From positions 1 to 64,000 of the forward strand of contig NZ_JAOASO010000159.1 in assembly GCF_030158645.1 (NCBI RefSeq): a DNA stretch of 64,000 bases, in the 5' to 3' direction. This DNA is from Hydrogenophaga sp. (GTDB lineage: Bacteria > Pseudomonadota > Gammaproteobacteria > Burkholderiales > Burkholderiaceae_C). Below the pieces are notes generated by a model that saw only the letters and a program-made list of their open reading frames with translations, was not told the origin of the DNA and searched no databases. Each line of letters opens with the position of its first letter. Position 1 is the first letter of the stretch. The position numbers and the translations under genes are program-made. Shown piece after piece: positions 1 to 64,000 of the stretch.

Positions 1-1
1 G

Positions 2-152
2 CTTGCTGCCGCTGTTCTGGGGCATGGGCACCGGCAGCGAGGTGATGCAGCGCATTGCAGCGCCCATGATCGGCGGGATGATCAGCGCGCCGCTGCTGTC
101 TTTGCTGGTGGTGCCGGTGGTCTACCGGTTGATGCGCAGGCCGCAGCGCTGA
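2..152 (+). CDS. C-terminal end of heavy-metal efflux RND transporter permease (CusA/CzcA family), truncated by window start
   Basis: Frame 2 reads [49 protein letters not shown], typical CusA/CzcA C-terminus. Confidence 0.85.
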
Positions 153-1212
153 TGAAGGAGCGCACATCTGGACCTGAACCAATGAGAATGCTCTTCATCC
201 ACATGCAGCGGCAGCAGAATTTATCGGTGTCGCCTTCAAGGGTGTAATCACGCGCATCACCTGCGTGATCTCACCATGTTGAAGTGCTCACACCACATTG
301 CGGGGCCACCCATGGCCGGACAATGGAAAGCGATTCACCTGCACTTGCGAAACATTGTGCTGCGACTGACAAATGTCCAACGGTAGCGCGTCGTCGTCTG
401 CAAAAGCGATTTCGTTGAACCGTTCAGGCAACGTCTGGCCCTGCTGTAGCTGAGGCAGCTGAATGTCCGCCTTTCTGGAATACAGGCCAACGACTGCAAT
501 GGGCCCAGCTGACAGTACCTTGAGGCTCGTTCCGTTCCACCGAGGGGGCAGGGGGAAAGGCAGCAAAAGAACCAGACGCAGGCTTGAACGAATCTCGGAT
601 GAAGGCAGTTTCTGCTGTTCCTTTATGGGGACGCGACTGCCCGAGAGTCAGGGGATTGGTCGAGCATCAAATTGCTAACTAGGCCCGATCGGGCAGCTTC
701 GGTCCACTGTTGAGAGAGGAAATGCTTGCCCACCAAATCTCTTATTTCGATCTCAAAGTCAACGAGATGACTTGCCGTCTGTGACGAACTGGGGGCGCGC
801 TGATGGTAGCGCGGACATGCGTCCTCGGTTCAACCCGTTGTTGTGCAACCGATGCCTCAAACCTTACGATGCCGTTCGACCTTAGCAACTTGAAAAAGCA
901 GAGCAGAGTGTCTCCTCCTTCGAGCCCTTTCTTGGCCACGATAAGATATAGTTATTAACACTTATCTCCCCGACAGCTCAGAAGGAGCGAGCGCATTTTT
1001 GTCGCTTCACAACTCTCACCGGGCGACTGCTCACGCTACAGAAAACGTCTGCGCCCCGTTCGCAGAAATTGGTCGATGTGTCTTCGCACGCAATTTCTCT
1101 GCGGGACTTTTGCGGGACTGGGCTCTGAAATACATGTCTAAACAGGGTAGTTTTGGTACAATGAGCGGTCACAGAGCCTATATAAATCAACAACTTACAG
1201 ATGATCTGGTAG

Positions 1213-1257
1213 CTACGAACCAAGGGGTCGTGGGTTCAATTCCTGCCAGCCGCACCA
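1213..1257 (+). tRNA. 3' half of a tRNA (tRNA-Arg(ACG)-like) from anticodon loop to CCA; truncated, likely att-site remnant
   Basis: CTACGAA-CCAAG-GGGTC-GTGGG-TTCAATT-CCTGC-CAGCCGC-A-CCA has exact tRNA spacing; no matching 5' half (expected GCGGCTG...CTTGG) upstream. Confidence 0.7.
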
Positions 1258-1260
1258 AAC

Positions 1261-1296
1261 AAAAAACCCTGTAGCCACAAGCTGCAGGGTTTTTTC
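1261..1296 (+). terminator. Intrinsic terminator downstream of tRNA 3' half
   Basis: CCCTGTAGC-cacaa-GCTGCAGGG followed by TTTTTT. Confidence 0.8.
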
Positions 1297-1341
1297 ATTT
1301 CTGCCCCTGAAAACGCGCAGGCCGCCAGCGAAAGGCTCACC

Positions 1342-1905
1342 ATGAGCAAGGCATTCACCAAAGAATCGGATCAGGACGAAGACGACGAGCTACCCGCACC
1401 GCCGCCGGTGCCGGGAGGGAAGAACTACATCACCCGCACCGGCTACGACCGCCTTCGTGCCGAGCTTTTCACCCTGATCGACGACGAGCGGCCCAAGATC
1501 GTCGAGATCGTGCACTGGGCTGCCAGCAATGGCGACCGGTCGGAAAACGGTGACTACCTCTATGGCAAGAAGCGCCTGCGCGAGATCGACCGGCGCATCC
1601 GCTTTCTCACGCGTCGGCTGGAAATGGCCGAGGTGGTCGATGCCTCGCTGCACCACGGTGGCGACCAGGTGTTTTTTGGCGTGACCGTGACCTACGCCGA
1701 CGACACCGGCCTTGAAACCACCGTCACCATCCTCGGCGTGGACGAAGCCGACAGCTCTCAGGGTCAGATCAGCTGGGTGTCGCCCGTGGCGCGCGCCCTG
1801 CTCAAGGCCAAGGTGGGCGAGGTGGTTCGCCTGGTTGTGCCCGGCGGCGTTCAAGAGCTGGAGGTGCTGTCGGTGAGCTACCCCGCACCCCTGAGCAGCA
1901 CCTGA
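1342..1905 (+). CDS. greB: Transcription elongation factor GreB
   Basis: YITRTGYDRLRAEL..NGDRSENGDYLYGKKRLREIDRRIRFL matches GreB. Confidence 0.93.
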   Translation: MSKAFTKESDQDEDDELPAPPPVPGGKNYITRTGYDRLRAELFTLIDDERPKIVEIVHWAASNGDRSENGDYLYGKKRLREIDRRIRFLTRRLEMAEVVDASLHHGGDQVFFGVTVTYADDTGLETTVTILGVDEADSSQGQISWVSPVARALLKAKVGEVVRLVVPGGVQELEVLSVSYPAPLSST

Positions 1906-4164
1906 TCAGGCTTTGACGGGCTTGAAGCGCTGTGCCTTGATCACCGAGGCGGTGCGCTTGAGGCTGCGCAACACATCGGCCAGGTGCTGGCGGTCTCGCA
2001 CCGAGACCGAGAAGCGGATGTCGGTGGCGGTCTGGGCGGGTTCGTCGCCCATGTCCACGTGCGTGATGTCGGCCTCGGCTGCCGCAATGCTGGAAGCCAC
2101 GCGCGCCAGCACGCCTTTGCCGTTGGTGACAGTCACCACGACCGTGGTCTCGAACGAGCGCACAGGTTCGTCGGCCCATTCCACCTCCAGGAACCGCTCA
2201 CTGTCGCGCAGCAACAGGCGCTTGCCGGTCGGACAGTCTTCGGCGTGCACGACCAAGCCTTCGCCGCGGCCCAGGTAGCCCACGATGCGATCGCCCGGAA
2301 TGGGCTTGCAACAGGGCGCGTACTGCACCGACAGGCCTTCGCTGCCATCGAGCGTGACCACGCCTTGTGAGGCCGATTCGTCTCGGCCACTCGCGTAGCG
2401 CTCGGTGCTGATCAGCAGCGCATCGGGCTTGAGCCCCATTTCAGACAACAGCACCGCCAGTTTCTTGCCCACCATGCTGGCGATGCGTTTGCCCATGCCG
2501 ATGTCCGACAGCAGCTCATCGCGTGTCTTGTTGCCGGTGAACCGCAGCAATTTTTCCCAGGTGCTCTGGTATTCGCCGTCTTCGGCTGGCAGGGCGGAGA
2601 GACCCTCGGAACGAAGCGCCTGGCTCAGCATGCGCTCGCCCAGCTCGTGCGACTTCTCCTGCGCCAGGGTTTTGAGGTGGTGGCGGATCTTGGAACGCGC
2701 CCGCCCGGTCTTCACGAACGAAAGCCAGGCCGGGTTGGGTTCGGCACTCTCGGCCGTGATGACTTCCACCACGTCGCCGTTGGCCAGCTCGGTGCGCAGC
2801 GGGCGCTGCTCGCCATTGATTCGGGCCGAGACCGTGCGGTTGCCCACGTCGCTGTGGATGGCGTAGGCGAAGTCCATCACCGTGGCCCCGCGAGGCAGCG
2901 CCATGATCTTGCTCTTGGGTGTGAACACGTAGACCGCATCGGGGAAGAGGTCGATCTTGATGTGGTCCCAGAACTCGCCGGCGTCGTGCGTTTCCTGCTG
3001 GATGTCGAGCAGCGACTGCAGCCATTGCGTGCCCAGGCGTTGCGACATGTCGCTGCCCGGTTCGCTGGCCTTGTAGAGCCAATGCGCCGCGACACCGGAT
3101 TCGGCCACGACATCCATGGCGTGCGTGCGCAACTGGAATTCGATGTTGGTGCCGAACGGACCGATCAAGGTGGTGTGCAGCGACTGGTAGCCATTGACCT
3201 TGGGAATCGCCACGTAGTCGCGGAACTTGCCGGGCAACGGTTTGTACAACTGGTGCAGCACGCCCAGCCCGGTGTAGCAGTCGGTCAGATCGGGCACGAC
3301 GATGCGAAAGCCGTAGACATCGGTGACCTGCGAGAACGACAGGTGCTTGTTGTCCATCTTGCGGTAGACGGAATACAGCGTCTTCTCGCGGCCCATGATG
3401 CGCACGGTCATGCCCTGCTGTGCGAACACGGCTTCCACTTCTTTTTGCACCCGCGAGATCAGGTCGCGTCGGCGGTTGCGCGACTTGTTGAGCGCCTTGG
3501 ACAGCACCTCGTAGCGCCAGGGATGCAGGAAACGAAATGCCAGGTCCTGCAGCTCACGGTAGGTGAAGTTCAGGCCCAGACGGTGCGCGATCGGAGCGTA
3601 GATTTCCAGCGTTTCGCTGCTGATGCGCTGCCACTTGCTGCGGGGCATGTCGCCCATGGTGCGCATGTTGTGGGTGCGGTCGGCCAGCTTGATCAGGATG
3701 ACCCGCACGTCCTTGGCCATGGCCAGCAGCATCTTGCGAAACGACTCGGCCTGGTTCTGCTCGCGGGTGTCGAACTCCAGCTTCTCCAGCTTGGTCAGAC
3801 CGTCCACCAGATCGGCCACCGGTGCGCCGAAACGCTCCACCAGTTCTTCTTTGGTCACGCCGCAGTCTTCGATGGCGTCGTGCATCAACGCCGACATCAG
3901 CGCCTGTGCATCCAGCTTCCACTCGGCGCACTGGGCCGCCACCGCGATCGGGTGCGTGATGTATGGGTCACCGTTCTTGCGCAGCTGCCCGAGGTGCGCT
4001 TCGTCGGCAAACCGGTAGGCCTGCCGAATGTTCTCGATATCGCCTGCGCTCAGGTAGTCAAGCTTGGCCAAAAGCCCGGCGAAGCTGGCCGCGGCTGCGC
4101 TGGCGGCTGGGTGCGCCTGATCGTCAGAAGACAAAAGTGAGCCGGTCTCGGCTAGGCTGGACAT
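1906..4164 (-). CDS. spoT: Bifunctional (p)ppGpp synthetase/hydrolase (RelA/SpoT family)
   Basis: HD domain (MHDAIEDC), RelA_SpoT domain, TGS (VYVFTPKSKIMALPRGATVMDFAYAIHSDVG) and ACT domain; 752 aa. Confidence 0.95.
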   Translation of the reverse strand: MSSLAETGSLLSSDDQAHPAASAAAASFAGLLAKLDYLSAGDIENIRQAYRFADEAHLGQLRKNGDPYITHPIAVAAQCAEWKLDAQALMSALMHDAIEDCGVTKEELVERFGAPVADLVDGLTKLEKLEFDTREQNQAESFRKMLLAMAKDVRVILIKLADRTHNMRTMGDMPRSKWQRISSETLEIYAPIAHRLGLNFTYRELQDLAFRFLHPWRYEVLSKALNKSRNRRRDLISRVQKEVEAVFAQQGMTVRIMGREKTLYSVYRKMDNKHLSFSQVTDVYGFRIVVPDLTDCYTGLGVLHQLYKPLPGKFRDYVAIPKVNGYQSLHTTLIGPFGTNIEFQLRTHAMDVVAESGVAAHWLYKASEPGSDMSQRLGTQWLQSLLDIQQETHDAGEFWDHIKIDLFPDAVYVFTPKSKIMALPRGATVMDFAYAIHSDVGNRTVSARINGEQRPLRTELANGDVVEVITAESAEPNPAWLSFVKTGRARSKIRHHLKTLAQEKSHELGERMLSQALRSEGLSALPAEDGEYQSTWEKLLRFTGNKTRDELLSDIGMGKRIASMVGKKLAVLLSEMGLKPDALLISTERYASGRDESASQGVVTLDGSEGLSVQYAPCCKPIPGDRIVGYLGRGEGLVVHAEDCPTGKRLLLRDSERFLEVEWADEPVRSFETTVVVTVTNGKGVLARVASSIAAAEADITHVDMGDEPAQTATDIRFSVSVRDRQHLADVLRSLKRTASVIKAQRFKPVKA

Positions 4165-4261
4165 TCGGGTACTTTAGCCTGTGATGGCACATGCCGTGGA
4201 GCGCAAGGCCCACGATGTGCGCTTTGCTGTGTGGGAATGATGACAGGCCGACTCGCAGGCG

Positions 4262-4292
4262 AAAAAAAACACCGCGGTGCGGTGTTTTTTTT
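4262..4292. terminator. Bidirectional intrinsic terminator between rpoZ and spoT
   Basis: AAAAAAAACACCGC-ggt-GCGGTGTTTTTTTT perfect inverted repeat with A/T tracts. Confidence 0.85.
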
Positions 4293-4308
4293 GAGGTCCA
4301 GGCTCGGA

Positions 4309-4512
4309 TCAGAGCGGAACCTTCTTGAGCATTTCCAGGCCAACCTTGCCTTCGGCGATCTCGCGCAGCGCGGTCACGCCGGGCTTGTTCTTGCTTTCGA
4401 TCTTCGGGGCATGACCCTGGCTCAGCATGCGCGCGCGGTACGTGGCAGCCAACACGAGTTGAAAGCGGTTGGGGATTTTTTCCAGACAATCTTCGACGGT
4501 GATGCGTGCCAT
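4309..4512 (-). CDS. rpoZ: DNA-directed RNA polymerase omega subunit
   Basis: [30 protein letters not shown], 67 aa; start trimmed from ORF. Confidence 0.95.
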
Positions 4513-4540
4513 GGGCGGGCTCCAGTAAACGGGCTTGGGG

Positions 4541-5167
4541 TCAGAGGATGTTGAGCGCTTTGAAGGTATCGCCGCGGGCGATACGCTGGGCGGCGAACTT
4601 GAGCCGCTGGGCATGGACGATGGCCTTGAGGTCAAACAGGGCCCGCTCGAACAACTCGTTGATTATAACGAAGTCGAACTCCCGGGCATGGGCCACCTCG
4701 GATGCGGCGTTCTGCAAGCGGAGTTCGATCACCTCGGCGCTGTCTTCTGCCCGGCGCTCCAAGCGCGACCGCAATTCTTCCCAACTGGGCGGCAAGATGA
4801 AAACCAGCACCGCGTTGGGGAAGATGCGCTTGACCTGGATGGCCCCCTGGAAGTCGATCTCCAGCACCACATCCGCGCCCTGCGCCATGCGCTGCTCAAT
4901 GGCCATCTTGGAGGTGCCGTAGCGGTTGCCGTGGACCATCGCCCACTCAAGGAAGGACCCCTGGATGACCATGTGATCGAAGGTTTCCTTGCTCACAAAG
5001 TAGTACTCGCGTCCGTGCAGCTCCTGTCCCCTGGGTGGGCGGGTGGTGTGTGAGACCGACGGCGCGACGCGCGAGTCGAGTTCCATCAAAGCCTTGACCA
5101 GGCTGGACTTGCCGGCCCCGCTGGGGGCTGCGACGACGAACAGGTTTCCGGGATATTCCATGCTCAC
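4541..5167 (-). CDS. gmk: Guanylate kinase
   Basis: [22 protein letters not shown]-loop and guanylate kinase body. Confidence 0.95.
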
Positions 5168-6096
5168 TCGATGTTTTGTACTTGTTCGCGCATCTGCTCA
5201 ATGAGCACCTTCATGTCCACCGAAATGCGCGTCAGCTCCAGATTGGACGACTTCGAACCAAGGGTGTTGGCCTCGCGGTGCAGTTCCTGGATCAGGAAAT
5301 CCAGCCGCTTGCCCACCTCGGCCCCTTTTTTGATCAGCCGCTCGATTTCGGTGAGGTGCGAGTCCAGTCGCGTCAGTTCTTCGGCCACGTCGATGCGGAT
5401 CGCGAACGCGGTGGCTTCGGTGAGCGCACGGTCGTTGGCCATGTCGGACGTGACCGTGTTGCCCGTGGCCGATGGGCCACCGGCGGCCAGTGCCTCGTTC
5501 CAGCGGTCGATGAAGCGCTGACGCTGCTGGGCGACCAGTTGCGGAATGAGCGGTTGCGCATCCTTGGCCAGTTGACGAAGCTGACCCAGTCGGTCGAGCA
5601 GCATCGCAGCCAGGCGTTTGCCTTCGCGCTCGCGCGCTTCGATGAGGTTGTTGATGGCCGTTTCGGCCAGCGCCTGAAGTCCTTCGTTGAGCTCGCCGGC
5701 ATGGCCCTGCTGGCGCGAGGTGAGGCCCAGCACTTCGGCCACCGACAGCGGCGCTGCGGTGGGGAGCCAGGCGCGCACGTTGTCTTGCAGGCCCACGAGC
5801 TTCTGCAGTTCGAGTGCGCTGGGTGAGCGAGGGCTCGCGTCGCTGCGGCCTTCGATCCACGCGCGAACCTCGACCTTGCCGCGTTTGAGGCGTGCGCCCA
5901 GAAGCTCACGGAGCGCGGGCTCCGAACCCCGAAGGTCGTCCGGCAGCTTGAATGTGAGGTCGAGAAAGCGGCTGTTGACGGATCGAATTTCCAAACCCAG
6001 GCCAGGCTTGGAATCTCGCGCCGGCTCTGCGTTTGGGGCCGTGGACGGGCCACCCAACTGGGCCGTCGCATAGCCGGTCATGCTGTAAACTGCCAT
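5164..6096 (-). CDS. yicC: YicC family protein (endoribonuclease-like)
   Basis: [14 protein letters not shown]-terminus and [21 protein letters not shown]-terminus typical of YicC. Confidence 0.92.
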
Positions 6097-6156
6097 TGCA
6101 CTTTGCCCGTCTGGTTGAGTGGTCCAAAACGAGGCGTTCCGGAAACCATCCGAATT

Positions 6157-7164
6157 ATGTCAAAGGTCAAACCCGCTCCGCTCCCGCCGGACACCGTGAT
6201 CGGTGGTTACCGCATTGTTCGCAAACTGGCGGCCGGGGGATTCGGTGTTGTTTACCTGGCGGTGGACACCGAAGGCCAGCAGGTCGCCGTCAAGGAATAC
6301 CTGCCTTCATCGCTCGCTTCGCGCGGTCCCGGCGAACTGTTGCCGCAGGTACAGCCCGAAAAACTTTCCCTGTATCGCCTGGGGTTCAAGAGCTTTTTTG
6401 AGGAAGGTCGGGCGCTCGCCCAGATCTCACACGCTTCCGTGGTGAGCGTGCTCAATTTCTTCCGCGAGAACGAGACCGTGTACATGGTCATGAACTTCCT
6501 GGAAGGCGCCTCGCTGCAGGAATTCATCATCACCGCGCGCGAGCAGAAGAAGCAAAAGGTCTTCCGCGAATCGACCATCCGCTCGCTGTACGACGAAGTC
6601 TTTCGCGGATTGCGCATCGTGCACCAGCACAAGATGCTGCACCTGGACATCAAGCCCGCCAACATCTTCGTGACCGACGACAACCGCTCGGTGTTGATCG
6701 ACTTTGGCGCCGCGCGCGAAGTGCTGAGCAAAGAAGGCAATTTCATCCGCCCGATGTACACCCCAGGCTTCGCCGCACCCGAGATGTACCGGCGCGACTC
6801 CAGCATGGGCCCCTGGACGGACATCTACGCCATTGGCGCCTGCATTTACGCGAGCATGCAGGGATATCCCCCGAACGACGCGCCCCAGCGTCTGGAAAAA
6901 GACCGCCTGTCGTTGGCGCTCTCCCGCTTGCGCGGCGTCTACTCCGACAACCTCATCGAGGTGGTCGAATGGTGCATGTCGCTGGATCCTTTGTCGCGTC
7001 CGCAATCGGTGTTTGCGCTGCAGAAAGAGCTCAGTCGCGAAACCGAGCGCAGTTACACCAAGCTCACGGTGGCTGAAAAAATGCGGCTGCAGTTTGACAA
7101 CATCGTGTCGGATAACAAGAAATCCCTGCGCAAATCCACCAACGCCGGCACCAAGTTTCGATGA
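6157..7164 (+). CDS. Serine/threonine protein kinase
   Basis: GGYRIVRKLAAGGFGVVYLAVD, HLDIKPANIFV, IDFGAAR kinase motifs; start trimmed to MSKVKPAP. Confidence 0.92.
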   Translation: MSKVKPAPLPPDTVIGGYRIVRKLAAGGFGVVYLAVDTEGQQVAVKEYLPSSLASRGPGELLPQVQPEKLSLYRLGFKSFFEEGRALAQISHASVVSVLNFFRENETVYMVMNFLEGASLQEFIITAREQKKQKVFRESTIRSLYDEVFRGLRIVHQHKMLHLDIKPANIFVTDDNRSVLIDFGAAREVLSKEGNFIRPMYTPGFAAPEMYRRDSSMGPWTDIYAIGACIYASMQGYPPNDAPQRLEKDRLSLALSRLRGVYSDNLIEVVEWCMSLDPLSRPQSVFALQKELSRETERSYTKLTVAEKMRLQFDNIVSDNKKSLRKSTNAGTKFR

Positions 7165-8060
7165 AATTTTCGGTCTATCAGATCAGCCGCCAAGGTGGGC
7201 GGGAGCGCAATGAAGACCGCATGGGCTATGCCTACACCCGGGAGTCCGGCCTGTTCGTGCTGGCCGACGGTATGGGTGGACACCCTGAAGGCGCCATGGC
7301 CGCGCAGCTGGCCTTGCAAACCTTTTCTGCTTACTTTCAGAAGGCGGCCAATCCCACCGTGCGGGAAGTGCCCGAGTTCCTCTCCAGCGCGCTCATGGCC
7401 GCGCACCACCAGATCATTCGCTACGCCGCCGAGAAAGGCATGCTGGACACGCCCCGCACCACGCTGGTGGCGTCCGTCATGGAGCGGGGTCACGTGTACT
7501 GGGTGCATTGCGGCGACTCGCGCTTGTATGTGGTGCGCAACGGCGAAATGCTGACACGCACACGCGACCACTCCTACATGGAGCAGCAAGCCCATCTGGG
7601 CAGGGCCACCGAACACATCAACCGCAACATCCTGTTCACCTGTCTGGGCTCACCGGCCAAGCCGGTGTTTGACCTGTCGGGCCCGGTGCAACTGATGCGG
7701 GGTGATCGCGTGCTGCTGTGTTCCGACGGCCTGTGGGGCACGGTGGCCGACGAGGAGATCACCGCTGAGTTGTCCAAGCGCCCGCTGGAACAGGCCGTGC
7801 CCGAGCTGGTGGAGCTGGCGCTCAAACGTGGCGGCCCGCGTTGCGACAACGTGACCGTGCTCGCCATGGAGTGGGAGACGGCCGACGAATTCCAGAGCAC
7901 CCGCGTGTCCACCGAGGACATCGAGGACGGTGTGTTCGCCTCCACCATCCAGTCGGGCACACCCGACTCGACCATGGAAGATCTGGACGACGCGGCGATC
8001 GAAAAATCGATTGCCGAGATCAACGAAGCGATTCGCCGCACGGCCGAACGCAACACCTGA
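7161..8060 (+). CDS. PP2C-family serine/threonine phosphatase
   Basis: RNEDRMGY, VLADGMGGHPEG, VHCGDSRLYVV, LLCSDGLWG motifs; ATGA overlap with kinase. Confidence 0.93.
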   Translation: MKFSVYQISRQGGRERNEDRMGYAYTRESGLFVLADGMGGHPEGAMAAQLALQTFSAYFQKAANPTVREVPEFLSSALMAAHHQIIRYAAEKGMLDTPRTTLVASVMERGHVYWVHCGDSRLYVVRNGEMLTRTRDHSYMEQQAHLGRATEHINRNILFTCLGSPAKPVFDLSGPVQLMRGDRVLLCSDGLWGTVADEEITAELSKRPLEQAVPELVELALKRGGPRCDNVTVLAMEWETADEFQSTRVSTEDIEDGVFASTIQSGTPDSTMEDLDDAAIEKSIAEINEAIRRTAERNT

Positions 8061-8069
8061 GGTTTCCCC

Positions 8070-8807
8070 ATGAGCGATGTTTCCCGACCCGGCCAACGGG
8101 CCGTTGATGCCCTGCGCCCTGTGCGCATCACCCGCAGCTACACCATGCACGCCGAGGGCTCGGTGCTGATCGAGTTTGGTCACACCAAGGTGCTGTGCAC
8201 CGCGTCGGTGGAAGAGAAGGTGCCACCGCACAAGCGCGGCAGTGGCGAAGGCTGGGTGACGGCCGAGTACGGCATGCTGCCGCGCGCCACGCACACCCGC
8301 AGCGACCGCGAAGCCGCCAAAGGCAAGCAGAGTGGCCGCACGCAGGAAATCCAGCGCCTGATCGGCCGCTCGCTGCGCGCGGTGTTCGACCTCAAGGCGT
8401 TGGGCGAGCGCACGATTTCGCTGGACTGCGATGTGATCCAGGCCGACGGCGGCACCCGCACCGCGAGCATCACCGGCGCCTTTGTGGCTGCGCACGATGC
8501 GGTGAGCAAGCTGATCGCCGACGGCAAGATCGCAGCGTCGCCCATCAAGGACCACGTGGCCGCGATCTCGGTGGGCATTCTGCAAGGCACGCCGCTGCTC
8601 GACCTGGAGTACGTGGAAGATGCCGCCTGCGACACCGACATGAACGTGGTGATGACCGGCGCCGGCCATTTCGTGGAAGTGCAGGGCACGGCAGAGGGCG
8701 CGGCCTTCACGCGCCGTGAGATGGACGCGCTGCTGGCATTGGCCGAAAAGGGCATTGGCGAACTCGTGACCCTGCAGAAGCAAACGCTGGGTACCAACAA
8801 GGCATGA
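8070..8807 (+). CDS. rph: Ribonuclease PH
   Basis: [44 protein letters not shown]. Confidence 0.96.
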
Positions 8808-9415
8808 AACTCGTCCTGGCGTCGAACAACAAGGGCAAGCTGGCCGAGCTGCAGGCCCTCTTTGCGCCGCTGGGCATCGAGCTGGTCCCGCAAGCCGACC
8901 TGAACGTTCCCGAAGCCCCCGAGCCGCATCGCACCTTCGTGGAAAACGCGCTGGCCAAGGCCCGCCACGCCGCGCGGTTGAGCGGCCTGCCGGCGCTGGC
9001 CGACGATGCCGGTTTGTGCGTCGAAGCCTTCGGCGGACTGCCCGGCGTCGACACGGCGTTTTATGCCACGCAGTTTGGCTATGAAAAAAGCGACGACAAC
9101 AACGTGCGCGCCCTGCTCGAACAAATGCAGGGCATTCAGGACCGCCGCGCGGCGCTGGTGAGCACGCTGGTGGCCCTGCGCAGCGCCGACGATCCCGAGC
9201 CGCTGGTGGCGACCGGTCGCGCGCCCGGCCTCATCACGCCGCAGCCCATCGGTGAACAGGGTTTCGGCTTTGACCCGGTCATGTTTCTGCCGGCCTTTGG
9301 CAAAACCTTCGCCGAGTTGCCCACCGAGGTGAAGAACGCCAACAGCCACCGCGGGCGCGCAGCGCAACACATGCTGGAACTGATGCGCGAGCGCTGGTTC
9401 GCGCCGGCACCATGA
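8804..9415 (+). CDS. rdgB: Non-canonical purine NTP pyrophosphatase (RdgB/HAM1)
   Basis: [37 protein letters not shown]. Confidence 0.95.
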
Positions 9416-10686
9416 CCCCCGGCCAGCCGGTGTCCTGGCCGGGCGGCTTGCCCGGTGAAAAGCCTGCCCAGCCCGCAGCGCCCTGGAACGACGTGCGCCA
9501 CTGGATGCGCCCCGGCACGCTGCAGCTGCAAAGCCTGCCCCCCCTCTCGCTCTACATCCACCTGCCTTGGTGTCTGAAGAAATGCCCGTATTGCGATTTC
9601 AATTCGCACGAGTGGAGCGCCACATCCGAGCCGGGCCAACCCCTGCCCGAGACGCGCTACCTCGACGCCCTGCGCGCCGACCTCGAGGCTTCCTTGCCCC
9701 TGATCTGGGGCCGCACGGTGCACAGCGTGTTCATCGGTGGCGGCACACCCAGCCTGTTTTCCCCCGCAGCCATCGACCGCTTGCTGGGTGATGTGCGCGC
9801 GCTGCTGCGGCTCGATGCCGATGCCGAGGTCACGCTGGAAGCCAACCCGGGCACCTTCGAGAAAGACCGTTTCCGCGCGTTTCGCGAGGCGGGTGTGACG
9901 CGTCTCTCCATCGGCGTGCAGAGCTTCAACGACGCACATCTCAAAGCTCTGGGCCGCGTCCATGACCGTGACCAGGCCATGGCCGCGGTGGAAGAGGCCG
10001 CGCAGGCCTTCGACACCTTCAACCTCGACATCATGTACGCCCTGCCCGGGCAGACGCTGGCCGACTGCGAGGCCGATGTGCGCACCGCGCTGTCGTTTGC
10101 GCCGCCGCACATCTCCATCTACCACCTCACGCTGGAGCCCAACACCTACTTTGCCAAGTACCCGCCGGCCCTGCCGCCCGAGGATGAGGCATGGGACATG
10201 CTCGACCGCATCACCGAACTCACGGGCGACGCCGGGCTGCAGCGCTACGAGGTATCGGCCTATGCGCGCGCGGGGCACCGCAGCTGGCACAACACCAATT
10301 ACTGGCAGTTCGGCGACTACCTGGGCATTGGCGCGGGTGCGCACAGCAAGCTGAGCTTTGCCCACCGCGTGGGGCGCCCGGTGCGTGTGCGCGAGCCGCG
10401 CCTGTACATGGAGCGCGCGCTGGCGGGCGACGCGGTGGTGAGTGCCGACGAGGTCCCGCGCAAAGCGCTGCCGTTCGAGTTCATGCTCAACGCACTGCGC
10501 CTCAAGGAAGGCTTCGGCCTGCAGCAGTTCATGGAGCGCACCGGCCTGCCGCTATCCAGCATCGAGGCCGGGCTCGCGCTGGCCGTGCAGAAAGGCTTGA
10601 TCGAGCGCGATGCGGCCCGCGTGTGGCCCACCGAGCGCGGCTTCGATTTCCTCAGCGACCTGCAGGAAATCTTTCTCGCGGATTGA
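9412..10686 (+). CDS. hemW: Radical SAM heme chaperone HemW-like (coproporphyrinogen III oxidase family)
   Basis: LSLYIHLPWCLKKCPYCDFNSH (CxxxCxxC), IGGGTPSLF. Confidence 0.94.
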   Translation: MTPGQPVSWPGGLPGEKPAQPAAPWNDVRHWMRPGTLQLQSLPPLSLYIHLPWCLKKCPYCDFNSHEWSATSEPGQPLPETRYLDALRADLEASLPLIWGRTVHSVFIGGGTPSLFSPAAIDRLLGDVRALLRLDADAEVTLEANPGTFEKDRFRAFREAGVTRLSIGVQSFNDAHLKALGRVHDRDQAMAAVEEAAQAFDTFNLDIMYALPGQTLADCEADVRTALSFAPPHISIYHLTLEPNTYFAKYPPALPPEDEAWDMLDRITELTGDAGLQRYEVSAYARAGHRSWHNTNYWQFGDYLGIGAGAHSKLSFAHRVGRPVRVREPRLYMERALAGDAVVSADEVPRKALPFEFMLNALRLKEGFGLQQFMERTGLPLSSIEAGLALAVQKGLIERDAARVWPTERGFDFLSDLQEIFLAD

Positions 10687-10743
10687 GGCCGCGGCGGCTC
10701 AGGCGGCGTTCAGGCCCGTGGTGCCGGTTGCTCGTCCACCACC

Positions 10744-11133
10744 TCAGCGGTTACCAGCGCCGCCGTCACATACCCGCCCGCTCCAACGGCACTGCCCCTC
10801 GGCGGTGAGCCACGGGTGGGCATGCCCCGCGCAACCGGTCTGGCAGATGGCCTGTCGGGCGGCTTCCATCTCGGGCGCAGGCCCCGTTCCCACCAGCTCA
10901 GAGGCCGAGTTGCGCTGGCGTTGAAACATGCGCACCGGTGGTGGCAACGCGCCCCACAGCAGGCAAGTCCGTGCCACCACGAGCTGCCCGCGCAACCGCA
11001 CGACTTCGCTGGTCAGGGCCGTCAGCGCCTTGTCTTTCTCCAGCATGAGCCTGGACACCCGGTCCTGAACGCCGCCCAGGTGCCGGCACAGCGCCGCGTG
11101 TTCATGCGCCCCAACCGCCTGCAGGGCGCTCAT
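10744..11133 (-). CDS. Hypothetical protein, Cys-containing
   Basis: 129 aa; start overlaps stop of upstream ORF (ATGA), suggesting translational coupling. Confidence 0.55.
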   Translation of the reverse strand: MSALQAVGAHEHAALCRHLGGVQDRVSRLMLEKDKALTALTSEVVRLRGQLVVARTCLLWGALPPPVRMFQRQRNSASELVGTGPAPEMEAARQAICQTGCAGHAHPWLTAEGQCRWSGRVCDGGAGNR

Positions 11134-11468
11134 TGCACCAGCGATGCCGTGGTGTGCCAGAGGCGCCGCTCGGGCAACAGGTCATCGGTGTTCAGCGCGG
11201 ATCGCTCAGGCGGGCCATCACACGACTTCAGCAGCACGTCCCAGTGCTGGTGCATGCGTTGCACCACCGTGCGAAAGCTGGGCGAGAGCCCCGGGTGCTG
11301 GCCCAGAAAAAACAGGTTGGAGCGGATCTTGCGCCCCATCAGGTCACGCTGCGTGGCGCAGGTGCTCTGGGCGTGGCCCGTCATCAGCGCCAGCGTGCCC
11401 GCGAGCATGGCCTCGGCGCAGGGCATCACGTGTTCTTCGTCCTCGTGCGGTTCGGGTTGGGTGTTCAC
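11130..11468 (-). CDS. Hypothetical protein (MNTQPEPHEDEEHVMPCAEAMLAGTLALMTGHAQ...)
   Basis: GTG start at 11468 with GGAG Shine-Dalgarno 7 nt upstream; coherent 112 aa product. Confidence 0.6.
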   Translation of the reverse strand: MNTQPEPHEDEEHVMPCAEAMLAGTLALMTGHAQSTCATQRDLMGRKIRSNLFFLGQHPGLSPSFRTVVQRMHQHWDVLLKSCDGPPERSALNTDDLLPERRLWHTTASLVQ

Positions 11469-11579
11469 AGCGGTCTCCAGACAGGGGTGTGGATGTCGCG
11501 CCCGGGTGGGTGCGGTGCTGGCTACCGATCGGACCTGGTGTGTGGTGAAGGTCCCGGGCTGGCTTGCTGGCCCCATATT

Positions 11580-11601
11580 AAATGAGAATCGATCGCATTT
11601 G
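11580..11601. promoter_or_regulatory. Candidate Fur box
   Basis: AAATGAGAATCGATCGCATTT resembles Fur-box AATGAGAATNNTTCTCATT, upstream of minus-strand two-gene unit. Confidence 0.55.
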
Positions 11602-11669
11602 AAGGGGGTTGGCTCGAATGTTTGCAAGCGGGTGTTTCGGCGGGTCGTGACGCGCGCCGAGCGCGCAAG

Positions 11670-11700
11670 AAAAAAGGGCCTTGATTGCTCAAGGCCCTTG
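11670..11700 (-). terminator. Intrinsic terminator after tRNA-Ser
   Basis: Minus strand: CAAGGGCCTTGA-gcaa-TCAAGGCCCTTTTTT. Confidence 0.85.
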
Positions 11701-11707
11701 AATTCGT

Positions 11708-11795
11708 TGGCGGAGACGGTGAGATTCGAACTCACGGACCCTTGCGAGTCGGCAGTTTTCAAGACTGCTGGTTTAAACCGCTCACCCACGTCTCC
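11708..11795 (-). tRNA. tRNA-Ser(TGA)
   Basis: GGAGACGTGGGTGAGCGGTTTAAACCAGCAGTCTTGAAAACTGCCGACTCGCAAGGGTCCGTGAGTTCGAATCTCACCGTCTCCGCCA; long variable arm. Confidence 0.95.
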
Positions 11796-11832
11796 GGATG
11801 CGGTTGCAACGCGTGGATTTTAGCCTGCGGTC

Positions 11833-12516
11833 TCAGGCGGGCAGCGCTGCCGTTTGGGGTTGTGGTTTGGGCAGCATGCCGCGCGTCTCGATGAAGCGCA
11901 CCACTTCGTCCACGCCCGCGAGGGTCTTGAGGTTGGTCATGACCCAGGGGCGGCGCGCGCTGTCGGGGCGCATGCGCGCGGTGTCGGCCTTCATCACTTC
12001 CAGATCGGCGCCCACGTGCGGGGCCAGGTCGGTCTTGTTGATGACGAAGAGGTCGCTCTTGGTGATGCCGGGGCCGCCCTTGCGGGGGATTTTTTCGCCG
12101 GCGGCCACGTCGATCACGTAGATGGTGAGGTCGCTGAGCTCGGGGCTGAAGGTGGCGGCCAGGTTGTCGCCGCCGCTTTCGATGAACACCACATCGGCAT
12201 CGGGGAACTCGCCGAGCATGCGGTCAATGGCTTCGAGGTTGATGGAGGCGTCTTCGCGGATGGCGGTGTGCGGGCAACCGCCGGTTTCCACGCCCATGAT
12301 GCGTTCGGCCGGCAGCGCGCCGCTCACGGTGAGGATGCGCTGGTCTTCCTTGGTGTAGATGTCGTTGGTGATGGCGATCAGGTCGTAGCGCTCGCGCATG
12401 GCCTTGCACAGCATTTCCAGCAACGTGGTCTTGCCCGAGCCGACCGGGCCGCCGATGCCCACGCGCAGCGGAGGCAGGTGTTTGGTACGACGGGGAATGT
12501 GGTGCAGGGGGGTCAT
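11833..12516 (-). CDS. ureG: Urease accessory protein UreG
   Basis: [39 protein letters not shown]; start trimmed. Confidence 0.95.
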
Positions 12517-13232
12517 GAGCGGAACAGGCGTGAGTACTGGGTTTCGTGGCGGGCGGAGTGGATGGCGAGCAGGGGCGTGAAGGCTTGCCGGTCGTCGTCG
12601 TGCAGGGCGATGGCGTGGTCCACCGCAGCGGGGATGCGCTGAGCCAGGCGCGCGAGCATGCGCTGGCCGGCGCTCTGGCCCAGCGGCACCGATTTGATGG
12701 ACGCCTGCACCATGTTTTCGCACCAGCCGAACGCATAGCCAACCAGGCTGTCGTGAACGCTGGCGCCGGTGCTCGCGGCGGCGCACGCGCAGGCCACCGG
12801 GTAAGTGGGTGGGTCCAGCCGGGCGCTGTGCAGCTGTTCGAACACGCCGGTGCCCAGCTCGCCGAGCTGGCGCGCCCACTCCATCAGCGAGCGGCCCATC
12901 TGTTCGCTCTGCAGGCGAAATTCGAGGGTCTCGCGGGTCTGCAGCACCCAGTGATTGAGGGCGGTGATGCGCGCCAGGTCGTTGGCGCGCCAGGCGGGGA
13001 TGGCCTGCGCCACCACCGCCAGGTCGCTGCGCGCCAGGCTCAGGTGCAGCTGGTCGGTGAGCCAGGCGGCGGCGCTGGTTTCGTCGTGCACGAGTCCCGC
13101 ATCCACCGCCGATTCGAGACCTTCGGAATACGAGAACCCGCCCACCGGCAGGGCGGGCGAGGCAAGCCAGAGGATCTGCAGCAGGCTGGCGGCCGTGCGG
13201 GGCGCCGCCAGGGCGACGTCACCCGTGGTCAT
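12513..13232 (-). CDS. ureF: Urease accessory protein UreF
   Basis: [30 protein letters not shown]; start trimmed to MTTGDVALA. Confidence 0.92.
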
Positions 13233-13787
13233 GGTTGTGGTGGGTGTGACCGTGCCCATGGTGGTGGCCGTGAGCTTCTTTTGCGCCTGGCGCTTGTGCG
13301 TCGCCAGCGCCATGCACTCCATACGCTCCCGCCTCGGGCTCGAAGGGCTCGCGCACTTCCACCACCGTGAGGTGCATGGCGTGCAGCATCTCGGCGAGCA
13401 CGTGGTCGGGTTCGATCTTCAGGTGGTCGGGTTTGAGCTCGATGGGCACGTGGCGGTTGCCCAGGTGGTAGGCCGCGCGCATGAGGTCGAAAGCCTGTTC
13501 GTGGGCCGGGTGGTCGGGGCAGGCGGTGATGCGCAGCACCGCCTGGGGGGCGGCCACCACGCGCAAGAGCGAACCGTCTTGCGTGATGAGCACGTCGCCC
13601 CCGCGCACCACCGTGCCGCGCGGCAGGAACACGCCCACGTGGCGCTCGTCGGACGCCACGGTGTCGAAGCGGCTCTTCTGGCGCACGTCCCAGTCCAGCT
13701 CCAGGTGCGCAGCGCGTTGCACCATGGTGCGGGCCAGGCCCTGACCTTGCGGGATGAGTTTGGAGGCTTGCAGCATGGGAACGTTGT

Positions 13788-13791
<4 letters not shown>
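13219..13791 (-). CDS. ureE: Urease accessory protein UreE with His-rich C-terminal metal-binding tail
   Basis: [13 protein letters not shown]-type motif ([13 protein letters not shown]) and C-terminal [18 protein letters not shown]. Confidence 0.93.
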
Positions 13792-15502
<1,711 letters not shown>

Positions 15503-15506
<4 letters not shown>

Positions 15507-15811
15507 GCGAGCTTTCCTTGAACCAGGCCGCGAAAGCCGTACACGATGCGGTCGCCCGCGTAGTCCACGAGCTCCACCGTGCGCTGCTGGCCGGGCTCGA
15601 AGCGGACCGCGGTGCCGCTGGCGATGTTCAGTCGCATGCCCTGCGCTGCGGCGCGGTCAAAGTCGAGCGCGCCGTTGACTTCGGCAAAGTGGTAGTGCGA
15701 GCCGACCTGGATCGGGCGGTCGGCGGCGTTCTTCACCACCAGGGTGAGCGTGCGCCGGCCGGGGTTGAGGGTGTGCTGGCCCTCGTCGGTGAAGAGTTCG
15801 CCGGGGATCAT
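15503..15811 (-). CDS. ureB: Urease beta subunit
   Basis: [32 protein letters not shown]. Confidence 0.95.
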
Positions 15812-15821
15812 GGGCCAGGCC

Positions 15822-15992
15822 TCAGTGCTTGCCGCTGGACCACCACAGCGCCACGGCGATGGCCAACACCACGCCGACGAAGCCCAGCGTGTCGGTGGCA
15901 TGCCAGTGGGCGCCGAACAGACCGTGGCCTTCGTGGGCGAGGGCGGGCGCGCAGAAGGCAGCGGCGGCGAGGAGGACGGGGGTGATGCGCAT
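15822..15992 (-). CDS. Small (56 aa) His-containing secreted/membrane-anchored protein between ureA and ureB
   Basis: Manual translation: [56 protein letters not shown]; below ORF-track length cutoff. Confidence 0.7.
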
Positions 15993-16001
15993 GGCGTTCT
16001 C

Positions 16002-16304
16002 TCAGGGAATGGGTTGGTGCACGGTCACGAGCTTGGTGCCGTCGGGGAAGGTCGCTTCGACCTGGATGTCCGGGATCATCTCGGCGATGCCCTCCATCAC
16101 ATCGGCGCGGGTCAGCACGTTGCGCCCCTCGCTCATGAGTTGGGCCACGGTCTTGCCGTCGCGCGCGCCTTCCATCACGGCCGCGGTGATCAATGCCACG
16201 GCCTCGGGGTAGTTGAGCTTGAGGCCGCGCGCCTGTCGCCGTTCGGCCAGCAAGGCTGCGGTGAAGATCAGCAGCTTGTCTTTTTCTCGGGGCGTCAGTT
16301 CCAT
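16002..16304 (-). CDS. ureA: Urease gamma subunit
   Basis: [39 protein letters not shown]. Confidence 0.96.
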
Positions 16305-16409
16305 GGTGGTGCGTGCGTTCTCGGTGGTGCCTGGGTGGTCTGGTCAGCAATTCCCGTGCCCTGGGTGGGCTCAACCGGCAGCGTGGCACGAAAGCTGCAG
16401 AAATGCCGT

Positions 16410-19400
16410 GTGACAACCATCCCCATCGTCCCCATCAGAACCGCTGCCGCGCCCACCGCAGGGCAGGAGCCCGGGCTGGACGCACCCCAGCGCATCACCC
16501 GCGTGCGCCGCGACTACAACAGCTGGGTCGGCAGCGAGACGATGGAAGACTACGCGCTGCGCTACACGCCGCAGCGCTTTCGCAAGTGGAGCGAATGGCG
16601 CGTGGCCAACACCGCGTTCGGCGCGGCCTCCTTCCTCATCCTGGAGGCCGTGGGCGCCACCTTGTTGGTGCAGTACGGGTTTGTGAACGCCGCGCTGGCC
16701 ATCCTCTGCACCGGGTTGATCATCTTTTTCGCGGGCCTGCCCATCAGCGTGTACGCCGCGCGCTACGGGGTCGACATGGACCTGCTCACGCGCGGCGCGG
16801 GCTTCGGCTACATCGGCTCCACCATCACCTCGCTGATCTACGCCACCTTCACCTTCATCTTTTTCGCGCTCGAAGCGGCGGTGATGGCCTATGCGCTGGA
16901 GCTCGCGCTCGACATCCCGCCCGCCTGGGGCTACCTCATCTGCGCGGTGGTGGTCATCCCGCTGGTCACGCACGGGGTGTCGGTGATCAGCCGCTTCCAG
17001 GTCTGGACCCAGCCGCTGTGGCTGGTGATGATGGTGGTGCCTTTTGGGGCGGTGCTGGTCATGGCGCCCGAAACTTTCACCAACGTGGTGCGTTATGGGG
17101 GCGAGTCCGGTGCGGGCACGCTGTTTGATTGGCACTTGTTTGGTGCGGCGCTGACGGTGGGCATCGCGCTCATCACGCAGATGGGCGAGCAGGCGGACTA
17201 CTTGCGCTTCATGCCCGCCAAGGAGCCGGGCAAAGGGCTGCGCTGGTGGGCGGGCGTGCTGGCCGGGGGGCCGGGCTGGGTGGTGCTGGGCGTGGTGAAG
17301 ATGCTGGGCGGCGCGGTGCTGGCGTATCTGGCCATCAGCCACATGGTGCCCCCCGAGCGCGCGGTGGACCCCAACCAGATGTACCTGGCGGCCTACGAAT
17401 TTGTCTTTCCCGACTACGGCTGGGCGGTGGCCGCCACGGCCTTGTTTGTGGTGGTCTCGCAGCTCAAGATCAACGTGACCAACGCCTACGCCGGCTCGCT
17501 GGCCTGGAGCAACTTCTTCTCGCGCATCACCCACAGCCACCCCGGGCGCGTGGTGTGGGTGGTGTTCAACACCTTCATCGCCTTCATGCTGATGGAGATG
17601 AACGTGTTCCAGGCGCTGGGCCAGGTGCTCGGCGTGTACTCCAACATCGCGATCGCCTGGATCATGGCGGTGGTGGCCGACCTGGTGATCAACAAGCCGC
17701 TGGGCTGGAGCCCCAAGGGCATCGAGTTCAAGCGGGCGTACCTGTACGACATCAACCCCGTGGGGGTGGGCGCCATGGTGCTGGCCTCGGTGCTGTCGAT
17801 CACCGCCCACATGGGTTTGATGGGGCCCACAGCCGAGGCGTTTTCGGCGGTGATTGCGATGGTCACGGCGTTTGTGACGGCGCCCTTGATTGCGTGGGGC
17901 ACGCAGGGGCGGTATTACATCGCCAGAGCCGCCGGTCCCGAAGGTGCCGCAGGCAGTGCCACATTGCACACCTGCGTCATCTGTGAGCGTGAATACGAAG
18001 CGCCCGACATGTCGCACTGCCCCGCGTACCAAGGCCACATCTGTTCGCTGTGTTGCACGCTGGACGCGCGCTGCGGCGACCTGTGCAAACCGCACGCCAA
18101 GCTCTCCGAGCAATGGATGGGCGCGCTGCGGCGTGTGTTGCCGCGCTCCATCTGGCCCTATCTGGAGGCGGGCCTGGCGCACTACCTGCTGCTCATGCTG
18201 GTGATGGCGCCGGTGCTGGCGGCGGTGCTCGGGTTGTTGTACCGGCAGGAGGTGCAGGCGCTGGCGTCCCGCATGGGCTTGTCGGCCAATGCCGGCTTGC
18301 TCGACGCCGCGCTGCGTTCCGGATTTGTGCGCGTGTACGCCGTGCTGCTGCTCATCACGGCCACGGTGGCCTGGTGGCTGGTGCTGGCGCACAAGAGCCG
18401 CGAGGTGGCGCAGGAAGAGTCGAACCGGCAGACACGCTTGCTCCTGCAGGAGATCGAGTCGCACCGCCTCACCGACGAAGCCCTGCAGCAGGCACGCCTG
18501 GCGGCTGAGCACGCCAACCAGGCCAAGACCCGCTACATCAGCACCATCAGCCATGAGCTGAGAACGCCGCTCAACAGCATCCTGGGCTACGCGCAGCTGC
18601 TGCAGGAAGACACCGGCATGGCGCCGCACCGCGCGCAGGCCATCCGCGTGATCAACCGGGGCGGCGAGCACCTGCTGTCGTTGATCGAAGGCACGCTGGA
18701 CATCGCGCGCATCGAGTCCGGCAAGCTCGCACTCGATGTGCGGCCCATGGCCTTTGCCGGCGCCATGCAGGAGGTGGCCGGCATGTTCGAGTTGCAGGCC
18801 AGCGCCAAGGGCCTGCGCTTTGTGTTCGAAGCCGGCAGCCGCCTGCCCGACACGGTGCGCGCCGACGAAAAACGCCTGCGCCAGATCCTCATCAACCTGC
18901 TGGGCAACGCGGTGAAGTTCACGCAGGTTGGCCAGGTGCGGCTGCGCGTCACGCATGCGCGCGAGATGGCGCAGTTCGAGGTGCACGACACCGGCCCCGG
19001 CATGCGCGCGCAAGACCTGGAGCGTGTGTTTGAACCTTTCGCACGCGGGCAGAACGAAACGGCGCCCGGGCCCTCCACCGGCACCGGCCTGGGCCTGACC
19101 ATTGCCAAGATGCTCACCGACCTCATGGGTGGCGAGATGACCGTGCGCAGCGCACCCGGCGAAGGCTCGGTGTTCACCGTGCGCCTGTTTTTGCCCGAGG
19201 TGCACGGCGCGGTGCTGCCGCGCCCACTGGCCCTGCCCGGCCACATCGGCTACGAAGGCGCGCGCAAACGCGTGCTGGTGGTGGACAACGAAGAGGCCGA
19301 CCGCGAACTCATCCAGCGCTGGCTGGCGCCGCTGGGCTTCGAGGTGATGCTCGCCACCAGCGGGCTCGATGCGCTGGCCCTGCTCGAAGGGTTGCACCCC

Positions 19401-19910
19401 GGCGACGCGGGCGCGCCCGACGCCGTGTTCATGGACCTGGCCATGCCCGGCATCGACGGCTGGGAAACCATGCGCCGGCTGCGCGCCAGCGGCTGGGGCA
19501 CGGTGCCGCTGGCCATCGTGTCGGCCAACGCGTTCGACAAGGGCCTCGACAACGATCTTGGTCACCGGCCACAAGACTTCTTTGTGAAACCGGTGCGCCG
19601 CGACGATTTGCTCGGCTGGCTCGGCCAGCGGCTGCAATTGGTGTGGATCGAATGGCCGGCGACCGAGCCAGCCACCGTTGCGGCACCTGCCGCCGCAGCC
19701 CGGCCGACGCACGCAGTCACCAGCGGTCGCGACTTCGAACCCCTGCTCGAACTCGTGCGCCTGGGCTACTACAAGGGCATCGTGCAGTGGCTCGACGAGT
19801 GGGTGCAAGACCACCCCGAGCAAGCGGCATTTGCCCAGCAACTGCGCACGCTCGCGCGCGAATTCCGCTTTGACGCCATCGAACAGCAGCTGCTGCAGCG
19901 CCATGTCTGA
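16410..19910 (+). CDS. Fusion protein: NCS1-type permease domain, Cys-rich linker, histidine kinase (HisKA/HATPase), receiver domain and C-terminal helical domain (~1166 aa)
   Basis: DYNSWVGSETMEDYALRYTPQRFRKW plus 12-TM-like region (NCS1-like); CxxC...CSLCC...C linker; ISHELRTPLNSILGYAQLL H-box, GTGLGLTIAKML; RVLVVDNEEADREL..VFMDLAMPGIDG receiver. GTG start inferred. Confidence 0.85.
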   Translation: MTTIPIVPIRTAAAPTAGQEPGLDAPQRITRVRRDYNSWVGSETMEDYALRYTPQRFRKWSEWRVANTAFGAASFLILEAVGATLLVQYGFVNAALAILCTGLIIFFAGLPISVYAARYGVDMDLLTRGAGFGYIGSTITSLIYATFTFIFFALEAAVMAYALELALDIPPAWGYLICAVVVIPLVTHGVSVISRFQVWTQPLWLVMMVVPFGAVLVMAPETFTNVVRYGGESGAGTLFDWHLFGAALTVGIALITQMGEQADYLRFMPAKEPGKGLRWWAGVLAGGPGWVVLGVVKMLGGAVLAYLAISHMVPPERAVDPNQMYLAAYEFVFPDYGWAVAATALFVVVSQLKINVTNAYAGSLAWSNFFSRITHSHPGRVVWVVFNTFIAFMLMEMNVFQALGQVLGVYSNIAIAWIMAVVADLVINKPLGWSPKGIEFKRAYLYDINPVGVGAMVLASVLSITAHMGLMGPTAEAFSAVIAMVTAFVTAPLIAWGTQGRYYIARAAGPEGAAGSATLHTCVICEREYEAPDMSHCPAYQGHICSLCCTLDARCGDLCKPHAKLSEQWMGALRRVLPRSIWPYLEAGLAHYLLLMLVMAPVLAAVLGLLYRQEVQALASRMGLSANAGLLDAALRSGFVRVYAVLLLITATVAWWLVLAHKSREVAQEESNRQTRLLLQEIESHRLTDEALQQARLAAEHANQAKTRYISTISHELRTPLNSILGYAQLLQEDTGMAPHRAQAIRVINRGGEHLLSLIEGTLDIARIESGKLALDVRPMAFAGAMQEVAGMFELQASAKGLRFVFEAGSRLPDTVRADEKRLRQILINLLGNAVKFTQVGQVRLRVTHAREMAQFEVHDTGPGMRAQDLERVFEPFARGQNETAPGPSTGTGLGLTIAKMLTDLMGGEMTVRSAPGEGSVFTVRLFLPEVHGAVLPRPLALPGHIGYEGARKRVLVVDNEEADRELIQRWLAPLGFEVMLATSGLDALALLEGLHPGDAGAPDAVFMDLAMPGIDGWETMRRLRASGWGTVPLAIVSANAFDKGLDNDLGHRPQDFFVKPVRRDDLLGWLGQRLQLVWIEWPATEPATVAAPAAAARPTHAVTSGRDFEPLLELVRLGYYKGIVQWLDEWVQDHPEQAAFAQQLRTLAREFRFDAIEQQLLQRHV

Positions 19911-20907
19911 ATTCATGCGGCAACAGGGCGACCAGCTCATCGTGCTGATCGTGGACGACGTGCCCGACAACGTGGCGCCGCTGCACGATGCGCTGGACGA
20001 TGCTGGGTATACCGTGCTCGTGGCGCTCGACGGCGAAAGCGCCATCCGCCGCGCCACGCAGGCTCTGCCCGACGTGGTGCTGCTCGACGCGGTGATGCCC
20101 GGCATCGACGGCTTCGAGGTGGCGCGTCGCCTGAAAGCGCAGCCCGCCACCGCGCACATTCCCATCATCTTCATGACCGGCCTGACCGAGACCGAACACC
20201 TGGTGGCCGCGCTCGACGCCGGCGGTGCCGACTACGTGACCAAACCCATCAAGCCGCGCGAGGTGATGGCGCGCATGGGGGTGCACCTGCGCACCGCGCG
20301 CCACGTGCGCCAGGGCGCGGTGGAGCGCAGCCAGGCGCGCAACGCACTCGATGCGTTCGGCTACGCCACCATCACCGTGCGCGAGAGCGACGGCCGCCTG
20401 ATGTGGCAAACGCCGCTGGCGCGTGACCTGCTGCGCAACTACTGCGGCACCGAATCGCCCACCACCCCACCGGCGGTCCTGCAGTGGTTGCGGCGCCACC
20501 TGGTGGACTTGGTCGGGGCCAGCGAACAGCGCGAGCCGCCCCGCCTGACGCTGGAAAACGGCCCGCGCCGGCTCACCTTCAGGCTGCACCAGCGCGTGGG
20601 CGACGAAGACGGCGAGGTGGATGCCGGCGGCGATTGGCTCATCGTGATGCAGGAAACCTCGGACGCCAGCGTGCTCTCCAGCGTGGCCGGCGCCTTCGGC
20701 CTCACTGCGCGCGAGGCCGAGGTCTTGTACTGGGTGGTCAAAGGCAAGATCAACCGCGACATCGGCGACATCATCGGCGCCAGCCCCGCCACGGTGAAGA
20801 AGCACCTGGAACGCATCTACGCCAAGCTCGGCGTGGAAACCCGTACGGCGGCGGCCGCCATGGCCATCAACCGCGTGCCACTGCTCCAGCCGCAGCACGG
20901 AGGCTGA
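19903..20907 (+). CDS. Response regulator with receiver domain and C-terminal LuxR-type HTH
   Basis: VLIVDDVPDNVAPLHDAL, VVLLDAVMPGIDG, FGLTAREAEVLYWVVKGKINRDIGDIIGASPATVKKHLERIYAKLGVETRTAAAAMA; start overlaps end of kinase. Confidence 0.92.
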   Translation: MSEFMRQQGDQLIVLIVDDVPDNVAPLHDALDDAGYTVLVALDGESAIRRATQALPDVVLLDAVMPGIDGFEVARRLKAQPATAHIPIIFMTGLTETEHLVAALDAGGADYVTKPIKPREVMARMGVHLRTARHVRQGAVERSQARNALDAFGYATITVRESDGRLMWQTPLARDLLRNYCGTESPTTPPAVLQWLRRHLVDLVGASEQREPPRLTLENGPRRLTFRLHQRVGDEDGEVDAGGDWLIVMQETSDASVLSSVAGAFGLTAREAEVLYWVVKGKINRDIGDIIGASPATVKKHLERIYAKLGVETRTAAAAMAINRVPLLQPQHGG

Positions 20908-20977
20908 GCGGGGCGGCGGCGCGAAACGGGACCTTCGCCGCGCTCATCCAGCTGTCCAAGAGAGCTTGGGATTTGGG

Positions 20978-21124
20978 TCAGAGTGCCACCAGCGCGGAGA
21001 TCCCCAGCGTGCAGCCCACAACCGCGAGTGCTCCCACGTCTCGTGCTGCGTTGTGGTCGCGCCAAGAACCCCAGGCTCCCCAAAGGCATCCCGCGGCGAT
21101 GGTCGCCAGGACTGCTGCGATCAT
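20978..21124 (-). CDS. Small membrane protein (48 aa)
   Basis: MIAAVLATIAAGCLWGAWGSWRDHNAARDVGALAVVGCTLGISALVAL; start overlaps upstream stop (ATGA). Confidence 0.45.
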   Translation of the reverse strand: MIAAVLATIAAGCLWGAWGSWRDHNAARDVGALAVVGCTLGISALVAL

Positions 21125-21471
21125 GCGAGCCCCACTTTCCGGGACTCGGCGGGCACTCCCGGCCGCGGCCCCTTTGGCGGCAGACCCACCGCATGGCTGG
21201 CCGCCTTCCATGCGCGCTCGGTGGCCCGCCGCACCAGCGCGCCCAACTTGCGTTGGCGTTCGTTGATCACGGTCACCTCGCCATTGGGCAGGTGAATTTC
21301 CACGGTGCACTCTCTCGTGGTCGAGCCGTTGCGCGTTGCGTCGTCCACCCGCACGACCACGCGCGAAATGAGGTGGGTCATGCGTGCGAACGCCGCTTTC
21401 AGGCGCAGTGCCAGCTCGCGGCTTCGGGCTCGCGTCATGCCCGTGCTGGAAGGTCGGATTTCGATGTGCAT
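21121..21471 (-). CDS. Hypothetical protein, possibly HPF/sigma-54-modulation-like
   Basis: MHIEIRPSSTGMTRARSRELALRLKAAFARMTHLISRVVVRVDDATR..GSTTRECTVEIHL; weak resemblance. Confidence 0.45.
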   Translation of the reverse strand: MHIEIRPSSTGMTRARSRELALRLKAAFARMTHLISRVVVRVDDATRNGSTTRECTVEIHLPNGEVTVINERQRKLGALVRRATERAWKAASHAVGLPPKGPRPGVPAESRKVGLA

Positions 21472-21595
21472 CTGAATCTCCTTGGATGGGGTCGGCGGAA
21501 GCCGTGCTTGTGTCCCAAAGACACTTTAGGTCCTCGACGATTCGAGATAAATTCGCTTTTGACCATTCATTCATCGAATAAACCGCGTTGTTGCC

Positions 21596-22513
21596 ATGAA
21601 CTACAAGCACCTCCATTACTTCTGGACCGTCCTTCGCACGGGCAGCATCGCGCGCGCCAGTGCCGAGCTGCACTTGACACCGCAGACCCTCAGCGGGCAG
21701 ATCAAGCTGCTGGAAGACCGGATCGGAAAGCCTTTGCTGCGCCGGGTGGGACGGGGTGTGGAACCCACCGACACCGGCAGGATGGTGCAAAGATTCGCCG
21801 ACGAAATCTTCACGTTGGGCTCTGCCCTCACCGACGCCTTGAGAACCGACCAGCCGGCCGACGCCCACGGCAGTTTGCGGGTCGGCATCGTGGACTCGGT
21901 ACACAAGTCCATCGCCTGCCATGTGCTGGAGCCTGCGTTGACGCATCCCGTGGGGCGCCTGGTGTGCCAGGAGGGCAAGCTGACCGCGTTGCTGGCCGAA
22001 CTCGCCGTGCACCGGCTCGATCTCGTGATCTCGGATGTGCCCATGCCGCAAGGCCTGAGCGTCAAGGCTTACACCCACCTGCTGGGCTCGACGGATGTGA
22101 GTTTTTTTGCGGCGCCCGCCTTGCTGGGCCGCGAAGGGCTCACCGTGCGCAAGGCCCGCGCCCGTTTCCCGCATTGCCTGGAAGCCTTGCCCTTCCTGAT
22201 GCCCTCCGAGGGCACCGCCTTGCGCCCGCGACTGGACGCCTGGTTCAGAAACACGGGCCTGGCCCCGCGCGTGGTCGCCGAGTTCGACGACGGCGCCCTG
22301 ACCAAGGCCTTCGGACGGCAGGGCTGTGGCGTGTTTGCCGGACCGACCGTGCTGGCGCAGGAAATTGAAGCCCAGTACCAGGTGGCTGCGCTGGGAACAG
22401 CGACGAATCTCGTGGAAGAGTTTTACGCGATATCGATCGAACGCCGCATTTCCAACCCCGCCGTGGCCACCATCACGGCGGCAGCCCGCAGGGATCTTTT
22501 TCGCGTGGGATGA
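21596..22513 (+). CDS. nhaR: LysR-family regulator, NhaR-like
   Basis: MNYKHLHYFWTVLRTGSIARASAELHLTPQTLSGQIKLLEDRIG and C-term EEFYAISIERRISNPAV typical of NhaR. Confidence 0.85.
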   Translation: MNYKHLHYFWTVLRTGSIARASAELHLTPQTLSGQIKLLEDRIGKPLLRRVGRGVEPTDTGRMVQRFADEIFTLGSALTDALRTDQPADAHGSLRVGIVDSVHKSIACHVLEPALTHPVGRLVCQEGKLTALLAELAVHRLDLVISDVPMPQGLSVKAYTHLLGSTDVSFFAAPALLGREGLTVRKARARFPHCLEALPFLMPSEGTALRPRLDAWFRNTGLAPRVVAEFDDGALTKAFGRQGCGVFAGPTVLAQEIEAQYQVAALGTATNLVEEFYAISIERRISNPAVATITAAARRDLFRVG

Positions 22514-22544
22514 ACGTGATCGCGCCTCATGGCGCGACCCGGGT

Positions 22545-23513
22545 TCACTCCGTGATGTTGTTGGCCTTGATGAAGGCCGACCAGGTGGTCATCTGCTTTT
22601 CCACGAAGGGTTTGAACACTTCGGGGCCGCCGCCCACCACATCGATGCCTTGTTCGTCGAGCTTTTTGGCCACGTCCGGGCTTTTCAGTGCGGCGGCCAC
22701 AGCGGCGTGGATGCGGCTGGTGATGGCCGGTGGCAGCTTGGCCGGGCCGATCACGCCCCACCAGGCAGGTGCATCGAAACCGGGGAAGCCGCTTTCGGCG
22801 ATGGTCGGCACGTTGGGCATGTCCTTGGCGCGTTTGCTCGTGCTCACCGCCAACGGGGTCACGTTGCCCGAGTCGGCGTGCGGCTTGATCAGGAACAGCG
22901 ATCCCACCGCCAGCGGCACGTGCCCGCCAACCGCGTCGTTCATGAGCGGGCCGCCACCCTTGTAGGGCACGTGGGTCCAGTCAAAGCCGGCGTTCTTGGC
23001 CATCTGCGCAATCGCCAGATGCCCCAGGCTGCCGGTGCCGATGGTGCCGTAGCTGTTGCTTTTCTTGGCCTTGGCCTCGGTCACGAGCTGGGCAAAACTC
23101 TTGATGGGCGAACCTTTGGTGGCCGCCAGCACCATGGGTGCGGTGCCGATGAGCGTGATGTGCTCCAGGTCCTTCATGGTGTCAAACGCAATGCCGGGCT
23201 TGAGTGCCGGGTTCACCGCGTGGGTGTCGAACACCACGCCGATGGTGTAGCCATCGGGCGCGGCCTTGGCCACCGCCGCCGTGCCGATCACGCCCGACGC
23301 ACCACCGATGTTCTCCACGATCACCGACTGGTTCAGCTGCACCCGCAGCGCCTCACCCAGGATGCGCGCGACCTGGTCGACCGAGCCGCCCGGCGGAAAG
23401 ACCGCGATCACGCGGATCGGTTTGGCCGACGGCCATTCCTGCGCCACGGCCACCGAGGCCGAGGTTGCGACCACCGTGGACACGAGGGCGCCCACCACCA
23501 GTTTTTTCAGCAT
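22545..23513 (-). CDS. Bug-family (TctC-like) tripartite tricarboxylate transporter substrate-binding protein
   Basis: WPSAKPIRVIAVFPPGGSVDQVARILGEALR..QSVIVENIGGASGVIGT. Confidence 0.92.
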   Translation of the reverse strand: MLKKLVVGALVSTVVATSASVAVAQEWPSAKPIRVIAVFPPGGSVDQVARILGEALRVQLNQSVIVENIGGASGVIGTAAVAKAAPDGYTIGVVFDTHAVNPALKPGIAFDTMKDLEHITLIGTAPMVLAATKGSPIKSFAQLVTEAKAKKSNSYGTIGTGSLGHLAIAQMAKNAGFDWTHVPYKGGGPLMNDAVGGHVPLAVGSLFLIKPHADSGNVTPLAVSTSKRAKDMPNVPTIAESGFPGFDAPAWWGVIGPAKLPPAITSRIHAAVAAALKSPDVAKKLDEQGIDVVGGGPEVFKPFVEKQMTTWSAFIKANNITE

Positions 23514-23604
23514 GCTTGTGTCTCCATCGGGTTGTTGCTTGTCTCATGGTAAGCATGCACACCACGGCTTGATCAGATCGCTAACCCTAGTGTGTGCTCG
23601 ATGT

Positions 23605-24003
23605 TCAGACGCTCACGAGCAGCCGGCCGCGCAACTCGCGGATGCGCTTGTCGATGTAATAGCCACCGTATTCGGTGTAGCGCAGGAACGGGAATCCGCA
23701 GGCCTTGCAGGCCCACACCTCGCAGCGGTTGTACGGGTGGTGGGCGAGCGAAATGGGTGCCTCGGCCGACCAGGCATCCACGCCGGTCGGGCGGTGTTCT
23801 TCCAGCGTCGGCTCGTCGTCGCCCGGCAGCCAGAGTGCACCCAGCGGTTGCAGAGCAGCGCCGTCCTTTGATGCGGGGAACGACTCCCAACCCGGGCTGG
23901 CGTAGGGCCGGCACGTGGGGCAGGGGGCGGGTGCGGTGTGCGCCTGGGCGATCGCGGTCACCGTTGTGGGGCTCAGGCGTTCAAGGTCGGTTGGGGTGGA
24001 CAT
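23605..24003 (-). CDS. Hypothetical protein with putative zinc-ribbon-like CxxC motifs
   Basis: APCPTCRPY...CEVWACKACGFPFLRYTEYGGYYIDKRIREL. Confidence 0.6.
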   Translation of the reverse strand: MSTPTDLERLSPTTVTAIAQAHTAPAPCPTCRPYASPGWESFPASKDGAALQPLGALWLPGDDEPTLEEHRPTGVDAWSAEAPISLAHHPYNRCEVWACKACGFPFLRYTEYGGYYIDKRIRELRGRLLVSV

Positions 24004-24078
24004 GCGGTCGATGCTACTGGAGGAGCGGAACCGCGAGCCCCGGTCGCCGCTATGTTCGATACCGTACCATGTACATCC

Positions 24079-24558
24079 ATGACCACCTTTGCCGATTCCC
24101 TCAAAAAAGAGATCGCCCGCGTGGCGCGCAAGGAACTGCGCGACGAGCTGGGTGCCATGCGCAAGACCGCCCTGACCCAGCGCGCCGAGATCGCTGCCCT
24201 GAAAAAGCAGCTCAAGGCCCTGCAGAGCCAGGTGATCAAGCTGGGCAGGTCGCAGCTGGAATCAGGGCGGGTGGCCACGGCCGCAGCCAGTGCGCCGGGC
24301 ATGGCGCCTGCACGCGGCAAGCCGGGTCGCAAGGTGGTGTTCTCCGCAGAGCGGTTGAAAGCCCAGCGCGCCCGACTGGGCCTCACTCAGGAGCAGATGG
24401 CCAAGTTGCTGGGGGTGTCGTCCCTGTCGATCTGGAAATGGGAGTCGGGCGGCGCGACACCACGCGCTTCCCGTGTGCCCAAGATCCTGCAATTGCTCGC
24501 CCTGGGCAAACGTGAAGCGCTGGCCAGGGTCGAGCCCGAAGCTCCACCACCGACCTGA
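24079..24558 (+). CDS. Coiled-coil plus XRE-type helix-turn-helix protein
   Basis: N-terminal Lys/Leu-rich coiled coil; RLGLTQEQMAKLLGVSSLSIWKWESGGATPRASRVPKILQL. Confidence 0.75.
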   Translation: MTTFADSLKKEIARVARKELRDELGAMRKTALTQRAEIAALKKQLKALQSQVIKLGRSQLESGRVATAAASAPGMAPARGKPGRKVVFSAERLKAQRARLGLTQEQMAKLLGVSSLSIWKWESGGATPRASRVPKILQLLALGKREALARVEPEAPPPT

Positions 24559-24568
24559 TCAGCGAGCG

Positions 24569-26584
<2,016 letters not shown>

Positions 26585-26615
26585 TCACCCACATGCCGCG
26601 TGGGGCATGCGCTCT

Positions 26616-26708
26616 TCTTTCGCCGGTACTAACCGGATCAAGTTCACGGGTTCGGCGGGAAGGCCGTCTCAGCGCCCGACCTTCTCAGATCGGTGCACCC
26701 CGGAGCAA
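26616..26708 (-). ncRNA. TPP riboswitch (THI element)
   Basis: Minus strand GGGGTGCACCGATCTGAGAAGGTCGGGCGCTGAGA...GAACCCGTGAACTTGATCCGGTTAGTACCGGCGAAAG; upstream of thiC. Confidence 0.95.
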
Positions 26709-26977
26709 CCGTGAGTCTATGCGAACGCGTCGAGCGCGTTGTTCACCGGCGCCGGGTGCGCGATCGGCCCCGCGTGAGCGCACGCGCCAGCAGCGGCAGG
26801 CACCATCACCGAGCCGATCGGCAAGCCTGACGCGCGCCCGGGGCCATCGCCGCGGCGTGCTCCACGAAAGAAGCACCGCCCATACGATGTCGCATCGCTT
26901 CCGTGATCAGGCCTGTCGGCCGTCGACCACGGCTCCCACCTGCAACGACGTGCCACCGCGGTGGCCAGGAGACCCCC

Positions 26978-27976
26978 TTGAAGATTGCACTGAGCACCGC
27001 CTTCGTTTTCGCGCTGGCCGGCTGCGCCAACCTGGTTCCGACGTCAACCACCCCATCGATCCTGGTGGACCTCGACCCCGCCAGCGTTGAGCGAACCGTG
27101 ATCGTCGAGAGCATTGCCGCCAACAGCGCCGGCCTGCTCCATGTGGCCGACCGGGTGTCCGGCAACGTGATGCGCATCGATCCGAAGAACCCACGCCCGG
27201 TGGTCGTCGGCAGCCTGGCCGCGCGGTCGGTCAACGGTCAAACCACGAAACCCAATCCCTCGGGCATGGCGTTCAACGCGCAGGGTGATCTGCTGATCGT
27301 CGCCTCCGCCTTCGGCGAGATCGTGCGGCTGCGCGCGGCCGAGCTCGATCCGACCCGTCCCGGTGTGGCCCAGACCTTCGCCACCGGCGCGCCCGGCGCC
27401 AACGGCATCGACTTTGACCGCCAGGGCCGTCTTTACATCAGCGGCGGGGCCAGCGGCAACATCTTCCGGGTCGGTCCGAACGGTGGTGCGGTGGAGACCG
27501 TGGCGACGCTCGAGCGCTTCACGCGCACCCTGCCGGACGGACGGACCCAGCAACCCATCGTGGCCAATGGCCTGGCCTTCGACTCCTCGGGCGTGTTGCA
27601 CGTCGCCGACTCGGCGCGCGGCGCGATATGGCGCATCGCTTTGGATGTCGAGGGCCGAGCGCAGCGACCGGTGCTGTGGGTTCAGAACCCGGCGCTGGAG
27701 GGGGCCGATGGCTTGGCCTTCGACGCGCGAGGCCAGCTCTGGGTGGCGGTCAACGAACTCAACGCCCTGGTGCGCATCAGCCCCGCAGGCGGGTTGACCG
27801 AGGTGGCGCGCAATGGCGCCGCCGGTCCGCTTGAATTCCCCGCGGCGCTGGCGTTCGTGGGCGACAACGCCTACATCGCCAACTTCGACACGCCACGGCG
27901 CGTCAACCTGGACCCTGGCAGCACAACCACCGCGCGAGAAGGGATCGGCGCGTCAATCGCGCGCGTGACGCGCTGA
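26978..27976 (+). CDS. SMP-30/NHL-like beta-propeller lipoprotein
   Basis: TTG start with AGGAG SD; lipobox-like FALAGCAN; repeated GLAFDSSGVLHVADSARGAIWRI. Confidence 0.7.
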   Translation: MKIALSTAFVFALAGCANLVPTSTTPSILVDLDPASVERTVIVESIAANSAGLLHVADRVSGNVMRIDPKNPRPVVVGSLAARSVNGQTTKPNPSGMAFNAQGDLLIVASAFGEIVRLRAAELDPTRPGVAQTFATGAPGANGIDFDRQGRLYISGGASGNIFRVGPNGGAVETVATLERFTRTLPDGRTQQPIVANGLAFDSSGVLHVADSARGAIWRIALDVEGRAQRPVLWVQNPALEGADGLAFDARGQLWVAVNELNALVRISPAGGLTEVARNGAAGPLEFPAALAFVGDNAYIANFDTPRRVNLDPGSTTTAREGIGASIARVTR

Positions 27977-28022
27977 GCAGCTCGGCGTGAAGTTGCCCGT
28001 CAAGACAATTGCGCCGAACGGT

Positions 28023-29039
28023 TCATTTCTGGACAGGGGCTTCGACCCGCAGATGCCCCTGCTGTGATGCGAGCGTCCGGCCCAGCAGGCTGGTGGCGGC
28101 GTACATCGCTTCGATGGTGGGCGTCGGTGTGCCGGTGATGCGGCCGAGCTCGACCACCGAGCCGACCAGCGCTTCCAGTTCCAGTGCGCGGCCGTGCTCA
28201 ACGTCCTGCAGCATCGAGGTCTTGTGTGCACCCACGCCTTCGGCGCCGGCGATGCGTTGCTCCAGCGAGATCTTGAAGCGCACGCCCAGGGCCTCGGCCA
28301 CCGACTGGGCCTCGGTCATCATGCGGGAAGCGAGCGCCCGGGTGGGTGGAAAGCGGCAGATGTCTTCCAGCGTGGCATGGGTCAATGCGCTGATGGGGTT
28401 GAAGCTGAGGTTGCCCCACAACTTGACCCAGAGCTCGCTGCGGATGTCCTTGGACACCGGCGCCTTGAAGCCCGCGCGCATCATCACCTCGGACAGCCCG
28501 GCGATGCGTTCGCTGCGCGAGCCGTCGAGTTCGCCCAGGGTGAACCGGTTGCCCTCGATCAACCTCACCACACCCGGCTCCACCAGCTCCGCGGCCGGGT
28601 AAACCACACTGCCGATGATGCGTTCGGGCTCGATGGCCGCGGCCAACCGACCGCCCGGATCGACACTTTCCAGGCCCATCCCCTCGTGAGCGCCGGGCAA
28701 CTTGTGGAAGTACCACCACGGTATGCCGTTGATCATGGTGACGACCATGGTGTGAGGGCCGAACAGCTCGCGCAGGTCGGGCAGTAGATCACCGACCTGG
28801 TGGGCCTTCACGGTGAGCAGAACCACGTCTTGGGGCCCGGCCTCGGCCATGTGTTGCACCGCCTTGGCGGTGGGGGCGTGCTCCTCGCTGCCGTCTTCCA
28901 GGATCAGCTTGAAGCCGTTGGCGCGGATCGCCTCGAGGTTGCGATTGCGCGCGATGAAGGTCACGTCTTCGCCCGCTCGCGCCAGCTTGGCGCCCAGATA
29001 ACCGCCGATAGCACCGGCGCCGACCACGGCAAATTTCAT
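28023..29039 (-). CDS. 2-dehydropantoate 2-reductase family (ketopantoate reductase)
   Basis: MKFAVVGAGAIGGYLGAKLARAGEDVTFIARN. Confidence 0.92.
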   Translation of the reverse strand: MKFAVVGAGAIGGYLGAKLARAGEDVTFIARNRNLEAIRANGFKLILEDGSEEHAPTAKAVQHMAEAGPQDVVLLTVKAHQVGDLLPDLRELFGPHTMVVTMINGIPWWYFHKLPGAHEGMGLESVDPGGRLAAAIEPERIIGSVVYPAAELVEPGVVRLIEGNRFTLGELDGSRSERIAGLSEVMMRAGFKAPVSKDIRSELWVKLWGNLSFNPISALTHATLEDICRFPPTRALASRMMTEAQSVAEALGVRFKISLEQRIAGAEGVGAHKTSMLQDVEHGRALELEALVGSVVELGRITGTPTPTIEAMYAATSLLGRTLASQQGHLRVEAPVQK

Positions 29040-29075
29040 CCAGCAACTCCCCTATTCAAGTCTGTGCAATCGAAC

Positions 29076-30590
29076 TCAGGCGGCTTCAGCCCTGGCCTCG
29101 CTGGCGCGCGCCAGATTTTTGGCAGCGCCCCACAAAGGCCAGACCAGCAAAGCGATGGCCACGAAGGTCAGCGAACCCACCAGCGGGTTGGACCAGAAGA
29201 TCGCCATGCTCCCCTGGCTGAGCAACATCGATTGGCGGAAACTGGTCTCGGCCATGTCGCCCAGCACGAGTGCCAGGACCAAGGGCGCGAGGGGATATCT
29301 TAGTTTCTTGAACAGGTAACCCATCACGCCGAAAACCATCATCATCACCACGTCGAACATCGAATTGTTGACGGTGTAGGCGCCGATCGCACAGATCACG
29401 ATGATCACCGGGGCGATCACCGAGAAGGGAACGCGCAAGATGGCGGCCCACCAGGGCACGGTCGTGAGCACGACGATCAGGCCGACGATGTTGCCCAGGT
29501 ACATGCTGGCGATCAGTCCCCACACAAAATCTTTCTGCTCGACGAAGAGCATCGGTCCGGGCTGCAGTCCCCAGATCAGCAGACCGCCCAACAGCACGGC
29601 AGCGGTGGGCGAGCCCGGAATGCCCAGCGTGAGCATCGGCAGCAGCGCCGCCGTGCCGGCGGCATGCGCGGCGGTTTCCGGCGCGATCACGCCCTCGATG
29701 TTGCCCTTGCCAAAGCTTTCCGGGTCTTTGGAGAGGCGGCGCGCCATGCCGTAACTCATGAACGAAGCCGGCGTGGCGCCACCGGGCGTGATGCCCATCC
29801 AGCAGCCGATGGCGGTCGAGCGCAGGAAGGTTTTCCAGTGTTTGAAGATCTCGCCCCAGGTCTCCCACACCACCTTCGGACTGATCTTCGCCGTCTTGCC
29901 CTTGAACGACAAACCTTCTTCCATGGTCAGCAGGATTTCACCGATGCCGAACAGGCCGATCACCGCGATCAGGAAGTTGAAGCCCTTGAGCAGCTCGGGC
30001 ATGTCGTAGGTCATGCGCAGCTGGCCCGTGACCATGTCCATGCCCACCGCTGCCAACGCGAAGCCCAGCATCATCGACACGATCGTCTTGGCGGGAGGCT
30101 CCTTGCTCATGCCGATGAAACTGCAGAAGGTGAGCAGTTGCACCGCAAAGAACTCGGCAGGCCCGAACTTCAAGGCGAATTTGGCCAGCAGCGGCGCGAG
30201 GAACGTGATCAACGCGACGGCAAAGATCGCGCCGACGAAAGAGCTCGTGAAGGCCGCCGTCAGCGCCTGCGCAGCGCGTTGCTTCTGGGCCATCGGGAAA
30301 CCGTCGAAGGTGGTCGCCACCGACCAGGGCTCACCCGGGATGTTGAACAGGATCGATGTGATGGCCCCGCCAAACAGCGCACCCCAATAAATGCAGCTGA
30401 GCATGATGATCGCCGAGGTCGGGTTCATGCTGAAGGTCAGCGGCAGCAGGATCGCGATGCCGTTCGCACCGCCCAGTCCGGGGAGCACACCGATCAGGAT
30501 GCCCAGGGTGATGCCGATCAGCATGTAGCCCAGGTTGGGCAAGGTCAACGCGACCGAAAAGCCGCTGGCGAGATTGGAGAGTTCTTCCAT
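29076..30590 (-). CDS. tctA: TctA-family large transmembrane subunit of tripartite tricarboxylate transporter
   Basis: GVLPGLGGANGIAILLPLTFSM..GGAITSILFNIPGEPWSVATTFDG..TPGGATPASFMSYGMARR. Confidence 0.95.
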   Translation of the reverse strand: MEELSNLASGFSVALTLPNLGYMLIGITLGILIGVLPGLGGANGIAILLPLTFSMNPTSAIIMLSCIYWGALFGGAITSILFNIPGEPWSVATTFDGFPMAQKQRAAQALTAAFTSSFVGAIFAVALITFLAPLLAKFALKFGPAEFFAVQLLTFCSFIGMSKEPPAKTIVSMMLGFALAAVGMDMVTGQLRMTYDMPELLKGFNFLIAVIGLFGIGEILLTMEEGLSFKGKTAKISPKVVWETWGEIFKHWKTFLRSTAIGCWMGITPGGATPASFMSYGMARRLSKDPESFGKGNIEGVIAPETAAHAAGTAALLPMLTLGIPGSPTAAVLLGGLLIWGLQPGPMLFVEQKDFVWGLIASMYLGNIVGLIVVLTTVPWWAAILRVPFSVIAPVIIVICAIGAYTVNNSMFDVVMMMVFGVMGYLFKKLRYPLAPLVLALVLGDMAETSFRQSMLLSQGSMAIFWSNPLVGSLTFVAIALLVWPLWGAAKNLARASEARAEAA

Positions 30591-30602
30591 GTTGATGCTG
30601 CC

Positions 30603-31133
30603 TCACAAACCAAGCAAAGTTTCGATGGGGCCCTTGGGCAGCATCACAAGGAACCAGCGCTCGAAAACCACGTAGAAGAAGAGCGGAACGCCGATGGCCA
30701 CCGGCAAGGTGATGGCGTAGCGGTAGCGGCCATGACGCAGCATGAAATAACCGATCAGCACCGCCGAGGAAAAGTAGATGCCGATGCCGAAGATCAGCAC
30801 CACGTACAGCACCATCGGAACGAACACGGCCATCACCAGGCGCAGTTGCTCGTGTTCGGCAAAGACCTCGGTGTCCCGGCTCCAGCGGCGCAACTGGCTC
30901 ACCAGGATCCAGCCGCTCGCCATGGCCAGCATGAGGCCGATGTAGAAAGGGAAGTACCCCGACTTGGGGCCGTCATCGCCCCAGTCGGTGCCGACCCGCC
31001 GGCTGTCGATGATGACCAGCAGCGACACCGCCAGCATGAACGCCGCCATCAACAACTCGGGCCAGCGCATGCCCAGACTGCCTGGGGACCCGTCTGCGCC
31101 TGATGCGCTGGACTCGCTCGGTTCGACACTCAT
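30603..31133 (-). CDS. tctB: TctB-family small transmembrane subunit
   Basis: Membrane protein between TctA and TctC; GPKSGYFPFYIGLMLA; start trimmed to MSVEPSES. Confidence 0.88.
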   Translation of the reverse strand: MSVEPSESSASGADGSPGSLGMRWPELLMAAFMLAVSLLVIIDSRRVGTDWGDDGPKSGYFPFYIGLMLAMASGWILVSQLRRWSRDTEVFAEHEQLRLVMAVFVPMVLYVVLIFGIGIYFSSAVLIGYFMLRHGRYRYAITLPVAIGVPLFFYVVFERWFLVMLPKGPIETLLGL

Positions 31134-31257
31134 GATCCGTCTCCCGCGCACGGCACGAGGCGGCGCACTGTTCTTCAAACACGTGGAATCGTCTGCTGTC
31201 GACGACAAGAACGCAGACGCCGGTCCGGCGCCTGCGGTGGACATCCGTCCGATGGGA

Positions 31258-32277
31258 TCACTGGGCTAGGAAGCCGGCGTCCTTCATCAACACGCGGTGC
31301 ATCTGCTCGTTTTTGCCGAGCCAGTCCACGAACTCGGCGCCACTCAATGCGGTGGTGTTGAAGGCGCCCTTGTCCATGAAGTCTTTCCACTCGGGCAACG
31401 CCCGCACCTTCTTGAACAGCTCGTTGTAGAAGGCGACCTGGTCGGGTGTGGCGCCCGGCGGCATGAAGATGCCGCGCAGCATGACGTAGTCAACCGGCAG
31501 GCCAGCGCTGGCGCACGTGGGCACGTCGGCCCAGGCCTGGGTGGTGGTCAGTTTGGTTCTGTAAGGCATGGGCGCCTTGTCGAACACGCACAGGGCGCGC
31601 AGCTTGCCCGCGCGCCAGTGCGACTCCGCCTCAATCGGGTTGTTGACCGTCGAGTTGATGTGGTTGCCCACCAGCTGCACGGCCACGTCACCACCCCCCT
31701 TGAACGGGATGTAGGTGATCTTTTTGCCAGCGGCTTTTTCGATCATCGCGGTGATGATCTGGTCTTCCTGCTTGGAGCCGGTGCCGCCCATCTTCATGCT
31801 GTTGGGCGGTGCTGCCTTGACGGCATCAAAGTAATCCTTGGCCGTCTTGTGTGGCGAGTCCGCGTTGACCCAGAGCACGAACTGGTCCAGCGCCAGCATC
31901 TGCACCGGTGTCAGGTCGCGCCAGTTGAACGGCACGCCGGTGGCCAGCGGCGTGGTGAACAGGTTGGACAAGGTGATGACGATCTTGTGCGGGTTGCCCT
32001 TGTCGCCTTTCACGTCGAGAAAGCCCTCGGCACCGGCGCCGCCCGACTTGTTGACGACGATGATCGGTTGCTTCATCAGGTTGTTTTTGGCCACCACGCC
32101 CTGGATGAAGCGCGCCATCTGGTCGGCGCCACCGCCCGTGCCGGCAGGCACCACAAATTCGACCGGTTTGGTCGGCTCCCACGCGGCCGAGGCCGGTGCT
32201 GCGGTGGCCAGGCCAGCCAGCGAGGCTGCCAGGAAAGCCCAGGGGTGCAATCTGACGCGAGACGGGATGGTGTTCAT
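31258..32277 (-). CDS. Bug-family (TctC-like) substrate-binding protein
   Basis: WEPTKPVEFVVPAGTGGGADQMARFIQGVVAKNNL; signal peptide; start trimmed. Confidence 0.9.
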   Translation of the reverse strand: MNTIPSRVRLHPWAFLAASLAGLATAAPASAAWEPTKPVEFVVPAGTGGGADQMARFIQGVVAKNNLMKQPIIVVNKSGGAGAEGFLDVKGDKGNPHKIVITLSNLFTTPLATGVPFNWRDLTPVQMLALDQFVLWVNADSPHKTAKDYFDAVKAAPPNSMKMGGTGSKQEDQIITAMIEKAAGKKITYIPFKGGGDVAVQLVGNHINSTVNNPIEAESHWRAGKLRALCVFDKAPMPYRTKLTTTQAWADVPTCASAGLPVDYVMLRGIFMPPGATPDQVAFYNELFKKVRALPEWKDFMDKGAFNTTALSGAEFVDWLGKNEQMHRVLMKDAGFLAQ

Positions 32278-32414
32278 GGAGGCTCCTCGGTGTGGTGGGC
32301 TGGGCGGCACTTGCTTGGCCAGCACCTTGGAGTCTCAAAAATCCGCAGACTTTAGTAAATTGATATTTGCTGTACCTATGATTAAGTAAAAGCTTAATCA
32401 GTGCACGGCCGACC

Positions 32415-33950
32415 TCAACCCAACCCGAGTTTCTGCGCCAGCCCGATGCGCTGCAGCTTGCCCGTGGCGCCCTTGGGAATCTCGTCCATGAAGAGGATCT
32501 TTTTGGGCACCTTGTAGTCCGCTGCCCGTGCGCCGACGAAGGTCTGCAACTCGCGTTCCGTGGCCTGCTGGCCCTCGCGCAGCACGACCACCGCCGCCAC
32601 CTCCTCGCCCAGCTTGGCATGCGGCATGCCGAAGCAGACCACCTGTGCCACACCCGGGTGGTCCATGAGAATTTCATCGACCTCGCGCGGGCTGACCTTC
32701 TCGCCACCCCGGTTGATGATTTCCTTCAAGCGGCCGGTGATGCTGATGTAGCCGTCCTCGTCCATCACCCCCTGGTCGCCGGTGCGGAACCAGCCGTTGA
32801 GAAAACCTTCGGCGTTGGCCTTGGGGTTGTTCTCGTAGCCCGCGGTCACGTTGGGGCCGCGGATCACGATCTCGCCCGTGTTCTCCAGCCCGGTGCCGCG
32901 TGGCAGCAAGGTGCCGTCCTCGGCCATGATGGCCACCTCGGGACCCGCCGCCTTGCCCACCGTGCCCGGCTTGCGCAAGGCCGGCGGCAAGGGGTTGCTG
33001 GCCATCTGGTGGGTGGCTTCGGTCATGCCGTAACTCTCGATCAGGGGTGCATGGAAAACGGCTTCCAGCTCCTTGATCACCTGGGGCGGCATCGACGACG
33101 ACGACGAACGCAAGAAGCGCAGCGGGTGCCGGGCAATGATGTCTGCATTCTTCGAGGCGCGCGAAACGATGGCCTGGTGCATGGTCGGCACGGCCGTGTA
33201 CCAGGTGGGGTGCGCTTCGTCCATCCAGCCGAAAAACTTCAGCGCATTGAAGCCAGGCGTGCAGTACACCTGCGAGCCCGCCGCCAGCGGCGCCAGCACG
33301 CCGGCGATCAGCCCGTGGATGTGGAACAGCGGCATGATGTTCAGCCCGCAGTCGGCGGCGGTGAACTGCAAGGTGTTGCGGATGTGGGTGGCCGAGGCCG
33401 CGAGGTTGCGCTGGGACAGCGGCACGATCTTGGGCCGCGAGGTGGTGCCCGAGGTGTGCAACACCATGGACACATCGTCGGGCTCGGCAAAACCGGGATG
33501 TGAAGCGGGCGTTTCGACCCGCGCATCGCGCGCCACCAGCGTGAAAGCGCCGGCGGGCGCGCCCTCCGGCACCACCAGGTCGATCAGGCGAACGCCGAGC
33601 TTGACGGCCACCTCGATGGCCGGCGACGCGCTGCCCTGCTCGACGATCAGCGCCTTGGCGTTCAGATCGGACAGGTAGAACTCGAATTCGTCGGCGCGGT
33701 AGGCCGGGTTGAGTGGCGCGCTGGTCACGCCACTGGCGCAGGCCATGTAGCAGGCCGCCATCTCGGGGCCGTTGTTGAGCACGATGGCCACGCGGTCGTT
33801 GCGTCCGATGCCCAGCCCATTCAGGGTGGCGAGCGTGCGCTGGATCAGCGCCCGCAGTTCGCCATGGCTGATCGGCTGGCGACCCGGGGCTGACAAAGCT
33901 GGAGACGCGTCAGCGCCGGCCGCAAGCAAATCTTTCAAAGTGGGCGTCAT
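32415..33950 (-). CDS. Acyl-CoA synthetase (AMP-forming)
   Basis: MVLHTSGTTSRPKIVPLSQRNL, GYISITGRLKEIINRGGEKVSPREVDEIL; start trimmed to MTPTLKDLL. Confidence 0.92.
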   Translation of the reverse strand: MTPTLKDLLAAGADASPALSAPGRQPISHGELRALIQRTLATLNGLGIGRNDRVAIVLNNGPEMAACYMACASGVTSAPLNPAYRADEFEFYLSDLNAKALIVEQGSASPAIEVAVKLGVRLIDLVVPEGAPAGAFTLVARDARVETPASHPGFAEPDDVSMVLHTSGTTSRPKIVPLSQRNLAASATHIRNTLQFTAADCGLNIMPLFHIHGLIAGVLAPLAAGSQVYCTPGFNALKFFGWMDEAHPTWYTAVPTMHQAIVSRASKNADIIARHPLRFLRSSSSSMPPQVIKELEAVFHAPLIESYGMTEATHQMASNPLPPALRKPGTVGKAAGPEVAIMAEDGTLLPRGTGLENTGEIVIRGPNVTAGYENNPKANAEGFLNGWFRTGDQGVMDEDGYISITGRLKEIINRGGEKVSPREVDEILMDHPGVAQVVCFGMPHAKLGEEVAAVVVLREGQQATERELQTFVGARAADYKVPKKILFMDEIPKGATGKLQRIGLAQKLGLG

Positions 33951-34229
33951 GGAAATCCTCGGTGTGGATGGGGTGCGAACCGCGCAGGTGGCACAGATGA
34001 AAGTGGCCGGTCCGAAGGATGTCGGACAAAAATTTGCCCTCGTAGCCCAAGGGCGACCCACTGTTCTCCAAAAAGTATGGCATCGGAAAAAATGCCCGAA
34101 CCTCGGGCTTTCCCTGATGTGGTGAACTGGACTTTTCGTGGGCTCTCGCTGCGTTGCTGCGGGTGCGTCGTGCAAGATCGGCGCTTCGGCGCGCCGGCGG
34201 GGCGGGCCAGGTTCACCCAGGAGTGATCT

Positions 34230-34994
34230 ATGAAATGGCTTCGTTTCGAGCACCAAGGCAGGGTTGGTTTCGGCACCTTGGAGGGCGACCGTGTGCACCT
34301 GCACACCGGCGACATGTTCGCCTCCCCCTCGGCCAGCGGCGAGACCCTGCCGCTGGCCGAGATGGCATGGCTGGCGCCGTGCGTGCCCGGCAAAGTCGTC
34401 GGTCTTTGGAACAACTTTCGCGCCGCTGCTGAAAAGAACGGCTGGGCGCAGCCCTCCGAGCCGCTGTACTTTTTGAAATCACCCGCCAGCGTCATCGGGC
34501 ATCTGCAGCCGATTCCTGTGCCGGGGACATACGACGGTCGGGTGGTCTATGAAGGTGAGCTGGCGGTGGTGATCGGTCAAAAAACCCGCGCCGTGTCCGT
34601 TGATGACGCGCCGTCGCACATCCTGGGTTACTGCTGTGCCAACGATGTCACCGCCCTCGAACTGCTGCAGCGAGACCCCACATTTCCCCAGTGGACACGG
34701 GCCAAAAGCTTCGACGGGTTTGGCGCCATCGGCCCCTTCATCGACACGGACTTCGATCCCTCCAGCGCGCACCTGCGCACGCTGGTCGGGGGCCGTGAAC
34801 GCCAGAACTACGCGCTGTCCGACATGTTCTTCAGCCCGGCCGAACTGGTCTCGCGCATCTCACACGACATGACGCTGGAGCCCGGCGATGTGATCCTGTG
34901 CGGCACCTCGCTGGGTGTGCTCCCCATGAAAGCGGGCAGCACGGTCGAGGTGGTCATCGAAGGGCTGGGCACGCTGTCCAACACCTACGGCTGA
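34230..34994 (+). CDS. Fumarylacetoacetate hydrolase family protein
   Basis: YDGRVVYEGELAVVIGQKTRAVSVDDAPSHILGYCCANDVTA..GDVILCGTSLGV. Confidence 0.92.
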   Translation: MKWLRFEHQGRVGFGTLEGDRVHLHTGDMFASPSASGETLPLAEMAWLAPCVPGKVVGLWNNFRAAAEKNGWAQPSEPLYFLKSPASVIGHLQPIPVPGTYDGRVVYEGELAVVIGQKTRAVSVDDAPSHILGYCCANDVTALELLQRDPTFPQWTRAKSFDGFGAIGPFIDTDFDPSSAHLRTLVGGRERQNYALSDMFFSPAELVSRISHDMTLEPGDVILCGTSLGVLPMKAGSTVEVVIEGLGTLSNTYG

Positions 34995-35213
34995 AGCAGG
35001 TAGCCTGAGTTCGCCACAGCGGCGCGCCCCTCCGAAAACCGCTGCAAGACGACTGGCTTCAGCGGTACAGCCGCTCTTGGTGCACTGCTGCGTGTTGTGC
35101 AGTGGGGCATTGCACCCGCCATGCGCAGCTGCTGCGAGCGCGCCGACTTGTCCCCATGCACTTTCGTTTCAGCAGGGGTGCGCATTCCAGGCCAATTGCA
35201 ACCCACGTGCGCT

Positions 35214-36557
35214 CTAGATCACACCTTGAGCCAGCATGGCGTCAGCGACTTTGACAAAGCCCGCTATGTTTGCGCCGTCCACATAGCTGACCCGGCGGTC
35301 CGGCCGGTGTCCGTGCACGAGACAAGCTTCGTGGATGCCCACCATGATGGCGTGCAGACGGTCATCGACTTCGGCGCGCGGCCATGAGAGGCGCATCGCG
35401 TTCTGGCTCATCTCAAGCCCCGAGGTGGCGACACCGCCAGCGTTGCTGGCCTTGCCGGGCGCGTAGAGGACGCCCGCTTCCTCGAAACGACGCACCGCCT
35501 CCATGGTGGTCGGCATGTTGGCGCCCTCCGCCACGCAAATGACGCCGTTCCTGATGAGCGTTTCGGCATCGGTCGCATCGATTTCGTTCTGTGTTGCGCA
35601 AGGAAGTGCCAGATCCACCGGCACCGCCCAAGGACGCGCGCCGGGTTCAAACCGGCTCCCCGTGCGTGTGGCGTATTCGCTCACGCGGCCGTAGAGGTGG
35701 TTCTTGACCTCCATCAGCTCGGCCAGCTTCGCTGTTGTGAAGCCGTCCTCGTCGATCACCGTGCCGCTCGAGTCGGACACGGTGACGACCTTCGCGCCCA
35801 ACGCCATGGCTTTTTCCACCGCGTATTGGGCGACATTGCCCGAGCCCGACACGCTCACGCGCAGACCGTCAAAACTGCGGCCTTTGTGCTTGAGCATTTC
35901 CTGCGCGAAGTACACCGTGCCGTAGCCAGTGGCCTCGGGTCGCCCCAGCGAACCGCCAAACGACAAGCCCTTGCCGGTGAACACGCAGTCGGATCGGTTG
36001 CTGAGCTTTTTCATCATGCCGGCCATGAAACCGACTTCGCGGCCACCCACGCCAATGTCGCCCGCCGGCACGTCGGTGTCGGCGCCGACATGGCGGAACA
36101 GTTCACTCACAAGGGCCTGGCAAAAGCGCATCACCTCGCCCGGGCTCTTGCCCTTGGGGTCGAAATCAGAGCCCCCTTTGCCGCCGCCCATGGGCAGGGT
36201 CGTCAATGCGTTCTTGAAGGTCTGCTCGAAGGCGAGGAACTTCAGGATCGAGAGGTTGACCGAGGGATGAAAACGCATGCCGCCCTTGTACGGTCCGATG
36301 GCCGAGCTGTGCTGGATGCGGTAGCCGCGGTTGACCTGCACATCGCCATGGTCGTTGACCCACGAGATGCGGAACATCACCACGCGCTCGGGCTCCACGA
36401 GCCGGTCCAGCAGACCCTGTTCGGCGTATTTGGGGTGTTTCTGGATGAAGGGCCAAAGGCTCTCCATCACCTCCGAGACGGCCTGGTGGAATTCGGCTTG
36501 ACCCGGGTTGCGATGGATGACGTGTTCGAGGAACTGGTGGGCAGATGCGTATTTCAT
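35214..36557 (-). CDS. gdhA: NADP-dependent glutamate dehydrogenase
   Basis: KGGMRFHPSVNLSILKFLAFEQTFKNALTTLPMGGGKGGSDFDPKGKS. Confidence 0.96.
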   Translation of the reverse strand: MKYASAHQFLEHVIHRNPGQAEFHQAVSEVMESLWPFIQKHPKYAEQGLLDRLVEPERVVMFRISWVNDHGDVQVNRGYRIQHSSAIGPYKGGMRFHPSVNLSILKFLAFEQTFKNALTTLPMGGGKGGSDFDPKGKSPGEVMRFCQALVSELFRHVGADTDVPAGDIGVGGREVGFMAGMMKKLSNRSDCVFTGKGLSFGGSLGRPEATGYGTVYFAQEMLKHKGRSFDGLRVSVSGSGNVAQYAVEKAMALGAKVVTVSDSSGTVIDEDGFTTAKLAELMEVKNHLYGRVSEYATRTGSRFEPGARPWAVPVDLALPCATQNEIDATDAETLIRNGVICVAEGANMPTTMEAVRRFEEAGVLYAPGKASNAGGVATSGLEMSQNAMRLSWPRAEVDDRLHAIMVGIHEACLVHGHRPDRRVSYVDGANIAGFVKVADAMLAQGVI

Positions 36558-36622
36558 CGTGTTCTGATTTAAAACGGTGCAGGCGCTTGTTCGCAGACCG
36601 CATTGCATGAAAAAGGAATGGG

Positions 36623-37378
36623 TCAGATGGGTGAGCCTTCCGCTCGGGAGGGCAGCAAGCCGGCCGCCCTCCGGTCTGCGGTCACATCAAGGGGTGATCG
36701 AGCCAACGTTTCAACCTTGGTCTCCCACCCTTTCCCCAACAACACCATGCGGGTCTGCAGTCGGTCGCGCGTCTTCGGATCCACTGGCGATGCCAACCAG
36801 TGAAGCTCCTTGTTTCGAAGCTCGACGTATTCCAGTCGATGACGTCTTGCGAGGGACGCCCACAGCGCATGGGCGCTGTGAGATTGGCGGGCGCCGCTGA
36901 CCAGCCAGAACCCCTGGGAAAGCGCCCACTCATACACCGCGGTGGCAATGCCTCTGCGCTGATACCCCACCGCATATTTGGAATGCGGTGCCCGGACCAA
37001 TCGATCCAGCGAGCGATTGACTTCGATCAGGCGGTTGAAGACCGTGTAGCCGGCCAGACATCCCCGATCCACGTCCTCCACGTAGATGTAGTGCTCTCCA
37101 TCGGCTTCGCGGTGGCGAAGAACCAGGCCTGGAAGTTGGGTCGAGATGGTGCTGGTGCCGCCTTTGAGCAGGCCCGTGCGCTCAAGGCGCGCGTGCAGCG
37201 ACTTCAACTCATCGTCAACGGATGCCGCGCTCCACTGCACGTCGACGCGCAGTTCCACGGTGTGCCGCTGCTCACCAGTCCGCGCACCTCGGTGCGTAGC
37301 CGGTCGCTTGCCGAGAGCGGCTGGTCGAGGGGTGATCAAGGGCAGTGCCAGCAGGGCACACATCCATGGTTCAAACAT
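36623..37378 (-). CDS. Hypothetical protein with GNAT-like region
   Basis: YAVGYQRRGIATAVYEWALSQGF..SHSAHALWASLARR resembles acetyl-CoA-binding GNAT motif; start uncertain. Confidence 0.55.
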   Translation of the reverse strand: MFEPWMCALLALPLITPRPAALGKRPATHRGARTGEQRHTVELRVDVQWSAASVDDELKSLHARLERTGLLKGGTSTISTQLPGLVLRHREADGEHYIYVEDVDRGCLAGYTVFNRLIEVNRSLDRLVRAPHSKYAVGYQRRGIATAVYEWALSQGFWLVSGARQSHSAHALWASLARRHRLEYVELRNKELHWLASPVDPKTRDRLQTRMVLLGKGWETKVETLARSPLDVTADRRAAGLLPSRAEGSPI

Positions 37379-38243
37379 CGCGCGCTCCCGCCCACCAACC
37401 GCTCATCAAGCTGTCGGGCTTCTGGCTGGCGCACACGCGGGCGCTCGCCTCCCAAGCCTCCATCTGAACATTCAGACCGGCAAAAACGCCGTAGCCAACC
37501 CCTGCACGGATGGTCCTGAACGTGCCCAGGCTTTCACCGGCGCGGATCGCACCGCGCGCCTCAACAGCACCGCCCGCCTTGATGCCCCAACCTGCCTCCA
37601 GGTGCATGCCGCACTGGATGTTCAGGCCAACCGAGATGCCTTCGACGGCGTGGACACTGTCGGTTGAAACCAGACTGCCACCACACACGAGACTCTTCGA
37701 GCAGGTGATGGAGCCCCGCACCGAGATGTCCTGCCCCACCGATGCCTGACCACCCAGGCGCAGGTGGCCTGCGCATTGAACATTCCACGCAGCTTGCAGG
37801 GCTGCCTTGGCGGTGATGCCACCGTTGGCTTCGATGCCCCAGCCAGCCTTGAGACGCCCGCCCGATTCCAATCGACCGTTGATTCGAACAATCCCTTCGC
37901 AGCGGATGTCGTCGCCCGACACCAGCGATTCACCGACCACGATGCTGCCACCCACATCGATGCGCCGACCCACCCGCACCACCGAATCCACGTCGATGTT
38001 GCCGCGCACCCGCAAGGAGCCTGCGAAGACGATGGTGTCGGCAAAGAGGTGATCCAGGATCAAGGTCTCATTGGTGGGGCCGAACTGGTCCAACAGCCAG
38101 CAGGCGTCGCTGACGCGACCTGCCTGCACCAGGGCGTCCAGCAGGTCCTGGTAGTTGCTCCCTTCGTGGTGGTGCCGCAGGAACCAGCGGAAACCATCGG
38201 CGCAAGGCCGCTTGGTCTTGATGAAGTCTTTGGTGAGGTCCAT
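37371..38243 (-). CDS. Beta-helix/polymer-forming-like repeat protein (bactofilin-like repeats)
   Basis: Imperfect short repeats: SLRVRGNIDVDSVVRVGRRIDVGGSIVVGESLVSGDDIRCEGIVRINGRLESGGRLKAGWGIEANGGITAKAALQAAWNVQCAG... Confidence 0.7.
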   Translation of the reverse strand: MDLTKDFIKTKRPCADGFRWFLRHHHEGSNYQDLLDALVQAGRVSDACWLLDQFGPTNETLILDHLFADTIVFAGSLRVRGNIDVDSVVRVGRRIDVGGSIVVGESLVSGDDIRCEGIVRINGRLESGGRLKAGWGIEANGGITAKAALQAAWNVQCAGHLRLGGQASVGQDISVRGSITCSKSLVCGGSLVSTDSVHAVEGISVGLNIQCGMHLEAGWGIKAGGAVEARGAIRAGESLGTFRTIRAGVGYGVFAGLNVQMEAWEASARVCASQKPDSLMSGWWAGARDV

Positions 38244-38250
38244 GTCGTTC

Positions 38251-39126
38251 TCACACCCGGTCTGCGGCCGTGGCCACGTTCAGACGATCCAGCGGAGCGA
38301 TCAACACGTCGCCTGCGGCCCACTTCGCCAGGCGTTGGGCCACGCTGCCGGTGAAAAACCGTGCCAGTGGCGAGCTTTGGCGCTTCCCCACCACGACCAG
38401 CTCGGCCTGCGAGGACAGCTGGTGCAACGCGGTTGTGTAGGCCGGATCGCCATTGCCGACTTCAAAGGCCAGCGGCGGGTCTTTCGAGCCAGCTGATGCA
38501 AGGTCAACTGCGCCGATCACCTGCGCCAGCCGGTCCCTGGCGTGCTGGCGCGAGTTGAGCCGATTGGCCTGTATGGCTTCTTCCGACGTCTGAACCGACC
38601 GCAGCTTGCTTTCTTCGATCGTGTCGATGGCGTGAAACAGTTTCAGCGCCGTGGGCCTTGAGAACCGGGTGGCAAAGTCGATCAGTGGCTCGGTTCGTGG
38701 TGACAGGTCAACGGCCACGAGCGCATCCTTGTAAGCCTGCCGGGGCTCCTGCTTGACCACCAGCAGCGGACCCAAGCTGCCGTGCACGGCTTGGTCCAGC
38801 GTCGTGCCGCGATGAAACCTTTTCCAGCTGCGTTGCAGCAGCGGGGACATCACCAGCAGGGTGGAAGCTCCCGCCTCTGCCAGCACCGCTTCGAGCGGCG
38901 CTGAGCGTTCGATCGCAAGCACCGATATCTCGTGGCGCCTGGCCAGTTGGCGTGCCCGCTGTCCCAGGCGCGAGATCGGATCCGGGGGGTGGATGTTCGA
39001 CCCCTCGTCGAGGTGGATCAGACGCAACGGGATCTGGTGCTGTCGCGCCAGCAGGGCTGCGCGTTCCAGAGCGTGGGCAGAGAGGGCCGAGAAATCAGAG
39101 ACGGCAAGGATGGAGTCAAAGTGCAT
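38251..39126 (-). CDS. Universal stress protein, tandem UspA domains
   Basis: FDSILAVSDFSALSAHALERAALLA; second half YKDALVAVDLSPRTEPLID, VVVGKRQSSPLARFFTGSVAQRL. Confidence 0.88.
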   Translation of the reverse strand: MHFDSILAVSDFSALSAHALERAALLARQHQIPLRLIHLDEGSNIHPPDPISRLGQRARQLARRHEISVLAIERSAPLEAVLAEAGASTLLVMSPLLQRSWKRFHRGTTLDQAVHGSLGPLLVVKQEPRQAYKDALVAVDLSPRTEPLIDFATRFSRPTALKLFHAIDTIEESKLRSVQTSEEAIQANRLNSRQHARDRLAQVIGAVDLASAGSKDPPLAFEVGNGDPAYTTALHQLSSQAELVVVGKRQSSPLARFFTGSVAQRLAKWAAGDVLIAPLDRLNVATAADRV

Positions 39127-39200
39127 GGGAATTCCTGGACGAACGGGGGCCAACCCCGCAGCGCAATCGCTGGGGGACGTGATCGATGGCATGGAGGCGG

Positions 39201-39602
39201 CTAGGTGGTGTAGTCGCCGCTGGCTTCGGGCTGAAACAGCAGCGAGACAATTTCCGCCGCGCAGGCATCCCCATTGGGCGTGCGCCAGCGGGCAGTGGCA
39301 CCCACGCGCTGCCCGAGCAGGCTGGCTCCCACAGGGGAAAGCACAGAGATGAAGCCCAGGTGTGGCTCGGCGTCAGCGGGGTAGCACAACGTGAGCTTTT
39401 GCCGCTGGTGGGAGTCGAGGTCTTCGACGATCACCTGCGAGTACATGGTGACGACGTCGGGTGGGATCTCGCGCGAGGGAACGAGGTCCAGGGAATCGAG
39501 CGTGTCGATCAGTTCGCGCGGAAGTTGCGCGCAGTGCAGCTTGTTCAGGCGTGCGTGGTCAATCTCGGTGAGCAGCCGCTCACCCACAGGGTTCTTGTGC
39601 AT
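39201..39602 (-). CDS. rnk: Nucleoside diphosphate kinase regulator (Rnk, GreA/GreB C-terminal-like)
   Basis: VTMYSQVIVEDLDSHQRQKLTLCYPADAEPHLGFISVLSPVGASLLGQRVG. Confidence 0.85.
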   Translation of the reverse strand: MHKNPVGERLLTEIDHARLNKLHCAQLPRELIDTLDSLDLVPSREIPPDVVTMYSQVIVEDLDSHQRQKLTLCYPADAEPHLGFISVLSPVGASLLGQRVGATARWRTPNGDACAAEIVSLLFQPEASGDYTT

Positions 39603-40060
39603 GTGGCACTCCAACAGGTGCAGACCTGCCTGAGAAAGGCAGCGCCCGCTATCGCGCTGGCTTGGGGCCCGGCGATGGTTGGATTGCGCAAAAAGGAGGT
39701 AGGGGTATCGCCGGGCTTAGGAATGTGCGGCCGGCTGGCGCAGTCCCGCCGAGCCCATCAGCCTGCGACCGGCCACAGCGCGGCTGACCGCGAAGGGCAA
39801 GCGCGCTGCTGTGAAGGCAGAGATGGTTGGGTGGGAGGCCATGGTGCAAATTATAGGACGCATCATGGAATCCTTGGCGCCACAGGCGAGCGAGGTTGTG
39901 GCGCCAAAACGGTGCTCCTTTGTGCAGCAGCCATTCGAGCCAGCGCTGCACGCCGCCCGCGCGTGGCTTCGTGGCATCCGTCGTGATCTGGAGCGATCTT
40001 CGAACTTGAGAAAGTCCTTCACTGAGAGCACGCGAGCGAGAACCCTGTCCGTTTGCCATG

Positions 40061-41428
40061 CTAAGTTGGCATCGGAAAACTCAGAACAAACCGGGTGCTG
40101 TCTGCGTCGCTTTGAACCGACACCTCGCCACCGTGCAGCAACATGATGGAGCGAACGATGGCCAATCCCAAGCCCCCTGAGTCGCCGGGCTCGGCGCGCG
40201 ACGAGTCACAGCGGTAAAAACGATCAAAGAGGCGTGGCAAGTGCTCGGGGCCTATCGGCGAGCCCTGATTGCTCACCGTGACGTTGACGTATCCAGTCAG
40301 CCGTTGACTTGAAATGCTGATGGCACTTTCGGCATCGCCATAACGCAAGGCGTTGGCCAGCAAGTTCGCAAGAGCTCGGCGAAGCAACTCGGGATCGGCC
40401 AACAAGTTTCCGCTGACCTCGTTGACCAGCAACATACCGCGCTCTTCAGCCGTCCCCTCGAAGTACTCACACAGCTGCGCTACCGTGTTGTGAAGCCCGA
40501 TGTTCTCTCGCCGAATGGATGCGTTGACCTGATCGGCGCTGGCCAGGAACAACATGTTGGAGATCATTCGCGCCAGCCGCTCGTAGTCCTCTTGGTTGGA
40601 GGCCAACAGCGCCTGATAGTCCTCTACCGCCCGATCTTTCTGAAGCGCGAGTTGTCCTTGACCCATGAGATTGTTCAGGGGTGTTCGCATCTCGTGCGCC
40701 AGGTCTTCCGAGAAACGGGACAACTGGCCAAATCCGTCCTCAAGGCGTGTCAGCATGAGGTCCAGCGCATCACCCAGCTGACGCAACTCGCCAACCTGTC
40801 CGGAGCCTTTCAGCCGCAGGTGAAGATGTGCCGCGTCGATGGATGCAACACGAGCCGCCAGTTCACGCACAGGACGAAGACCACGGAAGCTCACTGCCCA
40901 GCCCAGCAAGAAGGACAAACACGCGCCCCCAGCCAGCGAAAGCCAGAGTTTGAGCTGATACGCCGAGAGCATCTGATCGCGTTGGGTCAGCAGCTTGCCG
41001 GCCACCAAGGTCAGCTCCCGCCCATCCTGGCTGACATGCAGCCAAGCCAACCGCGATGCTTCAGCGCCATCTCCATTTCTGAGCTGTACGCCCTGGCCTC
41101 GAGGCAAGCGAGGTATCGGCAGTTGCATCGGGTTGATCTCAATCAAGGCGTTGCCTGTGCTGTCCAGCACCCAGAGCAGGCTCTCCTGGTTGCCCAGCAT
41201 GTTGGCGTAGAGCTGCGGACGCTGTTGCAGCGCTTCGACGCTCTGGCTGTCTCCGATCAGGGCACGCATGTGTTCAATTCGCCCCATCAACGCCACGTCG
41301 TCGCGCCAGGTGATCTCACGCGCCAACGACTGATAGAGAAACACGCCCAGAGCGCCCAGCAACACCACGCTGACCCAGGCAAACATCAGCGCCAAGCGCA
41401 GGCTCAGCGTTTGCGGCCACATCTTCAT
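40061..41428 (-). CDS. Heavy-metal-type sensor histidine kinase (CusS/HprS-like)
   Basis: [55 protein letters not shown]. Confidence 0.9.
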
Positions 41429-42096
41429 TCGGCCACTTCCAGCTTGTAGCCCATTCCTCGAACCGTATGGATCAATTTGGGCGCGTAGGGATCGTCAATC
41501 TTGGCGCGCAGGCGGCGTATGGCCACGTCGACCACATTGGTGTCGCTGTCGAAGTTCATCTGCCACACGTGTGAAGCGATCTGCGGTCGGGAGAGCACTT
41601 CACCTTCACGAGCGAGCAGCAAGTGCAGCAGCGAAAACTCCTGGTTGGTCAGCGTTATTCGGTCACCACCGCGAGTCACGCGACGGCTCAGCACCTCAAG
41701 CTGAAGGTCTGCCACCCGGAACAGCTCGACCTCGCGTGGCGGTCCCCGGCGCAGCAGTGTGCGCACGCGCGCCAGCAACTCGGCATAAGAAAAAGGCTTG
41801 ACCAGGTAGTCATCGGCGCCGAGTTCCAGGCCCTTGACGCGGTCATCCACGGAATCGCGCGCGGTCAGGAACAGCACTGGAACCGCGCTCTTTCGGCGGA
41901 TGGATCTGAGCAGCTGCCAGCCGTCCAGCCCAGGGAGCATGACGTCCAGGATGATGAGATCGAAATCGCTTTCCTGAGAGAGGAATTGACCGTCCAAACC
42001 ATTGTGCGCAACCTCGACCAGGTACCCAGATTCGCCCAATCCTTTGCGTAAATAGTCAGCCGCTTTGGGCTCGTCCTCAACAACCAGTATCCGCAT
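41425..42096 (-). CDS. OmpR-family response regulator (CusR/CopR/HprR-like)
   Basis: [63 protein letters not shown]; start trimmed. Confidence 0.93.
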
Positions 42097-42140
42097 CGAT
42101 CTTCTCCTGCGCCCGAGCGTATACGCAAAGTGGGTGAGTT

Positions 42141-42162
42141 CACATGACGACTTTGTCATGTG
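42141..42162. promoter_or_regulatory. Perfect inverted repeat in divergent regulator/target intergenic region; candidate response-regulator operator
   Basis: CACATGAC-gacttt-GTCATGTG; resembles CusR/HprR-type ATGACAANNTTGTCAT boxes. Confidence 0.65.
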
Positions 42163-42245
42163 TTCGCCATCGTTTTGTTTCCAGCAGAACCTCATCATCG
42201 AGTCCTTCGCTACACGAAGCACGATGGAAACCCCAAGGAGAACAC

Positions 42246-42782
42246 ATGCAAGCTTCAATTCGATCCGCGGCGCAGGCGCTGACTTGTCTGGCGATGTGGA
42301 CAGTCGCAGCATCATCGGCCGCGGCGGCCACACCCCCCCCGTTGCTCAAGCAGGAAAACGTCTCGCTCGCCCTGGCCAATGAGCTGATCGGCGCCACGCT
42401 GGCCGCCTGTCACGCAGATGGGCGCTCTGCCGTGGTGGTGGTCGTGGACCGCGGCGGCAACTTGTTGGCTGTGCAGCGCGACGACAGCGTGGGTCCGCAC
42501 AACACGCAAGCCGCTCAGCGAAAGGCCTACACGGCACTGTCAACCAAGACGCCGACTCGTCAGCTTGCCGCCAATGCCCGAGCCAATCCAGATGCCCAGA
42601 ACCTCAACACGGTTGAATCACTGCTTCTGATCGGTGGCGGCGTGCCGCTGTTCTCGGGGAAAGAGGTCATTGGTGCGATTGGCGTTGGAGGTGCCGGGGG
42701 CGCCTCCCATGACGAGGGCTGCGCGCTCAAAGCGATTGCTCAAGTACTGTCCCCCTCCCCTGAAAACCAAGTCTCAAACTGA
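42246..42782 (+). CDS. Exported GlcG/HbpS-family protein
   Basis: Signal peptide; [59 protein letters not shown]. Confidence 0.85.
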
Positions 42783-42797
42783 AAAGGAAATCTCGAC

Positions 42798-43208
42798 ATG
42801 ACCCAACTGAAATCACTCGTCGCCGGTATTGCGCTTTGTGGTGCCTCTGCCATCGCGTCGGCGGCCGGGAACCCGCTGAGCGTCCACGTCCTGAACCTGG
42901 AGAGTGGATTGCCCTCGCCGGGCGTCAAGGTTCTGCTGGAGAAGCAGAACGGCGACCAATGGACGGTTCTGAACAGCGGCACGACCAACGAGCAGGGGCG
43001 GATCACAGCGCTGTATCCGCAGGACATGACGCTGCAGAAGGGGAACTACCGCGTGACCTTCAAAACCGGTGACTGGTTTGCACAGCACAAGACGGCGTCG
43101 TTCTTCCCGGAGGTGCCGGTGATCTTTGCGGTTGACGGCACGGTGCCGCACTACCATATTCCGCTGCTGCTCAGCCCATTCGGATTCTCGACGTACCGCG
43201 GTAACTGA
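42798..43208 (+). CDS. hiuH: Exported hydroxyisourate hydrolase (transthyretin-like)
   Basis: Signal peptide; NPLSVHVLNLESGLPSPGVKVLLEKQ..PEVPVIFAVDGTVPHYHIPLLLSPFGFSTYRGN (C-terminal YRGS-type motif). Confidence 0.9.
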   Translation: MTQLKSLVAGIALCGASAIASAAGNPLSVHVLNLESGLPSPGVKVLLEKQNGDQWTVLNSGTTNEQGRITALYPQDMTLQKGNYRVTFKTGDWFAQHKTASFFPEVPVIFAVDGTVPHYHIPLLLSPFGFSTYRGN

Positions 43209-43211
43209 ACG

Positions 43212-43250
43212 GGTCGGCACTTCGCTCGATGTGCGAGCGAAGTGCTGACC
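43212..43250. repeat. Strong inverted repeat/hairpin without U-tract downstream of hiuH
   Basis: GGTCgGCACTTCGCTCG-atgtg-CGAGCGAAGTGCtGACC. Confidence 0.7.
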
Positions 43251-43422
43251 TGTGGAAAACTTGAACGGCCGGGAGCTGGTCAAGTGGTCAACGATGACAC
43301 GGTCCGTCGGATGCGCAGGAGTCCGGATCAGAAGGCGCTGCCTCCGTTCGAGCGTGGCTTCCTGCCATGACCGGCTTGGGGCAGACTGAAGGCGGTATCA
43401 GCGTGACGCCGTCAGTCCAACC

Positions 43423-44208
43423 TCAGCCCGCTGAGACCGCGCGCCCCTCCGAGAACCGCTGCAAGAACTGACGCCCCCGCTCGGTGCTCGGCGCCTCGAA
43501 GAACGCCTCGGGCGTGCCCGTCTCCACCACCACGCCGTGGTCCATGAAGACCACGCGGTGGGCGGCTTCGCGGGCGAAGGCCATTTCGTGCGTGACCACC
43601 AGCATGGTCATGCCCTCGGATGAGAGGTCGCGCATCACCGCCAGCACCTCGCCCACCAGCTCGGGGTCGAGCGCGCTGGTGGGCTCATCGAACAGCATCA
43701 GCGCGGGCTTCATGGCCAGCGCGCGTGCAATGCCCACGCGCTGCTTCTGTCCGCCCGAGAGGCGCGCCGGGAAAACGTCGCGTTTGTCGAACAGCCCCAC
43801 GCGCTGGAGCAGCGCCTCGGCCTCGGCGCGCACGGCGTCTTTCGGCCGGCGTTGCACGTGCACCGGCGCCTCCATCACGTTCTGCAGCACGGTGAGGTGG
43901 GGCCACAGCGCGAACTGCTGGAACACCATGCCGATGCGGGTGCGCACCTGCGCGAGCTGCTGGTCGTTCATGACCACGCCGCCGCTGGTGACGCCGATGG
44001 GCTGGCTGTCGATGAGGATGCGGCCGCTGTCGGGGCGCTCCAGCCAGTTGATGCAGCGCAGCAGCGTGGACTTGCCCGAGCCCGATGGGCCGAGCAGGCA
44101 CACCGTTTCGCCGCGTGCGACGGTGAACGAGATATCGTCGAGCACGCGCAGGCTGCCAAAGCTCTTGCTGAGCGACTGCACGCTGAGTAGCGGAATGAGT
44201 TGGGGCAT
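43423..44208 (-). CDS. Amino-acid-type ABC transporter ATP-binding protein
   Basis: [50 protein letters not shown]. Confidence 0.95.
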
Positions 44209-44227
44209 GTTGAGGGCGGGTGTTGGA

Positions 44228-44881
44228 TCAGCGCCGCGCGTCGGCCAGGCGGCCCACGGCGGCCACGCCGGCTTCCACCACCAGGCACAGCGCCCAGTAG
44301 AGGATCACTGCGGTGAGGAAGGCGGCGAACGGGATGAAGTGGCGCGACTGGATGGAGTTCACCGCGTGCGTGAGTTCGGGCAAGGTGATGATGGTGAGGA
44401 AGGCGCTGTCCTTGATGATCTGGATCAGCTGGTTGCCCAGCACCGGCGCGCTGGACAGCGCCAGCGGCGGCAGCACGATGCGCCGGAACAGACCCAGGCC
44501 GCTGTAGCCGAAGGCCACGCCGGCTTCGATGGGTGCGCGCGGTTGCGTGGCCCAAGCGGCCCGCAGGATTTCGGCCATGTAGGCCGCGTGGTACGCGGTG
44601 AGCGCGAACAGGCCCGCACTCCACGCGTCGAACTGCAGGCCCATTGACGGCAGGCCGTAGTAGACGATGTAGGCGAACAGCAGAAACGGCGTGCAGCGCG
44701 CCAGGTCGACCAGCCCCTTGGCCGGCAGGCTGAGCAGCTGGCGCGGCGACATCAGCAGCGTGGAGAGCAGGGCGCCGAGCACCAGCGCTGCGAGGCCCGC
44801 GAGCACCGACAGCAGCACGGTGTTGCCCAGGCCCGAGAGCAGCAGCCCGCGTTCCGACCACACGGTGGCGAAGTCATTCAT
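44228..44881 (-). CDS. Amino-acid-type ABC transporter permease
   Basis: [54 protein letters not shown] motif; start trimmed. Confidence 0.9.
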
Positions 44882-45528
44882 CATGCGGCGGCCTCGCGCA
44901 GCGTCGTGCGCCGCTCCACCCAGCGCTGCACGCTCACCAGCGCATAGACGATGGGGATGTAGATGGCCAGCGCCACCAGAAACGGTGGCAGGGGTTCGTA
45001 GGTTTGTGCGCCGATGCGCACGGCAGCGCGCGTGATGTCGACCACGCCCACCACCGCGAGCACGGGGGTGAGCTTCACCAGTTGCGACATTTCGTTGATG
45101 AGGCCGGGCAAGGCGGTGCGCCACACCTGCGGCAGCACGATGCGGCGAAAGCGCAGCGCCTGGCCCATGCCCACCGATTGCGCCGCTTCGATCTGGTCTT
45201 TCGGCAGATCGAGCAGCGCGGCGCGCCAGACCTCGCAGTTGAACGCGGCGGTGTTGAGCACGAGCGCGATCAGCCCGGCGGTGACCGGGCCGACCGAGAT
45301 GCCCGCCGTGGGCAGGGCAAAAAAGATCAGCAGCACCAGCGTGATGAGCGGCGTGGCGCGCAGCAGGCTCACGTACACCGCCACCACTTGGTTGAGCAGC
45401 GGCACCTTGGCCCAGCGCGCCAGCGCCAGGCCCAGGCCCAAGGGCAGGCCCAGCGCGATGCCCGCAATGGACAGCAGCAGCGTGGTCAGCGCACCGCTGA
45501 AGATCGACAGGACATCGGCATGGCTCAT
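44881..45528 (-). CDS. Amino-acid-type ABC transporter permease
   Basis: GALTTLLLSIAGIALGLPLGLGLALAR..EAAQSVGMGQALRFRRIVLPQVWR. Confidence 0.92.
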   Translation of the reverse strand: MSHADVLSIFSGALTTLLLSIAGIALGLPLGLGLALARWAKVPLLNQVVAVYVSLLRATPLITLVLLIFFALPTAGISVGPVTAGLIALVLNTAAFNCEVWRAALLDLPKDQIEAAQSVGMGQALRFRRIVLPQVWRTALPGLINEMSQLVKLTPVLAVVGVVDITRAAVRIGAQTYEPLPPFLVALAIYIPIVYALVSVQRWVERRTTLREAAA

Positions 45529-45541
45529 GCGCTGAACGGTG

Positions 45542-46378
45542 TCACTGCTCGGGCGTGTAGCTCACCGGCAGCGTGAACGCTTCGCCGAACCACTTCTTCT
45601 GCAGCGCCGGCATGACGCCGTTGGCCTTCTGCGCGGCGATGAATTCGTTCATGAATTTCAGGAGGTCGGTGTTGCCCTTCTTCACCGCCCAGGCCGGGTA
45701 CGAATTCCCCGAAACCGGCTGGCCGAGTTCGAACACGTTGGGCCGCTCGGCCACCAGCGCCTTGAGGTTGATGACCGTGTTGACCACGAAGTCGGTGCGC
45801 TTGAGCGCGAGGTCCTGGTAGGCCTCGGGGTACGACGAATACTCGACAACCTTGCCGAGCTTGCCGCCTTCCTTGGCCAGCATGGCCTGCAGCTCAGGCA
45901 GGCGGCTCAGGAAGGCGCTGCCGGTCTGCACACCCACGGTCTTGCCGTTGAGGTCCTTGATGCTTTTGATGCTGCTGTCGTCCTTGCGCTTGACGTAGTA
46001 GTGCGTGGCGTCGGCAATGGGGCTGGTGAAGTCCAGCGATTGCGTGCGCTCCTTGGTCATGAGGACCGCGGTGATGGCGATGTCGTACTTGCCGGTCGCC
46101 ACGCCTGCGAGGATGCCGGGCCAGGGCAGGATCTCCTGGCGGATCTCGAAGGGTGCGTACTTGCGCAGCGCATCGACCATCTCGTTGTTGAAGCCGGTGG
46201 GCTTGCCGTCTTTCACGAACTCAAACGGGCGGAAGTCGTCTTCGGTGACCACGGTCATGTAGCCGCGCTTCTTGATCTCGTCGAGGTTGGCGGCGTGTGC
46301 AGTGCCGGCCCACAAAGCAATCGGCAGCAGCGCGGCAGCGAGCACGCTGCGGCGGGTGAACGTGAAGTTGGATGGCAT
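45542..46378 (-). CDS. Amino-acid-type ABC transporter substrate-binding protein
   Basis: Signal peptide; LDEIKKRGYMTVVTEDDFRPFEFVKDGKPTGFNNEMVDALRK. Confidence 0.93.
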   Translation of the reverse strand: MPSNFTFTRRSVLAAALLPIALWAGTAHAANLDEIKKRGYMTVVTEDDFRPFEFVKDGKPTGFNNEMVDALRKYAPFEIRQEILPWPGILAGVATGKYDIAITAVLMTKERTQSLDFTSPIADATHYYVKRKDDSSIKSIKDLNGKTVGVQTGSAFLSRLPELQAMLAKEGGKLGKVVEYSSYPEAYQDLALKRTDFVVNTVINLKALVAERPNVFELGQPVSGNSYPAWAVKKGNTDLLKFMNEFIAAQKANGVMPALQKKWFGEAFTLPVSYTPEQ

Positions 46379-46572
46379 GGTGAAGCTCCTGGAGGTTGAT
46401 GGAGTTGATTTGGGCCGGAGGTGTTGAACGCATCCTCTGCAGCGCAAGTTGCATGCCCATGCAGGAGTGGTCCCCGTGAGTTCAAAGCCGCTTGTGGAGG
46501 CGAGCCCGACCCACCCGCTGACAAGGCGGTGCATGCGCCGCCCGTTGCACGGGCGCGGTGCGTGGACGCGCT

Positions 46573-47331
46573 TCAGTCGGGTGCGTGCCACTCCAGCACA
46601 CGCCAGTTCGGCGGCAGACCTTCGCAACCCACGATGGCATCTGAGAGGCTCAGGCGTTGCATCGTGCAGGCCAGCGCGCCGCCTTCCAGCGCCGGCAACG
46701 TGGCGCGTTCGATGTTCCACACACCTGCTTCGAGCACACCGAAAGCGATGACGAAGTCGAGCCAGGCGTCGGTCTGCTGCGGGTGGCGCGCCACCACGTC
46801 GGCCAGGGTGTCATCGGGTGCGGTGTCTGCGGGCCAGGCGGCGCTGCGCGGGCGCAGGTGCATCAGGTAACGGCCGCTCACCAGCAGGCGCTCTGCGGTG
46901 GTTTCGCCAGTGGCGTCAACGGCGGCCAGCGCGATGCGTGTACCCGTGGAGCCGGGCAGGCGTTCCCACACTTCGAGGTAGCGGCCATGAATGCCGGTTT
47001 CGATCACGCGGTCGCGGGTCTCGAACACCATGTGGCCAGCATCGGGTGTGCTGCGCGGCGGCTGCAGGTCGATGGCGCGCTGCCAGGTGCAGACCTCGGG
47101 AGCGCTGGCGTCGGGCTGCGTGATCAGCGTGGTGCCGCCAAAGCCTTGCTGCATCGCGCGGCCCGCCGCCGTGTGGCGGTCGGCCTCGGCGGGCACGCGA
47201 AGGTCGCCGTGCCACAGGCCGGTTTGCAGCCAGCGCACCCAGGTGGTGGTGTCTCGGCCGTCGGGGGTTTCGAGCAGGGTGCGTTGCCACACGCCGTGGT
47301 AGCGGTCGGGGATGGGGGCGGTGGCGCTCAT
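46573..47331 (-). CDS. Uncharacterised protein (252 aa)
   Basis: MSATAPIPDRYHGVWQRTLLETPDGRDTTTWVRWLQTGLWHGDLRVPAEADR; coherent ORF within operon. Confidence 0.65.
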   Translation of the reverse strand: MSATAPIPDRYHGVWQRTLLETPDGRDTTTWVRWLQTGLWHGDLRVPAEADRHTAAGRAMQQGFGGTTLITQPDASAPEVCTWQRAIDLQPPRSTPDAGHMVFETRDRVIETGIHGRYLEVWERLPGSTGTRIALAAVDATGETTAERLLVSGRYLMHLRPRSAAWPADTAPDDTLADVVARHPQQTDAWLDFVIAFGVLEAGVWNIERATLPALEGGALACTMQRLSLSDAIVGCEGLPPNWRVLEWHAPD

Positions 47332-47345
47332 GGGTGTGTGGATGG

Positions 47346-47385
47346 GCTTCGACAAGCTCAGCCCGAACGGAGAGGCGTTCGGTCC
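47346..47385. repeat. REP-like intergenic repeat copy
   Basis: GCTTCGACAAGCTCAGCCCGAACGGAgaggCGTTCGG; the 26-bp core recurs at 52039-52064. Confidence 0.75.
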
Positions 47386-48182
47386 AAACCGGTGGACTGG
47401 GGCAGGCCTCGGTAGAAGACCATGTCGTGGTTGGGCCAGAGATGCGCGCCGGTGTCCCGGGCCAGCGCCTTGAGCTTGCGGATGCTCTCAACGGCCTGTT
47501 GCTCGCGGCCTTGCCACAGGGTGCCCGGTGCCACCTCGTCGTCGATGTTTTCCTGCAGGTCGGCCGCATCACCCGCCAGCAGCACCGGGGCGCCGGTGGG
47601 CAGTTCGATCAGCATCGACATGTGGCCAGCGGTGTGGCCGGGTGTGGCCACGGCGTGCACGCCCGGCAACACGCTGTATTCGCCGTGCTTCAGGCAAAAC
47701 TGGAACGCCCGGCCTTCGTCGTCCAGCAGGTCGTCTTCAAACACCGCACCGTCCAGGCCGCTGCAGGCGGCGTTCCACTCGTCGCGCTGCAGGTGGATCT
47801 CGGCACCGCAGCCGCAGCGTTTGAGTTCCTTCAGCCCACCCGCGTGGTCAAAGTGCAGGTGGCCGATGAAGATCACGTCCACGTCCTTCGCGCCCAGCCC
47901 CAGGCGCGCGAGGTGTTGGGGAATGCGGTGCTCTTCGCGCATGTCGGGCGCGCCCATCTCGAAGGTGGCGGGGTTGTAGTGGCGTTCCCGCAGCGCGGGC
48001 GTGTGGATCTTGGCGTGGTCGCAGCCCACGTCGTAGAGGATGCGGCCGTGCTTCGTTTCGATCAGGTAGGCCAGGATGGGCGCCTCGATGGTCTGGCCAT
48101 GGCCCCGGTTGAAGGTGGAGATGGTCTTGTCGTAGCGGTGGGTCGCGGTGAGCAGCGGCCAGATGCGCAGGGCTTGTGTCAT
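47358..48182 (-). CDS. MBL-fold hydrolase, N-acyl-homoserine-lactonase-like
   Basis: VIFIGHLHFDHAGG (HxHxDH), LLAGDAADLQ; AttM/AiiA-like organisation. Confidence 0.85.
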   Translation of the reverse strand: MTQALRIWPLLTATHRYDKTISTFNRGHGQTIEAPILAYLIETKHGRILYDVGCDHAKIHTPALRERHYNPATFEMGAPDMREEHRIPQHLARLGLGAKDVDVIFIGHLHFDHAGGLKELKRCGCGAEIHLQRDEWNAACSGLDGAVFEDDLLDDEGRAFQFCLKHGEYSVLPGVHAVATPGHTAGHMSMLIELPTGAPVLLAGDAADLQENIDDEVAPGTLWQGREQQAVESIRKLKALARDTGAHLWPNHDMVFYRGLPQSTGLDRTPLRSG

Positions 48183-48197
48183 GGTGAATCCTTGGGT

Positions 48198-48899
48198 TCA
48201 GGCGCCGGTGAAGGCCTGCACCCAGGTGTTGACCCGATCGGGTTCAGCCGCGTGCAGGCCTTGCAGCGAGGCCACCACCTCGTCGGTGCTGCGCACGCGC
48301 CCGAAGATGCCGCCCTCCACGCCGATCATGGCCAGGGCGGCGGCCTGCAGCGCGGGGTTGCTGGCGGCGGTGGCGTCGGTCACGGTGGTGCAGGCAAAGC
48401 CCCGGTCCACCGCTTCGCGCAGCGTGGAGTGCACACACACCTCGGTGGTCACGCCGCAGACGATGAGCTGCTCGATGCCGCGTGCCGCGAGCACCTGCGC
48501 CAGCCGCGTGCGGTGGAAGGCACCGTAGCCCGGCTTGTCGATCACCTCTTCGCCGCTCAGGGGGCGCACCGCGTCCACGAAGTCGTGGCCCTGCTCGCCG
48601 CGCACCAGCAAGCGCCCCAATGGCCCCAGGCTGCCGATGGGCGCGCCCGCGTCCACGCTGCGCTGCAGCTTGGTGGCGGGGCAGTCGCTCAGGTCGCTCA
48701 GGTGGCCTTCGCGCGTGTGCACCACCAGCAGGCCGGCCGCACGCGCGGCCTTCAGCAGCCGCACGGCGTTGGCCACCACCGCCTGCATGGGCGCGATGTC
48801 GATGCCGGCCTGGTGGGCGTAGCCACCGGGGCTGCAGAAATCGCGCTGCAGGTCGATCACGACCAGGGCGGTGCGGCTGGGGTCGGGCGCGGTGTCCAT
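48198..48899 (-). CDS. Isochorismatase-like cysteine hydrolase
   Basis: TALVVIDLQRDFCSPGG, GIEQLIVCGVTTEVCVHSTLREAVDRGF. Confidence 0.92.
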   Translation of the reverse strand: MDTAPDPSRTALVVIDLQRDFCSPGGYAHQAGIDIAPMQAVVANAVRLLKAARAAGLLVVHTREGHLSDLSDCPATKLQRSVDAGAPIGSLGPLGRLLVRGEQGHDFVDAVRPLSGEEVIDKPGYGAFHRTRLAQVLAARGIEQLIVCGVTTEVCVHSTLREAVDRGFACTTVTDATAASNPALQAAALAMIGVEGGIFGRVRSTDEVVASLQGLHAAEPDRVNTWVQAFTGA

Positions 48900-48901
48900 G
48901 C

Positions 48902-49693
48902 TCAGACGCTGTTCGATCGGGTGAAGCCGGTGGTGATGGCCTCGGCCATGCGGCGCGCCACCTCATCAGCCAGCAACTTGCCCTTGATGGCGTCCGACCC
49001 TTTGGCCGACGAGAGCACGCCCGAGGCCGGCACCCAGTCGGTGCGCGGCGGGTACATGTCGTAGGGCGGGAAGTCGGCCGGGCCGTCGTCGGGCAGCAGG
49101 TCCATGCGCACCAGATGCGGGTGGTAGTGCAGCATCATCGAGGTCTCCAGCACGGCCGCGTGCTCCAGCGCGAAGCCGGGGAAGCCGTCGGGGAACACAT
49201 CGCCCAGGGTCTCGGGCGTCATGAAGTCCCAGTATTCGAGGCGCATCACCTGCAGAGGGTTCGCCGGGTCGGCGGCCTTGGCGTCGCGCAGGCCAAGGTC
49301 GATGCCCTCGATCAGGAACCACTGGTTCTCGTAGTGGCCGTTCACGACCACCAGTTTGTGCAGACCGTGGCGCGCAAATTCACGCACTGCGTCGCGCACC
49401 TGGCCCACCAGCGTGGCGGCGTCCACACTCGTGGTGCCGCAAAAGTGCTGGCCACCGCCGCACTTGGGTTGCGACTTGTAGCCGTAAGAGAGCGTGGGCG
49501 CCACCAGCCCACCCACCAGCGCAGCGGTGTCGGCCGCCACGGCACTCGACAGCAGGCCGTCGGTGCCCAGCGGCAGGTGCGGGCCGTGCTGTTCGAGCGC
49601 ACCCACCGGCAGCAGCACAGGCGGTTGGTCGCGCTGCACGCGCGACTGGTAGTCCACCCACGAGAGTTCGTTCATCCACACGGTGGTGTTCAT
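48902..49693 (-). CDS. Creatininase family protein
   Basis: PVLLPVGALEQHGPHLPLGTDGLLS..LVVVNGHYENQWFLIEGI. Confidence 0.93.
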   Translation of the reverse strand: MNTTVWMNELSWVDYQSRVQRDQPPVLLPVGALEQHGPHLPLGTDGLLSSAVAADTAALVGGLVAPTLSYGYKSQPKCGGGQHFCGTTSVDAATLVGQVRDAVREFARHGLHKLVVVNGHYENQWFLIEGIDLGLRDAKAADPANPLQVMRLEYWDFMTPETLGDVFPDGFPGFALEHAAVLETSMMLHYHPHLVRMDLLPDDGPADFPPYDMYPPRTDWVPASGVLSSAKGSDAIKGKLLADEVARRMAEAITTGFTRSNSV

Positions 49694-50602
49694 TCAGGTT
49701 CCTTGGGGTTGGGGTGTGGGTGAGGCGTCGATGGCCTCAACAAAAGCGGCGAGGGTGATCAGCGCACCACCGGCCCACTCCAGGGCGGTCATGGATTCGT
49801 CGCCGAACCACACGGCGGTCAACACCGCCACCACCAGCTCGGCCAGCAAAATCACGCCGGCCTTGCTGCTCTCGATGTGGGTCACGCCGAACTGCCAGGT
49901 GGCGGTGGCCAGCAGCAGCCACACGAAGCCGTAAGCCAGCACCGCGATCCACACGCCCAGGCCCATGGCCGTTGGCACGCTGTGACCCAGCGCGGTGGTG
50001 GCCACCAACGAAATGACGCCGCAGCCGGCAAACACCGCGAAGGTCTTGCTGACCATCGGCACCTGTTGGGCAGCGCGCGCGATCACGTTGTTGGCCGCGA
50101 AGCAGAAGCCGGCGGAGAGTGCGAGGAAGTCCACGAAGGTGAAGGCCAGGTCCACGCCGCCCGTGCCGCCCAGGAAGAGCCACAGCCCGACGAGAGCCAT
50201 CACCACCGCGGCCCAGCGCAGCGGCGGAATGCGTTCTTTCAAAAACAGCCAGCCGCCCAGCACCGACCACACCGGCGAGAGGTAGAACAGGAACATCACC
50301 CGCACCACGTCGCCCAGCATCAGCGCGTTGACAAACGAGGTGTTGGCCCAGCCACCCACCACGGCCAGCGCCAGCAGCAGGCCCCACTGCGCGCGCCAGG
50401 CGGCGCGCTGGCGCCAGATGAAGACACAGGTGAACAGGCCCACCACGCCATACGACAGCAGCGACACCATGGGGCCGGTGAGGCCCTGCGCGATGAACCA
50501 CTTGAGCGGCATCCACGACAGGCCCCAGAGCGACGCCGAGAACAGCAGCACGCCGGTGGCGAGGCGGTTGGAAGGGTGAGAGAGCAGGGACATCGACGGC
50601 AA
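49694..50602 (-). CDS. EamA/DMT-family transporter
   Basis: Ten TM-like segments; LVAQ-type EamA repeats, ILLAELVVAVLTAVWFGDESMTALEWAGGALI. Confidence 0.9.
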   Translation of the reverse strand: MPSMSLLSHPSNRLATGVLLFSASLWGLSWMPLKWFIAQGLTGPMVSLLSYGVVGLFTCVFIWRQRAAWRAQWGLLLALAVVGGWANTSFVNALMLGDVVRVMFLFYLSPVWSVLGGWLFLKERIPPLRWAAVVMALVGLWLFLGGTGGVDLAFTFVDFLALSAGFCFAANNVIARAAQQVPMVSKTFAVFAGCGVISLVATTALGHSVPTAMGLGVWIAVLAYGFVWLLLATATWQFGVTHIESSKAGVILLAELVVAVLTAVWFGDESMTALEWAGGALITLAAFVEAIDASPTPQPQGT

Positions 50603-51364
50603 TCAGGGCATGACCGAGCCACCGTTGGGCCCCAGCACCTGGCCGCAGTAAAAGCGCGACAGGTCGGAGGCGAGGAACAGCGCGGTGGCCGCGATCTCGT
50701 CGGGCTCGGCCACGCGGTGTTGCGGAATGGCGAGTTCCTTTTCCATCCACTCGGGGCTCATGCTGTCCAGCGAGACCATGGCGGTGTTCACCGGCCCGGG
50801 CGCAATGGCGTTGACGCGGATGCCGTGCGGCGCGAACTCGCGCGCCAGCGATTTGGTGAGCCCGATCACGCCGGCCTTGGCCGCGCAGTAGGGCGCGTAG
50901 TTCTCGCGGCCGAGAATGCCGAGGTCGGACGCGAGGTTGACGATGACGCCACCGCTGCGCGCCACCATGCCGGGCAGCACCGCGCGCGACATCAGAAACA
51001 CCGACTTCAGGTCGGTGGCCAGCATGCGGTCCCAGTCGGCCTCGGTGGTGTCCAGGAACGGCTTCTCCTGGATGATGCCGGCGTTGTTGACGAGGATGTG
51101 GATGTCGCCCACGGTGTGCAGGGCTTCTGTCACCAGGCGCTGCACGGCCTCGCCGTCGCTCACGTCGGCGCTGATGGCCACGGCCTGCCCGCCCGCGTGC
51201 TTGATGGTCTGCACCAGGGTGGCGGCCTCCTGCGGCTGGTTCAAGTGGTTGACGACCACGCGTGCGCCCGCTTGCGCGAACTTCAGCGCGATGGCACGTC
51301 CTATGCCGGTGGCCGCTCCGGTGACCAGCGCGGTCTGGCCTACGAGCGACAGCTGCACGCTCAT
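50603..51364 (-). CDS. SDR-family oxidoreductase
   Basis: ALVTGAATGIGRAIALKFAQAGA, LVNNAG, YCAAKAG. Confidence 0.94.
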   Translation of the reverse strand: MSVQLSLVGQTALVTGAATGIGRAIALKFAQAGARVVVNHLNQPQEAATLVQTIKHAGGQAVAISADVSDGEAVQRLVTEALHTVGDIHILVNNAGIIQEKPFLDTTEADWDRMLATDLKSVFLMSRAVLPGMVARSGGVIVNLASDLGILGRENYAPYCAAKAGVIGLTKSLAREFAPHGIRVNAIAPGPVNTAMVSLDSMSPEWMEKELAIPQHRVAEPDEIAATALFLASDLSRFYCGQVLGPNGGSVMP

Positions 51365-51425
51365 GGGGTACCTTCGCTCTGCGGGCTGCGGTGCGAGCTT
51401 GCTTGGGAGCGGCCCGGCGCGGCGC

Positions 51426-52295
51426 TCATGCCATCACCTCGCCGTGGCTGGTCACCAGACACTGGCCCGTGAGCGGTCGCGCCGCTTCGCTGGCGAGGAA
51501 CAAAAACACACCGGCGAGATCTTCGGGCGTGAGCATCTCGGGCACGGCCTGCTTCGACAGGATCTCGCGTTCCACCTCGGCCTCGCTGCGACCCTGGGCT
51601 TGCGCCATGGCCGTGAGCGAGCGCAGCGCGGCGTCGGTGCGCACCCAGCCGGGGCACACGGCGTTCACGCGGATGCCGCGTGGGCCGAGTTCCAGCGCGA
51701 GCGAACGCGTGAGCCCCACCACCGCGTGTTTGCTCGCGGCGTAGGCTGAAAAGCCCGCCACGCCGATGCGGCCCCAGATGGAGCTCTGGTTGATGACGCT
51801 GGCGCCACGCGGCAACAGGGGCAGCAGCGCCTGCGTGAGCCGCACCATGGAGGTGACGTTGTTGTCGAGCAGGCCGGCCCAGCGGGTCATGGATTCGGGT
51901 GCGGTGTCGTCCAGCGGTGTGGGGTACTCGGTGCCGGCGTTGTTGACCAGCACGTCGAGCGTGCCCCAGTGTTCGCGCAAGTGCGCGGCAACGGCTGCGA
52001 CCTGTTGGGGGTCGCTGAGGTCGCACGTGATGCAGAAGGCTTCGACAAGCTCAGCCCGAACGGAAGTGGACTCAGCCCAACCGGAGGTGGAATCAGCCCG
52101 AGCAGAGATGGGCTCGGCTTGAACGGAGGTTTGGTCTTGGCGGATCAGTTCCAGGGTGTTGCCTGAATCGACGCGGTCCAGCAGCATCAGCCGCACGCCC
52201 TGCGCCGCAAAGGCCCGCGCCAGCGCCTGGCCGATACCCCCGGCCGCGCCGGTGATGAGCACGGTCTTGCCCTGCAGGCCGTGGTCGGCAGGCAT
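51426..52295 (-). CDS. SDR-family oxidoreductase carrying an in-frame repeat insertion
   Basis: TVLITGAAGGIGQALARAFAAQG, LVNNAGTEYP, YAASKHAV; internal TSVQAEPISARADSTSGWAESTSVRAELVEA. Confidence 0.92.
   Translation of the reverse strand: MPADHGLQGKTVLITGAAGGIGQALARAFAAQGVRLMLLDRVDSGNTLELIRQDQTSVQAEPISARADSTSGWAESTSVRAELVEAFCITCDLSDPQQVAAVAAHLREHWGTLDVLVNNAGTEYPTPLDDTAPESMTRWAGLLDNNVTSMVRLTQALLPLLPRGASVINQSSIWGRIGVAGFSAYAASKHAVVGLTRSLALELGPRGIRVNAVCPGWVRTDAALRSLTAMAQAQGRSEAEVEREILSKQAVPEMLTPEDLAGVFLFLASEAARPLTGQCLVTSHGEVMA
52039..52133. repeat. REP-like core followed by four imperfect 21-bp tandem units inside SDR coding sequence
   Basis: ctcagcccgaacggaagtgga / ctcagcccaaccggaggtgga / atcagcccgagcagagatggg / ctcggcttgaacggaggtttg. 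Confidence 0.85.
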
Positions 52296-52296
52296 G

Positions 52297-53307
52297 TCAA
52301 ACGGCGGTGAGGAAGGACACGCCGACAGCGCCGAGGAAACCGTCTGCGCGGCCCGGTGTGCCGGGTGGTTGCACCACCCCGTAGTTGCTCGCGAGCACCC
52401 GCTTGACGCGGTTGATGTGAAAGCTCTTGAGCAGTTCACCCACCGTGATCACCTGCGGGTAGCTGTCGGCGTACAGCTCGCGGTGGAAGGCGGGCAGGCG
52501 GTACCAGGGCGCGGTGGGGCGCTCGTGGTGGGCGTTGTGGAAACCGAAGTTGAGCCAGATCAGGTTGAACCACTTCGCGTCCAGGCTCACCACGTCGCTG
52601 TAGGTGTTGGCCTGTTCGTAGGCGCGGTCGCGCAGCTTGTCTTTCGGGATCGGCGTGTCGTCGAGGATGGGGTAAGCGTCGTAGGTGTGCTGGAAGCAGT
52701 CGGCAAAGCGCAGCACCGTGATGAAGACCAGGAACGCCACGAAGTACAGGGCGAGCGCCTTGAGCGACCACCAGCCCAGCAAGGCGAGCGCCGTGATGCG
52801 CACCAGCGCGGTGGCGACCACGCGCACGCGGGCGTCTTTTTTCTGTTCGCTCAGGAAGGGCAGGGCGATCACGTAGCCGCGCATGACGAATTCCACCGCC
52901 GGGAAGTGGGCCCACTCCAGGGCTAGTACCACGCGGCGCACCACCGGGTGGGCGCGCAGGAAGGACTGCGCATCGAAGGTGATCACGTCGGCACGCTCCA
53001 CGTGGTGGCGCATGTGCTTGCGGCGCATGTCGGCAAAGCTGGCGTAGCAGCTGCCGTTGATCCAGCTCATCAGCGTGCCCCAGCGCTCGTTGGCCTGCGG
53101 CGTGCGAAAGATGGCGTTGTGCGCGAACTCGTGGATGAAGTAGGCCGACCACACCAGCGTTTGTGCGACCAGCAACACGCCCAGGGCGTTCAGCAGCCAG
53201 CTCGCCTGCCCCAGCAGGGCAATGCCCACCGGCCAGCCCAGCACGGTGAAGCTGATGGCGGCGACGTTGGGCCACACGCCGTCCTCGTAACGGAAAACCG
53301 GTTTCAT
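52297..53307 (-). CDS. Fatty acid desaturase family protein
   Basis: Three His clusters: HEFAH, HMRHH, HNAHH. Confidence 0.9.
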   Translation of the reverse strand: MKPVFRYEDGVWPNVAAISFTVLGWPVGIALLGQASWLLNALGVLLVAQTLVWSAYFIHEFAHNAIFRTPQANERWGTLMSWINGSCYASFADMRRKHMRHHVERADVITFDAQSFLRAHPVVRRVVLALEWAHFPAVEFVMRGYVIALPFLSEQKKDARVRVVATALVRITALALLGWWSLKALALYFVAFLVFITVLRFADCFQHTYDAYPILDDTPIPKDKLRDRAYEQANTYSDVVSLDAKWFNLIWLNFGFHNAHHERPTAPWYRLPAFHRELYADSYPQVITVGELLKSFHINRVKRVLASNYGVVQPPGTPGRADGFLGAVGVSFLTAV

Positions 53308-53384
53308 GGGAGTGCCTTCAATGGGGGGAACGCTGTCGTCACCGCACCGATGCCCGAGCGGGCACCGGTGAAGCCAACTGGGTC

Positions 53385-54401
53385 TTACTTCAGGCCCTTG
53401 ACCAGGCTGGCGTCGAAGGTGGCTTCGATCGGCGGGATCGTGGTGATCTGGCCCTTGGCCTTGAGCAGCTCGCCAATGATTTCGCCGCTGGCGTAATACG
53501 AGGTGGTTTCCTTGGCCTTGGTGAAGGCCTTGGGCATCTCGGCCACGGGGATGTTGTAGACGCCGGTGAGCTGCTCCTTCACCTCGGCGGCGGACACGCC
53601 CATGAACTTGCCGATGATCTTGTGCGCTTCCGCGGGCTTGGCCTTCATGTAGGCCAGACCGTCCAGATACGCCTGCATCACGCCGGTGATCTGCGCCGGC
53701 TTGGCCTTGATCACCTTGTCGTCGAACACCAGCACATCGGCGATCAGGCCCGGCGCGTTCTTGGAGGAGAACACCACCTTGAACTTCTTGCCGCCGCCCT
53801 GGCCCAGGATCTGCGAGAGGCTGGGCTCGTAGGTCACGCCGATGGGCAGCTGGCCGGAGGCCATGGCGGCCGGCACGGCTTCGGGCGTCATGCTCACCGG
53901 GGTGATGTCCTTCTCGGTCATGCCGGCGGTCTTGAGGGCATAAGAGAGCAGGAAATCGCTGGGCGAGAGCGGGTTGTAGCCGATCTTCTTGCCTTTGAAA
54001 TCGGCCACCTTGGTGATGCTGCTGTCGGCCACGATGGCGTCGCCACCGTTGGAGTAGTCGATGGGCATGACCACCTTCATGTTGCGGCCGGCGGCGACTT
54101 GCCCGACCACCTGGTCATAGGTCAGCATGCCGCCGTCCACCGCGCCCGAGGCGATGGCCGCCGGGATCAGCGCCGGGTCGTTGAAGACCTGCAGCGAGAC
54201 CTTGAGGTTGTATTTCTTGTAGAGGTCCAGCGCCTCGGCCACGTAGAACGGGCCGTAGCCGATCCACACCACGGTGGCGATCTTCATCTGGGTGGGCGCC
54301 TGGGCGAACGAGGAAAAGGCGGCCAGCGAGAGGGCCAGGCCCAGGGCCGGCTTGAAGAAGTGGTTGCGCCGGCTGGACAGGGTGGGGGCAGAGGTTTTCA
54401 T
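53385..54401 (-). CDS. NMT1/SsuA/TauA-like ABC substrate-binding protein
   Basis: Signal peptide; MKIATVVWIGYGPFYVAEALDLYKKYNLKVSLQVFNDPALIPAAIASGAVDGGML; start trimmed. Confidence 0.88.
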   Translation of the reverse strand: MKTSAPTLSSRRNHFFKPALGLALSLAAFSSFAQAPTQMKIATVVWIGYGPFYVAEALDLYKKYNLKVSLQVFNDPALIPAAIASGAVDGGMLTYDQVVGQVAAGRNMKVVMPIDYSNGGDAIVADSSITKVADFKGKKIGYNPLSPSDFLLSYALKTAGMTEKDITPVSMTPEAVPAAMASGQLPIGVTYEPSLSQILGQGGGKKFKVVFSSKNAPGLIADVLVFDDKVIKAKPAQITGVMQAYLDGLAYMKAKPAEAHKIIGKFMGVSAAEVKEQLTGVYNIPVAEMPKAFTKAKETTSYYASGEIIGELLKAKGQITTIPPIEATFDASLVKGLK

Positions 54402-54701
54402 CAGGGGCTCCATGGGTTGTAAGGACGTGCAGGAAGAAGCGATCACGTGATCGTTCTCCCGGGCTTTTGTCCCTCCGTGGAGCCTGCGATGAGGCCGGCA
54501 CACTCTCGGACCAGACACCGCGCGGCGCATCGCCTCGCGGTCGGAACCCTAGTGCACCTGAGTGCTGAGCAGATGGTCGGGCGGACCCTGGATCGCTCTT
54601 CTTGCGGAATGGTGGTCAGCAGAAAGCGTGCCAGGCTGGTCGGCGCTCTGCATGCCGCTTGAACGCCCCTGCTGCACCAAAAGCAGAAGCTGTGCGCCCT
54701 T

Positions 54702-55262
54702 TCAGCGGCGTGGTGCCGCCTTGGTCCGCCCCGTGTTGGTGCGGGTTGCGCGGACTTTGGGGGAGGCCGCCGGCCTGGCCACGGTGTCGTCCGTGTCCAC
54801 CGGCAACAGGGGCACAAAAGGTGCCCGGGCGTCGTCGGCCAGACCCTGGGTGAGCGCTTCGAGGATCTCGATCAGCTGGTGGCGCTGCGTCATCGACAAA
54901 GGCGAGAGCAGCCGCTGGTAGGCCTGCTCGGCCGGTCCGCGCGCCTGCTGCAACAGTTTCTGGCCGCTCGGGGTGAGCACCACCGCCATCTGGCGTCGGC
55001 TGTGCTCGGCCATGCGCCGCTCGATCAGTCCGCGTTCTTCGAGGCCTTTGCACACCCGCATGACGGTGACCTTGTCAAAGGCGAGTGCGCGCGCCAACCG
55101 GGTCTGGTCCAGGCCGGGTTCGCTGGACAAGACGGTGAGCACGCCGTACTGGGCCGGGGTGAGACCCACACTGGCGCAAGCGTTCTCGAACACCGCCGCC
55201 GAGATCTGGTGGGTGCGGCGCAACAGGAAGCCCGGGCGCTGGTACAAGTCTTTCAAGGTCAT
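54702..55262 (-). CDS. MarR-family transcriptional regulator
   Basis: LTPAQYGVLTVLSSEPGLDQTRLARALAFDKVTVMRVCKGLEERGLIERR. Confidence 0.92.
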   Translation of the reverse strand: MTLKDLYQRPGFLLRRTHQISAAVFENACASVGLTPAQYGVLTVLSSEPGLDQTRLARALAFDKVTVMRVCKGLEERGLIERRMAEHSRRQMAVVLTPSGQKLLQQARGPAEQAYQRLLSPLSMTQRHQLIEILEALTQGLADDARAPFVPLLPVDTDDTVARPAASPKVRATRTNTGRTKAAPRR

Positions 55263-55339
55263 GGTTCGGGATTCTACGAATGGCAGCCTCCCGCCTGCCG
55301 TTTCAAAATGGTTCGCATGCTAACGATAGGAGACATCCG

Positions 55340-56323
55340 ATGACACGCTTGTACACCCTCACCGGCCGAGCCTGGCGCAGCCTCCTGGCTCTGGCACTGT
55401 TCGCCGGCACCGGTCTGGCCCAGGCCCAGACGTCCGATGTGCCGCTGCGCCTGATCGTGCCCTTCACCCCGGGCACCGGCATCGACCTGATCGCCCGCAC
55501 CATCGGTCCCAAGCTGTCGGAGCGCCTGAAACGCCCGGTGGTGGTGGACAACCGGGCTGGCGCCTCCGGCAACATCGGGACCGAGGCCGTGGTGCGCGCC
55601 GCGCCCGATGGCAACACCTTGCTGGTGAGTGTGAACACCCTGGTGATGAACCGCAGCCTGTACCCGCAGGCGCCGTTCGACCCGCTGCGCGATCTCACCC
55701 CGGTGGGGCTGACCAGCTGGGGCCAGCTGATGCTGGTCACCCACCCCAAGACGGGGTTCAAGACCGCCGGCGACCTGGTGGATGCTGCGCGCCGCGCGCC
55801 GGGCCAGCTCAACTACGCCTCACCCGGCGTGGGCACGCCGCACCATTTGTCGATGGAGCTCTTCAAGAACGCCAGCAAGAGTTTCATCACGCACATCCCG
55901 TACCGAGGCACCGGCCCCGCGCTCACCGACATGATCGGTGGCCAGGTGGATGCGATGTTCCTGCCGATCCACGTCGCGCTGCCGCAGATCCGCAGCGGGC
56001 GGCTGGTGGCGCTGGCCATCGGCAGCGACAAGCGCCACGCCCTGCTGCCCGAGGTGCCCACGCTGACCGAGTCGCGCACGGCCGACGTGAACGTGGACAT
56101 GTGGTACGGCGTGTTCGCGCCCAAGGGCATGGCGCCGGCCATGGTCGCCACGCTCAACCGCGAGATCAACAGCATCCTGGCCAGCGAAGACGTGAAGAAG
56201 GCGTTCTCCGGCCAGGGCATGGACCCGAGCACCGGCACGCCCGAGGCGTTCGGCCAGTTGGTGGAGAAGGACGCGGAGCGCTGGGCCCGGCTGATCAAGA
56301 CCCAGAACATCAAGGCTGAATGA
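55340..56323 (+). CDS. Bug-family (TctC-like) substrate-binding protein
   Basis: LRLIVPFTPGTGIDLIARTIGPKLSERLKRPVVVDNRAGASGNIGTEAV. Confidence 0.93.
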   Translation: MTRLYTLTGRAWRSLLALALFAGTGLAQAQTSDVPLRLIVPFTPGTGIDLIARTIGPKLSERLKRPVVVDNRAGASGNIGTEAVVRAAPDGNTLLVSVNTLVMNRSLYPQAPFDPLRDLTPVGLTSWGQLMLVTHPKTGFKTAGDLVDAARRAPGQLNYASPGVGTPHHLSMELFKNASKSFITHIPYRGTGPALTDMIGGQVDAMFLPIHVALPQIRSGRLVALAIGSDKRHALLPEVPTLTESRTADVNVDMWYGVFAPKGMAPAMVATLNREINSILASEDVKKAFSGQGMDPSTGTPEAFGQLVEKDAERWARLIKTQNIKAE

Positions 56324-56359
56324 CATGAAACACCCCCGCTGCGCTCCGGAGCAACTGAC

Positions 56360-57592
56360 ATGACGATGGCCATTGTGGGCGGCGGAATCGCCGGTTTGGC
56401 GTTTGCGTTGGCCCTCCACCAGCGGGGCATGGCCTGCGACGTGTACGAGAGCGTGCCCGACGTCAAGGAGCTCGGCGTGGGCATCACGCTGCTGCCGCAC
56501 GGCGTGCAGGAACTCACCGCGCTGGGTCTGCTGGCGCAGCTGGAGGCCGTGGGGATCGAGAACCGCGAGAGTGTGTTCTTCAACCGCTTCGGCCAGCGCG
56601 TGTACGGCGAGGCGCGTGGGCGTCACGCGGGCTACGAACTGCCCGAGTTGGGCATTCACCGCGGCAAGCTGCACCGCATCCTCTTTGAGGCTGCGCTGGA
56701 GCGCCTGGGTTCCGAGCACGTGCACACCGGCCACCGCTGCACCGGGCTGGCGCAGGACGCCGATGGCGTCACGCTCTCGTTTGCCGACAACGCACAAGGC
56801 CCGGTGGCGCCGGTGCGTGCACCGTGGGTGGTGGCCTGCGACGGCGTGAATTCCGCGATCCGCAAGCATTTCTACCCGCAGGACAGCGTCTGCTACGGCG
56901 GCATCAACACCTGGCGCGGCACCACCGTGCACAAGCCGATCCTGGGCGGCAAGAGCTACATCCGGATCGGCTCCATCGACACCGGCAAGATGGTGATCTA
57001 CCCCATCGTGGACAACGTGGACGGGCAGGGCAACCAGCTCATCAACTGGGTGGCCGAGATCCGCGACAGCGAAGCCCGCATGAACGACTGGAACCGCCCG
57101 GGTCGCCCCGAAGATTTCTTGCCGACCTTCGCCGACTGGCGCTTCGACTGGCTCGACGTGCCGGCGCTCATCACCTCGGCCGAGCACGTGTTCGAATACC
57201 CCATGGTCGACAAGGACCCGCTGCCGCGCTGGAGCTTCGAGCGCGTCACGCTCATGGGCGACGCCGCCCACCCGATGTATCCCCGCGGCTCCAACGGCTC
57301 GGCCCAGGCGCTGATCGATGCCCGCACGCTGGCCGACGAGATCGCCACCGCGCATGCCGCCGGCGGTGACCTGCGCGCTGCCCTGCAGCGCTACCAGGCC
57401 GCACGTCTGCCCGCCACCGCCCGCGTGGTGGAGACCAACCGCACCCTGCCGCCGGACTTCATCATCATGAAGGCCGACGAACTCAGCGGCGGCAAGCCGT
57501 TCGACAACATCGACGATCTCATCAGCCAGGACGAGCTGCGCGCCATTTCGGACAATTACAAGCAGATTGCGGGCTTTGCGCTGAAGGCTTGA
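56360..57592 (+). CDS. FAD-dependent aromatic-ring monooxygenase family (salicylate/6-hydroxynicotinate hydroxylase-like)
   Basis: MAIVGGGIAGLAFALALHQRGMACDVYE, VTLMGDAAHPMYPRGSNGSAQALIDA. Confidence 0.9.
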   Translation: MTMAIVGGGIAGLAFALALHQRGMACDVYESVPDVKELGVGITLLPHGVQELTALGLLAQLEAVGIENRESVFFNRFGQRVYGEARGRHAGYELPELGIHRGKLHRILFEAALERLGSEHVHTGHRCTGLAQDADGVTLSFADNAQGPVAPVRAPWVVACDGVNSAIRKHFYPQDSVCYGGINTWRGTTVHKPILGGKSYIRIGSIDTGKMVIYPIVDNVDGQGNQLINWVAEIRDSEARMNDWNRPGRPEDFLPTFADWRFDWLDVPALITSAEHVFEYPMVDKDPLPRWSFERVTLMGDAAHPMYPRGSNGSAQALIDARTLADEIATAHAAGGDLRAALQRYQAARLPATARVVETNRTLPPDFIIMKADELSGGKPFDNIDDLISQDELRAISDNYKQIAGFALKA

Positions 57593-57738
57593 CCGCGGGC
57601 GCCGCCCTGGCGGTGTGGGGGGTATCCGACAGCCGTCGGGGCCTGCTGCGCAGTGGACACCTCTTGCGCGCTGTTTTGTGGCACTGTCGGCCAAGGTGCC
57701 GTCCGCCGGGGACGGGACACCCACCTTGTGCACCCAGC

Positions 57739-59850
57739 ATGCCGCGACTCACACGACAGACACGTATCCGAACGGAAGAGAACCCCGGGCTCCGTGGCCC
57801 TGCCGGGCGCTCGTTGTGCGCGCTCGCCCTGGCGTGGGGTGTCGTGGTCTGCTCCGGCACACAGGCGCAGACCGTGCTGCGCTACGGCGGCGACGCGGCG
57901 TTTGCCCCGTTTGAATCGCTCGGCGCCAGCGGCGAGCCCGAAGGCTTCCAGATCGACCTGATGCGGGCCCTCGGCCGTGAACTCGGCCTGGAGGTCACCA
58001 TCCAGCTGCAAAGCTGGCCTTCCACGGTGGAGGCCTTCAAGGCCGGGCGGGTGGACGTGATCGCCATGGTGCAGACCACCGAGCGGCGTGCTTACGCGCA
58101 CTTTCTCAAGGGCCATGCTGCGCCCGCGTTTGCGGTGTACCTGCCGGTCGGCCAAGCCGCTCCGCGGGCGCTGCAAGACCTCCAAGGCTCGCGCATCGCC
58201 GTGCTGGACCACGAACCCATGCGGGAGAGCCTGGGCAAGTGGCTCTCAGGCATCAGCGGACCCTATGTGCGCACGCCCGATGCGCTGTCTGCCCTGCAGT
58301 CCGTCCAGCTCGGTTTTGCCGACATGGCCTTGCTGCCGCGTGCCTACGCCGATCCCTTGATGGCCAGCGGTGAGGTCAGCGGACTGGTGCGTGCGCTGGG
58401 GGACCTGCGTCTGCAGTCCTATTCGCTGGCGGTGGTGCGCGACAACGACGCGCTGCGCCAGCGGCTGCAGGTCGCGCTGGACCGTCTGGAGAGCAACGGC
58501 ACGCTGCCCGCGCTGCGCGAGCGCTGGCTCAACGACGAACCCGCCACCGCCGAGCAGCAGGCCATGGCCCGCGATCTGGATCAGCAGCGGACATGGACCT
58601 GGCTGGTCGCGCTGGGCGGCACGTCCCTGCTGGTGCTGGCGGGACTCGGGCTGCGCCATCGCGGACGGGCGGTATCGCATGAGCGCACGCGGCGCGAGGC
58701 CGCCGAGCGCTCGCTGCGCCGCTCAGAAGATTTGCTGGAGCGCACCTTCCAGCGCAACCCCGAGCCCATGCTGGTGGTGGACCACCACAGCGGTCTGGTG
58801 CAGGACGCCAACCCGGCGGTCGCCGCGCTGTTGGGCGTGGCAGAAGACCGGGTGGTGGGCCGCCCGTTGCGCGATCTGGCGCATCACATCGGCATGGACA
58901 CACTCAAGCGCATGGCACGCGCCATCGATCTGAACGGCTTGCTGGACGCACTGCCGGTGAGCGTGACCCGCGCCGATGGCCAGCAGCGCGCGTGTCTGGT
59001 GAGTGCCGACAAACTGCGCGTGGGTGATCACACCATCGTGCTGTGCATCGTGCGCGACGTGACCGAGCGACTGGCGCAGGACCCGGTGTTTCGCCAGGGC
59101 TACCAGTCCCTGCACGAAGAATTCGCCCAGGCCCGCCGGGACGCCCCCGAGACGTTGCCACCCACCGATCACGGCGAAGACCGCCTGCGCGAGTTCACCC
59201 GCGCCGTGGCGCACGACTTGCGGGCGCCCCTGCTGGCGATCCAGGGCTTCATGGGCCTGATGCGCGAGCGCCTGCAACTCGGGCACACCGATGAGGCGCT
59301 GGAATACAGCGAGCAGGTGGACAAAGCCACGCGGCGCATGAACGCCATGATCGAAGCCTTGACCAACCTGGCCCAGATCGACCAACACCCGCTCAAGCGC
59401 CGCAGCATCGACATGCGTGCCCTGTCCGAAGACACCTGGACCCTGGTGCGAAGCGGAGAGACCGCGCGTTCGATCGAAATCCGGTTCGACCCGCTGCCCC
59501 CGGCGATGGGTGACGCCGATCTGGTGGCCCAGGTGTGGCAGAACCTGCTGCACAACGCGTGGAAATACTCGGCCCGCGTGCCGGTGTCACGCATCCGGGT
59601 GGACAGTTTTCAGGAAGCGGGACGCACCTGGTACCGCGTGGCCGACAACGGCGCCGGCTTCGACATGGCGCACGCCCGCGCGCTGTTCCAACCGTTTCGG
59701 CGCATGCACGCGGCGTCGCAGTTCGAGGGCAGCGGCATTGGCCTGAGCATGGTTCAGCGCATCGTGCGCCACCACGGGGGTGAGGTGCGCTTGCGCAGCC
59801 AGATCGGCGTGGGCACGGTGGCCGAATTCACGCTCGACGCAGCGGCCTGA
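57739..59850 (+). CDS. Sensor histidine kinase with N-terminal extracellular solute-binding domain and PAS domain
   Basis: VLRYGGDAAFAPFESLGASGEPEGFQIDLMRALGRELGL (SBP_bac_3-like), PAS, FTRAVAHDLRAPLLAIQGFMGLM, GSGIGLSMVQRIVRHHGGEVRL; start uncertain. Confidence 0.88.
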   Translation: MPRLTRQTRIRTEENPGLRGPAGRSLCALALAWGVVVCSGTQAQTVLRYGGDAAFAPFESLGASGEPEGFQIDLMRALGRELGLEVTIQLQSWPSTVEAFKAGRVDVIAMVQTTERRAYAHFLKGHAAPAFAVYLPVGQAAPRALQDLQGSRIAVLDHEPMRESLGKWLSGISGPYVRTPDALSALQSVQLGFADMALLPRAYADPLMASGEVSGLVRALGDLRLQSYSLAVVRDNDALRQRLQVALDRLESNGTLPALRERWLNDEPATAEQQAMARDLDQQRTWTWLVALGGTSLLVLAGLGLRHRGRAVSHERTRREAAERSLRRSEDLLERTFQRNPEPMLVVDHHSGLVQDANPAVAALLGVAEDRVVGRPLRDLAHHIGMDTLKRMARAIDLNGLLDALPVSVTRADGQQRACLVSADKLRVGDHTIVLCIVRDVTERLAQDPVFRQGYQSLHEEFAQARRDAPETLPPTDHGEDRLREFTRAVAHDLRAPLLAIQGFMGLMRERLQLGHTDEALEYSEQVDKATRRMNAMIEALTNLAQIDQHPLKRRSIDMRALSEDTWTLVRSGETARSIEIRFDPLPPAMGDADLVAQVWQNLLHNAWKYSARVPVSRIRVDSFQEAGRTWYRVADNGAGFDMAHARALFQPFRRMHAASQFEGSGIGLSMVQRIVRHHGGEVRLRSQIGVGTVAEFTLDAAA

Positions 59851-59855
59851 GTCGC

Positions 59856-60758
59856 TCAACCCATGCCGTTGCGCCGGGCCAGCTCGACAAACAGCGCCGA
59901 GTGGTCCAGGTCGGCCAGCCCGTGCTCGACCGACTGGGCGTAGAGCTGCTCGAACAAACCGGTGATCGGCGCATCGAAGCCGACTTCCGCCGCGGTGGTC
60001 AGCGCGTTGCGCATGTCCTTGAGTTGCACCGCCACCGCTGCGCGCTTGGTGAAGTCGCGCTCCACCATGCGCTGGCCGTGCACCTGCAGGATGCGGCTGT
60101 CCGCAAAGCCGCCGGTGATGGCCTGCTTGACCTTGCCCATGTCGGCTCCGCCCTTCTCGCACAGCAGCAGGGCCTCCGCCACGGCGCCGATGGTGATGCC
60201 CACGATCATCTGGTTGGCCAGTTTGGCCAGCTGCCCTGCGCCGTGCGGACCGACATGCACCGGGCGTCCCAGCAGCTCGAACACCGGACGCAGGCGCTCG
60301 AAGTCGGCAGCCTCGCCGCCCGCCATGATGGCCAGTGTGCCGGCCTCGGCGCCCACCGTTCCGCCCGAGACCGGTGCGTCCAGGTGGTGCAGGCCGGCGG
60401 CCTCCAGGCGGCTGGCATGGTCGCGCGCCTGGCGCGGCAGGATGGACGACATGTCCACCACCACGCTGCCCGGGCGCAGGTGGTCCACCGTGTGCTGGTT
60501 GAACAGCACGTCTTCCACGATGTCGCCGTTTTCCAGCAGGGTGATCACGATGTCGGCCCCGGACACGGCGCCGGCGGGTGTGTCGGCCACGCGCGCGCCG
60601 AAGGGGGTCAGTCGCTCGGCCTTGCTGCGCGAGCGGTTCCACACACTGACCGTGCAGCCGGCTTCGCACAGGCGCCGGGCCATGGGGAAACCCATCAGGC
60701 CAATGCCGAGCACGGCGATCTGGAGGGCGGACGTGGTGGGGGCGGAGTTGGTGTTCAA
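59856..60758 (-). CDS. NAD(P)-dependent oxidoreductase, 3-hydroxyisobutyrate dehydrogenase family
   Basis: IAVLGIGLMGFPMARRLCEAG, DAPVSGGTVGAEAGTLAIMAGG. Confidence 0.93.
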   Translation of the reverse strand: MNTNSAPTTSALQIAVLGIGLMGFPMARRLCEAGCTVSVWNRSRSKAERLTPFGARVADTPAGAVSGADIVITLLENGDIVEDVLFNQHTVDHLRPGSVVVDMSSILPRQARDHASRLEAAGLHHLDAPVSGGTVGAEAGTLAIMAGGEAADFERLRPVFELLGRPVHVGPHGAGQLAKLANQMIVGITIGAVAEALLLCEKGGADMGKVKQAITGGFADSRILQVHGQRMVERDFTKRAAVAVQLKDMRNALTTAAEVGFDAPITGLFEQLYAQSVEHGLADLDHSALFVELARRNGMG

Positions 60759-60898
60759 GAGAGGGTCTGAGGATGGGTTGGCGGGAGTGGCTGGGCCGGC
60801 AAGGAACGCCGGATGGGCATTGTGGCGTCAGAACGGCGACGTTTCATGAGCCGGTCAGGACACGCTGAAAACGACCCTCCGTGACACAATGCGCGACC

Positions 60899-61783
60899 AT
60901 GGAAAAAACACCTTCGACCGACCCCGCGTGGCTGAACCGCGAGTACAACAACCGCGAGCTGGTGCCCGAGCATGCGGCCCACTTCGAGCGCTGGGCCCGG
61001 ACTTCCGAGCAGGTGCGACAGGGCAGCCGACCGTTGCTGGACGTGAGCTATGGCCATGGCCCCGGCGAGACGCTGGACATCTTTCCCGCGCCACGCAAGC
61101 CGGGCACGCCGCTGGCGCCGGTGATGGTGTTCATCCACGGCGGCTACTGGCGCAGCCTGGACAAATCCGACCACTCGTTCATTGCGCCCGCGTTCACGAA
61201 GCACGGCGCTTGCGTGGTGATGCCCAACTACGCACTGTGCCCGGCGGTCACCATTCCCGACATCGTGATGCAGATGGTGCACGCGCTGGCCTGGACCTTC
61301 CGCCACATCGCTGCGCACGGCGGTGATCCGCACCGCATTTCGGTGGTGGGCCATTCGGCGGGCGGGCACCTGGCCACGATGATGCTGGCCTGCGAATGGA
61401 CGCGTGTGGGTGGCGATCTGCCCGAGTCGTTGGTGAAGAACGCGCTGTCGATCTCGGGCCTTTACGACCTGGAGCCGGTGCGCCTCACACCGTTCGTTCA
61501 GCCGTCGTTGAACCTGACACCTTCGCAGGTGAAGAAGGCCAGCCCGGTGCGTTTGCCTGCGCCTTTGCTGCGCGAAGGTCGCGGGCAGTTGTTTGTTGCT
61601 GCTGGAGCGGATGAGAGCAGCGAGTTCCAGCGCCAGAACCGCATCATCCAGCAGGCCTGGGGGTCGGAGGTGGTGCCGGTGTGCGAGGCGTTGCCGGGGC
61701 TCAACCACTTCAGCATTGTTGAGGCCTTGGTTCAGCCGAAACACCGGTTGCACGGGATGGCGCGGGAACTGCTCTCCGTTTGA
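60899..61783 (+). CDS. Alpha/beta hydrolase (arylformamidase/esterase-like)
   Basis: VMVFIHGGYWRSLDKSDHSFIA, VVGHSAGGHLATMM. Confidence 0.88.
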   Translation: MEKTPSTDPAWLNREYNNRELVPEHAAHFERWARTSEQVRQGSRPLLDVSYGHGPGETLDIFPAPRKPGTPLAPVMVFIHGGYWRSLDKSDHSFIAPAFTKHGACVVMPNYALCPAVTIPDIVMQMVHALAWTFRHIAAHGGDPHRISVVGHSAGGHLATMMLACEWTRVGGDLPESLVKNALSISGLYDLEPVRLTPFVQPSLNLTPSQVKKASPVRLPAPLLREGRGQLFVAAGADESSEFQRQNRIIQQAWGSEVVPVCEALPGLNHFSIVEALVQPKHRLHGMARELLSV

Positions 61784-61837
61784 CGTTGCGTTTTCTCCGG
61801 CCAGGCCGGTCGCTCGTCAGGGCAGTTTCCAAACCCC

Positions 61838-62815
61838 CTACATCAGCAGGTGCTCGCCCGCATTGTCCCCACCCAGGATCACGTAGTTCACCTTGCGCAC
61901 GTCCATCAGTTTCGTGCCGCCCGAGTAGCTGATCGAGCTCTGCACGTCCTGCTCCATCTCCACCAGCGTGTCGGCCAGCTTGCCCTTGATGGGCTCCAGG
62001 ATGCGCTTGCCTTCCACGTGCTTGTACTCGCCCTTGTTGAAGTCGCTCGCCGAGCCGTAGTACTCCTTGTAGAGCACACCGTCCACTTCCACCGTCTGGC
62101 CCGGTGACTCCTCGTGGCCCGCGAAGAGCGAGCCGATCATCACCATGCTGGCGCCGAAGCGCACGCTCTTGGCAATGTCGCCATGGCTGCGGATGCCGCC
62201 GTCGGCAATGATGGGTTTGGTGGCCACGCGGGCGCACCACTTGAGCGCGCTGAGCTGCCAGCCACCGGTGCCAAAACCCGTCTTGAGCTTGGTGATGCAG
62301 ACCTTGCCCGGTCCCACACCCACCTTGGTCGCGTCCGCGCCCCAGGTTTCCAGGTCGATCACCGCTTCGGGCGTGGCCACGTTGCCCGCGATGATGAAGG
62401 ACGAGGGCAGTTTCTCTTTCAGGTAGCCGATCATGTTCTTCACGCTGTCGGCGTGGCCGTGCGCGATGTCGATGGTGATGTACTCCGGCGCCAGGCCCTC
62501 GGCCACCAGCTGGTCCACCGTGGCGTAGTCGGGCGCCTTCACGCCCAGCGAGATCGAGGCATACACATCGTGCGCGCGCATGTCGCGCACAAACTTCAGG
62601 TTGTCCAGGTCGAAGCGGTGCATCACGTAGAAGTAACCGTGTTGGGCCAGCCAGACGCAGATGGACTCGTCCACCACCGTCTTCATGTTGGCCGGCACCA
62701 CCGGCAGACGGAACTTGCGCCCACCGAGCTCCACGCCCGCGTCGCATTCCGAACGGCTCTCCACGCGGCACTTGCGCGGCAGCAGCAGGACGTTGTCGTA
62801 ATCAAAAATTTCCAT
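61838..62815 (-). CDS. guaC: GMP reductase
   Basis: [79 protein letters not shown]. Confidence 0.95.
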
Positions 62816-62888
62816 GTGAACCAGGCTCCAGAAAACTGTTGTTGAACAGGGAGAGCGCTTGGCTTGGCCGGCTTTGTGCATCGGGCAC

Positions 62889-62920
62889 AAAAAACCGGGC
62901 GCAAGAATCTTGGGCCCGGT
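62889..62920 (-). terminator. Intrinsic-terminator-like hairpin in guaC leader (candidate attenuator)
   Basis: Minus strand ACCGGGCcCAAG-att-CTTGcGCCCGGTTTTTT, about 75 nt upstream of guaC ATG, same strand. Confidence 0.7.
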
Positions 62921-63039
62921 GATTGATTCTAGGCGCCTTGGTCGGCGTGAGGCGGGTTTCGACGCCTCGCCCGCCATATGGGGGCCATACGGATGACCGT
63001 ATACAGCGCGCAGCACAGGGCGCTTCCTACAATCAAGCC

Positions 63040-64000
<961 letters not shown>

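Follow-up and report, generated by a model that had tools for sequence, protein, structure and literature searches.

To our knowledge, the bacterial sensing of external urea and small amides is still poorly understood, and few transporter-kinase fusions have been described. CbrA and CrbS (MxtR) of Pseudomonas and Vibrio are SLC5-STAC histidine kinases whose linker domain has been proposed to couple the two halves (PMC13022988, PMC7918813), and CbrA transports histidine (PMC7918813). Ks-Amt5 of Kuenenia is an ammonium sensor kinase in which the transporter domain is fused straight to the histidine kinase (PMC5764959). The fusion analyzed here shares with CbrA and CrbS an N-terminal LeuT-type transporter on a nutrient-linked histidine kinase (hybrid in CrbS), but its transporter is of the NCS1 rather than the SLC5 type, its linker consists of an eight-cysteine module and a pair of hydrophobic transmembrane (TM) helices with no evident STAC, no PAS was found between linker and DHp, and its genomic partners are urea/amide genes and a LuxR-type regulator. 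Like Ks-Amt5, it joins a repurposed transporter to a histidine kinase that deals with a nitrogen compound; Ks-Amt5, however, is a single described protein of the Amt fold that responds to ammonium, with no Cys module described, whereas the fusion represents a widespread family with a likely urea/amide ligand. In systems of the UhpC/UhpT type a transporter homologue senses for the expression of a paralogous transporter, UhpC being a separate MFS protein that partners a kinase. Similar sensor/transporter paralogues occur with the fusion in Acinetobacter baumannii (locus L142) and in genome G874 (locus L225), although the fusion is one chain and has the NCS1 fold. In Ectopseudomonas guguanensis G3 a hybrid kinase and a LuxR-type regulator adjoin a second urtABCDE operon; the available part of that report does not describe a permease nature for the kinase, and the pair is likened to our fusion by description only (PMC13296017).

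The window, a 64,000-nt stretch of Hydrogenophaga sp. DNA (GCF_030158645.1, contig NZ_JAOASO010000159.1, positions 1-64,000, forward strand), carries one such fusion, for which we computed architecture, fold, conservation, gene linkage and operator distribution. Taken whole, our best reading, which we hold to be probable from the sequence evidence, is a transporter-derived transceptor kinase that would induce the uptake of urea or amides. Its parts are as follows.

16410..19910, + strand: transporter-derived hybrid histidine kinase of 1166 aa, from GTG to TGA (open frame, start conserved in relatives)
16545..17924, + strand: NCS1-fold permease domain, residues ~46-505 (AlphaFold2; best Foldseek matches Mhp1 2jln and CodB 7qoa; CodB model matches in relatives)
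17967..18089, + strand: eight-Cys module, residues 520-560 (C522, C525, C537, C545, C548, C549, C555, C559), probable zinc finger
18162..18389, + strand: additional pair of TM helices and beginning of the signaling coiled coil, residues ~585-660 (model helices 589-622 and 628-689; hydrophobic stretches)
18522..18722, + strand: HisKA, Pfam residues 705-771 (9.2e-17), phospho-acceptor H715 (codon 18552-18554)
18864..19193, + strand: HATPase_c, residues 819-928 (Pfam 1.1e-27)
19272..19613, + strand: receiver, Response_reg, residues 955-1068 (Pfam 1.2e-15), D1009 (codon 19434-19436)
19692..19907, + strand: C-terminal region past the receiver, residues ~1095-1166 (delineated from sequence; no Pfam family)

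Not even at E=10 did the N-terminal 667 residues of the window protein match any Pfam family. Transp_cyt_pur (PF02133), unmatched in the window protein, was matched by 1 of 35 family members (8.6e-10), and the NCBIfam CodB model by 12 of the 35 (best 8.5e-8); sequence searches of the PDB with the permease alignment and with a standalone permease matched nothing. When the AlphaFold2 model (pLDDT 80, pTM 0.79) was compared with the PDB by Foldseek, the five best matches were all Mhp1 or CodB (E 2e-8 to 1e-6), and the best SSS match (7.8e-6) ranked below them; a viral structure library added no information. Membership of the SSS (SLC5) family was rejected because NCS1 structures outrank SSS ones and no SSS Pfam family matched the window protein or its relatives. 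As modeled, the N-terminal domain is an NCS1-fold permease of the LeuT type, closest to Mhp1 and CodB at an identity of only ~15%; unlike these carriers, the fusion has a kinase attached and urea/amide gene surroundings, and the window protein is unmatched by PF02133.

All eight cysteines of the linker are invariant in 73 of 73 diverse fusions. Foldseek with this module gave no significant match, the weak ones (E of at least 0.29) including many RING, PHD, FYVE and LIM fingers, and a sequence search with it returned weak zinc-finger matches only (best E 0.02); the module probably binds zinc. In the same 73 fusions the HisKA histidine (H715) is kept in 71 and the receiver aspartate (D1009) in 70, the N and G boxes of HATPase_c are conserved, and by these residues the protein is a hybrid histidine kinase; a Pfam scan of the full protein found no PAS domain. 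The order of parts proposed in the preliminary description, an NCS1-like permease running in a single frame through a Cys-rich linker into HisKA/HATPase and a receiver, was thus recovered throughout, from the open frame at 16410-19910, Pfam, AlphaFold2/Foldseek and the CodB matches of relatives. The TM pair between Cys module and kinase had been left out of that description, as had a response regulator gene that overlaps the kinase gene by 8 nt (ATGTCTGA). The genes around the fusion are:

19903..20907, + strand: response regulator REC-LuxR (GerE) (Pfam Response_reg 1.6e-26, GerE 6.6e-16)
16002..16304, - strand: ureA, urease gamma (Pfam Urease_gamma 3.4e-48), divergent from the kinase gene
15503..15811, - strand: ureB, urease beta (Pfam Urease_beta)
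13788..15506, - strand: ureC, urease alpha (NCBIfam PRK13207, TIGR01792)
13219..13791, - strand: ureE (Pfam UreE_N/UreE_C)
12513..13322, - strand: ureF (Pfam UreF; mechanical ORF, real start probably more internal)
11833..12466, - strand: ureG (Pfam cobW/HypB/UreG on the enclosing ORF 11833-12879)

By its domains the REC-GerE protein is a LuxR/NarL-type response regulator, and such a gene adjoins the fusion in 51 of 59 surveyed loci. The ureA gene is directly divergent from the fusion in 74 of 80 close orthologues, and the intergenic DNA that the two genes share, put earlier at about 100 bp, measures 105 bp from the ureA start at 16304(-) to GTG 16410. Across the 59 loci, urtABCDE, ure, fmdA or amiE lies within ~10 kb of the fusion in 54 (urt in 46, fmdA in 41, amiE in 20, ure in 14), compared with 1 of 14 ordinary NCS1 control genes (Fisher p=1.3e-9); two fusion loci, L175 and L176, have none of these neighbors. 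This survey supports the proposed link to nitrogen metabolism but not a substrate of the uracil/allantoin/hydantoin class, since the partners urtABCDE, ureABC, fmdA, amiE and AmiS/UreI, together with standalone relatives in urease and formamidase/amidase clusters, make urea and short amides, not nucleobases, the likely ligands; where urtABCDE and fmdA cluster together, the substrate may be formamide instead of urea. The family spans Alpha-, Beta- and Gammaproteobacteria and occurs in 43 of 250 genomes of the order sample and in 55 of 399 of the phylum sample; plasmids that carry it number in the hundreds (544 records). Its members are mostly annotated 'ATP-binding protein', and annotated cases come from Burkholderia, S. 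meliloti pSymB, Chelatococcus, Klebsiella plasmids, Methylosinus, Methylobacterium and Thioclava.

Permeases of this type also occur without a kinase. A standalone relative (45% identity) annotated 'cytosine permease' is the last gene of the Klebsiella ureDABCEFG cluster, which suggests that this NCS1-type permease may carry urea, and another, divergent from the fusion gene, occurs in A. baumannii. In G874 the place of urtABCDE is taken by a standalone permease, accompanied by FmdA, FmdB and a CN hydrolase, and in loci L202 and L216 the uptake system is an AmiS/UreI channel with FmdA; the uptake systems swap (Urt ABC transporter, AmiS/UreI channel, standalone permease), while the kinase and amide hydrolases are constant. 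Standalone and fused permeases have 96 conserved positions in common and show only 5 group-specific differences. In the tree, for which rooting was tried to see whether the fusion is ancestral, the standalone genes are nested among the fusions; since the branch leading to the sole outgroup row has a length of ~10, this placement may reflect secondary losses or the position of the root.

This shared core bears on whether the fused protein still transports. A protein that both transports and senses, reading its own flux, is a variant compatible with our best reading, and we regard it as a serious though less probable option. Receptor-only derivatives of transporters are generally known, and a dedicated ABC importer already adjoins the fusion in most loci, both of which count against it. 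What speaks for it is that the core is identical to the standalone permeases at the conserved positions, as well as the precedent of CbrA (PMC7918813, PMC13022988).

We consider it unlikely that what the permease senses is a nucleobase, a hydantoin or a product of purine breakdown (allantoin, cytosine), with urea uptake as a downstream catabolic step. The NCS1 proteins of solved structure are hydantoin and cytosine carriers and allantoin breakdown ends in urea, but the conserved neighbors are urt, ure, fmdA, amiE and AmiS/UreI, purines leave the formamidase/amidase linkage unexplained, and the standalone relatives are themselves part of urease or formamidase/amidase clusters. Equally doubtful is a vestigial permease that merely anchors a kinase whose input lies elsewhere (metal or redox at the eight-Cys module, membrane or nitrogen state), the urea linkage then marking regulatory targets only. 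The eight invariant cysteines do suggest a metal or redox centre, and CbrA kinase without its transporter domain is functional when overexpressed (PMC7918813); a mere anchor, however, needs neither the >70 invariant permease columns across 35 sequences nor the 96 positions matching standalone permeases.

A candidate output site for a urea- or amide-responsive kinase is the dyad TACGYCANNTGRCGTA, a palindrome that marks urtA promoters. It occurs in 33 of 43 non-redundant urtA/fusion gaps against 0.1 expected, scoring highest inside the loci where the motif was discovered, and most of its 62 sites in 2.95 Mb of fusion loci border urtA; in a few loci it lies upstream of fmdA or a standalone permease. 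This genome has just two near-matches, TACGCCACCCGGCGTA on contig C138 and TACGTCAAATAACGTA on contig C136, each upstream of one of its two urtA operons; a genome-wide control with the reversed pattern gave 4 chance matches at one mismatch, so the position and not the number of the two near-matches is informative. The regulator helix RTVNKHLE pairs with TACGTCA and ATVKKHLE with TACGCCA; operator and helix have changed together, perhaps as one event in one clade. The dyad is absent from the ureA/fusion gap of the window, which instead contains two sigma-54-like boxes of the TGGCAC-N5-TTGCW type:

16346..16361, - strand: -24/-12 box towards ureA (GGGCACGGGAATTGCT)
16384..16399, + strand: box facing the kinase gene (TGGCACGAAAGCTGCA), whose predicted +1 coincides with GTG 16410

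The suggested control of urea/urease metabolism thus fares better for the induction of urea uptake than for control of ureA. At a cut-off of at least 10/12, a box towards ureA was found in 42 of 46 non-redundant ure-type gaps and one towards the fusion gene likewise in 42 of 46, each against 3% of control stretches. The spacing of the fusion-side box to the GTG is conserved in aligned relatives, and rpoN is present.

From these results we infer a ligand, a direction of signaling and a phosphotransfer route for the transceptor that we favor. An ancestral NCS1-family permease handling urea or short-chain amides (formamide, acetamide) would have been joined to a hybrid kinase, with the permease's C-terminal Cys motif, today's eight-Cys module, as the junction and a TM pair added. 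Urea or an amide that binds in the NCS1 pocket, or passes slowly through it, would displace the LeuT-fold bundle. Cys module, TM pair and coiled coil would pass this signal on to H715 of HisKA, with D1009 and the co-expressed LuxR-type regulator next in line. Once phosphorylated, the regulator would bind TACGYCANNTGRCGTA and activate uptake genes, namely urtABCDE or, depending on the genome, fmdA or a standalone NCS1 permease. For this Hydrogenophaga the target, judged from relatives, would be a urtABCDE operon in trans on contig C138. Under nitrogen limitation, sigma-54 would raise expression of the urease operon and possibly also that of the kinase gene. Searches of the open-access literature turned up no account of an NCS1-kinase fusion, and the balance tips slightly towards a large family of NCS1-derived transceptor kinases for urea and short amides that the literature searched does not record, with standalone members that are unrecognized urea/amide permeases, an eight-Cys coupling module shared with the permease tail and an operator that co-evolved with the regulator. 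With a concrete ligand class, a candidate operator and natural pairs of sensor and transporter paralogues, the family makes transport versus sensing directly testable.

A frameshift or assembly artefact fusing separate permease and kinase genes can be dismissed, because a single-frame, full-length fusion is present in 110 of 111 fetched loci from several bacterial families and also in plasmid records of unrelated organisms; the fetched loci without a full fusion are L001, which is unrelated, and L062, where a contig end cuts it. The kinase frame mechanically reaches upstream to 15744, and a start upstream of 16410 was rejected since the extension overlaps opposite-strand ureA/ureB and its codon signature is wrong. 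The GTG at 16410 stands at the identical place in aligned Hydrogenophaga and Ramlibacter loci, and third-position GC in the kinase frame is 0.72-1.0 over most of 16494-19800.

The fusion gene occupies one open frame of 1166 codons, with high third-position GC over most of its length, and is preceded by urease genes on the opposite strand:

16410-19910 (+): kinase gene, encoding a predicted NCS1-fold permease, eight-Cys module, TM pair, HisKA/HATPase_c and receiver
upstream of the kinase gene, divergent: ureA, ureB, ureC, ureE, ureF, ureG

A Pfam scan of the protein returned the HisKA, HATPase_c and receiver domains read in the preliminary description, and matched no family in the N-terminal part. 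The GTG start at 16410 is kept at the same position in aligned Hydrogenophaga and Ramlibacter loci; an upstream extension to 15744, which overlaps ureA/ureB on the opposite strand and is non-coding by third-position GC, was rejected. A frameshift artefact joining two genes, raised earlier as a possible refuter, is ruled out by full-length single-frame fusions in 110 of 111 fetched loci. Judged by alignment, the catalytic residues of the kinase are conserved (phospho-acceptor H715 in 71/73 diverse fusions, receiver D1009 in 70/73), and the REC-LuxR regulator gene overlaps the 3′ end of the kinase gene by 8 nt. The 1267-codon antisense frame opposite the kinase gene, 16371-20174 (−), is a GC-rich shadow ORF and does not argue for a gene.

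Matches in relatives, together with the predicted structure, identify the membrane domain as NCS1, as first proposed: the NCBIfam CodB model matches 12 of 35 relatives (best 8.5e-8), Pfam Transp_cyt_pur matches one (8.6e-10), and the five best PDB matches to an AlphaFold2 model of the window protein are Mhp1 and CodB. The alternative of a better SSS match fails, the first SSS protein ranking below these at 7.8e-6. A whole-genome Pfam scan picks up NCS1 genes yet misses the fusion family; the only Pfam-visible NCS1 in the assembly is a weak, truncated Transp_cyt_pur match near a contig end (G000:C77:99-551). The Cys-rich linker seen earlier resolves into eight Cys within residues 520-560, invariant in 73/73 diverse fusions and followed in the AlphaFold2 model by a helix pair, then a coiled coil. 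Most standalone relatives, which lack the kinase half, retain some of these Cys and one retains all eight, so the motif is common to the fusion and the permease tail. Structure comparison of the module gave a weak, non-significant resemblance to zinc fingers.

The ureA-kinase distance is 105 bp, close to the first estimate of about 100 bp, and ureA is directly divergent from the fusion in 74 of 80 close orthologues. A survey of linkage to ure genes, which the preliminary description had proposed, found urt, ure, fmdA or amiE at 54 of 59 fusion loci in the ~20 kb retrieved for each (urt 46, fmdA 41, amiE 20, ure 14), against 1 of 14 ordinary NCS1 genes drawn from the same order (Fisher p=1.3e-9); the regulator is present in 51/59. 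That one control (L236), which is Pfam-positive, has urtABCDE and an amidase as neighbours. The importer beside the fusion is interchangeable between loci, being urtABCDE in most and an AmiS/UreI channel, with FmdA, at L202 and L216, where the fusion kinase has no receiver and a separate REC-kinase protein follows. A published study (PMC3098086) remarked of one urt-fmdA-amiE cluster that it probably carries amides other than urea. Because a second fusion in this genome (L166) sits at urtABCDE-fmdA-fmdB-amiE, there seems to be a division of labour in which one copy serves a urease-linked locus and the other an amide-linked one; in the tree, the window copy falls in a clade of ure-linked fusions. 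Among standalone relatives, one takes the importer's place at a fusion locus, together with FmdA, FmdB and a CN hydrolase (L225), and that of A. baumannii (L142) is divergent from a fusion, forming a sensor/transporter paralogue pair. Another, annotated 'cytosine permease' and 45% identical to the sensor's permease half, ends Klebsiella ureDABCEFG (L139:8983-10590) and may be a urea permease. The ~1400-aa fusions at L175 and L176 have no urt/ure/fmdA neighbours, and the genes adjoining that at L175 include a REC-HD regulator as well as a phenol/methane hydroxylase cluster.

A candidate operator of the regulator, the dyad TACG-N8-CGTA (consensus ATACGTCAATTGACGTAT), occurs in 33 of 43 non-redundant urtA/fusion gaps versus 0.1 expected, and ure-type Comamonadaceae carry a variant, TACGCCACCCGGCGTA, upstream of urtA, often just 3′ of the regulator gene. 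At up to one mismatch this 3.7-Mb genome holds only two sites, one upstream of each of its two urtA operons. The first belongs to the paralogue's locus, and the second acts in trans relative to the window if the prediction holds:

G000:C138:13769-13784 (L244): site predicted for the regulator, ~250 bp upstream of a second urtABCDE operon

The reversed-pattern control gave four matches at one mismatch; since the chance rate is thus not zero, site position rather than number carries the operator argument. Regulator helix RTVNKHLE accompanies TACGTCA sites and ATVKKHLE TACGCCA sites, a co-variation that may amount to one single change. The earlier proposal of a nitrogenous-substrate sensor controlling urea/urease metabolism stands in part: urea/amide linkage favours it, but the window's ureA/kinase gap, searched for the dyad, contains none.

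That gap does contain sigma-54-like boxes in both directions, as do 42 of 46 non-redundant ure-type gaps in each direction versus 3% of control stretches, and rpoN is present in this genome. The predicted +1 of the kinase-side box (16384-16399) coincides with the GTG start codon at 16410, a spacing that recurs in Hydrogenophaga and Ramlibacter; the Acidovorax ATG lies ~18 nt later. Going by this spacing, the kinase mRNA could be a leaderless sigma-54 transcript.

The domain and regulon statements above are computed, and to them we add an inferred ligand, direction of signalling, phosphotransfer route, binding of DNA by the regulator, involvement of sigma-54 and metal. In the favoured reading, urea or a short amide would bind in the NCS1 pocket, and the eight-Cys module and TM pair would relay the resulting conformational change to the kinase. 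A phosphorelay would then lead the LuxR-type regulator to switch on urtABCDE or whichever importer stands in for it. When nitrogen is limiting, sigma-54 would boost urease and perhaps the kinase as well. The fusion would work in like manner to CbrA/CrbS (PMC13022988, PMC7918813) and Ks-Amt5 (PMC5764959), but belongs to neither because its transporter is NCS1, no PAS domain was found in it and its linker differs. Our search of the open-access literature, with subscription journals outside its scope, found no description of an NCS1-kinase fusion.

A whole-collection scan confirmed at least 582 relatives. Matches occurred in 43 of 250 same-order genomes and 55 of 399 sampled across the phylum, counts that include a few standalone, partial or distant permeases. 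The permease half matched 544 plasmid records, 342 of them Klebsiella, and in those opened the family is usually annotated 'ATP-binding protein'. On one opened Klebsiella IncFIB/IncFII plasmid (L141), the fusion adjoins urtABCDE and formamidase.
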